In this document: in pieces, positions 1 through 64,000 of the stretch
Layout: the number at the start of each line of letters is the position of its first letter
Numbering within the stretch: the stretch's first letter is position 1
Assembly: GCA_016188575.1 (NCBI GenBank)
Contig: JACPHN010000118.1
Coordinates: 1 to 64,000, forward strand
Origin: Candidatus Schekmanbacteria bacterium
Lineage (GTDB): Bacteria > CSSED10-310 > JACPHN01
Length of the DNA: 64,000 bases
Direction: 5' to 3'
Translations under genes and position numbers: made by a program
Notes under the pieces: generated by a model
Seen by the model: the letters and a program-made list of their open reading frames with translations, nothing else
Databases searched by the model: none
What the model was told of the DNA's origin: nothing

Positions 1-275
1 CCGCTTCCGTTTCAGCCACCCCCAGGCCAGCTCCATCCTGGCGTTCTTCAACCACGCCGGCGGCTGCGGCACGACGTCGCTGACGCGGGACCTCGGCTAC
101 GTGCTGGCCGAGTCGGGGCGCGTCCTGCTGCTCGATTGCGATCCGCAGGCCAACCTCACGCAAGGACTCGGGGTGGCCGACCAGTACGACTACGTGTTGC
201 TCGATTGCCCACCGGCGCTCGGGCAGCTCGCGGCGAGCGCGTCGATTGCCGCCACCCGGGTGGTCGTGCCGGTCG
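1..275 (+). pseudogene. ParA/Soj-type partition ATPase remnant
   Basis: The frame open from base 2 reads like the start and middle of a ParA ATPase, including DCDPQANLTQGLGV and YDYVLLDCPPALG. It enters from outside the window. Three things show it is dead. The deviant Walker A (normally KGGVGKT) reads AGGCGTT, so both lysines are gone. The roughly 60-70 residues that normally separate the two motifs are missing, so they are nearly adjacent. Similarity ends near VVVPV, where the opposite strand becomes recombinase-like. An intact ParA has about 250 residues. I read this as an internally deleted remnant of a plasmid or chromosomal parA; a sequencing artefact is less likely because three lesions coincide. 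Confidence 0.72.
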
Positions 276-400
276 GCGAGAAAGCCAAGGAGCAGACGGA
301 TTGCGTCGCGGTAGCTCTTCTGCGTGTTGGGCGTCAGGTTGCGATCCGCCACGAGCTCCTCGAGAAGATGCGCGGCGACAGGATCGTGTCCGCAAGGCCG
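262..400 (-). pseudogene. Tyrosine recombinase N-terminal fragment A
   Basis: Reading the minus strand gives HLLEELVADRNLTPNTQKSY followed by RDAIRLLLGFLADRHDHP. This matches the SAM-like core-binding domain of phage/XerD-type integrases, whose first helices typically read LxxxRxLSPxTxxSYRxxLRxLxxF. No catalytic domain (R-H-R-Y) follows, because the fragment runs into antisense of the ParA remnant. It abuts fragment B out of frame near position 375. It is a non-functional scrap, and its N-terminus is also lost. Confidence 0.6.
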
Positions 401-550
401 ACGCGCGCCCAAGCTCGTCTCTCACCTTGCTGGAACCACGCCCTGAGCACTTTGGCGGACGTCCGGAGTGAGCTCCGCGACCACCGCTCGGCGATGTGCT
501 CGAAAAAGCCGTCGATCTCGGTCGCCGTCGCCTCGCTCAGGGAAACATTG
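376..550 (-). pseudogene. Tyrosine recombinase N-terminal fragment B
   Basis: The minus strand encodes LSEATATEIDGFFEHIAERW, then SRSSLRTSAKVLRAWFQQGE and RRAWARVGLADTILSPRIF. This is the core-binding domain of a different integrase subfamily (ADVDxFFxxLAxRWSRxTLRxxAxALRAFFxxAExRGW). A stop lies upstream (TAG near position 557) and the frame breaks after RIF, so neither end of the gene survives. The order B then A on the minus strand does not match one gene, because both pieces are N-terminal domains. Two different recombinases have therefore been joined here. Confidence 0.6.
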
Positions 551-688
551 CGTTGCTACATGTAGTTGGGGAAGCGCTTGATCTGCCGTCTCGCCGGTGG
601 AAATCTCCTTGTCCGCATCTGGTGATGGGCCTGGTGGAGTAATCCGCCCGGCCTACTCTTCGAAGCGCCGCCAGGGGGCCGTCCGCCA

Positions 689-1744
689 TCACCACCGCGC
701 GGCGAAGTCCTCCGCCCAACCAACTAGCTCCTCAATCTCAATGCGCTCGCCGGAATCAGCCACCACCGATCCCGAAAAGGTGCCGAAGCACAGGTGCAGA
801 TCCGCTCTTGCAACCAACAGCTCGACTTTCTGCGCGCGCAGGAAGAACGGCCGGAAATCGAGATTGACACGATCCGTTGTTGGCGACTGAATGCGCCATG
901 GCCGCTGGAAGTCCGTGCGATCGTACGCGAATGACAGTTCCTCAGAGATTTTCGACACCTTCCCATCCAGGCAGATGCCGTTTTCGGTCAGGCCGGTGCC
1001 CTGCGTCCACTTGCCGCCGAGCTGCAGGCCGACGCACCGGCCGTTCTGAATCCCGGAAGCTGACGCCCAGTTCCACGCCGTTGTGTAGGGCCAGATGCCG
1101 CGGCCGAAATCCAGGCAGCCAAAGGCACCTGTGTCCGCGGAAAAGAGGTGGGTCGTAGCTCCGAGGCGGACGGAACCGCTCGCTGGTCGCGCGTTCTGCT
1201 TCGAGGTGAACTGAAACTGCCGCTCCGACCACGGAATCACCACGTTCACGCTCTCATGAGCGGCGTCGCGCATCACCATCACTTCCGCCGTGAGCCGCTC
1301 GCGCCGGCTCAGCCGCGCCTCCGCCCGCAGCCGGGTGCCCTCCGCGAGCTCTTCTACGGCCAGGCGCACGCCGCACCGGTCACTATGGATCGGGACGTCG
1401 CCCACCCGCTCGCCCTGGTGCATCCCGGCGCCGCAGGGGAGGACAGCGACCCGCTCGCGCAGAGCGCCGGTGCCGAAGTCCAGCAGTGAAACGGCAACAA
1501 TCCCGAGGTAGTCGAGGTTCGCGTACGTGATCGACAGCGCCACGTCCTTGCTCGTGACACACCAGAAGTCCCACCGCTTGCGCCGTCCCCACGGGCCGCG
1601 AAGATTGCAGCGGTGTAGAGGAAACCGCGACCACCCGACGGCGTCCGGGTTCAGTGTCCCGTCTTCGCGGCAGAGCTCAACCTCGCGCACGATCTCCCGT
1701 TGACGGCCTGCCGGCGACCCGTTCTTGTCCGCGGCGCCGTTCAC
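689..1744 (-). CDS. DUF2804 family protein
   Basis: This 351-residue protein resembles the DUF2804 family over nearly its whole length. Near the N-terminus it has LNPDAVGWSRFPLH and NLRGPWGRRKRWDFWC, the family's most recognisable block. The C-terminal half is rich in aromatic beta-strand sequence with repeated W-x-W motifs. Biochemical function is unknown; members are large soluble beta-rich proteins, often near lipid or hydrocarbon genes. I chose GTG at 1744 because it overlaps the upstream stop as GTGA and gives a family-like N-terminus. Starting further upstream adds residues antisense-like and out of character. It is translationally coupled to the gene upstream on the same strand. Confidence 0.85.
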   Translation of the reverse strand: MNGAADKNGSPAGRQREIVREVELCREDGTLNPDAVGWSRFPLHRCNLRGPWGRRKRWDFWCVTSKDVALSITYANLDYLGIVAVSLLDFGTGALRERVAVLPCGAGMHQGERVGDVPIHSDRCGVRLAVEELAEGTRLRAEARLSRRERLTAEVMVMRDAAHESVNVVIPWSERQFQFTSKQNARPASGSVRLGATTHLFSADTGAFGCLDFGRGIWPYTTAWNWASASGIQNGRCVGLQLGGKWTQGTGLTENGICLDGKVSKISEELSFAYDRTDFQRPWRIQSPTTDRVNLDFRPFFLRAQKVELLVARADLHLCFGTFSGSVVADSGERIEIEELVGWAEDFAARW

Positions 1745-2757
1745 AGGCAGGCAGGAAATGGCATCGTTTCTGGATCGACCTCCTCCGGCGCCGGCGCTAC
1801 GATTGCGAGCTCCGGCGCCTGCGCCTCCTCGCCTTGACACGTGCGCGTGCACCCATTGGAGTCAAAACAAGCGCTGTCCCACTGGGGGCCTTCTGTCGGG
1901 TAACGCACGGCGCCTGCCAGGTCGGTCTCGGAGGTAACCCATGCCGTCATCTTGCGTTCGTGGTCTGGGGGAGGAATGACTTCCCCCGCCGCCTGTAGCG
2001 CAATCCCACCCGGCGCCTGATTGTCCAGCTTGTCGAACTGCCACCGCACCCGCGTCTGCTCCCCATCGTGAAGTCCCCCGAAGACGGGAGTCACTCTGGG
2101 CCCCGCAGGCAGCTCGTCGTCGAGCACCGTACGCACTGCGCCCTCCAGCTCGCCGTCTTGGTTCTCGTCGAACTTGAGCACCGCCTCGCCCTTCTGGATC
2201 AACTCGGAGCCCCGGTCGGTAAACCGCAGGCCGACGAGCTGCTGTTCCTGCGTCGTGATGTCAAAGAAGCTCAAGCAGAAGTCGCCGCCGCCGATATTGC
2301 CGAGCTCGATCCGCAGCCGGCGGCCTTCCTCCGGATCATCGACTACGTGTGTTTCCTTCTGCCCAGGTTCGGCGGGAAAAGAAAAGCCCTGCTCACGAAT
2401 GCCGCGCAGCACTTGCTCAATCCCGGACTTCAACTGCAGATAAACGGCGACGTTTTGTCGCACCACGCCGGCGAGCTGCGAATCGCAGGGTGGCGTCTGC
2501 GCCACGGGTCGAGGTGTGGGTAAGGCGAAAACCAACACGCTCGCCAGCAGCAGCAGCGCACCGGACCGGGCGCCGCCGGTCGCAAGTCCACCGCGGCAGC
2601 GCATCATCAAGAGCGCCGCCAGAGCGAGCCCCACGCTGATCGTCACGAGCGACGGAAGTCCCGCTGCCGGCACCGCGCTGGCCTCTCCCAGAGGCAGATC
2701 AAATCCCAGCTTCGTTGGAATGGCCACACCAGCAAGAACAATCGCATCTCTGCTCAC
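1741..2757 (-). CDS. Hypothetical protein with two N-terminal membrane segments
   Basis: I do not recognise this 338-residue protein. Two hydrophobic stretches lie in the first 80 residues, followed by a large hydrophilic region with a short acidic EF-like loop (FDENQDGELEGAV) and a Cys-containing C-terminal part (DSACFDSNGCTRTCQGEE). The predicted layout is membrane-anchored with an extracytoplasmic domain of about 260 residues, whose six or so cysteines could be disulfide-bonded. A strong GGAGGAGG lies just upstream of two possible GTG starts (2763 and 2757); I prefer 2757 for spacing. Its stop overlaps the start of the DUF2804 gene by four bases, so the two are probably one transcript. Confidence 0.6.
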   Translation of the reverse strand: MSRDAIVLAGVAIPTKLGFDLPLGEASAVPAAGLPSLVTISVGLALAALLMMRCRGGLATGGARSGALLLLASVLVFALPTPRPVAQTPPCDSQLAGVVRQNVAVYLQLKSGIEQVLRGIREQGFSFPAEPGQKETHVVDDPEEGRRLRIELGNIGGGDFCLSFFDITTQEQQLVGLRFTDRGSELIQKGEAVLKFDENQDGELEGAVRTVLDDELPAGPRVTPVFGGLHDGEQTRVRWQFDKLDNQAPGGIALQAAGEVIPPPDHERKMTAWVTSETDLAGAVRYPTEGPQWDSACFDSNGCTRTCQGEEAQAPELAIVAPAPEEVDPETMPFPACL

Positions 2758-2821
2758 GCCCACATACCTCCTCCCCGAAATCAGCGACGCCAACCGGCGG
2801 TGTTGGCTTCCCCATGGCGAG

Positions 2822-4729
2822 CTACCCGGCCCGCCCTTTTTCTCGCGCCTGCCGATCGACCCAGATGTGCTTCAGTGGATGCTCGTCGAGAATATTGGGC
2901 GAAAAACCCCGCACCCAAGGCTTGACGAGATTGAGAGAGACGTAGTGATAAAGCGGTATGATCGGCATTTCCTGCAGAAGGAGCTCTTCGGCGCGCTGAA
3001 AGAGCTGCATGCGCCGGCCCTGATCCAGGGTCCTCCCGGCCTCGAAGATGAGCTCATCGTAGGCGCGGCTGGACCAGTTTGTGTTGTTATTGCCGCCGTT
3101 GGTGAGCCAGAGGTCAAGAAATGTGTTCGGGTCGACGTAGTCCCCGATCCATCCGCCGCGACATATCGTGTAGTCCGCCGTATGCATAGATACGAGGTAC
3201 ACCTTCCATTCCTGATTGATCAGGCTCACTTCAATGCCGAGGTTCTTTTTCCATTCCTGTTGCAGCACCTCGGCAATGTCCTTGTGGGATTCCGCGGTGT
3301 TGTACAGGAGCTCAATCGGCGGAATGCCTGTCCCGCCAGGATATCCGGCGGCGGCGAGCAACGCGCGCGCCTCTTCCACGCGCAAGCCAACATTCACGCC
3401 AGGTGGCGAAACGTAATCTCGGAAACCGGGTGGAACGAAGGTCTCGGCCGGCAGTTGACCGGCCTTGAGAATGAAGTCTGTGACTTTCGAGCGATCGATC
3501 GACAAGGCCAGTGCGCGCCGCACGCGGACGTCGTCCAGCGGTGGCCGGCGAACATTCATGCGGTAGAAGTAGGTCGCGAGGTAAGGAGAGCGCCGATAAT
3601 CCGTGCGCGTCCGCAGCAGATCCATGAGGTTCAGCGGCATCGCCAGAGAATCGACCTGATCCACCGCGCCGGTCTCGTAGAGGTTGAACGCGGGCGTCGC
3701 GTTGTCGATAGGCAACGCTCTGGCGACGCTGAGCCGGACATGCTCGCGATCCCAGTAGCGAGGGTTCCTGTGCAGCTCGATCCACTGGTTAAGGCGCCAC
3801 TCGGCCAGGACGAAGGGACCGTTGGACACGATGTTTTCGGGCTTGATCCACTGGTCGCCAAACCGTTCCACGGTCGCGCGGTGCACCGGAAGCAGCGTAT
3901 AGAACGCCGCCAGATCGAGAAAGAAGGGCGTGGGGTTTTCAAGCTTGACGACGAATGTGCGCGCCGCGGGCGCCTGTAGGCCCAGGGCGGCGGCGTCGTA
4001 ATCCAGCTCGTCCGCTCGCACCCAGCCGCGCCCGTCGGCGAGTTTCGCCCAGCCATCGATTTCCACAGGAGCACTGTCGTCGCCGGCGGCCACGGCCAGG
4101 GATTCGCGCGGCGCGAGGGTGGCGGCGCTCGGCGGCGGCGCGCACGAACCGGCGGCTGCCAGGGCACCCGTGCACCGATCATGCGCCGGATCCCAGCCAG
4201 GCCCGGCGAGCCGCGGCGCCACGTCCGGCGAGCGGACGACGCGCAGCCGCCCCTCATTATATGCCTTTCCCCCTTTGACATACCAGAGCTGATATGCGTA
4301 TTGAGACGCCGTGAGCGGATTGAGGACGCGCTCCCAGGAATAGACGAAGTCCTGCGCCGTTACCGGGTCGCCATTGGACCACTGGCAGTCGCGCAGGTGA
4401 AAGGTGTACTGCTTGCCGTCCGCGGAGATCTCCCACCTTTCGGCCACGCCCGGCACCGGATGCAAGTCCTCGGGGTCGCGCGATGCGAGCCCCTCGAACA
4501 AGGCATTGGCGAGCTTGTGCTCGGGGTTACCCGTCATGATCGCCGGGTCGAGCGTTTCGGGCTCCGCGCCGTTGTTCCAGGTGTATTCCGCGGGGTGCAC
4601 GTTGGCGTTCTCGCAGCCACCAGAGAGCAGCACCGCCGGGACCAGCAGAATCGGCAGCCACGCTAGCCTCACGACGACCGCGGCGGTCGCGCCGAGGCGG
4701 CGCCAACGCGCTCTCCAACACCGTCGCAT
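2822..4729 (-). CDS. Oligopeptide ABC transporter substrate-binding lipoprotein (OppA family) with inserted SH3-like segment
   Basis: This is a 635-residue extracytoplasmic solute-binding protein of family 5 (SBP_bac_5). An N-terminal membrane helix ends in LLSGGC, a slightly atypical lipobox. The mature start has EPETLDPAIMTGNPEHKLAN and GLASRDPEDLHPVPGVAERW, typical of OppA peptide receptors. About 60-70 extra residues are inserted before the conserved LENPTPFFLDL block. They contain DGWAKLADGRGWVRADELDY, which looks like a bacterial SH3-like strand pattern. OppA proteins are normally about 540 residues, so the insertion explains the extra length. It should bind peptides or cell-wall peptides in the periplasm. 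No permease genes are next to it. Confidence 0.88.
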   Translation of the reverse strand: MRRCWRARWRRLGATAAVVVRLAWLPILLVPAVLLSGGCENANVHPAEYTWNNGAEPETLDPAIMTGNPEHKLANALFEGLASRDPEDLHPVPGVAERWEISADGKQYTFHLRDCQWSNGDPVTAQDFVYSWERVLNPLTASQYAYQLWYVKGGKAYNEGRLRVVRSPDVAPRLAGPGWDPAHDRCTGALAAAGSCAPPPSAATLAPRESLAVAAGDDSAPVEIDGWAKLADGRGWVRADELDYDAAALGLQAPAARTFVVKLENPTPFFLDLAAFYTLLPVHRATVERFGDQWIKPENIVSNGPFVLAEWRLNQWIELHRNPRYWDREHVRLSVARALPIDNATPAFNLYETGAVDQVDSLAMPLNLMDLLRTRTDYRRSPYLATYFYRMNVRRPPLDDVRVRRALALSIDRSKVTDFILKAGQLPAETFVPPGFRDYVSPPGVNVGLRVEEARALLAAAGYPGGTGIPPIELLYNTAESHKDIAEVLQQEWKKNLGIEVSLINQEWKVYLVSMHTADYTICRGGWIGDYVDPNTFLDLWLTNGGNNNTNWSSRAYDELIFEAGRTLDQGRRMQLFQRAEELLLQEMPIIPLYHYVSLNLVKPWVRGFSPNILDEHPLKHIWVDRQAREKGRAG

Positions 4730-4757
4730 GACACCTTCCTCACCGCGTGGCGCGCGG

Positions 4758-5366
4758 TCAGAGCTGCTCGAAGTGAATCCGGATCAGGGTATCGCCGATC
4801 GCGATCGAGTCGCCATCGCGGAGCAGGCGCTCCTGCACTCGGTTGCCGTTGAGATAGGTGCCGTTCGTCGAGTTCATGTCGCGCACGAGCAGGTGTCTGC
4901 CCTGTTTGACGACGCTCGCGTGGCACCGCGAGATCTTTGCATCCGTCAGCATGACGTCGGTGCCGAGGCGCCCGATCGTCGTCTCATCATGCACCAGGCG
5001 CAGCACCAGACCGCGGTTGCGACCGCGCATGACCTCGAGCAGGACCGCGGTCTCGGGGGTAAGCTCGCCGAAAGGCTCTTCTTCTTCCGCTAGCTCGACC
5101 GGCGCGGTCTCGAAGTTGAGGAGCGGAACCGCGTCGCTGTCGGCCAGCGCGGAAAGCGGTGCGGCGTTGTCAAAAATGGTGATGTCCTCTGCCCGGTCAC
5201 CGCCCTCGCTTGCGGTTTCCGCGTCGTCGCTGCGAAAAGCGTCGGACAGCGAAAAGAGGCGGTTACATTGCTTGCAGCGCACGCGCTGAATGGCGCGAAC
5301 GGCGGCGTGCCGCAGATCGATGCGGTAGCGCGCGTCACAGTTCGGACAGGTGGCGATCAGCTCCAA
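4758..5366 (-). CDS. Zinc-ribbon plus FHA domain protein
   Basis: This 202-residue protein starts with a MJ0042-type zinc ribbon (TCPNCDARY ... VRCKQCNRLF; four cysteines in two CxxC pairs). A 70-residue acidic linker follows, then a C-terminal forkhead-associated domain with GRLGTD, ISRCHASV and NSTNGTYLNG. FHA domains bind phosphothreonine, so this is a likely adaptor for the Ser/Thr kinases encoded elsewhere in the window. The start is TTG, preceded by AGGA and lying 10 bases after the stop of the FliK-like gene. That spacing suggests co-transcription. Confidence 0.85.
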   Translation of the reverse strand: MELIATCPNCDARYRIDLRHAAVRAIQRVRCKQCNRLFSLSDAFRSDDAETASEGGDRAEDITIFDNAAPLSALADSDAVPLLNFETAPVELAEEEEPFGELTPETAVLLEVMRGRNRGLVLRLVHDETTIGRLGTDVMLTDAKISRCHASVVKQGRHLLVRDMNSTNGTYLNGNRVQERLLRDGDSIAIGDTLIRIHFEQL

Positions 5367-5376
5367 GCTCGGTTCC

Positions 5377-7071
5377 TCACGCTTTCACGTCGATTCGTTT
5401 CATTCCCGGTAGGGCGGAACCTTCGGGTTCGGGCGCGGACCTGGCAGACCCGTCAGCGGCTGGCGGCGGTGTCGAAACCGCCGGCGATTTCCGCGACTGC
5501 TCGCGCACCGCAAGCTCGGAAAAGCCGGGATACAGGGTGGAAAGTCTGTTGATCAATGGTTCGAGATGCTCTCGCACGAACCTCGCTCGCTGGCCGTCAT
5601 CGACAGTAATGCTGCCCCAGGCGCGGCCACCGGCAGCGTCGAGGCGAACCGAAATCGGCCCGAGATGACTCATGTCAAGCAGAAAAACGAGACTCACGTC
5701 TTCCGGGTCGATCGCGGCGGTGCCACGAGGTCGATAATAGACGCGGAGCTCGCCTTTCGCTATCCCATTGAGAGCGGGCAGAGCCAGAGGTAGTTGCAGC
5801 ACCGTGGGAGTTTCGACGGCGTGGGCAGCGGCGGCCTGCAGGCGCGGGGCAGCGAGCTCGGCAAGCGCCCTCCCCATCTCTCGGGGCTCGGGCTGCGGGG
5901 CCGAGCGATCCGCGGAGGGCAGTTCCGGCCGGACCGCGTCCCGCACCTCCGGTGCGGTCTCGACCGCTGCGCCGGTGAAGCCGAGGTCACGCGCAGGGGA
6001 CTGCGGGCCTCCGTCGGCCACTCGAGAGGGATGCTGGCCGCTCGCCGGGGTTGCGGCCGGCGCCTCGGCTGCCCCGCGCGACGAGCCGATTTCCGGCGGC
6101 GTCTCGGCGGCATGGTCCTCGGCGTAAATCGCCGCCCGCAGCATCTCCTTCAGAGTTTCGCTGAGCGGCAGGCGAAACGGCGTCCAGCCTGGCGGGGCGC
6201 CGGCGGGTGGCGGGCCCGTCGCCGGCAGTGGCGTGACCGTGCCCCCGACGCCTCCCGGAAGCAGAGCCGCGATTTCGCGCAGGATCCCTCCGAGAGGCGA
6301 GGAGCTGTCCAAAGCCAACGCCAAGAGCGCCTGGAGCTCCCGGCCGGCCGCGCGCTCGGCAGCGGACAGCACGAGCGGGGGGCTGGCGCTCGGCGGCGGC
6401 GCCTGCATGGTCTGCCGGCCAAGCGCGACGAGCTCGCCCAGGGCGCGCTGCGCGCCGCTGTCCACAACTTCAGCGGCCGTGGCGGCGGCGGGAACCCCCA
6501 GCAACGCCTGGTCGCGCTCGCCGACGTCCCGTAGCACCTGGGACGGAGCCGCAACCTGCGCCAGCGCGGCGCGAGGAACGGTCGCCAGGCCGCGCGCAAC
6601 CCCGGCAACGGAGCTCGCGTCCAGCGGTTTGCCTTCCCGCATGAGCTGGGCTGCGGCGGCGAGGTGCAAGGAGTCGTCGGGAAGGCCGAGGTCGGCAAGC
6701 ACCGACACCAAATCCCCGCGCTGCAGAGGTCGAACCACCCCAGGCGGCGCGCCGCTGCCGGTCTGCGGGGACAACCGCACCTCCAGGCGGTCACCGTCGA
6801 GGCGAACCGTTCCCGAAAGGACTTCGCCCGGCCGATACGCCGTTTCCTGAGGCATCGGCAGGCGCAGGTGGGCGCTACCGATCTTGAGGCGCATCTCGTG
6901 GTTGGCGGCGACCACAATCCTGGCCTGCACGTCTCCCCCGCTCTGCAGCATCTCCGCGAGTGCTTCGAACTGGCGCGCTGTCAAGCGCAGCGAATCAAAC
7001 CGCAAGACGGCCCCGCCGGCCGAGATGGCCGGCAAAGAGGCGGGGGACATGGCGCTTACGGGGTCACTCAT
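5377..7071 (-). CDS. FliK-like (Flg_hook domain) protein
   Basis: This 564-residue protein has an Ala/Pro-rich middle of low complexity. Its C-terminal domain (about residues 440-530) resembles the flagellar hook-length control domain: a short strand, DMSHLGPISVRLDAAGGRAW, then VREHLEPLINRLSTLYPGF. The N-terminal 100 residues form a compact beta-rich unit ending in GDRLEVRLSPQ. FliK measures hook length and switches type III export specificity, but no flagellar gene is visible here. The neighbour is an FHA adaptor. The protein may serve a non-flagellar system or belong to a split flagellar regulon. Family assignment is by C-terminal pattern only. Confidence 0.6.
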   Translation of the reverse strand: MSDPVSAMSPASLPAISAGGAVLRFDSLRLTARQFEALAEMLQSGGDVQARIVVAANHEMRLKIGSAHLRLPMPQETAYRPGEVLSGTVRLDGDRLEVRLSPQTGSGAPPGVVRPLQRGDLVSVLADLGLPDDSLHLAAAAQLMREGKPLDASSVAGVARGLATVPRAALAQVAAPSQVLRDVGERDQALLGVPAAATAAEVVDSGAQRALGELVALGRQTMQAPPPSASPPLVLSAAERAAGRELQALLALALDSSSPLGGILREIAALLPGGVGGTVTPLPATGPPPAGAPPGWTPFRLPLSETLKEMLRAAIYAEDHAAETPPEIGSSRGAAEAPAATPASGQHPSRVADGGPQSPARDLGFTGAAVETAPEVRDAVRPELPSADRSAPQPEPREMGRALAELAAPRLQAAAAHAVETPTVLQLPLALPALNGIAKGELRVYYRPRGTAAIDPEDVSLVFLLDMSHLGPISVRLDAAGGRAWGSITVDDGQRARFVREHLEPLINRLSTLYPGFSELAVREQSRKSPAVSTPPPAADGSARSAPEPEGSALPGMKRIDVKA

Positions 7072-7493
7072 ACGTGCTTGCCTCGAGGCTTCGGCGGTAG
7101 CTGGTGACTGAGCAAATCGTATCGCCGGCGACGCGCGATTGAAAGACGTCGAGGCTCGCTGAAGCCACCGTCAGCTCGACTGGAAGCTGACTGGAAAGCG
7201 CATCGCGAAGACCGCAGACCTCACCCCCCCCGCAGACGGAGGAAGGACGGAGGCGGGCGCGTCGCGTCGATGCCGAGTCGGCGGTGGACTCAGGGCGCGC
7301 GGGGCGCTCAGTGTAACGCTGGGCTCACACGGCTGCGACGCGCTCGTCTCATTTGTCCTCGGTGCGGCGCGGCGGTACGAGCAGAAGAGGTGGTGTGGGA
7401 GCGTGTTTCCGGGAGCCGAGAGAGACCATGGCAGCGGCACGGAATTTGCAAGTAACGGCTGCTCCGGTGAAAACTGCTTCGTGGAGGTCACTC
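7072..7493. other. Intergenic region between divergent genes, holding a hairpin-repeat copy
   Basis: This 422-base gap separates the divergent FliK-like and PHP genes. It contains one full copy of the hairpin repeat (positions 7159-7250). I see no convincing gene. Open frames here lack ribosome-binding sites and resemble nothing known. A clear GGAGG lies at 7483-7487 and serves the downstream ATG at 7494. Confidence 0.6.
7159..7250 (+). repeat. Hairpin repeat, copy 1
   Basis: The copy begins with GAAGCCACCGTCAGCTCGAC, continues through a GCGCATCGCGAAGACC block and ends in a C-run/G-run arm (CCTCACCCCCCCCGC, then GGAGG). The same ordered blocks recur near 13.8, 18.9, 46.6, 49.4 and 59.1 kb. 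This copy is the most degenerate of the long ones, and its final stem is imperfect. Confidence 0.65.
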
Positions 7494-8654
7494 ATGCCAT
7501 TGTCCCCGGTCAAAGGGTTCCGCGCCGCCATCGGGTCATGCGCCGCGCTCTTGGTCAGCGCCGTCGCCACCGCCGCGGCCGCCGCCACCAGCGTGACGGT
7601 GTTTCCGCAGGCGCCACTGCCTGCCGCTGCCGAGTACTTGCCGGCATTCTACGGCTTCATTCACGCTCACACGTCCTATTCCATCGACTACAAGGGCAGC
7701 GGCGGTGAAACCCCCGCCGACGCCTTCGCCTTCGCCAGAACCACCGGCGGGCTCGATTGGATGGCGGTCTCCGATCACTCCGAATCGTACCTGAACGACG
7801 ATCACTGGATCGACACGGCCACTGCCGCCGAGGCCGCGACACAGGAAGGCTCGTTCGTCGCGTTTCGTGCGTTCGAGTACAGCAACGCGACTCAGGGTCA
7901 TCTCTGCGTGGTGAATACGGAGGACTGGACGAGCTGGTTGAAGGATGGCTCGATCGCATCGTTCTTCGATTGGCTGTCCAACTATCCCGCGGCGGTAGCG
8001 ACGTTCAACCATCCCGGAAGCTACGACATTTTCAACAACGAGTTTTACCATTTCCAGTACCGCACCGACGTCGCACCGATGGTGGTGGGCCTGGAGATGC
8101 TCAACAAAGACAGCACCTTCGACACGCGCGACGCCGGCTATGAGGGCAAGATCTCCTACATGGACGAGGCGATCCAGAAGGGCTGGTGGCTTGCCTCGGT
8201 AAGCGGAGAGGATTCGCACCGGGCGGATTGGGGCACGATGACCGATGGCCGTACCGGCCTGCTGGCTCCGGCGCTGACCAAGGCCGAGCTGTTGAGCGCG
8301 TTTCGGGAGCGTCGCTTCTTTACCACCGAAGACAAGAACGCCTACATTTCATTTCAGCACGGCGGTGTGGAGATGGGAGGCGCGGTAACGGTGGCCGCGG
8401 ATTCGACCTTCGATGTCTACTTCAGCGATCCGGATGGCGAAGGCTGGAATCGGCTTGAGGTGTATCGCAACGGCGTGGTGGCCGCGTCGGAAGCGCTTGA
8501 CAACGCGGGTTCCGGAACCGCACAAGTGAGCGTGCCGCTGCCGGACGCGACCGATTACTACTATGTGCGCGTGCGACAATCCGACGGCGAGCGCATCCAA
8601 TCGGCGCCGATCTGGCTGACGAAGAGCGCCACGGGGACGGTAGCGACCTTCTAG
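7494..8654 (+). CDS. Secreted PHP-domain metal-dependent phosphoesterase-like protein
   Basis: This 386-residue protein has a signal peptide ending near ATAAAAATS and then a PHP domain. Metal-binding motifs are in order: HAHTSYS, VSDHSE, a central glutamate in AFEYSN, FNHPG and SGEDSH. PHP domains hydrolyse phosphoesters using two or three metal ions; this subgroup (annotated as DUF3604-like) is exported and its substrate is unknown. A beta-rich C-terminal tail of about 110 residues may be a binding module. I chose ATG at 7494 because GGAGG lies seven bases upstream and a signal peptide follows directly; an upstream in-frame ATG adds 22 residues without improving it. Confidence 0.85.
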   Translation: MPLSPVKGFRAAIGSCAALLVSAVATAAAAATSVTVFPQAPLPAAAEYLPAFYGFIHAHTSYSIDYKGSGGETPADAFAFARTTGGLDWMAVSDHSESYLNDDHWIDTATAAEAATQEGSFVAFRAFEYSNATQGHLCVVNTEDWTSWLKDGSIASFFDWLSNYPAAVATFNHPGSYDIFNNEFYHFQYRTDVAPMVVGLEMLNKDSTFDTRDAGYEGKISYMDEAIQKGWWLASVSGEDSHRADWGTMTDGRTGLLAPALTKAELLSAFRERRFFTTEDKNAYISFQHGGVEMGGAVTVAADSTFDVYFSDPDGEGWNRLEVYRNGVVAASEALDNAGSGTAQVSVPLPDATDYYYVRVRQSDGERIQSAPIWLTKSATGTVATF

Positions 8655-8722
8655 CGCTCGGCTCCCGAGGTAATTGGCGACGCGCCGGCCCGCAGCGGCG
8701 CTCGCCTCAACCGTTGCGGCCG

Positions 8723-10447
8723 TCAGCGCGCGCGCAATACCAGCCCCTCCCAGGGTCCGAGCACCAGCGACTCGCCGCCAGTCGGCGAGCGGCGGTCTAC
8801 GTCTGTCGAAACCAGCAGGCGCAGGCTCGGGTCCGAGATCCGCACGCTTCGCCGCCGGCCGCAGGCGTTCAACAGGACGAGGACGACCTCACCTTCGCCC
8901 TCGCCAGCGGCGGCCACCGTGCGGCGATAGCCGACAACCCCGGCGGGGAGCTCGGAGGCCGCCAGGAGGCTCAGGGCGCCCGCGCTCAACGCCGGGCTGG
9001 CCCGGCGCGCCTCCAGAAATCGCCGGTAGCAGCTCAACAACGACCGCTCGTCGCCCTGCTGAGCAGCCACGCTTCTGGCCGACACCGCCGGCGCCACGGA
9101 AATCCACGGTCGCGCGTGGGGCGGACAAAAGCCGCCGTTTTGCTCGGAGCTCCAGTGCATCGGGGCACGACATTCATCGCGGTTCAGGGAATCGCCGGCC
9201 AGCAACCGCAGCAGATCCACGAGCGCCTGTGGCCAGCGCCGGAAGCGATGGGCCAGCCCATCCTGAGTTTGCGCCATCGGCAGGCGCGCCTGCGGCATGC
9301 CAATCTCCTCGCCGTAGTAGATGAAGGGCACCCCTCGCGCCGTGAGCTGTAGCGCCGCGTTCAGCTTGGCGCGTTGCAGGTCACCGCCGAGCCGTGAGAT
9401 GCGACGCAGGCGATCATGGTTGGAGAACACCCAGGTCGGCATCAAGGGTTCAGGAAACTGTCGCTCGTACTGCAAAATCAGCTCGCGGATGCGGCGCGCC
9501 CGCAGCGGCATGCGCAGGGACGCGAAGAGAAACACCAGGTTCAGCAGCTCGCCGTGGTCTCCGCAGTAGGATCGCGCCACGTCCAGCGGAGCCACGACCT
9601 CGCCCACCAGGAAGCGCGAGCGACCATCGTAGCCGTCGATCAGAGCCCGTAGCTCGGCGAGAAACGCAAGCGTCTCCGGCTGATTCAGGGAGCGGTCGGG
9701 TCGCTGAAAGAACGCGCCGGTGGATTGGTGGCTTGGAAAAAACCTCCAGGAACGCGCGTTGTCCCGGAAGCTGGCATCCTCCAGCAGAGCGTTGACGATG
9801 TCCAGGCGAAAACCGTCCACGCCGCGGTCGAGCCAGTAGCGGACGATGTCGAGCATGGCGCGGCGAACATCGGGGTTGCGGTAGTTGAGGTCGGGCTGAA
9901 ACGGCAAGAACTGAGCCCAGTACCACTGGCCCGAACCGCGGTCGTAGTGCCATCCTCGCCCCCCTACCAGAGACCGCCAGTTGGTTGGCGGCGCCTGGCC
10001 GGCGGGCTGGCGTCCATCGCGCCACACGTACCAGTCGCGCTGCGGATTTGTGCGCCCCTTTCGCGCCTCCACAAACCACTCGTGCTCGTCGCTAGTATGG
10101 TTGAGGACCAGATCGAGAACCACTCTGAGGCCTCGGGAGTGAGCACCGTCGATGAGGGATTGGAAGTCACCGAGGGACCCGTATTCGGCGGCGACGTGCC
10201 GAAAGTCGCGGATGTCGTAGCCGAAATCGCGCTGCGGGCTGTCGTAGAACGGCGTCAGCCAGAGTGTCCCGACGCCGAGCTCGGCGAGATAGTCGAGTTT
10301 GGCCGTGATGCCCGCCAGATCGCCGATCCCATCTCCGCTGGCGTCAAAAAACGAGCGCGGGCAAATCTGGTAAACGACCGTGCGGACCCACCAGGGTTGC
10401 GGCGGCACGGCTACCCCCGCGGCCTGGTGCGGAGCGGCGAAACGCAC
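8723..10447 (-). CDS. GH13 family alpha-glucosidase/alpha-amylase
   Basis: This 574-residue protein spans a full GH13 TIM barrel. Visible are VVYQICPRSFFDASGDGIGD at the start, LDLVLNHTSDEH (region I), DGFRLDIVNAL with the nucleophile Asp (region II), VGEVVAP with the acid/base Glu (region III) and FSNHDR with the transition-state Asp (region IV). A C-terminal beta domain ends in GPWEGLVLRAR. The pattern fits oligosaccharide-acting GH13 enzymes (oligo-1,6-glucosidase, alpha-glucosidase, trehalose-type). No signal peptide is seen, so it is probably cytoplasmic. GTG at 10447 was chosen for the upstream GAAGGTGG. It diverges from the secreted esterase. Confidence 0.92.
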   Translation of the reverse strand: MRFAAPHQAAGVAVPPQPWWVRTVVYQICPRSFFDASGDGIGDLAGITAKLDYLAELGVGTLWLTPFYDSPQRDFGYDIRDFRHVAAEYGSLGDFQSLIDGAHSRGLRVVLDLVLNHTSDEHEWFVEARKGRTNPQRDWYVWRDGRQPAGQAPPTNWRSLVGGRGWHYDRGSGQWYWAQFLPFQPDLNYRNPDVRRAMLDIVRYWLDRGVDGFRLDIVNALLEDASFRDNARSWRFFPSHQSTGAFFQRPDRSLNQPETLAFLAELRALIDGYDGRSRFLVGEVVAPLDVARSYCGDHGELLNLVFLFASLRMPLRARRIRELILQYERQFPEPLMPTWVFSNHDRLRRISRLGGDLQRAKLNAALQLTARGVPFIYYGEEIGMPQARLPMAQTQDGLAHRFRRWPQALVDLLRLLAGDSLNRDECRAPMHWSSEQNGGFCPPHARPWISVAPAVSARSVAAQQGDERSLLSCYRRFLEARRASPALSAGALSLLAASELPAGVVGYRRTVAAAGEGEGEVVLVLLNACGRRRSVRISDPSLRLLVSTDVDRRSPTGGESLVLGPWEGLVLRAR

Positions 10448-10636
10448 CTGAATCCACCTTCTTTGCGCCGCGATGGCGCCATCAGCGTCAGGCCGGCGTG
10501 ATCCCGGCACTCGCCGGGAGGCATCCAGCCTTGGTGCGCCAGCATCAGGACCCCGGCTGTTGCCGCGGTGGCGGACACGACATCCGCACCGAGAAGACCT
10601 CGACCAGGGTGTGGATTCAGGACGCGCGCCAGACAC

Positions 10637-10665
10637 TTGACGCAGCTCGTCATTTTCGCTATACT
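10637..10665 (+). promoter_or_regulatory. Sigma-70-type promoter for the esterase gene
   Basis: TTGACG (10637-10642) and TATACT (10660-10665) are separated by exactly 17 bases. The start codon of the esterase gene lies 70 bases downstream. Each hexamer differs from consensus at one position, and this is the best promoter match I found in the window. Confidence 0.65.
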
Positions 10666-10735
10666 CGCGCCCAGATTTTTCGTGCCGGCGCCTCGCGGCT
10701 CGCGTCTCCCCAATAATCCAAACCGAGTGAGCACC

Positions 10736-11893
10736 ATGACCCAGCACTTGCGCCTCAGACCTCGAGCCACTCTCGCTCCCTCCCTACTGTCAATTTCGCT
10801 GCTGCTGACCGTGCTGCCCGCTGCCAACGCCGCCACCGTTCGCGTCCACTACGATACCGGCCTTGGCAATGCCATCACGCTGCGCGGCGACGTCGCTCCC
10901 CTCTCCTGGACCAGCAGCGCCGCAACCACCTGGACCACAGGCAACGTCTGGGTCTGGAACAGCTCCACCTCAATGCCCGCCTTCGCCTTCAAGCCCTTGC
11001 TCAATGACGAGCAGTGGTCCGTCGGCGCCAACTATCAGGTCCCCGCCGGCGATCCCGTCGTCGACGTCTTCCCATTCTTCGGCACTGCCACCGGATCCCT
11101 TGAGAAAGTCGACAACTTCTACTCCCCCCAGCTCAATAACCAGCGCACGCTCATTCTTTACCTTCCTCCAAGCTACGACGAGAACGCAGCCAAGCGCTAT
11201 CCCGTGGTGTATATGCACGACGGGCAAAACCTCTTCGACCCCTCGACCTCATTCGGCGGCAGCGAGTGGGAAGTCGATGAAACTCTCGATTCACTGGTCG
11301 CTTCCGGATTGGCCCGTGAGCTCATCGTTGTCGGTATCTACAATACGTCCGGGCGGATCGATGAATACACTCCCGTCCCGGACCCCGACTACGGCGGCGG
11401 CAATGGGGACGCATATCTCGACTTCGTGCAGAAGACCGTGAAACCGTACGTCGACGGGCATTACCGCACCATCTCCGATGCGGGCGCTACCGGCATGATC
11501 GGCTCCTCGCTCGGCGGTCTGATCACGTGCTACGCCGGCTGGACGCGCAGCGATTTCGCCCACAACCTGGGCTGCATGTCGAGCAGCTTCTGGTGGAATG
11601 ACGAGTGGCTGACCGACCTCGTTGCCGCGGACACCAACCCGAACCCGCCTGTGCGCATCTACCTCGATTCCGGCAACCCGGGAGACGGCTACCAGGAGAC
11701 GATTCGCATGCGCGACACCCTGGCGGAACGCGGCTTCGTCTTCAATGACACCCTCTTCCATTGGGCCGAGGCCGGGGCGCAGCACAACGAAGCCGCCTGG
11801 GCCGAGCGATTCCATCAGCCCATTGAGACGTTCTACCCGTTCTCGCAGGAGCTCGACGTCGCGGCAACCGCAACCGTTGTCGCCAACCCCTGA
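10736..11893 (+). CDS. Secreted CE1-type esterase with N-terminal carbohydrate-binding-like domain
   Basis: This 385-residue protein has a signal peptide ending at PAANA. A beta-rich N-terminal domain of about 80 residues resembles starch-binding folds (VRVHYDTGLGNAITLRGDV and a W-rich stretch). An alpha/beta-hydrolase of the esterase D/feruloyl-esterase type follows. Catalytic residues are plausible: the serine in GSSLGG, an aspartate in LDSGNPGDGYQ and a histidine in QHNEAAW. It also has YPVVYMHDGQNLFD, the usual oxyanion-region motif. Its divergent neighbour is a GH13 enzyme, so both may act on alpha-glucans or esters of them. The true substrate is unknown. Confidence 0.85.
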   Translation: MTQHLRLRPRATLAPSLLSISLLLTVLPAANAATVRVHYDTGLGNAITLRGDVAPLSWTSSAATTWTTGNVWVWNSSTSMPAFAFKPLLNDEQWSVGANYQVPAGDPVVDVFPFFGTATGSLEKVDNFYSPQLNNQRTLILYLPPSYDENAAKRYPVVYMHDGQNLFDPSTSFGGSEWEVDETLDSLVASGLARELIVVGIYNTSGRIDEYTPVPDPDYGGGNGDAYLDFVQKTVKPYVDGHYRTISDAGATGMIGSSLGGLITCYAGWTRSDFAHNLGCMSSSFWWNDEWLTDLVAADTNPNPPVRIYLDSGNPGDGYQETIRMRDTLAERGFVFNDTLFHWAEAGAQHNEAAWAERFHQPIETFYPFSQELDVAATATVVANP

Positions 11894-11930
11894 GGGGCGG
11901 CCACCGAGCCGGGAGCGAAAAGCGGCGCCC

Positions 11931-12992
11931 ATGGCCACGAGCCGCCGCGACGGAGCGGCTCAGGATAGGCCGGCAGCGGGTAACCGGGCAGTCGGCCTCT
12001 GGCTGCTCGGGTGCTGTGCCTTGCTGCTCGGGATGGTCGTTCTTGGCGGCGTTACGAGACTCACGGGATCCGGGCTCGCCATCGTCCACTGGCAACCAGT
12101 CGTCGGCGTTGTCCCGCCGCTATCCGCGGAGGCCTGGGCGCAGGAATTCGCGCACTATCGGCAATCCCCGGAGTTCCTCATGGTGAGATCCGGCATGTCT
12201 CTCGCCGCCTTCAGGTCCATCTACCTCGTCGAATACGCGCATCGCCTCGCCGGTCGGCTGCTCGGCCTCGCCTTCTTGCTTCCTGCCGCGTATTTCCTCG
12301 CCCGCCGGCAGATCGACCGCCCGCTGCTTCGGCATCTGGTCGCGATTTTTTCCCTGGGTGGCCTGCAGGGTGCGCTCGGGTGGTACATGGTGCAGAGCGG
12401 CCTGGTCGATGTCCCGCGCGTCAGTCCCTACCGGCTGACAGCGCACCTGCTTGTTGCCATGGCCATATACGCATACATGTTCTGGACCGGGCTCGGTGTG
12501 CTACTCGGGGGGGCGCGCGCCAGTCCTTCCGCGCCTCGGGGGCTTGCGAGAATGTCTCGGGCGCTCTTGTTGCTGATCGCGATCACGATCGCGTCAGGCG
12601 GCTTCGTGGCAGGGACGAAATCGGGCCATGCCTTTCCAACCTTTCCGCTGATGCAAGGTGAGCTGATTCCCTCGGGGTACTGGACGGCGCGCCCCTGGCA
12701 CGCGAATTTCTTTGAGAATATCGTCACCGTGCAATTCAATCACCGCCTGCTGGCTACGGTGGTGCTGCTGGCTACCGCGGCCTTGTGCGCACATGGCCTC
12801 AGGCACATCGCCTTTGGGCCACTGCGCCGCGGCCTGGTGGCGGTCGCGGCGGCGGCGTGCCTGCAGGTAGGGCTCGGCATCGCAACCGTCCTTTTCCACG
12901 TCCCCGTTGGCCTGGCCGTGGCTCATCAGGGCTCGGCCGTGCTGCTACTGTCCGCCGCTCTCTACGTCAATAACCGACTTACATACGGATAG
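11931..12992 (+). CDS. ctaA: Heme A synthase (COX15/CtaA family)
   Basis: This is a 353-residue membrane protein with about eight transmembrane helices. It matches type COX15 heme A synthases: GGVTRLTGSGLAIVHWQPV near the N-terminus, EYAHRLAGR, LTAHLLVA, SGGFVAGTKSGHAFPTFPLM, QFNHRLLA and AVAHQGSA. The paired histidines ligate heme. It oxidises the methyl group of heme O to make heme A for aa3-type cytochrome oxidase, which implies aerobic respiration. No oxidase subunit or ctaB is adjacent. The downstream methyltransferase starts 10 bases after its stop, so the two are probably co-transcribed. Confidence 0.95.
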   Translation: MATSRRDGAAQDRPAAGNRAVGLWLLGCCALLLGMVVLGGVTRLTGSGLAIVHWQPVVGVVPPLSAEAWAQEFAHYRQSPEFLMVRSGMSLAAFRSIYLVEYAHRLAGRLLGLAFLLPAAYFLARRQIDRPLLRHLVAIFSLGGLQGALGWYMVQSGLVDVPRVSPYRLTAHLLVAMAIYAYMFWTGLGVLLGGARASPSAPRGLARMSRALLLLIAITIASGGFVAGTKSGHAFPTFPLMQGELIPSGYWTARPWHANFFENIVTVQFNHRLLATVVLLATAALCAHGLRHIAFGPLRRGLVAVAAAACLQVGLGIATVLFHVPVGLAVAHQGSAVLLLSAALYVNNRLTYG

Positions 12993-13001
12993 GCAAGGCT
13001 T

Positions 13002-13757
13002 ATGGCATCGGGTAAACCGCACGCATCGCGACTCGTTCTCGACGGACGGCATTACGAATACGTGGATGGTTCTCGGAAAGAGGACCTTTCGTACTGGGCG
13101 CGGTGGGCAGAAACGATCTCCGGCCCTATTCTGGAGGCAGGTTGCGGCACCGGCCGGGTAGGTTATCGCCTGGCCGCCAAGGGGCATCGCGTTTATGGCG
13201 TCGACATCGCTCCAGAGCTCCTGTTGTACGGGCGGCGGCATCGCCTGGGACCCAACATGCGGTACGTCCAGGCGTGCATGCGGGCCTTGCCATTCGACAT
13301 CGGTTTCACTGCAGTCATCTACCCCTATTCGGTATTCAACCACAACGTAACGGACGAAGAGGCTCTGCAGTGTCTGGCGGAGGCGCACAGGGTGCTATTG
13401 CCGGGCGGTGAGGTCGTGCTGGATCTGATCAACATGACGGACGACCGGGCTTGCGACGATGCGGACGCTTTTCTGATCGCGTACTCGGATCCCGACGACG
13501 TCGGCTTTATCCGCGTCTCCCAGGCGACCCGCTACGACGGCCGGACGCGACGCGTCTGGCTCGATCGCCGGCACCTGCGCAGTGACGGCGCGCGCGCCTC
13601 CGTGACCCTGGCCGCGCGCTTCTATCGGCTCGAGGATGTCGCCGCGCTGGCCGAAGCCACGGGTCTGCGCGTGGCTTCCGTTGCCGGCGGCTATGAGAAC
13701 GAGGAGCTAGACCAGGACAGCGACGTCGCCGTGATTCACCTGCGCAAGCTCGCGTGA
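13002..13757 (+). CDS. Class I SAM-dependent methyltransferase
   Basis: This 251-residue protein has motif I LEAGCGTGRVG (residues about 43-53), the acidic residue at the end of strand 2 in GVDIAPELL, and a post-motif pattern YPYSVFNHN. The C-terminal half has LLPGGEVVLDLIN, typical of class I methyltransferases of the ubiE/tehB kind. The substrate cannot be told from the sequence. It follows the heme A synthase by nine bases and so is likely in the same transcript. Confidence 0.85.
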   Translation: MASGKPHASRLVLDGRHYEYVDGSRKEDLSYWARWAETISGPILEAGCGTGRVGYRLAAKGHRVYGVDIAPELLLYGRRHRLGPNMRYVQACMRALPFDIGFTAVIYPYSVFNHNVTDEEALQCLAEAHRVLLPGGEVVLDLINMTDDRACDDADAFLIAYSDPDDVGFIRVSQATRYDGRTRRVWLDRRHLRSDGARASVTLAARFYRLEDVAALAEATGLRVASVAGGYENEELDQDSDVAVIHLRKLA

Positions 13758-14002
13758 CTTCCTGAATCCACCGACCCCTCCGTGCCTTCGCATGCGCGCT
13801 CGGATAAGACGGATGGCGCTTCCTCTCCCCCTCCCCCCGCTAGCGGGAGGAGGTGAGGTGTGGGGGGTCTTCGTGATGCGCATTCTGCGCAGCTTACCGT
13901 CGACCAGGCTGTGGATCCAGGAGCTCGGGTGTCCGTGCGAGCGTCTTCGCCTGGTACCGGGCGCCCACGGCGGCCGCGTAGGACCGCCGGTGGCGACCCT
14001 CG
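13758..14002. other. Intergenic region with hairpin repeat
   Basis: This gap lies between two convergent genes. Its only structure is the hairpin repeat at 13825-13920 and a short partial match (CTGAATCCACCGACCCC) near 13763. I see no gene in it. Confidence 0.6.
13825..13920 (-). repeat. Hairpin repeat, copy 2
   Basis: On the minus strand this reads GGATCCACAGCCTGGTCGAC, AAGCTGCGCAGAATGCGC, ATCACGAAGACC, then the strong stem CCCCCCGCTAGCGGGAGG. It shares the order and spacing of blocks with copies at 18859-18952 and 59078-59167. It lies between convergent gene ends and could act as a transcription barrier. Confidence 0.8.
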
Positions 14003-14521
14003 TCAGCGGCTCCGCGATCGCTCGATCATCGCATTCGGCAAGAATGCCAGGCCGACGGAGTGGACACACATCTCGACGCGCGTCATGGCCTGAATGTGTG
14101 CTCGTTGTCGGTCATTGAGGATCGCGCAACGGCTCGGGATGACCGGTGGCGTGGCTCCGTCACCGAGCAACACCGCCTCCGCCCAGTCCGCCACCGCCGC
14201 GGTCTCTGCTTCCAGCGCGCTTCCTACGCCATCCAGGCAGGCGCGCAACTGCTGTTCGGCCATCCCGCGCCGGTGCGCAAGCCTGGGGAAGATCCAAAGG
14301 CATACGGGACACCCCATGATCTTGGCGAGCCGGATCTGCATGGCGAGGCGCTGATCCGCGGTCAGCCGATCGTCGCCGCGAAATCCTCCGGCCAGCGCGT
14401 GGAAGTTGCGCAGGACAGGTGGCGCTTGTCGTTTCATGGTGCGCACAAGCTGCAGGGTGGTGTACGGTTGAGCGGGCCATGCTCTGACGTGTCGCGAGTC
14501 ATTGTCCATCGTGCACCTCAA
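14003..14521 (-). CDS. AhpD/carboxymuconolactone decarboxylase-like protein
   Basis: This 172-residue, mostly helical protein carries a CxxC motif in MGCPVCLW after the helix LAMQIRLAKI. A histidine follows in RLAHRRGM. AhpD-like proteins use ExxxxC-x-x-CxxxH as a thiol peroxidase site. Here the histidine is further away than usual and the glutamate is not obvious, so activity is doubtful. An alternative start at the ATG 12 bases downstream (MDNDSRHV) is possible. It converges on the methyltransferase gene. Confidence 0.65.
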   Translation of the reverse strand: MRCTMDNDSRHVRAWPAQPYTTLQLVRTMKRQAPPVLRNFHALAGGFRGDDRLTADQRLAMQIRLAKIMGCPVCLWIFPRLAHRRGMAEQQLRACLDGVGSALEAETAAVADWAEAVLLGDGATPPVIPSRCAILNDRQRAHIQAMTRVEMCVHSVGLAFLPNAMIERSRSR

Positions 14522-14770
14522 GGGTTTTCCTGATCGGGAGCGTTACCGCGAGCGCCGCTTCATGGCCAGCGGGCGACCAGATCGCCGGGCGCCGCAGTGG
14601 CGTGCCCGCGGCCGACAGAGCATGGTAACGCGTCGCGTCATCGCCTGCAAGCCCGCGACGCGGCCCTTGCACCCATACGGCCCGGCCAATTCAAGATCCG
14701 TCGCGCCGGAGTCGATAATTGATTTGGGGAAAACTCATATCACCCGCGATCGCGCTCGGAGGCAGAGAAC

Positions 14771-15784
14771 ATGGAGGTTCGGCGGCCCACCCTCACCCAT
14801 CACCTGTTGCCGGCGTCCCCCGGCGGTAAGAAGCAGACGCGACTCGACGGCGACATGCGCCGCCCGGAGAAAGTGGGACGCATAGCCGCAGCTCCCGCCC
14901 GGTCGGAAGCGGTGCCCGACGGCGTCGACGAGAAGGCGCTCGCGGCCGACCCCAAGCTGTATCGAACGTACCTCACCGTGCGTGCGCTCCTGATGGGCGA
15001 CCGCGTAGGCGTTGCTCCAGACTCGCGCGGGGCGGAGAGCGGCGGATCTGAAGGCGACACGGCGAGACCCGCCGAAAGCCCTGCCCAAGATCTGCGCGAC
15101 TTGCTCTCGGCAGCCTACGGTGCGAGCTCAGCCGCACCGGCGGCCACGGCACCGAGCAGCCCCGCGCCACCTGCCGCGCCTTCGCCGAGCGCAACTGAGA
15201 GCGCCACGCTCCAGCAATCGCGCTCGGCCGAGCGGGTCGAGCTCTCGGTTCAGGTCAATCCCCAGCAACCACCGCAAGTCGCCGCCGCCGACCCGATCAT
15301 TCTCGATCTGGACAACGACGGGATCGAGCTCACCACGGCGCAGGACGGGGCCGCCTACGACCTTACGGGCGACGGCATGGCCGAGACCGCGGCGCTCGTC
15401 GCTCCCGACGACGGGCTGCTCGTCATGGACCGCGACGGCGATGGTGCGATCTCCTCGGGAGCCGAATTCTTTGGTGATCAGCACGGCGCGGTAAATGGCT
15501 TTGCGGAGCTCGCGCGCTTCGACGATAATCAGGACCGCGTCATCGACGCTGCGGATGCCGTGTACGAACGGCTCCGGGTTTTTCAGGATCAGAACCAGGA
15601 CGGAAATGCCGCCGCCGGCGAGCTGTCGTCCCTGGCCGAGCTTGGGATCGCGTCGATCTCGCTCGCGTACTCGCAGGCGGACCAGGTCGTTGCCGGCAAC
15701 CGCATCACCGAAACCGCGGCCTACACCAAGACCGACGGCTCCCAGGGCCAGGCGGCGGACGCCCACCTCAACTACCTGGTCTGA
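14771..15784 (+). CDS. EF-hand-like calcium-binding protein
   Basis: This 337-residue protein has a low-complexity Ala/Pro/Ser half and a C-terminal half with several calcium-loop patterns. These are DLDNDGIEL, DLTGDGMAET, DRDGDGAISSG, DDNQDRVIDA and DQNQDGNAAAG. The block PIILDLDNDGIELTT is common in large RTX and hemolysin-type exoproteins, but here it sits in a short protein without glycine-rich RTX nonapeptides. No signal peptide is visible (the N-terminus is basic and polar), so export, if any, would be non-Sec. GGAGG lies eight bases before the ATG. Confidence 0.7.
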   Translation: MEVRRPTLTHHLLPASPGGKKQTRLDGDMRRPEKVGRIAAAPARSEAVPDGVDEKALAADPKLYRTYLTVRALLMGDRVGVAPDSRGAESGGSEGDTARPAESPAQDLRDLLSAAYGASSAAPAATAPSSPAPPAAPSPSATESATLQQSRSAERVELSVQVNPQQPPQVAAADPIILDLDNDGIELTTAQDGAAYDLTGDGMAETAALVAPDDGLLVMDRDGDGAISSGAEFFGDQHGAVNGFAELARFDDNQDRVIDAADAVYERLRVFQDQNQDGNAAAGELSSLAELGIASISLAYSQADQVVAGNRITETAAYTKTDGSQGQAADAHLNYLV

Positions 15785-15889
15785 CAGCGCCGACATCGCC
15801 GCTGCGCTCCAGGCCATTCCCGGGACGTGCAGGGATTGCGCCACCGCCGGAGGGGCGCTATAGCCTCCCCATTCGTCGTCTTTTTCCTG

Positions 15890-16012
15890 ATAAGGATGCC
15901 GGCCTTCAGGCCGGGGTTCGGGAACCCTCCCACCGCCTGCGGCGGCGGGCGCCGCCCTAGACCTCGCTGCGCTCGGTTCCGTGGCGATTCCGCCCTGAAG
16001 GGCGGGGTTTCG
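15890..16012. repeat. Hairpin units upstream of fbp
   Basis: Two near-identical short palindromes occur in this leader. CCGGCCTTCAGGCCGG at 15899-15914 and CCGCCCTGAAGGGCGG at 15990-16005 are each followed by GG(G)TTCGG. A third GC-rich stem lies between them (CCGCCTGCGGCGG). They resemble a REP-type unit. Their position just upstream of the fructose-bisphosphatase gene may affect mRNA stability, or they may simply be genomic repeats. Confidence 0.6.
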
Positions 16013-16061
16013 GACCGGCTGACGAAGGGATGAAACGTTCCCCAAACCAGGAGTTGCAGCG

Positions 16062-17078
16062 ATGACGGCGGCACAGCCGATGACGATCGAAAGGTTCATT
16101 ATCGAGCAGGAACAGCGGCATCCGGACGCCACGGGGGCGCTGTCACAGATCCTGTACGACCTGGCCTTCGCCGGCAAGATCATTGCTCGGGAGGTCCGAA
16201 AGGCAGGGCTCGTAGACATTCTGGGCGGAACGGGGAGTGTAAACGTCCAGGGCGAGCTCGTGCAGAAGCTCGACGAATACGCCAACACCACGATCTTCAA
16301 GGCAATGGATCATACGGGGCGATTGTGTATCATGGGTAGCGAGGAGGTCGCCGACCCGATCGAGATTCCCGAGCGCTACCCGACGGGTCCGTATGTGCTC
16401 TTGTTCGACCCGCTGGACGGCTCCAGCAACATCGACTACAACGTCTCGATCGGTACCATCTTCTCTATTCACCGTAAGATTTCGCCAGGCCCTCGCGGTG
16501 ACATTACAGACATCCTCCAGACTGGAAACTTGCAGGTTGCTGCAGGTTACATCCTGTACGGCTCAAGCACGATGATGGTCTACAGCACGGGAAACGGCGT
16601 GCACGGGTTCACGCTGGATCCGTCTATCGGTGAGTTCTTGCTTTCGCATCCCAATATCCACATGCCGGAAGCATCCCGCTACTACAGCGTCAACGAATCG
16701 TACTATACGCGGTGGACCCCCGCGATCCGCAAGCTCGTCGACCACCTGAAGGGCACATACGGAAAGCCGAGCGCCGCGCGCAGCGCTCGGTATATCGGAT
16801 CTCTCGTTGCGGACTTCCACCGCAATCTGATCGGCGGCGGAATCTTCCTTTACCCGGCCGACGTTCGTGAGCCCGGCAAGCCGAAAGCCAAGCTGCGGCT
16901 GCTGTACGAGGCGGCGCCCTTGGCGTTTCTGGCGGAGGCCGCCGGCGGACGCGCCATCGACGGCGAGCGGCGCATCCTCGACGTCGTCCCCACGCAGTTG
17001 CATCAGCGCACTGCCCTTTTCGTCGGCAACTGCGACGACGTGGCGCTGGTGGAGCGCTTTATCGCGGCAGAGCGCTGA
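16062..17078 (+). CDS. fbp: Fructose-1,6-bisphosphatase class I
   Basis: This 338-residue protein matches class I fructose-1,6-bisphosphatase over its whole length. It has the metal-binding glutamates in SEEV, the catalytic block [12 protein letters not shown], and later [20 protein letters not shown] with the substrate-binding lysine and YEAAP. It removes the 1-phosphate from fructose-1,6-bisphosphate in gluconeogenesis or the Calvin cycle. AGGAG lies about 10 bases before the ATG. No other glycolytic or Calvin genes are adjacent. Confidence 0.97.
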
Positions 17079-17099
17079 CCCCATGAGCTCGGCCTCACC

Positions 17100-17927
17100 A
17101 TGACCAGCCGCGGGAGCACGCTCGTGGCCGGGCTTGTGCTGGCAGGTGCTGTCCTTGCCTGCGACGGCGACGAAAGCACCGAGCAGCCGCGCTCGCCGCT
17201 GTTTCCGGTGATCCCGGATGCGTGGGTCAACCGCGAGACCTACAACATCATGACCGGCATCTGGGCCGGCCACGGTGTGGATGCCGCGGGCACCAATCAC
17301 TGGACGATTGCCCGGCCTCAGCGCCGAACTTTCGCCGAGCGCTTCGCTCCGGAGTCTCGCTATTTTCAGGCGTGGTTTGGCGCGTACACGGTTTTCGACA
17401 CGGCGAAGGAGCGGTCGTGGGGAATCGGCCCGGCCGGTCCCGAGCTGCGGCTCATCGGCCTCTTTGCCGCGGATCAGCGCTCATGGCTTCAGGTCTATGG
17501 GGACCCGGTGCCGCTCGCCGAGGTGCGCGACGCCGCGAACCTGCCCATGGAGGAAACAACCCGGCTCGGTCACCCCGCCTGGAGAGTGAGCGCCGAAATG
17601 ATCACGCATCTCGACGTCGGCGACTACAATCCGACGCGACCCGAAGACGTCGCGTTCGTGCTCGCCTATGAGTACGACGACGTGGAGTTTGACGCCAGCG
17701 GTCTCGTCGTGCCGAGGGCCGCGTGGGCCGCGGAGGTAGCATCGTATCAACAGGTTACGCTCGTCGGTGAGCTCTGGGCGTGGTATTGTCCGGTCGTCGG
17801 CAAGACGCACGTGATCTACGGAAATGGCGTGCGCTTTGATCCTCGCAGCGGCGAGTCACGTGAAACGTATCCGCTCATCCGCGACGAGGTTCGCGCTCTG
17901 GCGGCGGGCATCCGCTGCCATCGCTGA
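17100..17927 (+). CDS. Hypothetical lipoprotein
   Basis: This 275-residue protein begins with a signal peptide ending in the lipobox VLAC, so it is probably a periplasmic lipoprotein. The rest is rich in aromatic residues, with no family I recognise. It has two cysteines near the C-terminus (WYCPVV and GIRCHR) that could form a disulfide. It starts 22 bases after fbp on the same strand, but the ribosome-binding site is weak. Confidence 0.65.
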   Translation: MTSRGSTLVAGLVLAGAVLACDGDESTEQPRSPLFPVIPDAWVNRETYNIMTGIWAGHGVDAAGTNHWTIARPQRRTFAERFAPESRYFQAWFGAYTVFDTAKERSWGIGPAGPELRLIGLFAADQRSWLQVYGDPVPLAEVRDAANLPMEETTRLGHPAWRVSAEMITHLDVGDYNPTRPEDVAFVLAYEYDDVEFDASGLVVPRAAWAAEVASYQQVTLVGELWAWYCPVVGKTHVIYGNGVRFDPRSGESRETYPLIRDEVRALAAGIRCHR

Positions 17928-17957
17928 GCCACCCAACGCCTGCAGCCATCGCGATCA

Positions 17958-18737
17958 CTAGACCCCGCAGTACCCTCCGACCCACCGGGACAACAACGCG
18001 CGCAGCGCACCGAGCTCAATCGGCGTGTGCAGGTAGTCATCCATTCCCGCGACCAGACACCGGTCCCGATCAAAGGGATGGGTATGCGCTACGAGCGCGA
18101 TTATCGGCGTGTGACGAAACTCGCCTTCGCGTCCGCGGATTCGCGCAGTCGCTTCGTAGCCGTCAAGCTCCGGCATTTCGCAGTCCATCAGGATGGCGTC
18201 GAACGCCGCGCACGCCACCAGCTCAAGGGCCTGGCGCCCGTCGGCCGCGCCGGTGACCTCGCAGCCGAGCTTTCTGAGGGCGGACTCGACCAGAAAGCGG
18301 CCGGTGGGGTTGTCTTCGGCCACCAGAATTCTCGGTGCATACGGAAGCGACGAGGCCGAAGGTCGGACCCCGGCTCCCCCCTCTGCTGCAACGGGCGTCT
18401 GGATCGCTTGGGTCCCCGCACCGGCCGAGGTCGCCGCGGGGATCTCGCCCAACAGCGCGAGCAGGTGCTCGGACGCAGCGGCGAGCATCGTGAGGCGTTC
18501 GCGGGCGAGATGAACCGATGGCGTCTGGAGCAGGCGCTGCGTGATGTCCAGAACGGCGGTCGCCGGCGCGCGCAGCGCCGCCACCGCGCTGCTGAGATCC
18601 GCCACTTGCTGCTCGAGCTGCACGTTGCACGCGCGAAGCTCGTCCAGCTCCCGCTCCGGTCTTCCCGCGGCGATCCCATGTTCCGACACGGCACAACTCC
18701 AGACGCCCGCGGCACTCGCGCGAGGGCAGTGACTCAC
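17958..18737 (-). CDS. Receiver-domain protein with degenerate HisKA helix
   Basis: This 259-residue protein has a coiled coil (about residues 30-50), a HisKA-like helical pair (about 52-100) and a C-terminal receiver domain. The receiver is intact: acidic pocket VAEDN, phospho-acceptor Asp in AILMDCEMPELDGYEA, and a conserved lysine position replaced near DDYLHTPI (usually K-P). In the HisKA part the normal SHEIRTP reads VAALRAP, so the phospho-accepting histidine is alanine. There is no HATPase domain. I infer a hybrid kinase that has lost its kinase core, or a receiver that uses the helix only to dimerise. Confidence 0.72.
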   Translation of the reverse strand: MSHCPRASAAGVWSCAVSEHGIAAGRPERELDELRACNVQLEQQVADLSSAVAALRAPATAVLDITQRLLQTPSVHLARERLTMLAAASEHLLALLGEIPAATSAGAGTQAIQTPVAAEGGAGVRPSASSLPYAPRILVAEDNPTGRFLVESALRKLGCEVTGAADGRQALELVACAAFDAILMDCEMPELDGYEATARIRGREGEFRHTPIIALVAHTHPFDRDRCLVAGMDDYLHTPIELGALRALLSRWVGGYCGV

Positions 18738-19027
18738 CGGTCAGCATCTCGGCGCCAAGTGAGCAGGCACACCTGCCCCTTCGCGCCGGCGCCAGAAACA
18801 TCGCGCCGGGTAATTGTCTAGCGCTAATACCCGCTCGACACAAGGCCAGGCGCCCTCTCTGAATCCACCGCCTGCTCGCCGACAACCTGCGCGGGTAGCC
18901 CATCGCGAAGACCTCCCACCTCACCTCCCCCCGCAATCGGGGGCAGGGGGTGAACAGATACGTCTCCTCGACGTCGGACAGGGGGGCGATTCGGGCGGTC
19001 CACCCGTCCCGCGCGGCGCGGGCGCGC
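18738..19027. other. Intergenic region with hairpin repeat
   Basis: This 290-base region separates the receiver gene start from the outer-membrane gene end. The only clear structure is the hairpin repeat at 18859-18952. No gene is supported. Confidence 0.6.
18859..18952 (+). repeat. Hairpin repeat, copy 3
   Basis: It reads CTGAATCCACCGCCTGCTCG, then a CTGCGCGGG block, CATCGCGAAGACC and a stem CTCCCCCCGCAATCGGGGGC. Block order matches copies 1, 2 and 6. Orientation is opposite to copy 2. Confidence 0.8.
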
Positions 19028-20503
19028 TCAGTACGAGTACCTCATGCCAACGTGGACATTGGTGTTGTTTTCGAGCTGTCCGAAAAAAGTGTGGTCGTGA
19101 GCGCCGGCGAAGACGTTGGCGCCGCCGGTCACTTGCACGTGATCCGTGATACGGTAGCTCGCTTCGGGACGCACGTAGCCGTCATCGTCGCTTGGCGAAT
19201 AGAACCCGAAGAGTGTCAAACGGAGGTTTTGACCGCGCAACAGCGCGGTCACACGCGTGGTCAGCACGTGCCGATCCGCGTCCATGCCCGGTTGACCCGG
19301 CGGCAAGGTCTCGCGGTACTGGTCGTGATTGCGCATGTGCTCCAGGTAGTACTGTACGCCGAGGGTGACGTTGCGGACGAGCTCCTGCTCGTACCCGCAC
19401 AGCACGCGTAGCTCGCCGTTGCGGACCGCAAAATCCGTGCCTGCGACATCGTCAGGCGAGGCGAAGTAGCCCAGCTCGGCGCTGGCGATCCCCCGTCCCA
19501 GCACGCCGCGCGCGCTCGCCCCATAAACCCGCAGCCGCGGATGCGTCGCATGCCCGGAGCCGGGGTCAAAACCCGCGGGGCTCTTCCAGTACCCGAGGTA
19601 GCCGTAGAGCGCCAGCTCATAGCCGGCCACGGTGCGATACAGGCGAGCAGCCGTCTCGGAGTCGCGGAACCAGCGATCGGGGACATCGGCCACAATGATG
19701 GCGTCCCGACCCGCCAGCCGCGCAAGCGCCGCGTCGTAGTAGGAGAGTCGCCTCCCGGTGATGCCGCGATCGGCATCGAACCGTGGGGTGTAGATCACGT
19801 CGAGATTCGCGGCGGGAGTAAATAGCGACAGCTTGGCCGCATCGGATGGCGCCTTGAGATATTCCACGTCGCGGCCGAGCAGGAAGGCGCGCCAGTCCTT
19901 GGGGAAAAGGTCGTTGACGAAAAGCAGGTCTCCGGTACCCCACGTCAGGATCTGCCGGCCCAGCTTCGCGTCGACCGGGCCCGCCGGTCGGGCAGCGACA
20001 AAGGCCTCGCGCAAGTCGAGCCAGCCGCTGCCTGCCTCGAGGTCCAGGTCGAGAGAATCTTCGAGGTGGTCATACAGCAGGTCCGCGGCCGCGCGCACCG
20101 TGACGGCAGACCCGCTCTTCTCGATAACACCGCGCGCCCGCGCCTCGGCAAGCGAAAGCCGCTTCTCGTACGGGTCGTCGTGGACGCGTGCTCCCATGCG
20201 AACCTCCAGGAAACCGGACAGGGCGACAGGCCATGCTGCCGCTTCTGCCGGCGCCTCCTCTGCCGTGTCTTCCGCGGCCCGCTCAGCGGTTCCGTCGAGG
20301 CCCGTGGGCAGGACGGGCTCGTCGCCGTCGCCAAGGCCAGCGGGCAACGCCGGCTCGTCCTGGTCAAGCAAACCCGGCGGCAACGGGGGCGCATCGCCTG
20401 CGCCGAAACCCGCCCGCGCCGCCGCCGACACCTCCCCGTACCCCACGAGCGACGTGGCCAGCAGCAGCAGCCACGCCGCGTGACCGAACGCCCGTAGGGT
20501 CAT
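19028..20503 (-). CDS. Outer-membrane beta-barrel protein (DUF1302-like)
   Basis: This 491-residue protein has a signal peptide, then three tandem short repeats of the type LPPGLLDQDEP / LPAGLGDGDEP / LPTGLDG, an acidic Ala/Glu linker, and a barrel-like C-terminus of alternating hydrophobic strands ending in aromatic MRYSY. The final aromatic residue and strand periodicity are typical of outer-membrane porins. It resembles DUF1302/alginate-export-like proteins that accompany RND exporters. It overlaps the LolA-like gene by four bases (ATGA) and is the last gene of the operon. Its likely role is the outer-membrane exit or receptor of the export system. Confidence 0.72.
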   Translation of the reverse strand: MTLRAFGHAAWLLLLATSLVGYGEVSAAARAGFGAGDAPPLPPGLLDQDEPALPAGLGDGDEPVLPTGLDGTAERAAEDTAEEAPAEAAAWPVALSGFLEVRMGARVHDDPYEKRLSLAEARARGVIEKSGSAVTVRAAADLLYDHLEDSLDLDLEAGSGWLDLREAFVAARPAGPVDAKLGRQILTWGTGDLLFVNDLFPKDWRAFLLGRDVEYLKAPSDAAKLSLFTPAANLDVIYTPRFDADRGITGRRLSYYDAALARLAGRDAIIVADVPDRWFRDSETAARLYRTVAGYELALYGYLGYWKSPAGFDPGSGHATHPRLRVYGASARGVLGRGIASAELGYFASPDDVAGTDFAVRNGELRVLCGYEQELVRNVTLGVQYYLEHMRNHDQYRETLPPGQPGMDADRHVLTTRVTALLRGQNLRLTLFGFYSPSDDDGYVRPEASYRITDHVQVTGGANVFAGAHDHTFFGQLENNTNVHVGMRYSY

Positions 20504-21321
20504 CTCAGCAGCTCCGCGGGGGGATTGCGCAGGTAGCGCTCAGTGAAAACATCTTCGCCAAGTCCGATGTCATACGCGACCTTGGCGTAGCGCAGCAAGG
20601 TCGACACCCCTGTTCGCAAGTCCTTCATGCGCGCCTGGGTCACGGTTTGATAACCCTGCACCCCTTCTACTTTCAGTGCTTCATATTGTCTGTATGCTTC
20701 TCCTCCACTGTCATAATACTCTGCCTTGACTGGCAGGAAAGAGCTTTTGTGCACCCACATCCGAAAGAAGGCGAATTCCACGCTGTGCGCGTCCTTTGGC
20801 GTGTTCTTCAATACGTAGTAGGTGTCTGTCGTCTTCTCGAGCTCGTGCGTATCAGCCGCGAGGTCACGACCGGAGACGTCCTCGTAAAAGAAGCTCGACC
20901 CCATGAAGCTAGTGCGCTTGTCACTCGCCGCGATCCGCTTGACCAGATCGAGGGCCGGCAGGAAGAGCCAGCGATCGTCTTCTCCACCGGGCTTTTTCCA
21001 GACCAGGAATGCCGTCTTGTTGACGTCGGCGGGGCGCGTGAAATAGACGTAGTAACTCTGCGGGCCACCGCTTGCGCCCGTGTTACGCCGGAGTATTGTA
21101 AACTGCCGCGACTGCTCGCGACCCTGAGCATCTGCAATCGTCATCGCCACCTGAGCGCGACCGTCTTTTCCCTGGTAGTATGCCATCTCGTTCGTCTTGG
21201 CGACGATCTCCTCAACGCTCAACTCCTGACCGGCGACCGTAGTTCCTGCGCCGCCAACAAGAATCGCGAGCATCGCCGCATGCGAAAACAAGAGAGACAA
21301 AGCTGCGACTGACGGTTTCAC
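20500..21321 (-). CDS. LolA-like outer-membrane lipoprotein-sorting family protein
   Basis: This 273-residue periplasmic protein has a signal peptide ending near VAGQ and a LolA/DUF4292-like fold: repeated beta strands, NKTAFLVWKKPGGEDDRWLF, LDLVKRI, and MGSSFFYEDVSGRD. Such proteins accompany MMPL/RND exporters and may chaperone a lipid between membranes. GTG at 21321 was chosen because GAGGG lies six bases upstream; the longer reading would begin inside the RND gene. It lies 16 bases after that gene and overlaps the barrel gene. Confidence 0.85.
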   Translation of the reverse strand: MKPSVAALSLLFSHAAMLAILVGGAGTTVAGQELSVEEIVAKTNEMAYYQGKDGRAQVAMTIADAQGREQSRQFTILRRNTGASGGPQSYYVYFTRPADVNKTAFLVWKKPGGEDDRWLFLPALDLVKRIAASDKRTSFMGSSFFYEDVSGRDLAADTHELEKTTDTYYVLKNTPKDAHSVEFAFFRMWVHKSSFLPVKAEYYDSGGEAYRQYEALKVEGVQGYQTVTQARMKDLRTGVSTLLRYAKVAYDIGLGEDVFTERYLRNPPAELLR

Positions 21322-21337
21322 AAGATCCCTCGACTTT

Positions 21338-24214
21338 CTACGTAGTGGGTAACACATTCCGGCTCGCACCGCGGCCGCTGATCACCACAACGAACAAGGT
21401 GATTGCTGGCAGCCCGATGGCACACATGATGGTGAGCTCCCGGACATCGAGACCCAGGAAGTGCGCACCGTTCAGGGCGATCACCCCGAGCACCGTGCCC
21501 GCCACCAGGAGTGCCGAAACCACGCGCGCCGCAAGGCCGCGAACCGCGCCGACCGGAAACAGCCAGGGCTCGAGCACCCCAATGAGCGCGGGCAGGAGCA
21601 GCAGCGTGGCGGCGCCGGCAGTAGCCAGAATCGCGGCGATGAACATGCCGACCGTCTGGTAGGGAACGAGCGGCGCGAGCAGCAGCGGCAGGAACCCGAC
21701 ACCGATCACGATGACGTTGCGCGCGATCGCCCGCGAAGGCTCGCCAAAGAGCGCGGCGGACACTTGCGGCCAGCTCCCATAGCGGCCATGCAGCTCACGG
21801 GTTCGCGCCAGGAAGTGAATCGCGTAATCGATAGCGAGCCCCAGGCTCAGCGAGGATAGCACCGCAATCGGCATGTCATACTCCTTGCCCAGCAGGCCGA
21901 TCGCGCCGTAGATCGTCGCGATCGATACCGAAAGCGGAACCATCGAAAGGATCCCCCAGAGCACTGAGCGGAACAGGCCCATCATCATCAACAGCACCAC
22001 GAGCGCGCTGCCGGCCAGCGACGAGAGCATGCCGTGAACCATGCGCTGCTGCCAGACGACGTTGATGTAGGTCAGTCCAAACCAGTGGTGCAGCAGCGGA
22101 ACCGGAGCGGGATGGCTCGCGATCCAGCGGTCGAGCGTCTCCACCACGCGAACCATGTCCTCGTTGTCACCGCTCTTGAGCTGCACCCAAACGCTGGCAG
22201 TACCATAGTCGGGCGTGACGAAGTGCCACAGGTCTTGCGCGCGATGACTGTTCTGGTAGGTGATCAGCGACTGCGCCACCGCGGCCGCCGAGTCGGGCAC
22301 ACGGAAGTCCTCGTCGCGCCCTTGCCGTAGCTCCCGATGCACGGTCTTGACGAGATCGACGAGCGAGCTGGTCTTGCCAACCACGGGTGAGAGCGCGAGC
22401 TGCTGCTGCAGCTCATCGATGTAGCGCAGCACCTCAGGTTGCTTCATCAGCTCGCTGCGCTCCCGCTCCTGATCGATCATCGCCAGGAGCTTCCCCCAGC
22501 CGACGCCTTCGCCGCCCGCCGCCGCGAACGATCGATCGTCCGCCCACGTTGCAAGCTGCGCAAGGACCGCCGCGTCACCGGCCCCGGCGCCTGCCGACCC
22601 AGCGCCGCCACGGATGCGAGCCGCCTCCTGGACGGCCTGCTCGAACACTCCGAGAACCGCGGGATCCTGGCCGGATAGCTCGCGCTGGCGAGCGCGGAGC
22701 CGCTGCTCCAGGCCTCCCGCGGGGGTCGCCGGTTCCAGCGCCAAGTATGCCATGTACGTGCCGCCGAGGTGCTCATTCAACACGTCGGCAGCGCGGCGAA
22801 TGGGGTGCGACGGCGTAAACCACTTCACGGGATTGTCGTTGATATGGATCTTTGAAATCCCGTATGCGGAGAGCACCCCGACGCCCAGAGTCAACGCCAG
22901 TATGGGCTTCGCGTGCGGCCCGACGAATCGACCCATGGCCGCCAGCAGACGTTCCATGAGCCCACCGCCAGCGATGTTGCCTGCCGCTCGTCGCGATCGC
23001 GCGCTCATCCCAAAGGTCGCGAGTTTCTTTTCGCGCAAGAACATGACGTATGCTGGAATGAACGTGATCGTCCAGATCCATGCCAGCATCACCCCAAGCG
23101 CCACGAACGCGCCGAAAACCTGGACCGGCGGTATGGGCGTCAGGGCCAACGAGGCAAAGCCGGCTGCAGTAGTGAGCGAAGTGAACAGCATCGCCGTCCC
23201 CAGGCCGTTCATGACCTTCAGAATCGTCGCGCGCCGGTCGCGCGTTTCCTGGTACCGATCGAAAAACTCGCTCAGGATATGCACGGAATCGAGCACCGCG
23301 ATCGGCATGATGAAAATGGGGATCATGGAGCTCATGATGTGCACGGTGTTGCCGGCAACGACCAGCAGTGACATCGTGGCGATGACGGTCACCATGGCCA
23401 GGATCATCGGGGAGAGCACCAGCGCGAGCTTGCGGAAGAACGCCAGCATCAGCACGAAGATGATGATCATGGCCAACGGCGCCGAAATCGCCATCTGTAT
23501 GAACATTTCGACGCCAAACGTGTCCTCGGCGACCGGCAGCCCGGTGATGAAGAACTGGTCATCACCCCCAAGCTCGGCGATTTTTGCGCGCAACGCCTCG
23601 GCAACCTGGTAGCTGACATCTTTGGAGGTCAATGGCACATAGAGCGCCAGCACCTTGCCATCATCGGAAAAGAGCGTTCCGCGGAGGAAGGGAACGCGCT
23701 CCGCACGCTGCCGAACGGCGGCCGCTTGCGCGTCGTCGGCTGGTGGGGCGGCCATCAGCCAGGAAAAGCTGACGGTCCCTTCCCCGGCCTGTTCGATGTG
23801 ATCGACGGTCGATGGCGCGAGCAGGTCGGCGGCCACGACCCCGTGCTGCCCGCCGTTGGCCCCGCTCAAGGCAGCACCATGCAGGGTCTTGGCAAACTCG
23901 GCAAGCTCGTAGGCCCGCCCGAGCGTCCCGGCGTTGAACACGCCCTGGGGGTGCACGTCGTTGAGGACCCCGACGACGAGCATGTCGTGCAGGGAGAGCG
24001 CGTTTTTCATGCGATCGTGAAGGACACGGGCGGCCTCATCAGCCGGCAACATGTTCTCCGGATCGGTGTCCACGGTGACCCCATGAAGATACGGGAAGCG
24101 CTCCGGCCAGACGCTGGGGAGCACCGCAAGCAGTGCCAGAAGGGCAGTCGAGACCACCATGACGGCGGTTACGAGTCGCGGGTGGTCAACCGAAAAGAGG
24201 ATGACGCGCTTCAT
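21338..24214 (-). CDS. RND superfamily exporter, MMPL type
   Basis: This 958-residue membrane protein has the usual layout: helix 1, a large periplasmic loop, five helices (around 240-400), a second helix at about 435, a second periplasmic loop, and five final helices. Visible helices include MIIIFVLMLAFF and VLLMMMGLFRSVLWGILSMV. Conserved SSD-like motifs such as DSVHILSEFFDRY and SLGLAIDYAIHFLARTRE mark the proton-relay helices of MMPL exporters. These move lipids, sterols or hydrophobic compounds across the inner membrane. It starts three bases after the DUF2892 stop, so expression is coupled. Confidence 0.93.
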   Translation of the reverse strand: MKRVILFSVDHPRLVTAVMVVSTALLALLAVLPSVWPERFPYLHGVTVDTDPENMLPADEAARVLHDRMKNALSLHDMLVVGVLNDVHPQGVFNAGTLGRAYELAEFAKTLHGAALSGANGGQHGVVAADLLAPSTVDHIEQAGEGTVSFSWLMAAPPADDAQAAAVRQRAERVPFLRGTLFSDDGKVLALYVPLTSKDVSYQVAEALRAKIAELGGDDQFFITGLPVAEDTFGVEMFIQMAISAPLAMIIIFVLMLAFFRKLALVLSPMILAMVTVIATMSLLVVAGNTVHIMSSMIPIFIMPIAVLDSVHILSEFFDRYQETRDRRATILKVMNGLGTAMLFTSLTTAAGFASLALTPIPPVQVFGAFVALGVMLAWIWTITFIPAYVMFLREKKLATFGMSARSRRAAGNIAGGGLMERLLAAMGRFVGPHAKPILALTLGVGVLSAYGISKIHINDNPVKWFTPSHPIRRAADVLNEHLGGTYMAYLALEPATPAGGLEQRLRARQRELSGQDPAVLGVFEQAVQEAARIRGGAGSAGAGAGDAAVLAQLATWADDRSFAAAGGEGVGWGKLLAMIDQERERSELMKQPEVLRYIDELQQQLALSPVVGKTSSLVDLVKTVHRELRQGRDEDFRVPDSAAAVAQSLITYQNSHRAQDLWHFVTPDYGTASVWVQLKSGDNEDMVRVVETLDRWIASHPAPVPLLHHWFGLTYINVVWQQRMVHGMLSSLAGSALVVLLMMMGLFRSVLWGILSMVPLSVSIATIYGAIGLLGKEYDMPIAVLSSLSLGLAIDYAIHFLARTRELHGRYGSWPQVSAALFGEPSRAIARNVIVIGVGFLPLLLAPLVPYQTVGMFIAAILATAGAATLLLLPALIGVLEPWLFPVGAVRGLAARVVSALLVAGTVLGVIALNGAHFLGLDVRELTIMCAIGLPAITLFVVVISGRGASRNVLPTT

Positions 24215-24217
24215 GGA

Positions 24218-24463
24218 TCAGCGCTCCGCGGCGGAGGCGGTCGGTCCCCGCAAGCCGCCACATGCCGTCGCGGCGCTGTCGCTCAGCCCGGCATAGCGCA
24301 ACAGCATCATCATGGGACACCAGTCGGTGAAGGCGGACTGCAGCAGGTTCAGCCCCACGAATCCGGTAAACAGCAGCCAGTAGGGCGTGTGAAAAACGGC
24401 CAGAGCGACCGAAAGCAGGACGAAGAAACCGGCGATACCTCGCAGAGCGCGTTCGATACTCAT
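24218..24463 (-). CDS. DUF2892 membrane protein (YgaP transmembrane module)
   Basis: This 81-residue protein consists of two transmembrane helices around LLSVALAVFHTPYWLLFTG, followed by a cysteine loop FTDWCPMMMLLRY. The FxDWCP motif is typical of DUF2892 (YgaP_TM). In E. coli YgaP this module is fused to a rhodanese domain. Here the rhodanese is in the upstream ArsR gene, so the two parts are split differently. It begins 120 bases after that gene's stop and precedes the RND gene by three bases. Confidence 0.9.
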   Translation of the reverse strand: MSIERALRGIAGFFVLLSVALAVFHTPYWLLFTGFVGLNLLQSAFTDWCPMMMLLRYAGLSDSAATACGGLRGPTASAAER

Positions 24464-24583
24464 CGATGTTCTCCAAGCGGGAAGTGAAGGTTGAATCTCA
24501 CGACACGGCGTCGCGAAATCGGTGCCGGCGGGGGCACGGCGGGAGCGGTGAAGCGTGGCGAAGAGTGGCAGGGGGCACGCTGA

Positions 24584-25261
24584 TCATTCGGATCCTCCGA
24601 CGGCTACGGACAAGCCGCGGGAGCGCCAATCGTGGATCGAGCTGTCGCAGCGGCGCGCGCGGAATCCTCTGGCGCGCAGCGCTTCGACGGCCTGCACCGC
24701 CATGACACAGTACGGCCCACGGCAGTAGGCGACGATCTCGCGGTCCTTTGGCAGCTCGGCCAGACGTCGGTCAAGCTCGGCCAGGGGAACGGAAAGCGCT
24801 CCGGGTATATGTCCGGCGGCAAACTCGGCAGTGGGGCGCACATCGATGACACTCACTTCGCCGCGGTGCGCGCGGGTGCAAAGCGTGTCCAGGTCAACGG
24901 GCTCCATGTCGGATCGATCCGCAAAGAAGTCGCGAACGATGGCGTCGAGCTCGGTAAGACGACGTTCCGCGAGCCGGCGGAGCAGTCCGAGCAGGTCGAC
25001 GACCAGCGGGTCGGCGAGGCTGTACGTGACGTGGAGTCCGGCCTTTTCGGTCTGGAGCAGGCGCGCCGCCCGGAGAATCTGCAGGTGCTGGGAGGCGTTG
25101 GCCACGGAGAGGCCGATTTCGGCGGCCAGCGTCTCCACAGTGCGGGGTCCTTGTGAGAGGACTTCGAGGAGGCGAAGGCGCTGAGGGCTGGCGACGGCTT
25201 TGCCGAGTCTGGCGATCTGGTCGAAGACGGCGATGCTGAACTGGCGTGGGGAGGCGGACAT
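24584..25261 (-). CDS. ArsR-family regulator fused to rhodanese domain
   Basis: This 225-residue protein has an ArsR winged helix (residues about 1-110, with EIGLSVANASQHLQIL as the recognition helix) and a C-terminal rhodanese domain (about 125-215). The rhodanese active site reads YCRGPYC with the catalytic cysteine. The winged-helix part has no cysteine, so any thiol or sulfur sensing must come from the rhodanese part. Such fusions are known as sulfur- or metal-responsive repressors. It heads an operon with DUF2892, RND, LolA-like and barrel genes. A palindrome lies 14 bases upstream, in the right place for autoregulation. Confidence 0.92.
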   Translation of the reverse strand: MSASPRQFSIAVFDQIARLGKAVASPQRLRLLEVLSQGPRTVETLAAEIGLSVANASQHLQILRAARLLQTEKAGLHVTYSLADPLVVDLLGLLRRLAERRLTELDAIVRDFFADRSDMEPVDLDTLCTRAHRGEVSVIDVRPTAEFAAGHIPGALSVPLAELDRRLAELPKDREIVAYCRGPYCVMAVQAVEALRARGFRARRCDSSIHDWRSRGLSVAVGGSE

Positions 25262-25275
25262 GGCGCGCGGGCTCC

Positions 25276-25301
25276 ATTATTCTATTGAATACTTGAATAA
25301 T
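25276..25301. promoter_or_regulatory. ArsR-type operator palindrome
   Basis: Seven-base perfect arms ATTATTC (25276-25282) and GAATAAT (25295-25301) flank a 12-base centre that contains another GAATAC. It is AT-rich in a GC-rich context and lies 14 bases before the start of the arsR-rhodanese gene. It also lies between the divergent arsR and epimerase genes, so it could control both. ArsR proteins bind such ATTC/GAAT palindromes. Confidence 0.75.
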
Positions 25302-25413
25302 ACACGCCATGCGCTTGCCCGTCAAGCCCCATTGCCGCCTCGGCGCCGGACGCCTACACTCAGTCTTGGTTGTCCCCCCTCACCCGCAGCGAACACCTCG
25401 GGAGCGCCCTACG

Positions 25414-26418
25414 ATGCGAGTACTGGTTACCGGAGCGACAGGCTTCATTGGCGGCAACGTGGTTCGGGCGGTATTGGCCGCCGGTCACCAGGTGCGCGCG
25501 ATGATGCGCGTCGGATCGCGGCACGCTGGCATCGCCGACTTGCTCGCGGCGCCACCGCCCGGTTTCGAAACCGTCCTGGCAGACCTCAAGCGGCCGGAAA
25601 CTTTGCCCGCCGCCGCAGCAGGGTGTGAGGCCATGGTGCACTGCGCTGGCTACTACCCCACGGTGAGCCTGCACTTCGCGGCCGAAGTGGAGCGCGCCGC
25701 ACGACAGATGTCGGCCGTCCTGAGCGCCGCGCGTCACGCCGGGGTGCGGCGCTTCGTCTACACCAGCTCGCTCTCGACCATCGCCCGGGCGGCGGCGGGG
25801 AGACTCGCCAGCGAGAGCGATCAGTACCGCGAGGGGGCGGTCTGGGATCCGTACTACGATGGGAAGCTGCGGATGGAAGAGCAGTGCCGGCGGGCGAGCG
25901 GCCCCGATTTTCAGACGGTGACGCTCTTGCCGACCCTCTGCGTCGGCCCCGGCGACGCCAACCGCACGACGTTCAAACCGTTCCAAGTCACGGCAGCGTT
26001 CCCGGTCGTCGGGTATTTTTCCGGGCGCGCGAACTTTGTCGACGTGCGCATCGTCGCGGCGGCTCACGCCGCAGCGCTCACCCGCGGCGCGCCGGGCGAG
26101 CGTTACGTGGTGAGCGGTGCCAACGTGACGTTCGCGGACTATCTGCGCCGCGTCGCCCGCGTGTTGGGAAAGCGCCGCCTGCTGATCCCGATTCCGGTCA
26201 GCGCCGCCTGGGTCGCGTCCTGGGTCAGCGAGCTTGCGGCTGTCTACGTCACCGGGCGCCCGCCGCTTCTACCCATCGAGAATGTGAACATGGCGCTGCA
26301 TGGACAGCACTTCGATGGCGACCGAGCGCGCCGAGAGCTAGGTATTGCCGCGACGGATCTCGACCGGGCGATCGCCGACGCGGCTGCCTGGTACCGCCAG
26401 GTCGGCTACCTGCGCTAA
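25414..26418 (+). CDS. NAD-dependent epimerase/dehydratase, HpnA-like
   Basis: This 334-residue short-chain dehydrogenase of the extended type begins with the nucleotide-binding motif VTGATGFIGGNVV (GxxGxxG). It contains the catalytic YDGKLRMEE pattern (YxxxK equivalent), TSSLSTIA, and LPTLCVGPGDANRT. This set matches HpnA-type (hopanoid-associated) sugar epimerases and dihydroflavonol-reductase-like enzymes. It probably modifies a nucleotide sugar or steroid-like substrate. It diverges from the arsR operon and shares its operator region. ATG at 25414 has GGGAG upstream; the longer frame starts inside that operator region. Confidence 0.85.
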   Translation: MRVLVTGATGFIGGNVVRAVLAAGHQVRAMMRVGSRHAGIADLLAAPPPGFETVLADLKRPETLPAAAAGCEAMVHCAGYYPTVSLHFAAEVERAARQMSAVLSAARHAGVRRFVYTSSLSTIARAAAGRLASESDQYREGAVWDPYYDGKLRMEEQCRRASGPDFQTVTLLPTLCVGPGDANRTTFKPFQVTAAFPVVGYFSGRANFVDVRIVAAAHAAALTRGAPGERYVVSGANVTFADYLRRVARVLGKRRLLIPIPVSAAWVASWVSELAAVYVTGRPPLLPIENVNMALHGQHFDGDRARRELGIAATDLDRAIADAAAWYRQVGYLR

Positions 26419-26498
26419 GGACCCGTAACGCAATACCTGTTGCATTCGGCCGGCTGCGAAGGCCGCGGTGCTTGACACCGTTATTTCGCTCCGGGTCC
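26419..26498 (+). repeat. 80-bp inverted-end repeat, copy A
   Basis: The element begins GGACCCGTAACGCAATA and ends TATTTCGCTCCGGGTCC. Its end sequences are imperfect inverted repeats of each other. The second copy, in opposite orientation, lies at 44394-44473, is also exactly 80 bases, and is about 63 of 80 positions identical by my alignment. This copy starts directly after the epimerase stop codon and ends on the last base of the YceI stop codon. It therefore fills the gap between two convergent genes. Likely roles are a MITE-like element or a bidirectional terminator. Confidence 0.85.
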
Positions 26499-27058
26499 TA
26501 GTTGGAGCTGGTCTCCTCCCAGACCGCCTCGATGGTGAGCGCGACTTCGTCCTTGACCGCAACTCCGAGCAGCGACGGTCGCTCGACCTCGAAATCGCTG
26601 AGCTTGAGTGGAATCTCTCCGGTGACCGTCACCGCATCGGGCGTGCGGCTGACGACCGCGAGCGCGACCGCCCCATACGTCCTGGACCGACCCGCAAACG
26701 CAATCTCCAGCGATACCGTTAGTGGGCCTTCTTCGGGAGCGGATGCGAACCGCGCCTTCACGTCGATGAGCGGAAAGCTGGCGGCTCTGGTAATCTCCTG
26801 CATGTGCAAGTCGCGGTTCGAATCGCCCGATTCGAAGGTCTTTACGGGGACCGCAATGCGAAAGGCGCACCCCGGCCCGACGCCGCAGCTACCCTTGCCT
26901 TTCGCCGCCACGCTCACGCCTTCACTTTTGTGCAAGAGGTGGTCCACATGGTAGGCGATCTTGGACTGTTTGAGCGTCCACGTCGTGGCGGCGGCGCCTG
27001 GCGCCGATGCGAACAGGGCAGTCGAGATGAGTAACAGCGTTGTTGCGAAAACGCGCAT
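26498..27058 (-). CDS. YceI-family periplasmic protein
   Basis: This 186-residue protein has a signal peptide and a lipocalin-like beta-barrel of the YceI family (TWTLKQSKIAYHVDHLLHK, then EITRAASFPLIDVKARF and the closing VALTIEAVW). YceI proteins bind polyisoprenoid or quinone-like lipids in the periplasm. In E. coli yceI is paired with yceJ, a b-type cytochrome. The upstream membrane gene here has an analogous layout. ATG at 27058 was chosen; an upstream TTG at 27070 adds four residues and follows directly on the stop of the membrane gene. Confidence 0.9.
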   Translation of the reverse strand: MRVFATTLLLISTALFASAPGAAATTWTLKQSKIAYHVDHLLHKSEGVSVAAKGKGSCGVGPGCAFRIAVPVKTFESGDSNRDLHMQEITRAASFPLIDVKARFASAPEEGPLTVSLEIAFAGRSRTYGAVALAVVSRTPDAVTVTGEIPLKLSDFEVERPSLLGVAVKDEVALTIEAVWEETSSN

Positions 27059-27070
27059 GGCCTTGTCCAA

Positions 27071-27892
27071 TCAGAAGTCGAAGACGATGACGAGCATTGC
27101 ACCGGTGAACGTCACCGCTGCCGTGGTCGCTGCGGCGCTGTGATACTTTGCGATGCCATGGGCTCTTTCGCCCTTGTCAGCCTGCTGCTTGGCGAGGTAG
27201 CCGAGCACAGGCGCGGCGATCATCGCGGGGAGGTGAACATAGGACAGAATCTTGTGCGTCCTGGTCAATCCTTTCTCCTTGACCCCCGCGACGGACGGCG
27301 CCCGGTATGCGAAGTAGGCCGTCGCGCCATAGAGCGCGGCGGCAGTCGTGCCGACGATCGTATGCAGATTGCGATCCGCGCGGCTGCCCTCGCCGGCCTT
27401 CTCGCCGAGCGCCAGCGCGCCGAGCATCGGCGCCAGTGTGACCAGGCCGAGGATCTGATGGGTCTTGAGCATTCGCGACCGCTTGTTCAGCCGTTGCTGC
27501 TGTTTCTCGTCCCCGCGCGCTTCGACCTCCTCGAATCCGAGCTCCTCCAGGCTCGGTTCCGTGGCATCGGGCGCCTGCGCCTCGGGTTCTTTCCCCGGCT
27601 CCGGGGGCGCGACCTGGGCAATCGCGATACCGTGGTCGCCCGCGGGACTGAGCTCCATCCAGCCCCTGGGTCGTGGGGATGCTGCGGACACGCGGGGGAG
27701 CCGAAGGGCCACAAGGAGCGGTCCTGGAGAACCCGAGGCGGAAAAGTAACCCGCGACGGTACTGGGCCGCTCGCCTCCGCGAAGCAGCCGCAGCCCGGCG
27801 AGGGGTCCGGTGGTGCCCTCCGCGACGCCACCTTGAGCAATCCAGGCGATGGCGAATGCCGTCACCAGGCAGGCAGACCTATACGTGATCAT
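27071..27892 (-). CDS. Four-helix membrane protein with paired histidines, b561-like
   Basis: This 273-residue protein has a signal-like N-terminus, an Ala/Pro-rich stretch, an acidic linker, and a C-terminal region with four transmembrane helices. Each helix region carries a histidine: KTHQILGL, NLHTIVGT, THKILSYVH and AKYHSAA. This spacing is consistent with a di-heme b-type cytochrome. The downstream YceI gene is the usual partner of the cytochrome b561-like YceJ. Function is therefore inferred as a quinol- or lipid-linked electron carrier; the sequence itself is not clearly in the b561 family. GGAGG before ATG at 27892 decides the start. Confidence 0.6.
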   Translation of the reverse strand: MITYRSACLVTAFAIAWIAQGGVAEGTTGPLAGLRLLRGGERPSTVAGYFSASGSPGPLLVALRLPRVSAASPRPRGWMELSPAGDHGIAIAQVAPPEPGKEPEAQAPDATEPSLEELGFEEVEARGDEKQQQRLNKRSRMLKTHQILGLVTLAPMLGALALGEKAGEGSRADRNLHTIVGTTAAALYGATAYFAYRAPSVAGVKEKGLTRTHKILSYVHLPAMIAAPVLGYLAKQQADKGERAHGIAKYHSAAATTAAVTFTGAMLVIVFDF

Positions 27893-28266
27893 TGTGACCT
27901 CCGTCTCATGGAACATGGTGCCGGCGTAAACTCGCGCACGGCCGCCCTCTCGATCTTCGCGACGATTGTGTACCAGCGACTCATTAACCGCGGATTAACC
28001 CGGCGCCTTGGCCGCGCGCAGGACAAATTGCACGTCGACGAGTTTCGCGATCAGGCTCTTGACAAGGTTGGCCAAACGCGACAATAATACCGCCACCCGC
28101 GAAGTGCGCTCGTTGCCACGGACTGTGCTGACCCAGCGGAGCGTCGCCGTACTGGATACCATGGTGGCGCGTGCCCGAGTCGCAACTGAGGATTGCGGAT
28201 AGACGTTTATCCGCTTGAGACAGTGGCTGCCGTGCGGGAATCGGAGCCAGGGACAATTCGACAAGG
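27893..28266. other. Intergenic region between divergent genes
   Basis: This 374-base region carries a good promoter for the small secreted gene (see 28059-28088) and leaves a leader of about 170 bases. I see no gene; the longest open frames lack ribosome-binding sites. Confidence 0.55.
28059..28088 (+). promoter_or_regulatory. Sigma-70-type promoter for small secreted protein gene
   Basis: A perfect -35 box TTGACA (28059-28064) is followed after 18 bases by AATAAT (28083-28088). The start codon is about 180 bases downstream. The long leader may form structure. Confidence 0.6.
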
Positions 28267-28641
28267 ATGGAAAAGATGAGGCTCAAAGGCCTGGTCGCAC
28301 TGATGTTGTCGCTCTTCGTGTTGGCTGGCGTGGCTCTTGCCGCCGGCGCTGCCGTGACCCTTACCAACAGCTCAGACTGGCAGCTCGATCACCTGTATCT
28401 GTCCGGTGACGAGAAGGACACCTGGGGCCCGGATCTGCTCGGTGACGAGCTCGTCGCCGCTGGTGGCACCGCCAAGCTTGCTGACGTGGCGTGCGCTCCC
28501 CACGATGTGAAGATCGTGGACAACGCGGGTAAGGAATGCGTTCTGAAGGCCGTCGACGTGTGCGGCAAGGAGAACAAGTGGGAGCTCACCAAGGAGGCGG
28601 TGGCCGCCTGTGCAGCACCCGCTGAGGCGCCAGCCAAGTAG
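28267..28641 (+). CDS. Small Cys-containing secreted protein
   Basis: This 124-residue protein has a signal peptide ending near VALAAG. The mature part has NSSDWQLDHLYLSGDEKDTW, GPDLLGDELVAAGG and four cysteines (VACAP, KECVL, DVCGK, AACAA). The NSSDWxxxHLYLS...WGPDxLGDE pattern is one I have seen in other uncharacterised secreted proteins of deltaproteobacteria-like genomes, but I know no function. The four cysteines suggest two disulfides. A terminator follows at 28711-28757 and a decayed second copy at 28803-28964. Confidence 0.75.
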   Translation: MEKMRLKGLVALMLSLFVLAGVALAAGAAVTLTNSSDWQLDHLYLSGDEKDTWGPDLLGDELVAAGGTAKLADVACAPHDVKIVDNAGKECVLKAVDVCGKENKWELTKEAVAACAAPAEAPAK

Positions 28642-28710
28642 AGGCGCACCCGATCCGAAAGCCTCTTCTTGACCGTCGACGCCGGTCCGAGAGGCCGTCT
28701 TCGTGAGCAT

Positions 28711-28757
28711 GGAGTCGCTGCTGAGGCGCAAGCCGGGGCGGCGACTCCGTATTTTTT
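28711..28757 (+). terminator. Rho-independent terminator
   Basis: GGAGTCGC (28711-28718) pairs with GCGACTCC (28741-28748), followed by GTATTTTTT. The loop is GC-rich. It lies 70 bases after the small secreted gene and is the clearest T-run terminator in the window. Confidence 0.8.
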
Positions 28758-28802
28758 GGGGGGAGGGTTTGCGGCCGACGCCGACGGCCTGGATTCCGGC
28801 CG

Positions 28803-28964
28803 GCCGGTAGCCACTTGACGGTTCCATGGAGTTGCGGCCACAATCTCAAGATCGTCGCCGCGGAGGGCGATGAGTGCGCCGTGGCTGGTGTCGACATCTG
28901 TGGGTCCGATCCAATGTGGGAGCTGACCAACGCGACCCTGGCGGCCTGCGCCGCGGCTACGTAA
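28803..28964 (+). pseudogene. Decayed tandem copy of the small secreted protein gene
   Basis: In one frame the sequence reads VPWSCGHNLKIVAAEGDECA, then VAGVDICGSDPMWELTNATL and AACAAAT, ending at TAA. It aligns with the last 45 residues of the neighbour at 28267, including the four cysteine positions and the W-E-L-T stretch. The first half and signal peptide are missing or frame-shifted; upstream is the terminator of the intact gene. It is a truncated tandem duplicate. Confidence 0.78.
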
Positions 28965-29194
28965 AGGAAGAGGCGGAGTGGAAGCCGAAGAGTAGCGAAC
29001 CGCCGCCGGGTCATTCTCGCGCCAGCCGCCGACGCGGGCTGCGGGTGTGTGACCCCGTGACGGCCCGAAACTTGGAGCGCGGCGTGACCAAGGCGGCGCA
29101 AGCACCGCCGCGGCCGCCGTTGAATCCGCACCAGGGTCATGCTAGCCTCGGTACTGGGCATGATCGGTGCGCACTAACCGAAAAAGTGACGACC
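28965..29194. other. Intergenic leader of the OB-like protein gene
   Basis: No gene is visible. A weak promoter-like pair, TTGAAT (29120) and TAGCCT (29143) with 17-base spacing, precedes the downstream gene. Confidence 0.4.
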
Positions 29195-29992
29195 ATGGCC
29201 GTGCATCACTTCTCTTGGAGCACTGTCTACAGCTTTCTTCGGGCTGTATGCGGGATCTTTTTCCCCGCACCTGGCGTTTGTGCCTTGCTACTCGCTGGTG
29301 CGCTGGCAAGCGCGCAACAGACGGGCGATCGTCCCGCCGCCGCCCAACCGCCGGGGGCGCCGACGGGTCAGTCTCTGACCCCAGGGCGGGCGGTCACTCT
29401 GCACGGCGTGCTGCGCGTGGGCGTCATGGCGATCGGCGGCGAGACTACGGGCGTCATCTTGGTGTACAAGGAGCCCGCAGCAGGCGGCGATGCCAGGCAC
29501 AGCACGATAGACGTCGAAGTCAGCGCGCTCAACGGGCTGACGCAATTCAACGACAAGGCGGTCACCGTTACCGGAACCATTGTCGAGCATGCGTATGTCG
29601 AGCGCGGAAAGACACTCATCTTGAAGGCGTCCGCGATCGATCTCGACGAGGCGGAGGTAAGCCCACCTGCGGCGCCGCGGCAGCTCACTTCCAGCTTTTC
29701 GCCAGGCCAGCGACTGGTGCTCACAGGAGTGCTGCGCGCCGCCAAAGCTGCGGACGGAAAGACGCAATACTCGCTGGTCCTTGGGGACAGACCAGCAAAG
29801 GAATCCAGAGCACTTGCAGTGGATGCAACAAAAGTTGAAGACATCGCAACTCTCGTCGGCAAGAAGGTGAATGTCACCGGGATCGTCGTCGAGGGAGCGC
29901 CGGCCGGCGGTGGGTCGGTGCTCACGCTGCAGCTCTCTGACGCGCGCGAGGCCCGGCCGGTGGGAAAGCAGATCAAGAACCGGCCCAACTAG
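29195..29992 (+). CDS. Secreted protein with two OB-fold-like repeats
   Basis: This 265-residue protein has a signal peptide ending near ALASAQQ and a Pro/Ala-rich linker. Two similar domains follow: VTLHGVLRVGVMAIGGETTG with VTVTGTIVEHA, and LVLTGVLRAAKAADGKTQY with VNVTGIVVEGA. The repeated V-x-V-x-G-x-(I/L)-V strands suggest OB-fold or DUF5818-like beta-barrels. I do not recognise a named family. ATG at 29195 starts the signal peptide. It is followed by the FHA gene after 39 bases. Confidence 0.6.
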   Translation: MAVHHFSWSTVYSFLRAVCGIFFPAPGVCALLLAGALASAQQTGDRPAAAQPPGAPTGQSLTPGRAVTLHGVLRVGVMAIGGETTGVILVYKEPAAGGDARHSTIDVEVSALNGLTQFNDKAVTVTGTIVEHAYVERGKTLILKASAIDLDEAEVSPPAAPRQLTSSFSPGQRLVLTGVLRAAKAADGKTQYSLVLGDRPAKESRALAVDATKVEDIATLVGKKVNVTGIVVEGAPAGGGSVLTLQLSDAREARPVGKQIKNRPN

Positions 29993-30031
29993 TCATGACC
30001 ACAAGGCTTGCGATTCAGTGGGAGATTCGTG

Positions 30032-30724
30032 ATGCCATACCTCACACTCAAGCTTCCGGGTGAAGGTGGTCTCGAGGCTGGCTTCCTGGTGAAGCAGGAG
30101 CTCACCATTGGCCGCGAGGCGGGCAACGAGATCGTGCTGCCGCACCGCGAGGTGTCAAGAAAGCACTGCGTCGTGCGCGTGGTCGGAGAGATGTTGTCGC
30201 TCGAGGATCTCGGCAGCTCCAACGGCACGCAAATCAACGGCAAGCTGGCGCCGGCACAAGGCGTGCAGCGGCTTGGTGAAGGCGATCAAATTCAGATCGG
30301 GCCGTTCTTGTTTCTCGTCAGTACCCGCCCCGGCAAGCGCTCGCAGTCCGCAGGGACGATGCTGGCCACCTCGGGTCTGCGGCAGGCAATTCGGGTGCGC
30401 GTGGTACATGGCGTCCAGGCGCGCCCCATGGAGTCCCGCGATCTGCAGATGAGTGAGGGGCTGGTAATAGGCAGCGACCCTTCCTGTGACCTCGTCGTCT
30501 CGCACCCGGATATCAGCGGCCGCCACTTGAGGATTGTGAACGCTCCGGACGGCCCGCGGGCGGAGGACCTCGGGAGTGCGCGCGGCACTTTTTTCGTCAG
30601 GCTGCAAGACGGAAACGTCGACCGCTTGCAGCGTCTCGTTCGCGCCAACGTGGAACCGGGGAGCCTGCTGCAGCTTGGTGAAGCCCCATTCATGATCGAG
30701 GTCGTGGGCCTGGGGCAGCGCTAG
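30032..30724 (+). CDS. Double FHA-domain protein
   Basis: This 230-residue protein has two forkhead-associated domains. FHA 1 (about residues 20-95) has IGREAG, VSRKHCV and GSSNGTQING. FHA 2 (about 125-220) has IGSDPSCD and ISGRHLRI but a weaker third motif (GSARGTFF). FHA 1 carries the phosphothreonine-binding Arg, Ser and Asn residues. It is likely an adaptor of Ser/Thr kinase signalling. GGGAG precedes the ATG. The next gene is convergent. Confidence 0.88.
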   Translation: MPYLTLKLPGEGGLEAGFLVKQELTIGREAGNEIVLPHREVSRKHCVVRVVGEMLSLEDLGSSNGTQINGKLAPAQGVQRLGEGDQIQIGPFLFLVSTRPGKRSQSAGTMLATSGLRQAIRVRVVHGVQARPMESRDLQMSEGLVIGSDPSCDLVVSHPDISGRHLRIVNAPDGPRAEDLGSARGTFFVRLQDGNVDRLQRLVRANVEPGSLLQLGEAPFMIEVVGLGQR

Positions 30725-30746
30725 GGCGACCTGCCAAGCACCCCGG

Positions 30747-31979
30747 TCAGGAGCGGTGCGTGGTGCCTCCGGCACCCGCATCAACGCCTCCCGCTCGGGA
30801 CGCGGTCGCAAGTCGATCCCGGAATGCCGCCACCACCGCGGCCCCGACCTCGCTCGTCGTCGCGGTTCCGCCGATATCTGGCGTCATCACGGTGCCCGTC
30901 GCCAGCGTCTCCGCTACGGCGGACTCGAGAGCCGCCCCCGCCGCAAGGAGCTCACCGTCGGTGTGTCGTCTTCCCAACCACACCAGCATCATCGCTGTCG
31001 CCAGCAGACAGGCCAGCGGATTCGCCTCGTTCTTACCGGCGAGTGGGGGTGCCGACCCGTGGATGGGTTCGAACATCGCATGCCGGTCTCCGATATTGGC
31101 TCCGGCCGCCAGCCCCATGCCCCCTTGCAACGCGCTCCCAAGATCGGAGATTACATCTCCAGCAAAGTTCGGTGCCACAATGACGTCAAACCAGTTGGGA
31201 TCGCGGATCATCCACTGGGTCAGCGCGTCCGTGTAGGCGTAGTCCACCTGCACGTCGGGAAACTCGCGCGCAATCTCGGCACAGCGCGCGCGAAAAAAGC
31301 GATGTGCCTGGATGACATTTGCCTTGTCCGTGCACGTGACCTTTGATCGCCTGCGGGTTCCGGCCTCGGAGCCATGAACGCCGCCGCGGTCACGCTCCGC
31401 CGCCCGCTCGCGCGCCAGCTCGAAAGCAAACCGCAGCACGCGGTCCGCACCCTTGCGGGTAATGATCGTGGGACTCGCAACGAGCTCCACCACACCACCG
31501 CGCTCCAGCGTGTGGCTCCCGTGGACGTATGCGTCCTCGGTGTTTTCGCGCACGACGACAAAGTCGACATGCTCCGGGCGCCATACCTGCTTGAGCTCGT
31601 TGACGATGCGGTGACGCACTCCGGGGTAGAGCCGCACCGGCCGCACGTTGGCGTACAGGTCCAGCTTCATGCGCGTGCCGATGACCACGTCGTAGCCGGC
31701 GAGCTCGCCGTCCGCACGGGTCACCGTCTTGCCATCTGCGCCGACGTGCCCGACGGCGCCGAGCAGAATGGCGTCTGCCGCCTGGCAGCGCGCAAAGCTC
31801 CCCTCCGCCCACTCGCAGCCGTGCTCGGCATAGTATCTCCCCCCGCACGGTATCTCCTGCAGATCCAACTGCGCCGCACGCAAGAACGGGCCGGCAGTGC
31901 GAAGCGCGAAGAGCGCCTGCTCGACTACCTCCGCTCCAATTCCATCGCCCGGCAAGACTGCAATCGCGTATCGCCTCAT
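30747..31979 (-). CDS. Isocitrate/isopropylmalate dehydrogenase family protein
   Basis: This 410-residue enzyme has LPGDGIGAEVV at the N-terminus, NVRPVRLYPGV with the substrate arginines, VVVRENTEDAYVHGS, KANVIQAHRFF, and the metal-binding block YTDALTQWMI with NFAGDVISD. It ends in the usual HGSAPPLAGKNEANPLA. These fit the beta-decarboxylating dehydrogenase family (LeuB, ICDH, tartrate or homoisocitrate type). It is longer than typical LeuB (about 350). Around residues 210-225 there is an inserted charged segment (RGGVHGSEAGTRRRSK). Substrate cannot be assigned. ATG at 31979 was chosen over the upstream frame. Confidence 0.9.
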   Translation of the reverse strand: MRRYAIAVLPGDGIGAEVVEQALFALRTAGPFLRAAQLDLQEIPCGGRYYAEHGCEWAEGSFARCQAADAILLGAVGHVGADGKTVTRADGELAGYDVVIGTRMKLDLYANVRPVRLYPGVRHRIVNELKQVWRPEHVDFVVVRENTEDAYVHGSHTLERGGVVELVASPTIITRKGADRVLRFAFELARERAAERDRGGVHGSEAGTRRRSKVTCTDKANVIQAHRFFRARCAEIAREFPDVQVDYAYTDALTQWMIRDPNWFDVIVAPNFAGDVISDLGSALQGGMGLAAGANIGDRHAMFEPIHGSAPPLAGKNEANPLACLLATAMMLVWLGRRHTDGELLAAGAALESAVAETLATGTVMTPDIGGTATTSEVGAAVVAAFRDRLATASRAGGVDAGAGGTTHRS

Positions 31980-31992
31980 ATTGCCACCCCAC

Positions 31993-32565
31993 TCAGCGCA
32001 ACGGTCCCAGGCGCCCGAGCGCCGCAAGTATCCACGTAGCCACCGCGCCGCACCCGGCGCCAACGGCGAACGGAATCTTCGGCGAGTCCTCCTTGCTCGG
32101 CAGCTCCGTCGCCAGTCCCGGCACCACAAATGTGTACACCGTTCGGCCGATGCGGCGAAACGTCTCCAGCAGGCGACGTTCCGCGATCATCACCGCGACC
32201 GCCGTGACCCCCGCACCGAGGAGTGCATAGAAAATGGCCCACAGGGATAGAGGGAAGGCAAAGAACGCGCCGACAACGGACATGAACTTCAGATCGCCGC
32301 CCCCCATGGCACCGACGATCCACAGCAGGATGAAGATGCCGAAGGTGGAACCGAAGCCGGCCGCGCTCACGCCGAGACCCGAGATCCCACCGTGGATTCC
32401 GTGCAACGCCACGGCGACGAAGAGCGCGGGAAATGTGAGCTTGTTGTAGATCTTGTGAGCACGGAAATCCGTGACGCCGCAGGCGAGGAGAAACGCGAAA
32501 AGCCCGACGTCTAGCAGCATTCCGGACACGCCGCGCCAGGCATACCATTGCTGAGCAAGTTCCAT
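31993..32565 (-). CDS. Type IV prepilin peptidase, A24 family (CpaA/TadV type)
   Basis: This 190-residue membrane protein with about six helices has the two catalytic aspartates of A24 peptidases: GVTDFRAHKIYN near the start and GGGDLKFM in the middle. It lacks the N-terminal methylase domain of PilD, so it is of the CpaA/TadV type. It cleaves pilin signal peptides at the inner membrane. No tad or pilin genes are beside it. It precedes the dehydrogenase by 13 bases. Confidence 0.92.
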   Translation of the reverse strand: MELAQQWYAWRGVSGMLLDVGLFAFLLACGVTDFRAHKIYNKLTFPALFVAVALHGIHGGISGLGVSAAGFGSTFGIFILLWIVGAMGGGDLKFMSVVGAFFAFPLSLWAIFYALLGAGVTAVAVMIAERRLLETFRRIGRTVYTFVVPGLATELPSKEDSPKIPFAVGAGCGAVATWILAALGRLGPLR

Positions 32566-32716
32566 GAGCTAGTCTCCGATCGGGGGCAGCGCTTCGCCGC
32601 CGGGTAGCGGGTGCGCGTGTCGCATGGCCGCCGCCCGCGCCACCCGGCAACGGCGCGAGCATGGGTCACCCGGCGACAACGCGTCTTCGCGCCTGGCTCG
32701 GCCGCCGCCGCCCACG

Positions 32717-34543
32717 TTACTTCTTCCCCTTCGCGCCGCCAGTATCGAACACGGCCAGGAACGCTTCCTGAGGGATCTCCACCTTACCCACCTGCTTCAT
32801 GCGCCTCTTGCCTTCCTTTTGTTTCTCCAACAGCTTCCGCTTGCGCGTGATGTCACCGCCGTACAGCTTGGCCGTAACGTCCTTGCGGTACGGCCGAATC
32901 GATTCGCTGGCGATGACGCGGCGGCCGAGCGCCGCCTGAATGCGGACCTCGTAGCTTTGGCGCGGGATGATCTCGCGGAGCCTGGCCACGAGGTCCTTGC
33001 CGCGAGCGTACGCGTTGTCCCGGTGAACAATGAGCGTTAGCGCGTCGACGGGCCGCGCATCGACCAGAATATCGAGGCGCACGAGATCCCCGGCCCGATA
33101 GCCCACGGGATGATAGTCCAGGGTGGCGTAGCCGCGCGAGCAACTCTTCAGCTTGTCGAAAAAGTCGAACACCACCTCGGCAAACGGCATGTCGTAATGA
33201 ACGAGGACGCGATTCTTGGTCAGGTACCTGATATCCTTCTGGATCCCCCGGCGCTCCTCGCAGAGCTTGAGGATCGCTCCAACGTAGTCGGAGGGCGCGT
33301 GAATGGTGACATCCACGAACGGTTCCAGGAGCTGGTTCAGGCGGGTCGGCTCTGGCAGAGCGGCGGGGTTGTCGATGTCGACCGTCTCGCCGCTGGTCAG
33401 CTCGACGCGATAAACGACGGTCGGCGCGCTGGTAATCAAGTCGAGCGAGTATTCGCGCTCGAGCCGCTCCTGCACGATTTCCATGTGCAGCAGGCCGAGA
33501 AAACCGCAGCGAAACCCGAGTCCCAGCGCGAGGCTCGACTCGGGCTCGTAGCTGAAGGCCGCGTCGTTGAGTCGCAGGCGATCGAGGGCGTCGCGCAGCT
33601 CTTCGTAGGCGCCGCCATCAATAGGAAAGAGGCCGGCGAAGACCACTGGACGGACTTGCTGAAACCCGGCGAGCGCGCCTTCGCAGCGCCTGCGGACGTG
33701 GGTAATCGTGTCGCCGATCTGGGTCTTGCGGACGTCTTTTACCCCGGTGATGATGAAACCGACCTCGCCGGCCGACAACGCCGCCACGGGCGTCGCGGCG
33801 GGCGTGAAGACGCCGAGATCCTGAATCTCCGCTTGCGTGCCCGTAGCCAGCATTTCGACGAGCTCGCCGGTCCGCATCGTGCCGTCCACGACGCGAATCA
33901 AGGTGACGACGCCGCGAAAGCTATCGAACCACGAATCGAAAATCAGGGCTTTCAGGGGCGCGGCCGGATCGCCGCCGGGTGCGGGGATGCGGCTGATAAC
34001 CGCCTCCAAGACGTCCTGCACACCCTGCCCCGTCTTGGCACTACACAGAATGGCCTGCCGACCCTCGATGCCGACAACCTCCTCGATCTCCGCCATCACC
34101 TCGGTCGGTCGCGCGGCAGGGAGGTCGATCTTGTTGAGCACGGGGACGATTTCCAGGTTGTTGTCGATGGCGAGGTAGGCATTGGCGAGCGTCTGGGCCT
34201 CGACTCCCTGAACGGCGTCGACCACCAGCAGCGCGCCCTCACAGGCGGCCAATGATCGGGACACCTCGTAGTTGAAATCGACGTGGCCGGGGGTATCGAT
34301 GAGATTGAGCACGTGCGCTTCGCCGCTGCGGGCCTCGTAGCGCAACCGAACGGCGGCGGCCTTGATCGTGATGCCGCGCTCTCGCTCCAGGTCCATCGAG
34401 TCGAGATATTGCTCCTTGGCGTCGCGCGCGCTGATCGCGTGCGTCAGCTCCAAGACGCGATCGGCAAGCGTCGACTTTCCGTGGTCGATGTGCGCGATAA
34501 TGGAAAAGTTGCGAATGAACCGTTGTTGATCGGATGGCGTCAT
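32717..34543 (-). CDS. lepA: Elongation factor 4 (LepA)
   Basis: This 608-residue GTPase matches LepA over its length. The G1 motif is [12 protein letters not shown]2 is followed by [14 protein letters not shown]3 [11 protein letters not shown], and G4 NKIDLPAA. The C-terminal LepA-specific domain reads [17 protein letters not shown] and IPQEAFLAV. LepA back-translocates or rescues stalled ribosomes at the membrane. ATG at 34543 starts MTPSDQQRF, the usual N-terminus. The Ile-rich and CTD motifs are intact. Confidence 0.98.
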
Positions 34544-34672
34544 GAATGGCGTCAATCCTCTGCAGGGGAGCGCAGGCGTGGGAGCGGTTTCTCGTTCGTG
34601 TAGCGAGCGAGTATAACGGCGCGCCGGAAGGTTCGCCACGCGCCTGCGCCGCGGTGAGCGCGGCGCAAGCCG

Positions 34673-34700
34673 TTGCGATCGCGCGCGGTGGCGCTATGAT
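34673..34700 (+). promoter_or_regulatory. Possible promoter of the small winged-helix gene
   Basis: TTGCGA (34673) and TATGAT (34695-34700) are separated by 16 bases, with the small gene's start 66 bases downstream. The match is moderate. Confidence 0.4.
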
Positions 34701-34765
34701 GAATCGGCGGATGGCCGTCGGTTGTCGTTGTGCGGCGGCGTTACTCATTCACAAGTAGGTGGCGA

Positions 34766-34951
34766 ATGGATGACAAGTCGGCGGTAGTGCTGGAGGCCAT
34801 GAAGCAGGCCGGGAAGCCGGTCAAGGCCGGAGACGTGGCGGAATCTACGGGGCTTTCGAAGGATGAGGTCGGCAAGATCATCTCGGCACTCAAGAAGGCG
34901 GGCAAGGTGATCTCGCCCAAGAACTGCTTCTACGCGCCGGCCGAAAGTTAG
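34766..34951 (+). CDS. Small winged-helix DNA-binding protein
   Basis: This 61-residue protein folds like a minimal winged helix: VVLEAMKQAGKPVKAGDVAE, STGLSKDEVGKIISALKKAG and a short wing KVISPKNCFY. The size and layout resemble small MarR/TrmB-like regulators. AGGTGG lies eight bases before the ATG. It precedes the giant kinase by 158 bases. Its target is unknown. Confidence 0.72.
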   Translation: MDDKSAVVLEAMKQAGKPVKAGDVAESTGLSKDEVGKIISALKKAGKVISPKNCFYAPAES

Positions 34952-35109
34952 GGCCACGGTCGGGCTTCGGGTGAGGCACTGCTCCCGGGAGCCCGACCAC
35001 CTGATGGGCAGGCGCCGGGCGGCGCACCAGGTCGGCCGCGAGGCGGCCTGGCCAGGGCGGTTCCCTTGCCCCGCATGAGCTCGCGCTCATCTACGGACGC
35101 GGTGCAGCG

Positions 35110-38100
35110 GTGACGGAAACATCTGAAGCAGATCAATACATTGGACCCTACCTGCTCGGCGAACCGCTTGGCGAAGGAGGAATGGGGATCGTCTACCGCG
35201 CCGTGCAGACGCAGACGTCGCGAAAGGTGGCGCTGAAGACGGTGCGACTCGGCGATCCGAGTCGAGTATTTGGCCTACGACGCGAGATTCGCGCCCTGAC
35301 CTCGCTTCGTCACCCCGGGATCGTGCGTTTCGTGGACGAAGGGATGCACGCGGGCCTGCCGTGGTACGCCATGGAGCTCCTGCATGGCGCGACGCTGGAC
35401 ATCTTTTTTGGCGATCGCCAAAGCACGGCAGAAACGCGCGACGCCTTTCCCAGCGAGACCGTGCCGATCAATCGCGAGCTCGTGGCGGAGCTGCTGCAGG
35501 AAGATTCCGCCGCAGAAGTTTCCGAGTGGTGGACGCGGTCGCTGGCGGACCTGTCGGCGGAGTCTCTGGAATCGCCGACCGATCCACCAGCGAGTCTCGA
35601 GCCGGACGTTTCGCAGAGCGAGGACGACGAAGTCGCGGGCGCGGCGTCCGAATCGACGCGTGGCGGAGCGCCGCGCCCCCCCGCGGCTGGCGGACGTTTG
35701 CAGGAAGTCGTGGATGTGATGCACGCCCTGTGCCTGACCCTGGCCTACATCCATGGCGAGGGTGTGGTGCATCGAGATCTCAAGCCCGAGAACATCCTCG
35801 GGCGGGCGAATGGGCAGCCGGTGATCATGGATTTCGGCCTGTTCTCTCAGGTCCGAGCCAAGACGGGAAGGGAAACTCTGGACCTGGCGGGCCGCATCGT
35901 TGGGACCGCCGCGTACATGTCGCCCGAGCAGGTCAGCGGCGCGCCGCTGGACCCGCGCGCCGACCTCTACGGGCTCGGCTGCATTTTCTACGAGCTGGTG
36001 ACGGGGCTGCGGCCCTTCCGCGGCACCGTCGGCCAGATCCTCGCACAGCAGCTCGACAAGGAGCCGATGCCTCCGTCCTACCTGGTGGAGATCCCCGCGG
36101 TTGTGGAGGAGCTCATCCTGGCGATGCTGCTCAAGGATCCGAAGGACCGGCCGGCCTATGCCGAGGACGTCGCGGCGACCCTGCGCGAGCTCGGGGCGGC
36201 GGATATTCCTTCCTATCACAAGCCGGCGCCGCGGCCGTATCTTTACCGTGCCGAAGCTCGGGGGCGTGACAACCAGCTCTTCGCGCTCCGTCGGGTGCTG
36301 GCCCGGGCCGGAGATGGTGAGGGCCGAGTCGTGCTGGTCCACGGCGAGAGTGGCATTGGCAAGACACGCCTGCTGCGCGAGCTCGGCGAAGAGGCGGGTC
36401 GGGCCGGATACCGCGTGCTGGTCGGCGAATGCTCGCACTTGCCAGGAGGCCTGCTGGAACCGCTGCGTAGGCCTCTGCGAGGCATCGCGGAGCGGTGCCT
36501 GACGCGGCGCTCGGAAGCAACCGAGCGGTTCCTGGCAGAGCATGGCCCGGCACTTGCAGCAATCGAACCGGCTTTTCTTACCGCCTCGGCCGCAAGCAAG
36601 GATCAGACCAGGGCGGAGCCTTCGCAACTGCGCGACCCGTCGGAGGTCAGACTCTTTGCCGCGCTGCGCGCGGCCCTGCTGGCCGCGGGCTCGGGCCGCA
36701 CCACGCTGCTGGTCCTTGACGACCTCCAGTGGGCGGACGAAGGCACGCTGCAGTTTCTGGCGTACCTGGCGGCTCCCGAACGACTGCGCGGCTGTCGCCT
36801 TCTGGTCGCCGGCGCTTACCGCACGGATGAGCTTCCTGACGGCCTGTTTGGCGCCAGTGCCGTGACCGACGCCGAGCTTGTCCCGCTGCACCGGCTCTCG
36901 GCGAAAGCGGTGCGCCGCATGGTTGGCGACATGCTGGCGGTGCCCAAGCCGCCAAGCGCATTTCTGGCCTTCATACTCAGGCAATCGGAGGGCAATCCCT
37001 ACTTCATCTCGGAGTACCTCCGCCTGGCACTCGAGGAAGAGGTGCTGGTGCGCGACGACCGCGGGCGCTGGCGGGTTTCGCCGGAGGGGGCAACGGACGC
37101 GACGCAGGCGAGATTTCTCGCGTTGCGTTTTCCGCCGACCTTGCATCAGCTCATGGTACGGCGCCTGGAGCGGCTCGAGGCGGACGCGGTCACCGTCTTG
37201 GAGATTACGGCGCTCGCCGGAAGAGAAGTTCCGATCGCGGTCCTGGCGGACGCTTCGGGGCTGGATGACCTCGCCTTTCTGACGGCGCTCGAGCAGCTCT
37301 ACAAGCGGCATCTGCTGGAGGATGGGGAGCTCGGGCGGACGCGTTTTACGCATGGCGCGATGCGCGATGTCGCGCTGAACAGAGCGCCATCGGACCAGCA
37401 AACTTCGTGGCACGAGGCGATAGCGCTCGCCATCGAGCACCGTGCGGGGCAGGAGCTCGACGCCGAGACGCTCGGCGGGGTGGCCGTGCACTGGGAGAAA
37501 GCGGGTTGCCTGCCGCAGGCGCGGTTTTACTACGCCGCGGCGGCTCGCCGGGCCCGCGACCGCTACGCGCTCGATGAGGCGGGCCGCCTGTTCGGCGCCT
37601 GCCTGGCGCTGGCAGAGCAACCGACGCCGGCGACGATCGATGTGCGCCTGGAGATGGCCCGCACGGCCCTGCTTCCAGCGGGCAATTTGCGCGCCGCACA
37701 GGCCTCTCTGGAGCTGTCCTTGAGCGAGGCGCATCACCTCAACGACGACGTCCGATCGACCGTCAGCCTGTGCTGGCTGGCGAGAGCGCTGGAGGAGATG
37801 GGGCATATCGAAAAGGCCAGGACCGGGGCGGAGCAGGCGTTGGCCGCAGCGCTGTCGCAGCAGCAACTCGGGACCGCGGGACACGCCACGGAGACTCTGT
37901 GCCGTGTCCACCGCGCCAGCGGTGACCTCGATCGCGCGATCTTCTGCGGAGAGCGCGCGATCTCGCTGTTCGAGGAGGCGAAGAAGAACCACGAGGTCTG
38001 TTCGGCGCGCGTCGACCTCGGCGAGGTGTATTTGCATCGCGGCGCCTATCAGCAGGCGCTCGCCCAGTTGGATGCGGCACGGGCGCACGCATGTCTGTCC

Positions 38101-38886
38101 GGGAGCTGGCGAGCGGAGGCGCAGGCATTGGCGGCGAGCGCCTTGCTCTCCTATCGCCGCGGGCGGCTGGCGGAATCGGACCAGGCAGTCAGTCGCGGCC
38201 TGGCGCTGGCGACGGAGGTCGGCGATCGCCGCACGGAGGCGGAGCTACTCTGGATCGCCGCGTGCTTGCGCCGGATCGAGGGTGACACCGACAAGGCGCG
38301 CGGCCTGCTCGACCGCTCCGTGCGACTGTTTCGCTTCGCCGCGGATCGCCGCGGCCTCGGTCGCGCCCAGCTCGTAGTGGCCGACCTCGCCCATGAACGC
38401 GGCGATTTCGCCATCTGCGACCACGCCCTGGCAGAGGCCGGGGAGTCGCTGGATGACACCGGCGACCTCGCGCTCAACGCCATCTTCCTCTGCCAGCGCG
38501 CCATGATCGCGCGCCGCCTGGGCCGACCGCGCGCCGAGATCAAGCGCACCATTCAGCGGTCCGTAGATCTTGCGCGCCGCGCCGGCGACCCCGTATTTCT
38601 CGCCAGATCGCTGTGCGAGTCGGGACACCTCGAGATCCTCCGCAATCAGCCGGCGGCGGAGCTTCTGGCCGAGGCTCAGGCCCTCGCCGCGGCCTTGCGC
38701 TTCGAGCCTGGTGACCCCAATGACACCATGGCCGCAATCAACCGGCTCGTCCGCGCCGAGCAGGCGCTGCACGACGGTCGCGGCGATCGGCTCTTCCGCG
38801 GTGAAGCTCGGGACACCCTCGCGCCTGCGCTGCTGCGCAAGATCCTCCCCGGCGCGCCGCCTACTGCGCCTCCAGTACCGGCATGA
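35110..38886 (+). CDS. Ser/Thr kinase - AAA ATPase - TPR protein (PknK-like), copy 1
   Basis: This 1258-residue protein has a kinase domain (about 10-360), a signal-transduction ATPase (about 380-700) and TPR-like helical repeats to the end. The kinase has LGEGGMGIVYRA, VALK, HRDLKPEN (about 221) and DFG (about 239). Roughly 110 low-complexity acidic residues are inserted before the HRD loop, an unusual place. The ATPase has Walker A GESGIGKT (about 411) and Walker B VLDDLQWAD. This order is typical of PknK/MalT-like signalling proteins in Myxococcota and Actinobacteria. It starts at GTG. Its last 26 bases overlap the convergent ATP-grasp gene. Confidence 0.9.
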   Translation: MTETSEADQYIGPYLLGEPLGEGGMGIVYRAVQTQTSRKVALKTVRLGDPSRVFGLRREIRALTSLRHPGIVRFVDEGMHAGLPWYAMELLHGATLDIFFGDRQSTAETRDAFPSETVPINRELVAELLQEDSAAEVSEWWTRSLADLSAESLESPTDPPASLEPDVSQSEDDEVAGAASESTRGGAPRPPAAGGRLQEVVDVMHALCLTLAYIHGEGVVHRDLKPENILGRANGQPVIMDFGLFSQVRAKTGRETLDLAGRIVGTAAYMSPEQVSGAPLDPRADLYGLGCIFYELVTGLRPFRGTVGQILAQQLDKEPMPPSYLVEIPAVVEELILAMLLKDPKDRPAYAEDVAATLRELGAADIPSYHKPAPRPYLYRAEARGRDNQLFALRRVLARAGDGEGRVVLVHGESGIGKTRLLRELGEEAGRAGYRVLVGECSHLPGGLLEPLRRPLRGIAERCLTRRSEATERFLAEHGPALAAIEPAFLTASAASKDQTRAEPSQLRDPSEVRLFAALRAALLAAGSGRTTLLVLDDLQWADEGTLQFLAYLAAPERLRGCRLLVAGAYRTDELPDGLFGASAVTDAELVPLHRLSAKAVRRMVGDMLAVPKPPSAFLAFILRQSEGNPYFISEYLRLALEEEVLVRDDRGRWRVSPEGATDATQARFLALRFPPTLHQLMVRRLERLEADAVTVLEITALAGREVPIAVLADASGLDDLAFLTALEQLYKRHLLEDGELGRTRFTHGAMRDVALNRAPSDQQTSWHEAIALAIEHRAGQELDAETLGGVAVHWEKAGCLPQARFYYAAAARRARDRYALDEAGRLFGACLALAEQPTPATIDVRLEMARTALLPAGNLRAAQASLELSLSEAHHLNDDVRSTVSLCWLARALEEMGHIEKARTGAEQALAAALSQQQLGTAGHATETLCRVHRASGDLDRAIFCGERAISLFEEAKKNHEVCSARVDLGEVYLHRGAYQQALAQLDAARAHACLSGSWRAEAQALAASALLSYRRGRLAESDQAVSRGLALATEVGDRRTEAELLWIAACLRRIEGDTDKARGLLDRSVRLFRFAADRRGLGRAQLVVADLAHERGDFAICDHALAEAGESLDDTGDLALNAIFLCQRAMIARRLGRPRAEIKRTIQRSVDLARRAGDPVFLARSLCESGHLEILRNQPAAELLAEAQALAAALRFEPGDPNDTMAAINRLVRAEQALHDGRGDRLFRGEARDTLAPALLRKILPGAPPTAPPVPA

Positions 38887-40354
38887 TGCCCCCGCCGGCG
38901 GCCACGTTGATCACCTTCGAGTCAGACGTCCGGCACACCGAGCCCACATACTTCCCGTCGAACACGTACGGGTTGAGATTCACGTTCTTCTTCTCCAGGA
39001 CGACCTTGGAGTCCTTCAGCACCGGCAGCTCGAACTCGGGGACGTCGCACGCTTCCTGTACGATCCACCACGACATTCCGGAGACCGAGTCGACGAGGTC
39101 GTGCCACTGACCTTCTTCCTCGGCCTTGCCAACGTGCACGTCCTGGCCTCCGGCACCGCTGGCGATCTTCAACACCAGACGGTCCTTGTTCTTGTACACA
39201 AAGTCGATGAGCGCGATGTCGCGACCGTCGGGCGAAATCGTGATGGTCTCGTCGAGGCGTCGCGTCCAGGGTATGTGCGCCTTGATCGCCTCCACCTCTT
39301 CTTCCGTGAAGTGGTGATGATTGTCCGGGTTGGTCAGGAAGGACATGATTTCCTTCTGCGAGCCAACCGAGGCCCGGAACGGGTTGATCGACAGTACCGC
39401 GCGGTCGCGAATCGCGCCGTAGAAATCCTGGTGCTCGCGCGGGAAGCGCTTGAAGAACACGAACCGCAGACACAGGTGCAGGAAGTCGAGGCGGACGTTG
39501 CCGGAGTAGAGCTTGCCGTTGCGGTATTCGAACTCGCGGCTGTCGATGAAGTTAGCCTCCATGCCATGTTCGATGAGGAAATCCCGGAGAATCTCCCATT
39601 CGGATCCTGGAAGGTATTCCTTGAAGCTGGTGAGCGCGACTCGCGGCGCGCCAGTGCCACCTCCACCGTAGTCCTTCCAGTAGCGGCGGAAGATCTCGAG
39701 CAACGCGTGCATCTGGCGCCGGTCGTAGCGCTTGGTGTGGCTGAACAGGTCCGCATACATGGGCATGGTGCGGTACACTTCCTCGTACGTGTCTGCCCAC
39801 ACCCGGGCACCGGGATTGTCGGTGTTGAACTCCAAAAACTTCAGCGTCTTGCCATCGAAGAAGGCGTCGTGGCGGCTGACCACGGTTGGCTTGGGGTAGC
39901 CCGGGTCCCATTCGACCCACTCCTTTGGAATCTCCAGGCACGGAATCTGCTCGCGCACTGCCGGATCACGCAGGTATGCGTTGATTGCCTTATCGATGCA
40001 GCGGTCGAGAATCTCCGTAGCCTTGGCGATGAAATCAACGGACTGGCGGGTGAGGATCATCGGGGTCAGCATCAGCGGCAACGCGCCACCGCTGCGGCCA
40101 TAGGCGCAGCGCCGCTTCATGAGCAGGCGCAAGCAGGCCTGTCTCTGGTCCAGGAGCTCCTTCGGATTGCGGCGCATCCATTCGATCAGGTCCTCGTCGG
40201 CAAACCGCAGGGCTTGCTCCAGATGGCGGCTTTGCCGCGTTTCTCGAGGCATCTCGGCGGGGAGGCTCGGCGGCGTCTCTGCTGATGCCGGATTGGCACT
40301 GGCAAGCTCGGGGGCGGTGGTAGAGGGGCTACCAGCGACTTCGTCGGTGATCAT
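38861..40354 (-). CDS. Circularly permuted ATP-grasp protein
   Basis: This 497-residue protein resembles glutathionylspermidine synthase/amidase-like and circularly permuted ATP-grasp families. It has LKFLEFNTDNPGARVW (nucleotide/metal region), DFLHLCLRFVFFKRF and a glycine-rich C-terminal block VLKIASGAGGQDVHVG. The last residues KVINVAAGGGIMPVL suit the ATP-grasp P-loop. The first 45 residues are low complexity. Such enzymes form amide or peptide-like bonds using ATP. It ends the cupredoxin-kinase operon, 42 bases after the kinase stop. Confidence 0.75.
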   Translation of the reverse strand: MITDEVAGSPSTTAPELASANPASAETPPSLPAEMPRETRQSRHLEQALRFADEDLIEWMRRNPKELLDQRQACLRLLMKRRCAYGRSGGALPLMLTPMILTRQSVDFIAKATEILDRCIDKAINAYLRDPAVREQIPCLEIPKEWVEWDPGYPKPTVVSRHDAFFDGKTLKFLEFNTDNPGARVWADTYEEVYRTMPMYADLFSHTKRYDRRQMHALLEIFRRYWKDYGGGGTGAPRVALTSFKEYLPGSEWEILRDFLIEHGMEANFIDSREFEYRNGKLYSGNVRLDFLHLCLRFVFFKRFPREHQDFYGAIRDRAVLSINPFRASVGSQKEIMSFLTNPDNHHHFTEEEVEAIKAHIPWTRRLDETITISPDGRDIALIDFVYKNKDRLVLKIASGAGGQDVHVGKAEEEGQWHDLVDSVSGMSWWIVQEACDVPEFELPVLKDSKVVLEKKNVNLNPYVFDGKYVGSVCRTSDSKVINVAAGGGIMPVLEAQ

Positions 40355-40396
40355 GAAAACCTCGTGTTGAGTGACAGAGGAGCGGATTCGCAGGGG

Positions 40397-42583
40397 TCAA
40401 GGCGCCGGCTGAGGGAGCACGCGGTTCAGGGCGTACTCGAGGGTCTCTACCGTCTGTGGACGCGCGCTTGGGTTCTTGTCAAGGCAGCTCAGAATGAGAG
40501 ATTCCATGCGCGGAGGCATGGTCGGGCGCAACAAGGTGGGTGCTGGCGCGCTCTCTCGCAGGTGCTTGGCAATAAGCGCGAGCGGATCGGCGGCAGTGAA
40601 AGGCGGGGCACCGCAGAAAATCTCGTACATGACGACACCGAGACTATAGATGTCACTGCGAGCGTCTTCACGGTTATGCGAGCAGTGCTCCGGGCTCATG
40701 TAGGTCGGTGTTCCCGAAATTGATAGCTTTTCCTCGTAGATGAGAGGCCGCTGCAGCTTGGAGATTCCGAAGTCCATGATCTTGGCGACACCATTGGGCA
40801 GCACCATGATGTTTTGCGGCTTGACGTCGAGATGGAGCACGCCGGTAGCGTGGATTGCGCTCAGCCCGCGGCAAATTTGCTTGAGAATCTGCAGGCCCGG
40901 AGCGAAGCCCAACTGGCCGCGCTGCGCTAGCAGCTCGTGCAGCGTGGTCCCGGCGGCATACTCCATGGTGATGAAGCGCAAACCCCCGTGCTCTCCGAGA
41001 TCGTGCACGCGAATCACGTTTGGGTGGGTGATGCGGCGAGCGAGGCGAATCTCGTGCTTGAGCGCTTCGGTATTGGTGGTGTCGATGGATTCGCCGCCAA
41101 AGTCGTCATGTGTCCGCAGGAACTTGAGCGCGACGTCTTCCTCGAGCTCGAGGTCGGTGGCGCGAAACACCGCCGCCGAGCCGCCCTGGCCGAGGCGCGC
41201 CAGGATGCGATAGCGGCCCGCGAATACGTCACCGCGCTCCGGCAGGAGCACGTCACCGGTCGCGGGAACCCGGCTTTCGTCCAGCGTCGCCATTGCCGTA
41301 GCCGGGACTTCCGCTGACTTTTGGTGTTGCATGACGAGAGCTTCGAGCTCTTCCTTTTCTCGGAGCTCCGCCACCATGGCCTGGAATGCCGATGCGAGGA
41401 AGCCGACCTCACCCCGTCGCGCAGTCGGCAGGTCGACGTCGAGCGCCCCCCTGCGGATCGACTCGGCGCTGTCGGCGAGTTGGCGAAGCGGCCGCGCGAG
41501 GCGCCTGCCCAGCGTGAAGGCGAGTGGAGTCGCGACCAGAAAAGCGAGCGCGCCCGCCATGAGCAGGGTGTTGCGGATGTCGCGAAAGGCCGCGGTTTCC
41601 TCGAAGATGGATCGCGAAACGATGACAGCACCCATCGTTTCATGGCGAGACCCGAACAGGGGGACAGCAGCGACCAGTCGGAGATCACCGGCGAAGGACA
41701 CCGTCGCGGGGCCGAACACCTCACCCGTGCGAAAGACCGTCCTGGTGAAATCGGGCAGCTCCGCCAGGCGCCGAACGAAGTCCGCGCCGCCAAAATCGGC
41801 GGTTCCCACGCTGAATCCCGGGCTTGGCGGCTCATCGCGCCTGGCGCTATCTACAATCAATCCCACCTCGCCGCGCGTATAGCTCTGGATCATGGACACG
41901 TTCTTTTCATCGAGCGCGAACGTGAGCGCGATCACGCCGAAAAGCTCCATCTCCTGGCCGGCGGGCAGCAGGATGGGCGCGGCAGCCACGACCGAGAGAG
42001 AATCACCTTCGCGAATAACCGCGGTTGCCGGGCGCGCCTGCTCCAGAACGTCGGAAACCCATTGCACCGCGCCGAATGGGCGGCCAACTCCTTCGCCCTC
42101 GGCCTTGTCGGTGCGCACGAGAACGAGGCTGGCCTTGTCGAACATGAATAGCGTGTGCGCGCGCGTCACCTCAACCTTGCTTTTTGCCCAGTCGTAGCGC
42201 GTGAAGCTGCTGACGTCGTCCATGGCCAATGCCTTGGCACCCGGTTCTTCGGCCAGAGCCATGGCCTGCATGAGCGCCCGACTGAGCTGATCGTCCACGT
42301 AGCCGCGCGTCTGGTCCGGGACGCGGCGGAGATCTTCGGCGATCGTACGTTCCGCGATGGCCCCTGCCCGCCAACTGGTGAGCGCGACGGCCACCAAGAG
42401 AGTCAGAGCAAGAAGCGCCGCTGCCGCCGCCGAGAACTGGGCCGCCAGCCCCCAGCCCTGCCGCTGCGATCGCCAGCGGTCGGTTCTCCAGGAGACTCCA
42501 GGGCTGTTCGGCACAGCCTTCGAGGGCAAGGCGAAAAGTCCGGTCGTCGCGCTTTCGGCCGGGTCAGTAGCGGTTTTCTTCAT
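40397..42583 (-). CDS. Membrane Ser/Thr protein kinase with cache-like sensor and HAMP
   Basis: This 728-residue protein has a transmembrane helix (about 45-70), a periplasmic sensor domain of about 250 residues, a second helix (about 340-360), a HAMP domain (RRLARPLRQLADSAESIRRG), and a C-terminal kinase domain. Kinase motifs are LGQGGSAAVFRA, VALKFL, HLDVKPQN (HRD here is HLD) and DFG. The Asp is kept, but the arginine that usually couples the catalytic and activation loops is lost, typical of kinases not controlled by activation-loop phosphorylation. The cupredoxin gene upstream overlaps it by 20 bases. Confidence 0.9.
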   Translation of the reverse strand: MKKTATDPAESATTGLFALPSKAVPNSPGVSWRTDRWRSQRQGWGLAAQFSAAAAALLALTLLVAVALTSWRAGAIAERTIAEDLRRVPDQTRGYVDDQLSRALMQAMALAEEPGAKALAMDDVSSFTRYDWAKSKVEVTRAHTLFMFDKASLVLVRTDKAEGEGVGRPFGAVQWVSDVLEQARPATAVIREGDSLSVVAAAPILLPAGQEMELFGVIALTFALDEKNVSMIQSYTRGEVGLIVDSARRDEPPSPGFSVGTADFGGADFVRRLAELPDFTRTVFRTGEVFGPATVSFAGDLRLVAAVPLFGSRHETMGAVIVSRSIFEETAAFRDIRNTLLMAGALAFLVATPLAFTLGRRLARPLRQLADSAESIRRGALDVDLPTARRGEVGFLASAFQAMVAELREKEELEALVMQHQKSAEVPATAMATLDESRVPATGDVLLPERGDVFAGRYRILARLGQGGSAAVFRATDLELEEDVALKFLRTHDDFGGESIDTTNTEALKHEIRLARRITHPNVIRVHDLGEHGGLRFITMEYAAGTTLHELLAQRGQLGFAPGLQILKQICRGLSAIHATGVLHLDVKPQNIMVLPNGVAKIMDFGISKLQRPLIYEEKLSISGTPTYMSPEHCSHNREDARSDIYSLGVVMYEIFCGAPPFTAADPLALIAKHLRESAPAPTLLRPTMPPRMESLILSCLDKNPSARPQTVETLEYALNRVLPQPAP

Positions 42584-43571
42584 CGTCGGGGTATTCCTCG
42601 CCGTACTTGTTCAGGTGCGGCTGCCGCTTCCAGGTGCTGGCGTCGTACTCGGCCTCAACCGCGGTTGCGCCACCCGGTCGAATGACTGCGGTCACTTCGC
42701 GCTCCTGACCCTGTGGATGCCAGACTACGAAGCGGGCCGTCTGGGCCGGGAGCCCCGTAAACGTCACGCTACCGCTTGGGCCCGTGACGCCGAACACGGT
42801 GTTGGGCAGGACCTTGACGTGAGCTGCCATCTGCTCGTGGATATTGCAGAAGACCTGGACCGCCCCCTGCTTGTCGAAGGTGACAGACCGCGTAGCGCCG
42901 TTTCGGTACAGACCCAGGTCAAAGGCTTTCGTGTCCGAAAGCGAGAATACGTTGTGATGGACGCGGTCGTAGTTCGGGAATTCGACGGCGTTCCCGGCAA
43001 CCACGGCGACGACCGCTGGCACGAAAGTTTTCGCGTTCTGGGAAAGGACGGGAGGTGCCGGAGAGGGCTCGACGCGCACGCCGGCCGGTGCCGGCGGCAC
43101 GAGGTAGACGACGGCTCCTTCGGCGGCCTGGCGCCCTCCGCTCGTACGCACATAGACGGTGACAGCGGCAGATCCCGCCGGCGCCTCAGGGGAGCTCGCC
43201 GCCGGCGATGGCGCCGGGGTGCCCTCCGGTGCTCCCGGCGGCGCCGGCAAGGTGGCGGTGGGGGGAATGCTCGGCGGCGATGGCGGCGGGGGCGGGGTCT
43301 GCGGCGCGGGAATGGTGGGTGCTGGGGACGCCGGGATCGACGGGCGCGGCGACGGCGTGGAGGTCACGCCCGTGGGGGTGGGAGTCGGCGTCGGTGAAGA
43401 CGATGTGAGCACTGGCGCGGACGCCGGTGGCGGCGTTGCCGGCCGTGCCCGGTCAGACGCGGCCGCCGCCGGCAGAGGTGGCGACGCCATGGGCTCTCTC
43501 GCGGCAGCGGCTGAGGCAACTGCCGCGACACACGTAAGCGCTGTCGCCAGGCGCAAAGTTCGCTGTTTCAC
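42564..43571 (-). CDS. Secreted cupredoxin with Pro/Ala-rich linker
   Basis: This 335-residue protein has a signal peptide, a long Pro/Ser/Thr linker (residues about 35-140), and a C-terminal plastocyanin-like domain. Copper ligands are clear: VEFPNYDRVHHNVFSL gives the first histidine, and VFCNIHEQMAAHV gives Cys-His-Met. A roughly 60-residue carboxypeptidase-regulatory-like or Ig-like tail follows. It is probably an electron carrier in the periplasm. GTG at 43571 is chosen because it starts a normal signal peptide; a TTG 45 bases upstream is possible. It overlaps the kinase by 20 bases. Confidence 0.85.
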   Translation of the reverse strand: MKQRTLRLATALTCVAAVASAAAAREPMASPPLPAAAASDRARPATPPPASAPVLTSSSPTPTPTPTGVTSTPSPRPSIPASPAPTIPAPQTPPPPPSPPSIPPTATLPAPPGAPEGTPAPSPAASSPEAPAGSAAVTVYVRTSGGRQAAEGAVVYLVPPAPAGVRVEPSPAPPVLSQNAKTFVPAVVAVVAGNAVEFPNYDRVHHNVFSLSDTKAFDLGLYRNGATRSVTFDKQGAVQVFCNIHEQMAAHVKVLPNTVFGVTGPSGSVTFTGLPAQTARFVVWHPQGQEREVTAVIRPGGATAVEAEYDASTWKRQPHLNKYGEEYPDDEENRY

Positions 43572-43880
43572 GGGTTTGCTCGTTCTCTTGGGCGCGGCGA
43601 CCGCGATTTTCGGCAAGCGTGGGCCGCGGCGTGATTCTCCTCCGAGCCGTCCAAATACGAAGACACTCTAGCAAGATCGACAGGAAAGACCAAGCGAGGC
43701 ACCGGGACCGGATCCTCCGCCTGCCTGACGGCACGCGCGGGAGGGACGGAGGGAGGCACGGTCGCGGCGACGTCGAACCGGGGGTGGGCTCAGATCATGC
43801 GCGGGCAGGTGAAACGCGATCGTTACGGCTGTATACCAACGGAGACGTCCAGCCAGATCCGCCCGTTCCGGAGGTGAGGG
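43572..43880. other. Intergenic region between divergent genes
   Basis: This 309-base gap lies upstream of both the cupredoxin operon and the small membrane genes. It holds a weak, degenerate part of the hairpin repeat (around 43700-43770, GGATCCTCCGCCTGCC and GGGAGGGACGGAGGG). No clear gene or promoter is seen. Confidence 0.45.
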
Positions 43881-44051
43881 GTGTCGAAGTCGGACAAGGT
43901 CTTTTTCGTCTGCTTTTTCGTATTCCTGGTGATCCTGTTGCTTCCATTCCCGGCGCGGCTGCTTGGCCTGCAGCCTCCGGCCCGCCTCGCGATGCTGGGT
44001 CCGCTCGCGGCGCTGGTTGCGTTCATCTTGACGGCGGTACAGAAAGACTGA
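43881..44051 (+). CDS. Small membrane protein, 56 residues
   Basis: GTG at 43881 opens a 56-residue frame with two hydrophobic segments, FFVCFFVFLVILLLPFPARL and LGPLAALVAFILTAV, and a short KD tail. A GGAGG lies six bases before the GTG, which is strong evidence of translation. The next small membrane gene begins 11 bases after its stop, so the two are likely one transcript. I do not recognise a family. Confidence 0.65.
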   Translation: MSKSDKVFFVCFFVFLVILLLPFPARLLGLQPPARLAMLGPLAALVAFILTAVQKD

Positions 44052-44062
44052 AAGGTCATCCC

Positions 44063-44383
44063 ATGCTTGAAGCTTCCAGTGGACAGTTCTATTACCACGC
44101 ATTCGCCTACACCTTGGTCGGGCTGGCGTTCTGGTCGATACTGTGGCGTTGGCGCCGCTGGTGGATACGGCAGACGGAACGGCGGCTCGCGGGGCTCGCG
44201 GGGCCCGCGGGTCTCACGCTCGTTTTCCTCGGCATGTGGCTGGTGTGCGGCGTCGTTGCCGTTGGCGACAAGGACGCCACCGCTCTTGCGCCCGCGGTTT
44301 TCCTGGCCGGCTTCGGTCTGCTTGCCGCGGACGCACGCCATCGCTACGCCGTCGCCTCAACAGACGCGAAGTCCCCGCGCTGA
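44063..44383 (+). CDS. Small membrane protein, 106 residues
   Basis: This 106-residue protein has three hydrophobic segments: YHAFAYTLVGLAFWSILW, GLTLVFLGMWLVCGVVAV and ALAPAVFLAGFGLLAA, separated by a Trp/Arg-rich cytoplasmic loop (RWRRWWIRQTERR). The family is unknown. ATG at 44063 follows the first small gene by 11 bases. Its end is followed by the second copy of the 80-bp repeat. Confidence 0.65.
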   Translation: MLEASSGQFYYHAFAYTLVGLAFWSILWRWRRWWIRQTERRLAGLAGPAGLTLVFLGMWLVCGVVAVGDKDATALAPAVFLAGFGLLAADARHRYAVASTDAKSPR

Positions 44384-44393
44384 CTGCTGGTAA

Positions 44394-44473
44394 GGACCTG
44401 TAACGAAATAACTTTGTCAAGCACCGAGGCCGAGCGAGAAGGCCGAACGCAACAGTTATTTCGTTACGAGTCC
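44394..44473 (-). repeat. 80-bp inverted-end repeat, copy B
   Basis: On the minus strand it begins GGACTCGTAACGAAATAAC and ends GTTATTTCGTTACAGGTCC. The ends are near-perfect inverted repeats of about 19 bases. It aligns with copy A over all 80 positions, with most differences in the centre. It lies between the convergent small membrane gene and the dienelactone hydrolase gene, the same setting as copy A. Confidence 0.85.
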
Positions 44474-44601
44474 CAAGGCGCACGACGTGCGCATCGGGCG
44501 CGCGATGCACCGTCACCGGGCCGATCGGCGGCCGCGGCAACGGAGGTTCTGACCCGGCATGTCGATGGCGCGGTCAAACGCGGGTCATTCCTGAAGCGGC
44601 G

Positions 44602-45507
44602 TCAAGATGGCGGAGTCTTCGGCGCAAGGTGGCGCGCGAAAAACGCGAGAGTACGTTCCCAGGCATCGGTCGCCGCGGGGGCGTTGAATCTGTTGCCCGA
44701 TGGATTCGCGAAGGCGTGATCCACTCCGGGGTACACCTTGATCTCGGCGGTCTTGCCGAGCTTCCCGAGCGCGGCCTCAAAGCGGCGGACAGCGGCGACG
44801 GGGATGCCGCCGTCCTGCTCGGCAAAAACGCCGAGCAGCGGCGCCTGCATACCGGCCAGTGTCGCCTCATCGTCGACCAACCGTCCGTAGTACATGACCA
44901 CCGCGCTCGCCTGGCTGCCGAGCGAAAGGCCGGTGCGGAGCGCCCACCCGCCGCCAAAGCACCATCCAATCACGCCGAGGCGCTCGACGCCCCGCTGCTC
45001 TCGCAGCAGCTCGGCGGCCGCTTGCAGCCGCGCCAGCGTCTTGCTCTCGTCGGCCATCGCCGCCGCCATAAGCGACTTGGCCTCCTCCGGCGCCGTGGCC
45101 GTCTTGCCCCCATACAGGTCGACGGCGAGCGCCCCGTATCCGTGCTGTGCGAGCGCTCGCGCCATCACCCGGATGTGGTCATTCAGCCCCCACCACTCAT
45201 GAATTACGATAATTCCACTTCGCACCGGCGCACCCGCCGGCCAGACGAGGTACCCCGAGACTTGCGCGCCTCCCTTGGCATCCCCAAAGGTGATCGCCTT
45301 CTCCTCCGCAATCGCGAACCCGGAATCGGCGTGGAGGTCATCGGCAGCGCTCCGCGAGGCTCCGGCTACCGGGCTATCGGTAGCGTGCTCCTTCATCATC
45401 GCTTCGACGTAGGCGTCCGTAGCGGCCTCGTCCGCTCGGACCAGCGCCGGAAGGGCCAGGTAGGTGGCAATCGCAAACGCGCTCAGCGCTACGCGCCAGA
45501 TGGTCAT
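44602..45507 (-). CDS. Secreted dienelactone hydrolase family protein
   Basis: This 301-residue protein has a signal peptide ending near VRADE and an alpha/beta-hydrolase of the dienelactone hydrolase family. The catalytic cysteine is in GWCFGGGW, the aspartate in AEQDGGIP and the histidine in GVDHAFAN. It also has IVIHEWWGLNDHIR, the family signature. It may hydrolyse lactones or act more broadly on esters; a periplasmic location is unusual for the catabolic enzyme. GAGGAG precedes the ATG. It follows the radical SAM gene by 33 bases, probably in one transcript. Confidence 0.92.
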   Translation of the reverse strand: MTIWRVALSAFAIATYLALPALVRADEAATDAYVEAMMKEHATDSPVAGASRSAADDLHADSGFAIAEEKAITFGDAKGGAQVSGYLVWPAGAPVRSGIIVIHEWWGLNDHIRVMARALAQHGYGALAVDLYGGKTATAPEEAKSLMAAAMADESKTLARLQAAAELLREQRGVERLGVIGWCFGGGWALRTGLSLGSQASAVVMYYGRLVDDEATLAGMQAPLLGVFAEQDGGIPVAAVRRFEAALGKLGKTAEIKVYPGVDHAFANPSGNRFNAPAATDAWERTLAFFARHLAPKTPPS

Positions 45508-45540
45508 GATGTCCTGTCTCCTCTCGAGAAGATTCGGAGC

Positions 45541-46416
45541 TCATGGGTCGGCTCCGGGAAAAACCTCTGCGCTGACTCCCAGGTGCCGCACGCGATCGGC
45601 AATCTCGGCCAGGACCTCCGCCTCGAGCGGCGAAACCGCGGGATCCGCGGGAACGCGCGCCACCGAATAGACCTGCACCTGGCTGATTTGCCCGCCGGCA
45701 GCCCGTATTTCCCGTATTCGGTCGCAGTAGGCGTCGAGCTCCTGCGGCGCCGGTGGCACGCCTCCGTAGCGCATGAACATGGACTGCAGGACGATCGGCT
45801 GCCGCACCGCGATGTCTAGCAAGTTGCGCAGGATCCGCTGAAAAGGAACGTGCGATCGATTGACCAGAGCGTAGTACTCGGGCGTTCCTGCGTCCAACTT
45901 CGCCCAGACCTCCCCGCCGCACCGCTGAAGGCGCTCCAGCGCCTCGCGCACCGCCGGGCGATGCAACAGAGTCGCGTTGGTGAGGACGACGATCCTGGTG
46001 TCCAGGAGCCCGTGCCGGCGGAGCAGGCGTTCGCAAATATCGATAACCGCGCCGAAATACCGGCTCGAGGTTGGTTCTCCATCACCAGCAAGTGCGGTGT
46101 CACTGACGCGCCGGAGGTCAGGCGCAACGGTGTCGAACGGCGGAATGGCCCAGATGGCGCCGGAAGCGGCCAGCCCGAGCAGCTCGTTCAGCTCTGCTTC
46201 GACGCGCTCTGGAGCTACCCGGGACGCACGGCCCGGCACGGTGCGATCGACCTGGCAGTAGGGACAGGCAAAGTTGCAGCGCTTGTCGGGGTTCAAGTTG
46301 ATGCCGACAGACACCCCGTGGGATCGGCGCGATAGCACGGGGTAAACGTAGGTGTAGGTCCCTAGCTCCCGGCGGTGATCCCGAAAATCGAGTCTTCTTG
46401 GAGCTGGTTGCTGCAT
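45541..46416 (-). CDS. Radical SAM protein
   Basis: This 291-residue protein carries the 4Fe-4S motif CNFACPYC (residues about 47-54), GVSVGINLNPDKR just before it, GDGEPTSSRYF and VVLTNATL. These features match small radical SAM enzymes of the MoaA/NifB-like group, including archaeal-type wyosine-like proteins. It cleaves SAM reductively to start radical chemistry. The substrate is unknown. There is no C-terminal auxiliary cluster, so it acts as a single-cluster enzyme. Confidence 0.9.
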   Translation of the reverse strand: MQQPAPRRLDFRDHRRELGTYTYVYPVLSRRSHGVSVGINLNPDKRCNFACPYCQVDRTVPGRASRVAPERVEAELNELLGLAASGAIWAIPPFDTVAPDLRRVSDTALAGDGEPTSSRYFGAVIDICERLLRRHGLLDTRIVVLTNATLLHRPAVREALERLQRCGGEVWAKLDAGTPEYYALVNRSHVPFQRILRNLLDIAVRQPIVLQSMFMRYGGVPPAPQELDAYCDRIREIRAAGGQISQVQVYSVARVPADPAVSPLEAEVLAEIADRVRHLGVSAEVFPGADP

Positions 46417-46557
46417 GGGCGACGGCGGGACACAGGAAGCGGAAGCGGCTCCCCGGTCGCAAAGGTGATGAAAGCAGGGCGCCGCGCGGAGGCGAGCGCC
46501 GCGCGAGGCTCACTCTCAGGGTATCCCGGATTGGCCGGCGTCGCAATGCAGAGAGGC

Positions 46558-46589
46558 GCCCAGGATCCACCGCCGGTTCGGCTGAAAGC
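46558..46589 (+). repeat. Hairpin repeat fragment, copy 4
   Basis: This is the 5' module only: GGATCCACCGCCGGTTCGGC followed by TGAAAGC. It matches the opening of copies 2, 3 and 6, then diverges into the 28-bp palindrome. Confidence 0.6.
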
Positions 46590-46617
46590 TGTGCGCACGT
46601 TCGCGGTCGTGCGCACA
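46590..46617. repeat. 28-bp palindrome, copy 1
   Basis: Nine-base arms TGTGCGCAC and GTGCGCACA surround a ten-base centre. The second copy at 58925-58952 is identical at 24 of 28 positions. Both copies lie 250-350 bases before a secreted-protein gene and next to hairpin-repeat sequence. Confidence 0.7.
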
Positions 46618-46857
46618 GGCCCGCTCGGCACACGCCGCGTCCTTCTGGATACGGTCGCGCCGCCACGGCCTCTCAAGCAACTTCCGCGCATCTGATCCTC
46701 TGGCACAGCGCTTGCTTGGTCTGGGCTCGGGGTCACCGCCGAGCGGCGAGCCGACCAGCCCAGATCGGGCACCGCTCGGGTCATTTCCCCCAATGGTCCG
46801 CGCATGCGGAGCGAATGCTCCAGCATGACCTTACAAACTCAGTGGAGGGAGGCTTGG

Positions 46858-49398
46858 ATGACGAAGCAGGTAGCCGGAAGCTGCGGAGCGATGATGATTG
46901 CGGCAATGATCTTCGGTGCGGTGGCGCCCGCCGGCGCTGACTGGCCGGAGGCCCTGGCGGCAGCCGAGTACGGGGACATCTACGTGCACAGAGTAGACGA
47001 GCCCGGAGAACCAGTTGTCAGCATCCTGCCCGGCTACTTCACGCACACGGGCATCAAGAGCACCGATGTGAGCGGAGCCTGGCTCGACGCCCGCGGATGG
47101 GAGCATGATTCGGTTACCGGCTGCCCCTGGGGTCTGTACGGAGGAATTTTGAAAACGGCTGATCCCGCGAAGCAGTATGAGCCTGACCCCGACTGGGAGG
47201 CGGGAGATCCTGGCCCTACCGGAATGTCCACGGATGAATACGACGGGATGGAGACAAAGGCAATCTTTCATGTTACCAACAAGGGTCCTTTTGTAAAATT
47301 TGATGCCGCCAACTTCGCATACGATTGGTTCTATACAAGATACAGCTTTGGCTTTGAGCAAGGGGCGACACCTGTACCTTCTTGGCTTGGCGGTACATGC
47401 ACACAAGTGCCAAGTCCCTCAACATCGGTTTCTAGCTACGATTGGGGGTGGGCTGACACGAGCGCCGACGAGCATCCTGCTTGTTCAACAATGATATACT
47501 GGTCTTATGCCAGCGATCAAAAAGTGGACTCGTGCGGGAAAACATACTACGGCGGCGGTATTTCAAGCATTCCTCTCCGTGATTATACGCGCCAGATAGC
47601 AAACGGATGCAATGTCCTTATAGATCTTTACGATGATACTTTCGGCGAGGACCTGTGCGAGCTAAACCACCTGGCAGTTATCGGACACATGTTAGGATGG
47701 ATTCAAGGAGATGAGGGAGAGGGTGATGGTTACATGGGAGATGACCAGGTAGTTCTTGACTTTTGCGACGCTCTCAACGCCCCATCTGCTCCAGACTGCA
47801 CAAACAGCACGTATTGCTACCAGAACGTGTCTGCTACTGATCTTGTCGAATATCATGTAGACGAGGGCTACACCCAAGGGTATTTCGTGTATTCTACTTC
47901 CAACTGGAGCGACTACACAATGGGAATAGAATACGACACGGATCGGCCCGGAGGCGACAGCACGTGGAGCTACCAGGACGATCCGGATCCGGACACCTGC
48001 GCCACCGCGTGCACCTCCGACACGAGCTGTTGGGCGTACACGTTCACACCTCCCGGGCACTTCGGGGCGGGCTCGAAGGCGCGCTGCTACCACAAGAGCC
48101 GGATTCCCGATGCCGTCGACATGCCGAGCTCGGGGCTCGTGTCCGGGGTTCGCCAGGCGCCTGTGTTCATGGGGTACCGGCGGACAGGAACGGTTATCCT
48201 GTCAACGGTGTACAAGACGTACTATGCCAACGAGTTTTCCTGGCAGGCTTCGAGCAACGGCCTCGAAAATTGCCGTGACGCATGCTCCGGTGACGCCGCG
48301 TGCATCGCGTACGACTTTGACACCAAAGGCGGCACCTGCGAGCTGTTCAGCCACCTCGACCCGCTGGGCTGGATCCCTGACGACGATTGGGCATACGGCA
48401 TGCTCAGTAATCGCCTTTCGGTGACGGCACCGACCAACGGTCAGACGTTGGAGTACGGTATTCCAGTGACGTTGAGCGTCTCGGCCGAATACACGGCCAT
48501 TCCCTCGGGATGCGGGGTGTACTGGAAAAGCGATGTCGACGGCAACATGGGCGGAGCACTCAGTCTGTTTGGGTCGACGTCGTGGACCAAGAGCTACACT
48601 TTCTTGTCTCCGGGAACGAGATACATAACATCGTATATAAGTTGTGACGGCGGAGCATCATCATATATTAATCCAGAATCTGATATTGCGCATCCCCACT
48701 ATAATCCATCAAATCGTACACTTAACATAACGGCACATAATAGCCAGCCTAACACACCTGTTATTACCTCTCCCGCGCACAACAGCCAGGTCGCGCAAAC
48801 ATTCGTTGCCACCAATAGTGCGACGGATCCGAACGAGACGCTCTCCTGCTCCCAGCGGAGCACCAAGCTCTGTCGAAAGCTGCTGCAACTACTCGGCGGC
48901 TACACGACGAGCTGTTCGAGCGCCGTTACCGGCTGCTCCCCGACGCTGACCACCGCAAACCTCGGCTGGCACTGGCTGGAAGTGACGGCTACCGACGACT
49001 ACGGGTTGAGCACCAAGAACACCGTTGCACTGTTGCCGGCGCCGACGGACGTATACATTACGACAGGCTCCGCCCCTGTGGTCAGCATCAGTCAACCGGC
49101 AGCGGACGCGACGCTGAACGTGGGCACCAGCTACACGCTCACCGGCTCCGTTAGCGGCCGGAGCATCATCTCCACCTACAAGTGGTACTACACGCTCGGC
49201 CCGGAGGCGAGCTACAGCCAGGTGTACATAGGCGCCGGCAGCTCGCTGTCGTGGACGCCGACATCGTCCATATTCACCGGCACTGGTAACGGTGGCTTCT
49301 ACCTGTTCCTGCGATTCTACGCTACGGACAGCTTGGGAAAGACCGGCGTCCAGGTGCGGCGCGTGTGGATTTCGGATCCGAACAACGTCCCGAGCTGA
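46858..49398 (+). CDS. Secreted PAN/Apple-domain protein
   Basis: This 846-residue protein has a signal peptide, an N-terminal domain of about 320 residues, two PAN/Apple-type modules (about 360-440 and 445-520) and two or three Ig-like/PKD-like domains. The PAN modules show CATACTSDTSCWAYTF and CRDACSGDAACIAYDF with the conserved CxxxCxxxxxCxAY pattern. The N-terminal domain has LPGYFTHTGIKSTDVSG, which distantly resembles NlpC/YiiX-type peptidases, but I cannot confirm that. PAN domains bind carbohydrates or proteins. The coding sequence is visibly AT-richer in several blocks. A strong GGAGGGAGG precedes ATG 46858. Confidence 0.78.
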   Translation: MTKQVAGSCGAMMIAAMIFGAVAPAGADWPEALAAAEYGDIYVHRVDEPGEPVVSILPGYFTHTGIKSTDVSGAWLDARGWEHDSVTGCPWGLYGGILKTADPAKQYEPDPDWEAGDPGPTGMSTDEYDGMETKAIFHVTNKGPFVKFDAANFAYDWFYTRYSFGFEQGATPVPSWLGGTCTQVPSPSTSVSSYDWGWADTSADEHPACSTMIYWSYASDQKVDSCGKTYYGGGISSIPLRDYTRQIANGCNVLIDLYDDTFGEDLCELNHLAVIGHMLGWIQGDEGEGDGYMGDDQVVLDFCDALNAPSAPDCTNSTYCYQNVSATDLVEYHVDEGYTQGYFVYSTSNWSDYTMGIEYDTDRPGGDSTWSYQDDPDPDTCATACTSDTSCWAYTFTPPGHFGAGSKARCYHKSRIPDAVDMPSSGLVSGVRQAPVFMGYRRTGTVILSTVYKTYYANEFSWQASSNGLENCRDACSGDAACIAYDFDTKGGTCELFSHLDPLGWIPDDDWAYGMLSNRLSVTAPTNGQTLEYGIPVTLSVSAEYTAIPSGCGVYWKSDVDGNMGGALSLFGSTSWTKSYTFLSPGTRYITSYISCDGGASSYINPESDIAHPHYNPSNRTLNITAHNSQPNTPVITSPAHNSQVAQTFVATNSATDPNETLSCSQRSTKLCRKLLQLLGGYTTSCSSAVTGCSPTLTTANLGWHWLEVTATDDYGLSTKNTVALLPAPTDVYITTGSAPVVSISQPAADATLNVGTSYTLTGSVSGRSIISTYKWYYTLGPEASYSQVYIGAGSSLSWTPTSSIFTGTGNGGFYLFLRFYATDSLGKTGVQVRRVWISDPNNVPS

Positions 49399-49638
49399 TT
49401 GCAAGTAGGGCGGAAAGAACTTCACAAAGACGCCCCACCTCCCCTCCCCCCGCTTGCAGGGGGAGGGACGCGCAGGATGCCTTCGCCGCCTGACAAGTAC
49501 ACACTTCCCCCCGCCCGCGGGGGGAGGGACGGAGGGGGTGGTAGCTTCAGGGGCGATGGCTCCCTTGCAGTCCGAGCAGTCTACGCGCTAGATGTGCTGA
49601 CACTAGTCAAGCGCGCACCCTCGGGCCGGGAGCAGGGC
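49399..49638. other. Intergenic region with hairpin repeats
   Basis: The region directly after the PAN gene holds a hairpin-repeat copy (49400-49471) and a second G-rich stem (49505-49530). A GGGAG before GTG 49639 is the start signal for the downstream regulator. No gene is visible. Confidence 0.55.
49400..49471 (+). repeat. Hairpin repeat, copy 5
   Basis: It starts immediately after the PAN gene's stop codon. It contains a TTGCAAGTAGGGCGG block, CACAAAGACG, CCCCACCTCCCCTCCCCCCG and a GCAGGGGGAGGGACG arm. The 5' part is degenerate, but the CACAAAGAC and hairpin parts match other copies. Its place suggests a transcription stop after the PAN gene. Confidence 0.65.
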
Positions 49639-51258
49639 GTGAAGGAGTGGACATCGTCGGACCGTCATCACCTGCGGATGCTCCGCGAGCTGCTGCGCCG
49701 CGACCACCTGACAGGAGCCTCCTGGTCCTACGCGCTGCGCGATCTGGCGGCGATGGTCGGCGAGGCATTGAACGCAAGTGAGGCGATGGTCGCCCTTTAC
49801 AGCGGCTCTGAACGCGGGTGGTCGGCATGGGCGCGCAATGGGGACCGAGTGGAGCAGAGAGATATCGCCCGCCACGGCTCTCTCTCAGTTCTCGAGCGCG
49901 TGCGCGAAACCTCCGAGCCGGTGCTGCTCACCAGGATGGCGGACGGGGATCTTGCCAGCGAGAGTATCCTGCGGCATCGCGTTACCAGCGTGCTGGCCGT
50001 GCCGATTTGGTTCTGGGACGTTGCTGAGGACAGGCCGACCCGCTACGTCGGCGGCTGTCTTTACGTACATCGTTCGGACGACGTTCCGCCGTTCTCGGAA
50101 AGCGACATCGACCTGGTTGTCGACCTGACGGAGATTTCCCAGCGGACGCTGAATGTTCTTCGCCACCTCAGCGAGGTGAAGAGCGACTTGGAGGAGGCGC
50201 GTTACGAGCTCAGGGAATTGCGCCGCGCTGCCGCAGATCGCTTTGCGCTCGGCAAGTTCGAGACCCAGGAGCCATGGTTCGCGCGGCATGTGATCGCCAC
50301 GTTGGCGCGGATCAGCCATGCGGACAAGGTGGGGATCATGATCCTGGGGCCCACGGGTTCGGGAAAGTCATTTCTGGCGCAGGCGTATCACTACGAGTGC
50401 CCACGCCGAACGGGGCCTTTTGTGGTCTTCGATTGCTCGCAGGTTACTTCTTCGGAGACGCTGGCAGCGGAGCTTTTCGGGTATGCTGAGCGTTCGGGAT
50501 TCGCGAACGCGCCGGAAAAGGGCCGCCATGGTGCGGCGCAACGGGCGCATCGCGGCACACTCTTCATTGACGAGGTCGGTCTGCTGCCTCCCGAGCTCCA
50601 GGCGCGGCTACTGAGCCTCATTCAGACCGGCTCGTTTGCTCCCTTGGGCCAGAGCGAGCGCGCACAGGTAGACGTACAGATAATTGCCGCCACCAATGAG
50701 CATCTGGAAGCGTTGGTGCGCCAGGGCCGGTTTCGCGAGGATCTCTACTGGCGGCTCGGGGAAGTGGTGATTCGTTTGCCGCATCTGAACGAGCGGGCCG
50801 CGGATATCCCGCTGCTCGCGGAGAAATTCCTGCGGAGCGCCTGCCAGCGCTTTCGGCGTGACGATATCGCGGGGCTTTCCGACGCCGCAGTGCGGGTTCT
50901 CGTGCGGCAGGACTGGTCGCGCATGGGCAACGTGCGGGGGCTCGAGCACACCCTCAATCGGGCGGTACTGCTGGCTCCGGCCGGCGCAACCCGCCTCGAT
51001 GCATCCGATCTGCAGCTCTCCGCGCTCTCCCTGGCGCCGCCGCCGGAAAGCGCGCAAACCGCGCCGCGCCAGCTCGACGCGGAGCAAGGTGAGCTCTCGT
51101 CGCGAGAGCTGAGCTCCCTGCTGGCGGCGATCCGCGAGACCGGGTCGGGAACAGCGGCGGCGAAGCGTCTCGGGATTTCCCGCGGCGTCCTGGTGTGGCA
51201 GCTTCGCAAGGCCGGGCTTACTATAAGAGAGCTCCTCCGCGATAGCTCGGCATCGTAG
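49639..51258 (+). CDS. GAF - AAA+ regulator without GAFTGA motif
   Basis: This 539-residue protein has an N-terminal GAF-like sensor (about 30-190), an AAA+ domain (about 205-420) and a C-terminal Fis-type helix-turn-helix. The AAA+ part has Walker A GPTGSGKS, Walker B GTLFIDEVG and the arginine-rich DLYWRLGEV. Where NtrC-type activators carry GAFTGA (the sigma-54 contact loop) it reads RSGFANAP. It therefore probably does not activate sigma-54. Alternatives are a sigma-70 or Ser/Thr-kinase-linked regulator. It ends 68 bases before the giant kinase. GTG at 49639 has GGGAG upstream. Confidence 0.85.
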   Translation: MKEWTSSDRHHLRMLRELLRRDHLTGASWSYALRDLAAMVGEALNASEAMVALYSGSERGWSAWARNGDRVEQRDIARHGSLSVLERVRETSEPVLLTRMADGDLASESILRHRVTSVLAVPIWFWDVAEDRPTRYVGGCLYVHRSDDVPPFSESDIDLVVDLTEISQRTLNVLRHLSEVKSDLEEARYELRELRRAAADRFALGKFETQEPWFARHVIATLARISHADKVGIMILGPTGSGKSFLAQAYHYECPRRTGPFVVFDCSQVTSSETLAAELFGYAERSGFANAPEKGRHGAAQRAHRGTLFIDEVGLLPPELQARLLSLIQTGSFAPLGQSERAQVDVQIIAATNEHLEALVRQGRFREDLYWRLGEVVIRLPHLNERAADIPLLAEKFLRSACQRFRRDDIAGLSDAAVRVLVRQDWSRMGNVRGLEHTLNRAVLLAPAGATRLDASDLQLSALSLAPPPESAQTAPRQLDAEQGELSSRELSSLLAAIRETGSGTAAAKRLGISRGVLVWQLRKAGLTIRELLRDSSAS

Positions 51259-51326
51259 CGGGTTACCTGCCGGCTACTTCTCCTGTGGGAGCCCGTTCTG
51301 GAGCTCTCGAATCGGGCAACGCGATC

Positions 51327-54300
51327 ATGTCTGGCGTCTCAGCCGCCCCGTACGCTGGTTCCGCCGAGCACATCGGCCCCTATCGGCTTGCAGGAATGCT
51401 CGGCCGGGGTGGGTTTGGTATCGTGTACCGGGGCGTTCACGCGCAAACCGGGCAGGCGGTGGCGCTGAAGACGCTGCTGCGCGTCGAAGCAGTCGGGCTA
51501 TGGACGCTGCGGCGCGAGATCCACGCACTGATGGGACTGCGTCACCCCGCCATTGTGCGCATCCTCGACCAGGGAGTCGACGGCAACACTCCGTGGTATG
51601 CCATGGAGTTGCTTGACGGAGAGCCCCTCAATCGCCATTGTGCCTCGCTCAACCCCCTCGCTTTCTCGGGGAGCAATGCTGGTGAGCCGGATTCTTCGCG
51701 TGAACACGGCGGCTCCCAGCTCGCGGCCGAGCCAGTTGCGCCAGCGGCACCGGCGCGTGGCGCACCACCGCTCCCCCCCGAAATCCTCGACAGCATCGCC
51801 GTGCTCGGCATTCGTCTTGCCGAGGCGCTGTCCTATCTCCACGGCGAGGGCATCGTCCACCGCGACCTGAAGCCCGGGAACATCGTCATTCGACCAGATG
51901 GGACGCCGGTGCTGGTCGACTTCGGATTTGCCGCACACTTCGCCACCGGCCTTAGCCGTGAGCGGCTCGAGGTCGACGGTCTCGGAAGCGGCTCGATTCT
52001 GTACATGGCGCCCGAGCAGATCCGGGCCGAGCTCTCCGATACGCGTGCGGACCTCTATTCGCTCGGGTGCATTCTGCACGAGCTGATCGTCGGGCAGTGT
52101 CCGTTTGTGGGTCGCCGTATCTCCGAGGTCCTGGACCAGCATCTGCACCACAAGCCGGAGCCGCTGTCGGTGAGGCGTCAGGGGATACCGCAAGAGCTCG
52201 ACGAGGTGGTCGCACGCTTGCTGGCCAAGAACCCACGAGATCGTTACGGCTATGCGGAAGACGTCGCCTTGGCGCTCGCAGCTTGCCGTGGCGCTGCCGC
52301 GCCGCTCATCAGTAGGGGCAAGCTGTTCCTGCATCGCACGACGCTGGTGGGCCGCGAGCAGGTTCTCATCTCGCTGTCGCAGCGCGTCGCGCAGCTCCGG
52401 GGATCGGGTGGAGGTGTAGGGCTGCTCCTTGGCGAATGCGGCGTGGGCAAGACCCGCATGCTGATGGAGCTTGCGCGTCACGAGCAGCAGCGATTCGACC
52501 GTATCCTCACGGCATCGTGTCCGGCTCCTGCAGATGACGCGCCGCCAGGGAGTGAGCGGCCGGTGCCGCTCGGCGTGTGGCGCGAGATCTTTCGGCGGGT
52601 CAGAGAGCAGCTCGACCACGGGGAAGATCGGCTGCCGGTGCGATCGGAAGAGGAGGAGTGGGTATTGAGCATCCTGGCACCGCGGACCCGGTCCGCGGAG
52701 CTTCAGTATGATGCAGCGCATCGCCCGGAGAGCTTGCCGCCGGGCAGCGCGCGGATGCGGTTGTTTTTCGCGATGTCGGGGCTCCTTGCGCGTGCGGCCG
52801 AGGGGTGCTGCCTGCTGGTATTGCTTGATGATCTGCAATGGGCGGATGAAGTCAGCATCGACTTCCTGCGGTTTCTCATCCGTTCCACCCCGCCGGTCGC
52901 CCGGGACGTGACGGTGTTGGCGGCAGTGCGCACGGAGAGCCTGAACCCATCGCTGGAGGAACTGATCGCCAGCCGCCACCATGTCGCGGTCCAGCTTGAT
53001 CGCCTCGACCAGGAGTCGGTCTGTGCTCTCGTCGCGGACATGCTCTCCGTGACGGCGCCACCGCCTCCACTGGTGGCGTATTTGCACCGCCATTCGGAGG
53101 GGAACCCGTTCTTTGTCGCGGAGTACCTGCGCGCGGCGGTGGAATCGCGGCTTATCGATCGCGCGGCAGGGGCGTGGAATTTCGCGAGCGCGCTCGCGGT
53201 GGTGTTGGGCAGTGACGAAGGGGCTGCGGCCCAACCTGCGTTACTGCCGGTCTCCGTGCGCGAGATCATCGAGCGTCGCCTGCGTGGACTGGGCTCGCGA
53301 GCGCTCGAAGTAGCGCGCGCCGCGGCGGTGCTTGGCCGGGAAGTCTGGCTCCACGATCTCTCCTACCTCGTGGCTCTCGACGAGGGCCAGCTCCATGAGG
53401 CGATTACGGAGCTCCTGCGACGCTCCGTGCTCGAGCAGCTCGACCCCGAGCGCCTGGGGTTCGCTCATGAGACGATTCGCGAGATCGCGTATGAGGCGGT
53501 CGCCGGCGATCGAAAGCGCGAGCTGCACCGCCTCGCGGCGGCACACCTGGAAGTCGCTGAAGGGCGTCCGGCCGCAGTTCCCGGCGGCCTGATCGCGCAC
53601 CATTGGGAGCTCGCGGGTGAGCGGGAACGGGCCAGCGAGGCCTTTGCCCGGGCGGCGCGCGAGGCGGAGTCGGTGACGGCCATTGCGGACGCGATTGGTG
53701 CGTTGACGCACGCCATACGCCTGCGCGAGGACGGGAGCGGAGCGCGTTGCCTCGAGCTTCTCCAGCATCGCGCGAGGTTGCGCGATCTCTTGGGGGAGGC
53801 GGCAGAGGCGGCCAGCGACCTCCGTGCGGCCGTGCGGAATGCCGCCGCCGCCGGCCTGCCGGATGCCGCGCTGCGGGCGCAACTGGAGCTGGCAAACGTG
53901 CTGCTGCGGGCGGACGATCGGGATGGCGCCCGCGCCGTGCTGGAGGCAGCGTCGCCGCGCGCCCGCGCCTGTGGAGGTGACGAGGCGGTGAGCTGGCTGA
54001 CCTTGTCGGCGCGTCGCGCCTGGAAGGACGGCGATGTCGCGAGCGCGGAAGCTCAGCTCGTCGAGGCGCTCGCTTTCGCGCGCGGGCGCGAGTCCAGGCA
54101 TTTGCTGTGTCGGGTGCAGCACGACCTCGCCCTGGTTCTTCAGGAGCGCGGGCGATTCGCGGACGCGGTGCGCTGCTACCGCGAGGCGGCCGGCCTGGGG
54201 AGGAGCTGCAACGACGCGTATCGGACTGCGATCGTGCTCGGCAACATGGGAACCCTCTTCCTGCGCCGCGGCATGCTGGACCGGGCCGAGAGATGCCATC

Positions 54301-55271
54301 AGCAGGCGCTGCGCATGCACGTCAAGAGTGGCGACCGGTTCCACTATGCGGTGGTGCTCGGCAATATCGGCACCGTGGCGCTGGACCGGGGCGAACCGGA
54401 CCGCGCGCGCACAAACTATGACGAGGCCCTGAAGCTGTGCCGGCAGATGGGGAACGATGCCGGCGTCGTCCAAAACACCATCAATATCGCGTTCGTCGAC
54501 CATGAAAAAGGCGAGATCGGCAGTGCCTTGCAGCGCCTGACGCCGGTTGTCGAGCAGGCGCGCACGCGCGGCAGCGCGCAGCTTCTCATCGTTGCGCTCT
54601 ACAATCGCGGCAGCGTGCTTGCCGACTTGGGGCGCTTCGACCTTGCCCGCCAACTGCTCGCCGAAGCGGCCGAGCTCTGCCGCAAGGGGGGTGATCGGTT
54701 CCATCTCGCCGAGGCACAGACAAGGCTCGGCGAGATCTCGTGGCTGCAGGGCCGTTTCGCCGAGGCGCGAGCGCTGCTTGGCGAGGCGCACGCCGAATGT
54801 CGGGAAATCGGCTATGACACGCTGGAGTTGCTTACGCGAGTCTGGTTGTTGTTGGCGGAGCCCGCGGGACGGGGTGCCGCGGACACGGGCGTCGCCGTCG
54901 ACACCGCAGGCTTGATCGCGGCCTGCCGTGAGCATGGCCGCACAGACGTCACGGTCGCCGTTGCTCTCGTCCTGGCCGAGCTGGCCGTGGCGCGGCCAGC
55001 GGATGCGCCGCTAGCCCACGCAGCGCGCGACCTGGTAGCACAGGCGGCGCTGCTCGCCGACCAGCGCGGCATGCGGCGCGAGCGCTTCCCGCTACAGGTC
55101 GCCGCCGCTCAGCTCGCCCGCCTCGCTGGCGATCACCGGCGCGCAGACGAGGCGATATCGAGAGCCACCGACGAACTGGCATGGCTTTTGCAGCAAATCC
55201 CTGAGGAATACCTCGCCGACTTCCGCCGGCACCCCCGCGTACTCGCCTTCGCGGCCGCCACCATGAGGTGA
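51327..55271 (+). CDS. Ser/Thr kinase - AAA ATPase - TPR protein (PknK-like), copy 2
   Basis: This 1314-residue protein is a paralogue of the gene at 35110, with the same domain order. The kinase has LGRGGFGIVYRG, VALK, HRDLKPGN (about 177), DFG (about 197), and a shorter low-complexity insertion. The ATPase has GECGVGKTRM (about 368) and LLDDLQWAD. The C-terminal 550 residues contain TPR-like pairs, such as AVVLGNIGTVALDRGEPDRA. It lies directly downstream of the GAF-AAA+ regulator and upstream of the S8 peptidase, 44 bases away. It likely integrates signals and phosphorylates a regulator, possibly its neighbour. Confidence 0.9.
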   Translation: MSGVSAAPYAGSAEHIGPYRLAGMLGRGGFGIVYRGVHAQTGQAVALKTLLRVEAVGLWTLRREIHALMGLRHPAIVRILDQGVDGNTPWYAMELLDGEPLNRHCASLNPLAFSGSNAGEPDSSREHGGSQLAAEPVAPAAPARGAPPLPPEILDSIAVLGIRLAEALSYLHGEGIVHRDLKPGNIVIRPDGTPVLVDFGFAAHFATGLSRERLEVDGLGSGSILYMAPEQIRAELSDTRADLYSLGCILHELIVGQCPFVGRRISEVLDQHLHHKPEPLSVRRQGIPQELDEVVARLLAKNPRDRYGYAEDVALALAACRGAAAPLISRGKLFLHRTTLVGREQVLISLSQRVAQLRGSGGGVGLLLGECGVGKTRMLMELARHEQQRFDRILTASCPAPADDAPPGSERPVPLGVWREIFRRVREQLDHGEDRLPVRSEEEEWVLSILAPRTRSAELQYDAAHRPESLPPGSARMRLFFAMSGLLARAAEGCCLLVLLDDLQWADEVSIDFLRFLIRSTPPVARDVTVLAAVRTESLNPSLEELIASRHHVAVQLDRLDQESVCALVADMLSVTAPPPPLVAYLHRHSEGNPFFVAEYLRAAVESRLIDRAAGAWNFASALAVVLGSDEGAAAQPALLPVSVREIIERRLRGLGSRALEVARAAAVLGREVWLHDLSYLVALDEGQLHEAITELLRRSVLEQLDPERLGFAHETIREIAYEAVAGDRKRELHRLAAAHLEVAEGRPAAVPGGLIAHHWELAGERERASEAFARAAREAESVTAIADAIGALTHAIRLREDGSGARCLELLQHRARLRDLLGEAAEAASDLRAAVRNAAAAGLPDAALRAQLELANVLLRADDRDGARAVLEAASPRARACGGDEAVSWLTLSARRAWKDGDVASAEAQLVEALAFARGRESRHLLCRVQHDLALVLQERGRFADAVRCYREAAGLGRSCNDAYRTAIVLGNMGTLFLRRGMLDRAERCHQQALRMHVKSGDRFHYAVVLGNIGTVALDRGEPDRARTNYDEALKLCRQMGNDAGVVQNTINIAFVDHEKGEIGSALQRLTPVVEQARTRGSAQLLIVALYNRGSVLADLGRFDLARQLLAEAAELCRKGGDRFHLAEAQTRLGEISWLQGRFAEARALLGEAHAECREIGYDTLELLTRVWLLLAEPAGRGAADTGVAVDTAGLIAACREHGRTDVTVAVALVLAELAVARPADAPLAHAARDLVAQAALLADQRGMRRERFPLQVAAAQLARLAGDHRRADEAISRATDELAWLLQQIPEEYLADFRRHPRVLAFAAATMR

Positions 55272-55315
55272 GATTTCCGCCCCATCCCGCGCCTTTCAAC
55301 AGACAGAGGACTCCG

Positions 55316-58300
55316 GTGACCAGATCAAGGACCCACACGACAGACAGCGACCTCGCTTCGCTTGCCAACCTCGGGCCGCGCCACCCCCTCGTCGTGATCG
55401 CCGCCGCCATGCTTCTCGGCGCGCTCACCATCTGTGCCGCGGCTCCCGCCGCGGCGAGCGATCGGCGCATCATCGCCCAGTTGCGCCCCGTCGACGGCGC
55501 GCCTACCGTCCCCGCCGGCGCGCGCCTCGGCGCCGAAGCCCGGTGGGCGCAGTCGCTGGCTGAGCGCCTTCCAGGCACGCACGCCGCCCGCCCGCTCGCC
55601 ACCGACCTCGCGCAGCTCGAGAGGCGTTTTTCGGGTCCCGTCGCCGACGGTATGGCGCTGACCTCGCCACCGCTCCGCCGCCTGGCGCGCACCGTCGTCA
55701 TCGAGCTCGACCCGTTCGTCCAGGCCGACGCGTACCTCGCGACCCTAAAGACCCGGGCGGACGTCGCCTGGGCGGAGCTCGATGGCAATGTGCGCGCATT
55801 GACGGCCGTGCGCACACCCAATGACCCATCCTTTGTCACGCAGTGGGGCCTGAGCAATGACGGCAGCGCGGGCAGCCTCGACGTCGACGTTGATGGCCCC
55901 GAGGCGTGGAGCTCGAGCGTGGGCGACCCGGACATCATCATCGCCATTCTCGATTCCGGCCTGGACCTGGACGACCCGGAATTCGCCGGTCGACTGGTCC
56001 TGGTTCCGGCGGCGGACGCCGTCAACGGCGATGATGACCCCAGCGACGACGCCGGCCACGGCACCGCGGTCGCCGCCGTCGCCGCCGCGGCAGGTGACAA
56101 CGGCGTTGGGATCGCAGGGATGTGCTGGCGCTGCTCCATCCTACCCATCAAGGTGCTCGACAGTGAAGGAATCGGTTCCTATGCGACCATCGCCGACAGC
56201 ATTCAGGTCGCAGCGGCGGCCGGCGCTCGCGTGATCAACCTCTCGGTCGGTGGTACGACCAGCTCTGAGGCCATCGCCGCCGCCGTCGATGCGGTTACTG
56301 CCCTGGGCGTCCTGGTCGTTGCGGCGGCTGGAAATGAGTCCACCACCGCGCCTGTGTATCCCGCCGCGCTGCCATCGGCGCTGGCCGTCGGGGCGATCGA
56401 CCGCAATGGACAGACCGCGTCGTTTTCCAACCACGGCTCCTGGGTAGACCTGGGAGCACCCGGCGAGGACATTACCACTCTACTTCCCGACGGTGCCGTG
56501 GCCTCGTGGCGCGGCACGAGCCTCGCGACCGCGTTTGTGTCGGGAGCCGCGGCGCTCGTCCTGGCGACCCATCCCGACTGGAACGGCAACGAGGTGCAGC
56601 AGCACCTCAGGCGCACTGCCAAGTCGCTGGACGCGGGTGGCCCGATCAGCACGATCGTGTCCGCCGGCCACGCCCTGTCCGCCGACACGACCGCGGAGGC
56701 GCGCGTCGCCGGCCATCGCATTGATGATGCGGCGCAGGGCAGCGGGGACGGCAGAATCGATCCCGGGGAAACCTTCTCGCTCTATGTCACCGTAAGCGCT
56801 GATTACGCATCACTGGGGCCATTATCCGGTACGCTCTCGGTCCTGAACCAGGCCGCGTCACTCGACCAAGGCATCGCTTCCTGGCCCGCGATCCCTTCCG
56901 GCCGGGCGGCGGAAAATGTCACGCCCTTTGTGCTGACTGTTCCCGGGACGATCAGCGGCGCCTGGGACATCGAGCTCGAGGTGGCATTGAGCAGCGGGGA
57001 ACAGAGCTTGGGGACCGCGGCGATCACACTCGACATTGCCGGCGGCAAGGAGCTGCCGGCCACTGAATTCTGCGAGGACACGACCCTGGAGGCAACTGCC
57101 TATCTGGTGCGCTCGACGATTACGGTCTGCCCCGGAGCTACGCTGACGTTGCCCCCGGGCAGCTCGCTTCACGTGCTCCCTCGTGAGCCCCGGGGTACCC
57201 CATCAGAGATCCAGGTTTTCGGAACCCTCATGGCGGTGGGGACCGCTGACAAGAAGATCGGCTTCTCCGCAAGCTCCTCGGCCCCCCAGCCCGGTGACTG
57301 GGGACCCATTCGCTTTCTGTCGACCAGCTCGCCGAGCTCGGTCATTCAGCACGCCGAAATCCGCTACGGCACCGGCATTGCCATCCAATCCGCAGGGCCG
57401 ACGATTGCCGACACCAAGCTCCGCGACAACACCGAGACCATCGCGGGGGACACCGACTCGTTCGCCAGGCTCGAGCGCCTGGACGTGGTTCAACCCATGA
57501 GCAGCACAGTTTCCGGCGGACCGGACAGCCTGCTATCGGATAGCATCGTGGTTGGTGGCTTCGTCGACGTCGGCACGATCGAGGGCGGCACGCACATCTG
57601 GGACTGCGCCGGTGTTCGCGCGACGAACCTCCGGGGAAAGTCGGAGGTGCGGTCGTGCGGAGACGACGCCACCGCGTTTCGTCTGGATGCGGAAACGATC
57701 GAGCAGGCCACGGTGCGGGCAAACCGCGGCCCGACGTACGCCTCAACCGTCACCGAGTCCATGATCGCGCAGAACAAGGAGGGCCTTTTTGTCAGCTCCG
57801 GCGCGGTTACCAACAGCCTGATCTTCGGGAATGGGGGGTTCGGGATCACGGGGGCACCGGTAATCATCGACAGCGTCATTGCGCAGAGCACCCTGGGGGG
57901 CGTGGACTGCCGGGGTGACTGCACCGCCACCGGCAGCATCATCGACAACGCCGGCACCAACCGCTACGCGGTGCGCGCGGGTGCCGATCCCGGGGTCACG
58001 CTCGACTTTGGGTCCAATTATTGGGGTGTCGGGCAGACCAGTCAGATGGACCTACTTGGCGCGGACGCGAACATGACGGGAATCTGGGACGATCGCGATG
58101 AAAGCGGGCTGGCGCGCGTGGGCTACAGCGGCTGGCTGCCGGAAGCGCCTGAGCTGGTGAGCTCTCCAGGATATGTTCAGTCAGTGACGCTCGACCCCGC
58201 AAGCCCGGTGAGCTCCGGCGTGGTCACCTTCGCGATTCAGTTCAGCCTGGCGATGGATCGGACGGTGATGCCTGCGATCACCTTCGGGAGCCAATCCCCA

Positions 58301-58879
58301 TTCGACACCTACGCGGTGGTGGACGGCGAGGCAACGTGGACGACCGTAGCGAATGTGGATGATCACCTCGAGGCTCGCTTCGCCTTCTCGTCGGCGATTC
58401 CGAACGGCACGTATCGCATAGCGATCAGCGACGCCGAGGATTCCCTGGGGCGGGGCCTCGCCGATCATCGCTACACGACCTTCACGCTCGACGCGCCCAT
58501 CGGCATCGCTCGAGGGATAGCCGTCGGTTTCGGCTCGTTCAGAGCGGGACCACAGGGCGCGGCGGCGAGCGTGTGCTGGCAGCGGGATTCCGACGCCGAC
58601 ATTGCCGGCTTTCGGCTGCGGTGGGGAGAAAGTCCCGAGCAGCTTGGCAATGAGGTTGACACGGGTCTGGCCACGCTGCACACGGTGACTGGCCTGGAGT
58701 GGGGCAGAGACTACTTCTTCGCGGTGCAAACCTACGACGCGGAAGGAAGCGGCGGCGGTCTGTCGGAGATCGTGAAGGCGTCGGCCCCGCCGCGCGTGCC
58801 CTTGTTTGGCGACGGTGCTGGCCTGCTGGCGCTGCTGGTGGGGGGCGGAGCACCGCTGGTCAGGGCGCGGCGACGCTGA
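55316..58879 (+). CDS. S8 subtilisin-like peptidase with beta-helix and C-terminal anchor
   Basis: This 1187-residue protein has a signal peptide, a pro-domain (about 45-165), a subtilisin catalytic domain, a right-handed beta-helix region (about 580-910), an Ig-like domain, a fibronectin type III-like domain, and a hydrophobic, Arg-rich tail. The triad is present: Asp in AILDSGLD (about 212), His in GHGTAVA (about 247), the oxyanion Asn in AAAGNES and Ser in GTSLATAF (about 401). The tail (GDGAGLLALL then RARRR) looks like a sorting or anchor signal. It is a cell-surface or secreted protease. GTG at 55316 has AGAGGA upstream. Confidence 0.93.
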   Translation: MTRSRTHTTDSDLASLANLGPRHPLVVIAAAMLLGALTICAAAPAAASDRRIIAQLRPVDGAPTVPAGARLGAEARWAQSLAERLPGTHAARPLATDLAQLERRFSGPVADGMALTSPPLRRLARTVVIELDPFVQADAYLATLKTRADVAWAELDGNVRALTAVRTPNDPSFVTQWGLSNDGSAGSLDVDVDGPEAWSSSVGDPDIIIAILDSGLDLDDPEFAGRLVLVPAADAVNGDDDPSDDAGHGTAVAAVAAAAGDNGVGIAGMCWRCSILPIKVLDSEGIGSYATIADSIQVAAAAGARVINLSVGGTTSSEAIAAAVDAVTALGVLVVAAAGNESTTAPVYPAALPSALAVGAIDRNGQTASFSNHGSWVDLGAPGEDITTLLPDGAVASWRGTSLATAFVSGAAALVLATHPDWNGNEVQQHLRRTAKSLDAGGPISTIVSAGHALSADTTAEARVAGHRIDDAAQGSGDGRIDPGETFSLYVTVSADYASLGPLSGTLSVLNQAASLDQGIASWPAIPSGRAAENVTPFVLTVPGTISGAWDIELEVALSSGEQSLGTAAITLDIAGGKELPATEFCEDTTLEATAYLVRSTITVCPGATLTLPPGSSLHVLPREPRGTPSEIQVFGTLMAVGTADKKIGFSASSSAPQPGDWGPIRFLSTSSPSSVIQHAEIRYGTGIAIQSAGPTIADTKLRDNTETIAGDTDSFARLERLDVVQPMSSTVSGGPDSLLSDSIVVGGFVDVGTIEGGTHIWDCAGVRATNLRGKSEVRSCGDDATAFRLDAETIEQATVRANRGPTYASTVTESMIAQNKEGLFVSSGAVTNSLIFGNGGFGITGAPVIIDSVIAQSTLGGVDCRGDCTATGSIIDNAGTNRYAVRAGADPGVTLDFGSNYWGVGQTSQMDLLGADANMTGIWDDRDESGLARVGYSGWLPEAPELVSSPGYVQSVTLDPASPVSSGVVTFAIQFSLAMDRTVMPAITFGSQSPFDTYAVVDGEATWTTVANVDDHLEARFAFSSAIPNGTYRIAISDAEDSLGRGLADHRYTTFTLDAPIGIARGIAVGFGSFRAGPQGAAASVCWQRDSDADIAGFRLRWGESPEQLGNEVDTGLATLHTVTGLEWGRDYFFAVQTYDAEGSGGGLSEIVKASAPPRVPLFGDGAGLLALLVGGGAPLVRARRR

Positions 58880-58924
58880 CTGCAGCAGGGCGCGCCGGGC
58901 CGCGGGTGCGGCGTGCGGCGCTGG

Positions 58925-58952
58925 TGTGCGCACATTCGCGACGGTGCGCACA
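58925..58952. repeat. 28-bp palindrome, copy 2
   Basis: Arms TGTGCGCAC and GTGCGCACA surround the centre ATTCGCGACG. It is 24/28 identical to the copy at 46590, which also lies beside hairpin-repeat sequence. Confidence 0.7.
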
Positions 58953-59077
58953 ACGCACGCGACCTCGCTCGAGGAGGGACGCGAGGCGACAGAGCCCCTT
59001 CCGTCTCCCCCCCCTTGCTTAGGGAGGGAGGTGCCTCCGTCCCTTCCCCCGCAAGACGGGAGGTGATCTGCCTCCGG

Positions 59078-59167
59078 CCCTCCCTCCGCTCGCGGGGGGA
59101 GGTGAGGTGGGTGATCTTCGTGAGGCGCATTCCGCGCAGCTTGCAGTCGAACAGGCGGCGGATTCTG
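59078..59167 (-). repeat. Hairpin repeat, copy 6
   Basis: On the minus strand it reads CAGAATCCGCCGCCTGTTCG, ACTGCAAGCTGCGCGGAATG, CGCCTCACGAAGATCACCC, then a CTCCCCCCGCGAGCGGAGGG stem. It is the best-preserved copy and defines the block order. Confidence 0.82.
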
Positions 59168-59269
59168 GCTCGGCACGCCTCTTGCTCCTCAGCTTTCATG
59201 GTCCACTCCGGTCCCGAGCAGAGTCCACCGCCTCCGTCGTCGATTCGCCTTCCGCAAGGAGCCACTCGC

Positions 59270-60589
59270 ATGGTTGACCCCACGAGCACACCGCGTCGCT
59301 TCACTACCCCCAGGCACGCTCACCCCTCCCCGCATACCAGGGCGCGCGTTGCTTCGCGGGACCTCCGGGCCCCCGCCATCGCGGCCGCCGCCGCCATCTT
59401 GGTCGGCCTGCTGCTCGCCGCCTGGTTACTGCCCCCCGCTCGCCGCGTGGCAGGCGCCGAGCCTCCTGCCAGGCTGGCCGCTACGGCGGCTCTCGCGCCT
59501 GCACCGGCAAACGGCGCCCGCGGCGATCTCGAGGACGGCGAGGCGAAGCCCGCAAGACCGGAGGCGCCACGTCCCGTGACCATTACCCATATCGAAGTGG
59601 AGAAGCCGGTGATCTGTCAGGGCGAGTCCACCTTTGTCAACGTGTCGGCGACCGGCGGACGCGGCGGAGACCTGCGATATCAGACGATGTACGCACGGAA
59701 CGGTTTCCCGCGATACGATTTTGGCCGGTGGACCCGCTTCACCGGCGCGGACCGACCCGGCAAGCGCAAGCTCATGGTATTCGTCGAGGATGGGACCAAC
59801 GGCCCCGACGCGCGCGACGAGCAGGAGGTCGAGATCACCGTTGACGATTGCGCGCTGCCGGCGAACGAAATCCACCCGTACGAGCTCGCGATTCGCCACC
59901 GGGAGATCGACTCGCTGGTCCACGAATTCAGCGTCTCGGAAGCGGCCGACCGCGTCCGCCGCCTCGGCAAGACGCTCCAGGTGCAGCGCTGGGATTTCGG
60001 TGACGGGGCGGAGCTCGAGAGCGGCCTACCCACGGCGCGGCACGCCTACGATCCGGTCCTGGAGCATCGCTATAACTACTACCTCGTCAAGGCCCACGTC
60101 GACATCGATGGGGAGCCGTTCGAGCTGCGATACGGCTTCACGTTCTACAGCCTGGCGGGCGCCAATCTCAAGGCCGGCTACGTGGTCATGGCGGTCACGA
60201 GCCATGCTGCCCCCGAGACGGATGCGGAAGCGAGCTTCTTGACGCGATTCACTAACCTGGTGCCCTTCGATGCGGTGATCACCGGGCTTCAGAAGGACTG
60301 TCTAGGGAAGGAAGGCTTGCCGATCAGGCGAGAGCGGCAGGCGGTGACCTGGGAGGTCCCGGGAAGCGGCAAGCTGCTGCAGCGTCTGACCGTCGACAAG
60401 ACGGCGTGTCCGGCAGGGGTGCGGTACGAGCTTTTCGGTAAGACGAAAGATCGCAGGTACGATGTCGGCGGCGTTTTCGCGCATCGCCTCAACATCGAGC
60501 TCCCGAAGCTGACGCGCGAAGAGACGCAGGAGCGCATGAGGAAGTTTCTGGAGTCCGCCGCAGCCGAAGGCGACCGGGAGGACACTTGA
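59270..60589 (+). CDS. PKD-like membrane-anchored exported protein
   Basis: This 439-residue protein has an N-terminal membrane anchor (IAAAAAILVGLLLAAWLLPP) and a Pro/Ala linker. An Ig-like domain (VEKPVICQGESTFVNVSATG) and a PKD-like repeat with WDFGDGAELESG follow. The Ig-like domain has a cysteine pair (PVICQG and VDDCAL). No enzyme motif is visible. It is probably a periplasmic or surface scaffold. AAGGAG nine bases upstream supports ATG 59270. It precedes the propeller protein by 96 bases on the same strand. Confidence 0.65.
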   Translation: MVDPTSTPRRFTTPRHAHPSPHTRARVASRDLRAPAIAAAAAILVGLLLAAWLLPPARRVAGAEPPARLAATAALAPAPANGARGDLEDGEAKPARPEAPRPVTITHIEVEKPVICQGESTFVNVSATGGRGGDLRYQTMYARNGFPRYDFGRWTRFTGADRPGKRKLMVFVEDGTNGPDARDEQEVEITVDDCALPANEIHPYELAIRHREIDSLVHEFSVSEAADRVRRLGKTLQVQRWDFGDGAELESGLPTARHAYDPVLEHRYNYYLVKAHVDIDGEPFELRYGFTFYSLAGANLKAGYVVMAVTSHAAPETDAEASFLTRFTNLVPFDAVITGLQKDCLGKEGLPIRRERQAVTWEVPGSGKLLQRLTVDKTACPAGVRYELFGKTKDRRYDVGGVFAHRLNIELPKLTREETQERMRKFLESAAAEGDREDT

Positions 60590-60685
60590 GTCGACCGCGA
60601 GCTCGGTGTCGCACCGATGTGAATGTCTCCTCAGGAAGTTGAAGAGCCTCTGCTTGTCTCGCCTCGTAACCCGGAGATTCTTTCC

Positions 60686-63496
60686 ATGCCACGCTTGCCC
60701 TTCGCCCTCGCCATCGTCGCCGCGGCGGTTTACTTGCTCGGCCTGTCCGGCGCCTGGGGAACGGTCACCTCTATCCCAACGGCGGGACGCAGCATCTTTC
60801 GCTTGACCTCGGCCCGCCTGGATACCGCGACCGCCGCACCCGACCTCGTCGGCGGCACATCCGATGGCCGCGTCAGTGCTATCAAGTCGACGGGGGAGCT
60901 GCGCTGGGATGTGCAGACGGGCGGCTTCGCCTTCGACGTGACCGCCGGAAACCTCGACGCCGACACCGCAGACGAGGTGGTTGCCGCGTGTGCCGACGGC
61001 AAGATCTACGCGATCGACAACGACGGGCGCGTCTTGTGGACGCACGACCTCGGAATCGTGGCGGTGGCGGTCGCGATCGCCCGGCTCGATGGGGTATCGC
61101 CTGTCGTCGTGGCGGGTGGAGCAGGCAGGGATCTCGTGGCGATTCCCGCCAGCGGCCCGCCAGCTAGCGCGACGCTCGGCCTGGGCCGTTACGTGTCATT
61201 GCTGCGCAGCGGCAACTTCGATGCAGATACCGCCGATGAGGTGCTCGCGCTCAGTCTGGTGTATTCCCCACCGGGTGGCGCCTATACGCTGGAGTTGGTG
61301 GACGGACCCGCGCTCGATCTGGCGATTCCGGCAACCGCCGGTGTGCAGATCGTTTCCGACTATCTCGGCCTCATGCCGAACGGCAGCGCGCCACAAACGA
61401 TGACGGGTCAGGGGTTTGATGTCGCCACGGAGGACACGGACGGCGATGGATCCGACGAGATGGTGACCGCCCGCGGCCGGTATGCCGTCGCCGCGCCGCT
61501 CACGCAGCTCATATCGTTCGCCCCCGGCTCCTACTTGCCGACGACGCTCGACTTTTTCTATCGCGTTCCGCAGCTTGCCGTCGGCGATTTTGACGCTGGC
61601 TCGCCCGGGCTCGAGACCTTTATCGTCAACGGTCCCGACGCCGTATTGTACGATGCCGGGGGCGCAATCCTGGGGCAGGTGCGCGGCACCCAGGGATTCA
61701 GCGACGTCACCGCCGTAACGGTAGGCGGCAGCACCGCAGCCTACCTGGCGAGCGCTCCGAACGGCGACGATACTCTCTATCGCGTGACCTTCGAGCCCGG
61801 CTGGGAAGGCAGCTTCGCCGCACTCGCCCGCACCGGCAGAGTGGCGGCGATCGGCAGCACGATCGGCGACATAACGGATAGCCTCGAGCTGGCCGCCGGC
61901 GGCTCGCAGCTCGCCGGCCAACCGGGGCCATTTCCGTATGGGGTTTTCTACCAGGTGATCGATTCACCCAGCCGCGCCGCGGCGATCGCCAACTCGGTCA
62001 ATGCGGTGAGCACCTATCGGGGCCTTTTCCCGACCTACACCAATCTGCTCTACTTTGCCACGGTCGGCTTGCTGGAACCTCCTGGTAACCGCCCGGATGG
62101 CAAGCCATGGCCGCTCGATCCCAGGTATAGATTCCAGCTTGCCCACGCTGATGTCATGTCTCTGGCGCAACAGCTCGAAGTCACCGGCACGCCATTTGTG
62201 CTCCAGGTCGGCCACGGCAACAGCCCGTTCCTGCCGCTACAGAGTGCCCTCGATGTCCTGGACGCCGCGCCCACGGCGTGTCTCGGCTTCTCCACGGCAG
62301 AGGACCTCGTCGATCTGACGCCGAACAGCACGCGTAACCTCTCCTACTACATCGACAACTTCATGGTGCCGCTGCTCGATGCCGCGGCGACCCGCGGAAA
62401 GATGTTTATCATGGAGGAGAAGGGTACGTTCTGGCTGACGGCACCGGCGGAGCCGACGGTGCGTGCTGCCCTGTTCGGTGGGAGCTACAAGCACGTCATC
62501 GTCCCTTCCGTCGAGGACAGCAACTCCCGCAGCCCCGATCTCAATCGCGCCGCGCGCTTCGCGCTGTGGATGAACGGTGACGTCGAGCGGTGGGCGAGTC
62601 GGATGATTGCCGACAACTTCTCGTTCAACCGCGCCTGGGACTGGGAGTATCCGTTCAGCGGCCATGCACATTTGCGCTACAACGTCACGGATCTGGCGCT
62701 GGGTGCCAGTGTGTTCATGAATCAGATGGGCCAGACGGATTGGACCCACGCCTTCACGACAGTGGGTCGGGAAGCAGTCGTTCCGTTTCTGCGCCTGCTG
62801 GGAAAGGGCATCGCGGCACCGCCTACGCGCGAGCAGATGCGTGGGGTTTCGCCGGTGGTGCTGACGCTGACGTCACCGACGAGCCGGTACGTGGCCGAGA
62901 GCCAAAATGGGCACCGGTTGAATGGTTTTGGCGGCGATCTTGCGCCCTACGCGCTGGGGCAGCTCGATGCCTTTTGGGGCATGGCGCCGACGCGCAGCAC
63001 CGATCTCAGCTCCTACTTGTGGCAGCGGCGTGTCCAGTATGGGAATCACCTGCCGGCGACACCGTTCGGCTTCGTGGCGGCGCTCGGGGGTGCCACCCCT
63101 GCACTGGACGATGCGCCCTGGTCGTCGCTGTGGAACACCGACGGCGACACGATCTTCCGGGATGGCGTCGCAGTGCCTCTGGATCAGGCGCGGGTGGCGA
63201 TCACCGCGGATCTCGTGGCGGGAGCAGCGGCCATGCCCATCGAGGTTACGGGCGAGGTCTTCGCCCAGGTGGCGGAGATCGCTCCGGGGCAGTACGTGGT
63301 CTATCTCGTCGACCCCGCGTGGCAGGACCCGAGCGACCGCGAGGTGACGATCACCCCTCGGGCTGGGGGTGTCTGGACGGTGGCTGACCGGATTGCAGGA
63401 AGAATCCTGGCCGATGGCGTGATGACGCACGCAGTAACGGTTCCCGCAGGAGCGTTTCGGATTATCGAGCTGACGGCGTCGACACTCGACGAGTAG
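60686..63496 (+). CDS. Exported protein with N-terminal beta-propeller, possible lambda-carrageenase-like enzyme
   Basis: This 936-residue protein starts with a membrane-like signal segment. Repeated VCBS/FG-GAP-like units follow: TSARLDTATAAPDLVGGTSD, VTAGNLDADTADEVVAACAD, GNFDADTADEVLALSLVY, DTDGDGSDEMVTA. These predict a beta-propeller of about 340 residues. The second half is alpha/beta with many aromatic and conserved acidic residues (GHGNSPFLPLQ, FIMEEKGTFWLT, SVEDSNSRSPDLN) and a beta-sandwich C-terminus. The size and layout recall lambda-carrageenases (GH150), but I could not verify that. It could instead be a polysaccharide-binding protein. ATG 60686 is chosen because GGAG precedes it. 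Confidence 0.6.
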   Translation: MPRLPFALAIVAAAVYLLGLSGAWGTVTSIPTAGRSIFRLTSARLDTATAAPDLVGGTSDGRVSAIKSTGELRWDVQTGGFAFDVTAGNLDADTADEVVAACADGKIYAIDNDGRVLWTHDLGIVAVAVAIARLDGVSPVVVAGGAGRDLVAIPASGPPASATLGLGRYVSLLRSGNFDADTADEVLALSLVYSPPGGAYTLELVDGPALDLAIPATAGVQIVSDYLGLMPNGSAPQTMTGQGFDVATEDTDGDGSDEMVTARGRYAVAAPLTQLISFAPGSYLPTTLDFFYRVPQLAVGDFDAGSPGLETFIVNGPDAVLYDAGGAILGQVRGTQGFSDVTAVTVGGSTAAYLASAPNGDDTLYRVTFEPGWEGSFAALARTGRVAAIGSTIGDITDSLELAAGGSQLAGQPGPFPYGVFYQVIDSPSRAAAIANSVNAVSTYRGLFPTYTNLLYFATVGLLEPPGNRPDGKPWPLDPRYRFQLAHADVMSLAQQLEVTGTPFVLQVGHGNSPFLPLQSALDVLDAAPTACLGFSTAEDLVDLTPNSTRNLSYYIDNFMVPLLDAAATRGKMFIMEEKGTFWLTAPAEPTVRAALFGGSYKHVIVPSVEDSNSRSPDLNRAARFALWMNGDVERWASRMIADNFSFNRAWDWEYPFSGHAHLRYNVTDLALGASVFMNQMGQTDWTHAFTTVGREAVVPFLRLLGKGIAAPPTREQMRGVSPVVLTLTSPTSRYVAESQNGHRLNGFGGDLAPYALGQLDAFWGMAPTRSTDLSSYLWQRRVQYGNHLPATPFGFVAALGGATPALDDAPWSSLWNTDGDTIFRDGVAVPLDQARVAITADLVAGAAAMPIEVTGEVFAQVAEIAPGQYVVYLVDPAWQDPSDREVTITPRAGGVWTVADRIAGRILADGVMTHAVTVPAGAFRIIELTASTLDE

Positions 63497-63606
63497 GTGG
63501 CGGAGCCGAGGGCGGCAGGCTTGGCAGCCCGAGCGTGCCGGGGCATCCGGGATGCCGGTAATCGGGGCGGATCATTCTCGGCCCGATGATCCCCGGCCCG
63601 GCATTT

Positions 63607-63628
63607 GGGGCGCGATGAATCGCGCCCC
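63607..63628. terminator. Perfect palindrome, likely bidirectional terminator
   Basis: GGGGCGCGAT pairs with ATCGCGCCCC around a two-base centre. It lies between two convergent genes. There is no T-run, so intrinsic termination is uncertain. Confidence 0.5.
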
Positions 63629-63649
63629 TCCGAAGCGCCCGCTCCGTTT

Positions 63650-64000
63650 TCACGAATCCATCGTCCCTCGCGAACGACGCGCCATCGAGCGCCGCCATGT
63701 CATCGGGAGGCGAATGCCAAGAGCGGCGCCGAGCATCGCGATCAGGAGCCCGAGCGCGCCTGGCGTGCCAAGCGGAACCGGTCCCGACACCGGTGTTGCG
63801 GTACCGGTGGGCGTCCCCGTTGCGGTGGCCGTGGGTGTCGTGGTTGCACTCGCAGTCGGCGTGGTCGTCGGAGTCGCCGTAGACGTTGCTGTCGCGGTGG
63901 GTGTCGTGGCCGTCGGCGTCGCTGTGGCCGTCGGCGTGGTCGTGGGCGTCGGCGTCAGTTGCGCCGGGACGGCCAGGCTCACGACTTCCGAGATGGGCCC
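63650..64000 (-). CDS. C-terminal end of Thr/Pro-stalk, membrane-anchored surface protein (partial)
   Basis: This frame is open to the right edge of the window, so only the C-terminus is seen. It consists of about 60 residues of TPTATATPT-type repeats, then PLGTPGALGLLIAMLGAALG as a hydrophobic anchor, then a basic tail (WRRSMARRSRG). This resembles PEP-CTERM- or exosortase-like anchors of secreted proteins in environmental deltaproteobacteria-like genomes. The S8 peptidase here ends in a related tail. The N-terminal domain is outside the window. Confidence 0.75.
   Translation of the reverse strand, partial: GPISEVVSLAVPAQLTPTPTTTPTATATPTATTPTATATSTATPTTTPTASATTTPTATATGTPTGTATPVSGPVPLGTPGALGLLIAMLGAALGIRLPMTWRRSMARRSRGTMDS

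Follow-up and report, generated by a model that had tools for sequence, protein, structure and literature searches.

Five tightly packed open reading frames on the minus strand (19028-25261) place a putative sulfur-sensing repressor at the head of a predicted envelope export route. They lie in a 64,000-nucleotide window from Candidatus Schekmanbacteria bacterium (assembly GCA_016188575.1, contig JACPHN010000118.1, positions 1 to 64,000, forward strand) and encode, in order, an ArsR-rhodanese regulator, a DUF2892 protein, an MMPL transporter, a LolA-like carrier and a barrel. An earlier note had read this run from the letters, and the assignment held: Pfam supports the first four genes and an AlphaFold model the barrel. 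The regulator and DUF2892 genes are 120 bp apart and DUF2892 and MMPL 3 bp, while MMPL overlaps the LolA-like gene by 32 bp and the LolA-like gene the barrel by 4 bp. A divergent SDR/epimerase gene, outside the conserved cassette, shares a 152-bp promoter region with the operon and may be co-regulated with it.

Features of the operon and its promoter region (window positions)
Feature	Position	Strand	Basis
ArsR winged helix (residues ~12-105) + rhodanese (~114-222); probable repressor and sensor	24584..25261	-	Pfam, 64-member family alignment
CRGPYC active-site loop codons (C180, C185)	24707..24724	-	Family alignment
Operator-type palindrome ATTATTC-N12-GAATAAT	25276..25301	.	Exact match
Sigma-70-like promoter TTGACG-17-TATTAT	25297..25325	-	-10 overlaps palindrome
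DUF2892 / YgaP-like_TM small membrane protein, family-invariant Cys49 (WCPM)	24218..24463	-	Pfam
MMPL / HAE3-type RND transporter, 958 aa, MmpL4/5/3-NPC1-HpnN fold	21338..24214	-	Pfam, structure model
LolA-like periplasmic carrier (PF17131)	20500..21369	-	Pfam
Outer-membrane beta-barrel, about 18 strands, AlgE/Occ-class fold	19028..20503	-	AlphaFold model
SDR/epimerase, HpnA-like, divergent	25414..26418	+	Below HpnA family cut-off

The regulator belongs to a widespread family of its own. Like other ArsR-rhodanese fusions, it carries an HTH_5 domain (E 7e-11) followed by a rhodanese (E 7e-15) with a C-R-G-x-x-C loop, and it shares up to 60% identity with members in many phyla. Its cysteines are C128, C180, C185 and C205, which confirms the earlier observation that the winged helix has none. 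Across the 64-member family alignment, C180 is conserved in all 64 proteins and C185 in 63. Among solved structures, the rhodanese resembles those linked to CoA-disulfide reductases and dioxygenases. Such fusions are annotated as 'metalloregulator ArsR/SmtB family transcription factor', and a literature search found no experimentally studied example.

A palindrome conserved across this family overlies the operon's promoter. The ATTC/GAAT arms reported before the first gene are exact, and chance would place just 0.2 such sites in the entire window when up to 3 mismatches are allowed. On the minus strand the palindrome holds ATTCAAGTATTCAATAGAAT, an 11/12 match to ATTCAA-N8-TTGAAT. At least 10 of these 12 positions are matched upstream of 54 of 64 ArsR-rhodanese genes against 1.25% of shuffles, with the template derived from the same 64-gene set on which it was scored. 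This recurrence and the low expectation rule out a chance palindrome. The promoter-like site (10/12 matches, 0.1 expected) has its -10 box overlapped by the palindrome; in genome G423, a putative operator, ATTCAACTATTCAATTGAAT, likewise directly follows TTGACA-17-TACTAT and overlaps its -10. The window palindrome is thus predicted, from motif and placement, to be the family's operator type set over the -10 box. This operator type is not general among cassettes with unfused ArsRs, most of which have different AT-rich palindromes; only G177 and G344 show ATTC/GAAT.

The likeness to E. coli ygaVP is one of analogy only. The two share a part list (ArsR-type regulator, rhodanese and DUF2892) and, with SqrR/BigR, ATTC/GAAT operator arms and a genomic link to sulfide metabolism. 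The SqrR type has two conserved cysteines in its winged-helix domain, Cys50/Cys116 in sHdrR (PMC12423496), whereas the window regulator has no cysteine before residue 128. Its winged helix scores 32.7 bits against the NCBIfam BigR model, whose cut-off is 155. The published SqrR/YgaV operator is ATTC-N8-GAAT (PMC9774250); in the window the spacer between the arms is N12, and an N4 variant is nested inside. Missing cysteines, model score and arm spacing together rule out BigR/SqrR/YgaV membership, and the earlier description of the operon as a re-partitioned ygaVP is not supported, the fusions being a separate family. The window system further differs in fusing the rhodanese to the regulator and in coupling it to an RND/LolA/barrel export route.

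The transporter has a fold like that of lipid transporters, and its partners are a LolA-like carrier and an outer-membrane channel. The MMPL protein (Pfam E 7e-25, 88 bits against a cut-off of 20.5) has a model that matches MmpL4/5 (TMt 0.76), NPC1 and HpnN and also resembles MmpL3, with conserved charged transmembrane residues D796, H800 and H312. As in other HAE3/MMPL systems, a LolA-like gene adjoins it (PF17131, E 9e-57, 192 bits against a gathering score of 30; solved homologues 4z48, 9tp6 and 3bk5). In Pfam the barrel gives nothing beyond a DUF1302 match below threshold, but its AlphaFold model (pLDDT 84) is an 18-strand channel of the AlgE/OprD outer-membrane class, with a VIA-align Z of 21.8 against AlgE, equalled by Occ channels, at about 12% identity. 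Unlike the AlgE setting, the conserved cassette includes no alginate genes. Nor do the five genes include a membrane-fusion protein or TolC-type factor, which rules out a tripartite AcrAB-TolC-type pump.

Some of these resemblances suit a lipid cargo. The operon could serve an envelope-lipid route, hopanoid-like or other, in which reactive sulfur is a mere proxy for redox or anaerobic state and the cargo is chemically unrelated to sulfur, a reading close to that of the earlier note. The transporter's likeness to MmpL3/4/5, HpnN and NPC1, the LolA_like carrier and the adjoining HpnA-like SDR all suit it, as does a constant MMPL-LolA-barrel core beneath varying head regulators and extra genes. 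Yet the MMPL protein scores 48.6 bits against HpnN (TIGR03480, cut-off 751.85), which excludes a hopanoid HpnN system despite the HpnA-like neighbour, itself below the HpnA cut-off. It reaches 164 bits against HAE3 (TIGR00921), the best of the NCBIfam library though short of the 352 cut-off. The core also repeatedly gains sulfur or thiol genes. Unlike HAE3/HpnN systems, the MMPL transporter occurs together with DUF2892, a barrel of 18 strands and regulators linked to thiols. We regard the lipid route as rather unlikely.

The export genes form a recurrent cassette of which DUF2892 is a true part. The RND/MMPL, LolA-like and 18-strand barrel combination is shared by roughly 40 bacterial families, distant lineages among them. 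Around half of these cassettes have an ArsR gene at the head, with 22 ArsR matches in 132 kb upstream of MMPL against 0 in 78 kb of other flanking sequence. Across 41 genomes, 19 of 28 DUF2892 copies adjoin the cassette where about 0.1 would be expected; the window genome has a single copy, beside the cassette (YgaP-like_TM E 4e-14; PF11127 53.1 bits against a gathering score of 25.3). A plasmid search for MMPL returned Ilyobacter only; Ilyobacter polytropus, the one named cultivable, non-pathogenic carrier in this analysis, lacks a regulator of the window type. A literature search found no description of an MMPL-DUF2892-LolA-barrel cassette, which appears to be undescribed so far. RND pumps beside sulfane-sulfur-responsive ArsR regulators were reported in 2025 (PMC12423496), in a survey that required the two SqrR-type cysteines absent from the window regulator and whose passages covered here contain no such cassette.

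Complete cassettes headed by the fused regulator occur in two further genomes. G039 has the window's five-part order and G423 has DUF2892 and MMPL swapped; the outcome that the earlier note named as refuting, absence of the gene order elsewhere, did not occur. The three genomes belong to different families. A single origin of the cassette with the fused regulator is not supported, since the three MMPL proteins fall into more than one group and the window regulator is not the sister of that in G039. These sequence relationships suggest that the fused regulator was recruited to the cassette at least twice. Chance juxtaposition of a common regulator and a common exporter might be imagined, with ArsR-rhodanese genes widespread and usually located elsewhere, but the full cassettes in three families, two with a matching operator, and the strong positional enrichment of DUF2892 and ArsR make it highly improbable.

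Regulator and cassette are each repeatedly linked to sulfane-sulfur genes. Members of the regulator family lead operons for an SQR-III-like protein, of the sulfide:quinone reductase kind (+DsrE), in four genomes (G187, G201, G195, G357) and PDO-like (persulfide-dioxygenase-like) MBL + MFS operons in two (G080, G412), and the window genome's own paralogue adjoins an SQR-III-like (+DsrE) operon. Most family members adjoin non-cassette genes, most often those for MFS transporters, and the regulator is thus not confined to the MMPL cassette that it heads in the window. Among cassettes, G040 contains a rhodanese and a Blh-like dioxygenase, G304 Trx and a CoADR-rhodanese, G177 an SQR-III-like gene, and G025, G172 and G303 Trx genes; many others have no recognisable sulfur gene. 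Conserved exporter cysteines were considered as a clue to cargo and rejected: the window MMPL core, carrier and barrel have none, so the pump itself shows no sign of a sulfur cargo.

Some of the same comparisons point to metals. The repressor could be responding to thiophilic metals, metalloids or organometals (As, Sb, Hg, organotin), with the cassette exporting a hydrophobic conjugate of the toxicant and the rhodanese and cysteine clusters serving to handle or detect it. Unfused cassette ArsRs carry several kinds of cysteine pair also seen in metal sensors, 11-12 of 33 MMPLs have a CxCxxC-like tail cluster, arsenite methyltransferase and aquaporin (MIP channel) genes adjoin ArsR-rhodanese in G418 (and in G086 by similarity), and tributyltin derepresses E. 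coli ygaVP (PMC9774250). Against this, such clusters are absent from both the regulator and the pump of the window, the annotated cassettes yielded no arsenical transporter or reductase, and genes of the SQR-like, DsrE, PDO-like and rhodanese kinds repeatedly lie nearby. We consider a metal(loid) signal unlikely.

We lean slightly towards a sulfane-sulfur-responsive repressor that controls proton-motive-force-driven export of a hydrophobic compound. Motif, position and family-wide conservation argue for the first step, in which a dimeric ArsR-type repressor would sit on the palindrome over its own -10 box and shut the operon off. When persulfide or polysulfide rises, C180 of the rhodanese loop would take up sulfur and probably relay it to C185, releasing the repressor from DNA. 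The DUF2892 protein with its one invariant cysteine, the proton-driven MmpL-type RND pump, the LolA-like carrier and the AlgE-like channel would then be made. Families and folds suggest that the last three move a hydrophobic or amphiphilic compound from the inner membrane across the envelope; the cargo might be a hydrophobic waste product that contains sulfur, or else a lipid, whether damaged or protective.

Much about how bacteria carry sulfur, zero-valent or bound in organic form, or lipids damaged by sulfur through the envelope is still to be worked out. A conserved cassette in which a sensor of sulfane sulfur or thiols is paired with an MmpL-type pump, carrier and outer-membrane channel would offer concrete genes for such transport, and cells may use it to answer sulfur stress by exporting a greasy molecule. 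More speculatively, and in our view improbably, the MMPL-LolA-barrel-DUF2892 set may be a widespread, dedicated system for discarding hydrophobic sulfur species, such as organic polysulfanes or zero-valent sulfur, across the envelope. It would be switched by often-swapped thiol or persulfide sensors, one of them a rhodanese-fused repressor that senses through its sulfurtransferase loop and not its winged helix. On either reading the persulfide switch would differ in design from SqrR: sulfur would be taken up by a fused rhodanese, where SqrR forms a tetrasulfide inside the winged helix.

The five minus-strand genes form a compact module, and both the positions and the families proposed in the earlier note agree with the ORF coordinates and family searches. 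The last three genes overlap one another and 3 bp separate DUF2892 from MMPL, so packing predicts that the operon is likely one transcription unit. In its AlphaFold model (mean pLDDT 84) the fifth product forms an outer-membrane barrel with about 18 strands and with AlgE and Occ/OprD channels as best matches (Z 21.8, 12% identity), which bears out its naming as a barrel. The MMPL model (pLDDT 87) matches mycobacterial MmpL4/5/3, NPC1-type proteins and HpnN; curated cut-offs placed the protein in none of HAE3, ActII or HpnN.

Coordinates of features in the window and in compared loci (L-numbers)
Feature	Coordinates	Strand	Remarks
ArsR-rhodanese	24584-25261	minus	HTH_5 + Rhodanese in one protein
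DUF2892	24218-24463	minus	YgaP-like_TM
MMPL	21338-24214	minus	MMPL
LolA-like	20500-21369	minus	LolA_like, PF17131
Barrel	19028-20503	minus	sole family match DUF1302, sub-threshold
Palindrome	25276-25301		ATTATTC-N12-GAATAAT, exact
YceI-like protein and family-less membrane protein (281 aa)	26498-27916	minus	separate pair beyond divergent SDR gene
Second ArsR-rhodanese of the window genome, contig C182	L021:4149-5944		54% identical; loop CRGPYG, second cysteine lost; upstream of apparently shortened SQR-III-like flavoprotein (251 aa)
MMPL of G039	L022:1152-3463		two overlapping frames; frameshift or assembly error
ArsR fused to SAM-methyltransferase-like domain	L132:7652-8602		heads cassette
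Separate ArsR and methyltransferase genes	L137		upstream of cassette
ArsR-then-DUF302	L117:4418-5729		tandem duplicate before MMPL; one ArsR copy apparently degenerate
Cassette downstream of selD, yedF and DUF3343	L154:2396-9478		Ilyobacter polytropus plasmid pILYOP01
ArsR-rhodanese, arsenite methyltransferase-like gene, MIP channel	L190:5067-9148		by family search; DsrE- and rhodanese-like genes near
ArsR-rhodanese, arsenite methyltransferase-like gene, MIP channel	L146:5874-8821		by look

The palindrome described in the earlier note proved exact and, on the coding strand, includes ATTCAAGTATTCAATAGAAT. It overlaps the -10 of TTGACG-17-TATTAT, and the region has no second promoter-like site; such overlap is the usual position of repressor sites. 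Judged by sequence, it is the operator type of the ArsR-rhodanese family rather than a cassette-specific element, because 54 of 64 ArsR-rhodanese genes, drawn from many phyla, are preceded by a site that matches ATTCAA-N8-TTGAAT at 10 or more of its 12 positions, a level reached in 1.25% of upstream regions after shuffling; the template derives from the same 64 genes, so the exact figure is optimistic, and the gap is still large. The window palindrome differs in spacing (N12 versus N8) from the SqrR/YgaV site, ATTC-N8-GAAT (PMC9774250).

ArsR-rhodanese fusions are common, with 55 loci in the species-genome collection (the last few partial matches) and 135 plasmid records. Across the 64 aligned sequences, C180 of the rhodanese C-R-G-P-Y-C loop is invariant, C185 is present in 63, and no winged-helix cysteine is conserved; the window regulator has none there, as the earlier note observed. 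Known SqrR-group persulfide sensors require a conserved pair of ArsR-domain cysteines (PMC12423496), which excludes the window regulator from that group. Any sensing of sulfane sulfur by this protein would therefore have to go through the rhodanese.

Genomic neighbours support this route, with the rhodanese as candidate sensor. SQR-III-like flavoproteins adjoin ArsR-rhodanese genes in four compared genomes (G187, G201, G195, G357) and beside the window genome's paralogue, some of these loci also carrying DsrE; a PDO-like metallohydrolase with an MFS transporter does so in G080 and G412, and thioredoxin in G162. SQR-III-like and Blh-like are names by best similarity, since the curated models matched below cut-off. 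MFS transporters are the commonest neighbours overall. A metalloid signal is a possible alternative in view of a minority context in which arsenite methyltransferase and an MIP channel stand beside ArsR-rhodanese (G418; G086 similar by look).

Homologues of the window MMPL occur in 29 of 290 diverse genomes and 14 of 44 from one phylum, and the MMPL-LolA-barrel core around them is intact nearly always (genes called by simple ORF rules, mostly in draft assemblies). In 41 cassette genomes, 19 of 28 over-cut-off DUF2892 copies are no more than a few kb away from the cassette, where we estimate about 0.1 by chance from genome sizes; the window genome has a single copy. ArsR gave 22 matches in the 132 kb upstream of MMPL versus 0 in the remaining 78 kb of flank. 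Single cassettes add thioredoxin (G025, G172, G303, G304), CoA-disulfide-reductase-rhodanese (G304), rhodanese with a Blh-like dioxygenase domain (G040), an SQR-III-like gene (G177) or DUF302 (G094, G305, G303).

The fused regulator appears to have joined the cassette at least twice. A search for the five-gene order found it in G039, with a weaker operator (9/12); G423 has all five parts as ArsR-rhodanese, MMPL, DUF2892, LolA, barrel, and carries ATTCAACTATTCAATTGAAT immediately 3' of TTGACA-17-TACTAT, overlapping its -10. Quick trees argue for separate recruitments because the window MMPL falls in one supported group and those of G039 and G423 in another, and the window and G039 regulators are not sisters. 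The G423 MMPL pairs with that of G213, whose regulator is an ArsR-methyltransferase, and the tree has ArsR and DUF2892 each gained or lost about ten times. The case for a functional link rests mainly on different thiol-type sensors having been recruited repeatedly to one export core.

From directly established gene content, packing, operator-promoter overlap, conservation and folds, we infer a model in which ArsR-rhodanese would repress the operon until sulfane sulfur transferred to C180 releases it. DUF2892 may accept persulfide at the membrane or play a helper role; pump, carrier and channel would export a hydrophobic or amphiphilic molecule, driven by PMF. Taken whole, sulfane-sulfur-controlled export is slightly favoured; sulfur itself is an improbable cargo. 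RND pumps are already reported beside sulfane-sulfur-responsive ArsR regulators (PMC12423496, 2025), so the general sensor-pump idea is not new; in the open-access literature we found no publication on the DUF2892-MMPL-LolA-barrel cassette or on an experimentally studied ArsR-rhodanese regulator.

Other cysteines fit persulfide or redox sensing, and also soft metals. DUF2892 has one invariant cysteine (16/16), likely a general trait of its family, and unfused cassette ArsRs carry cysteine pairs in at least three arrangements. In 11-12 of 33 MMPLs (among them L117, L118, L155-L159, L163, L165 and L166) an added pair of C-terminal transmembrane helices carries a CxCxxC-like cluster; the window MMPL keeps the added helices with none of the cluster cysteines. 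On the Ilyobacter polytropus (Fusobacteriota) plasmid the cassette runs LolA-barrel-MMPL next to selD-yedF, which hints that selenium may be another link.
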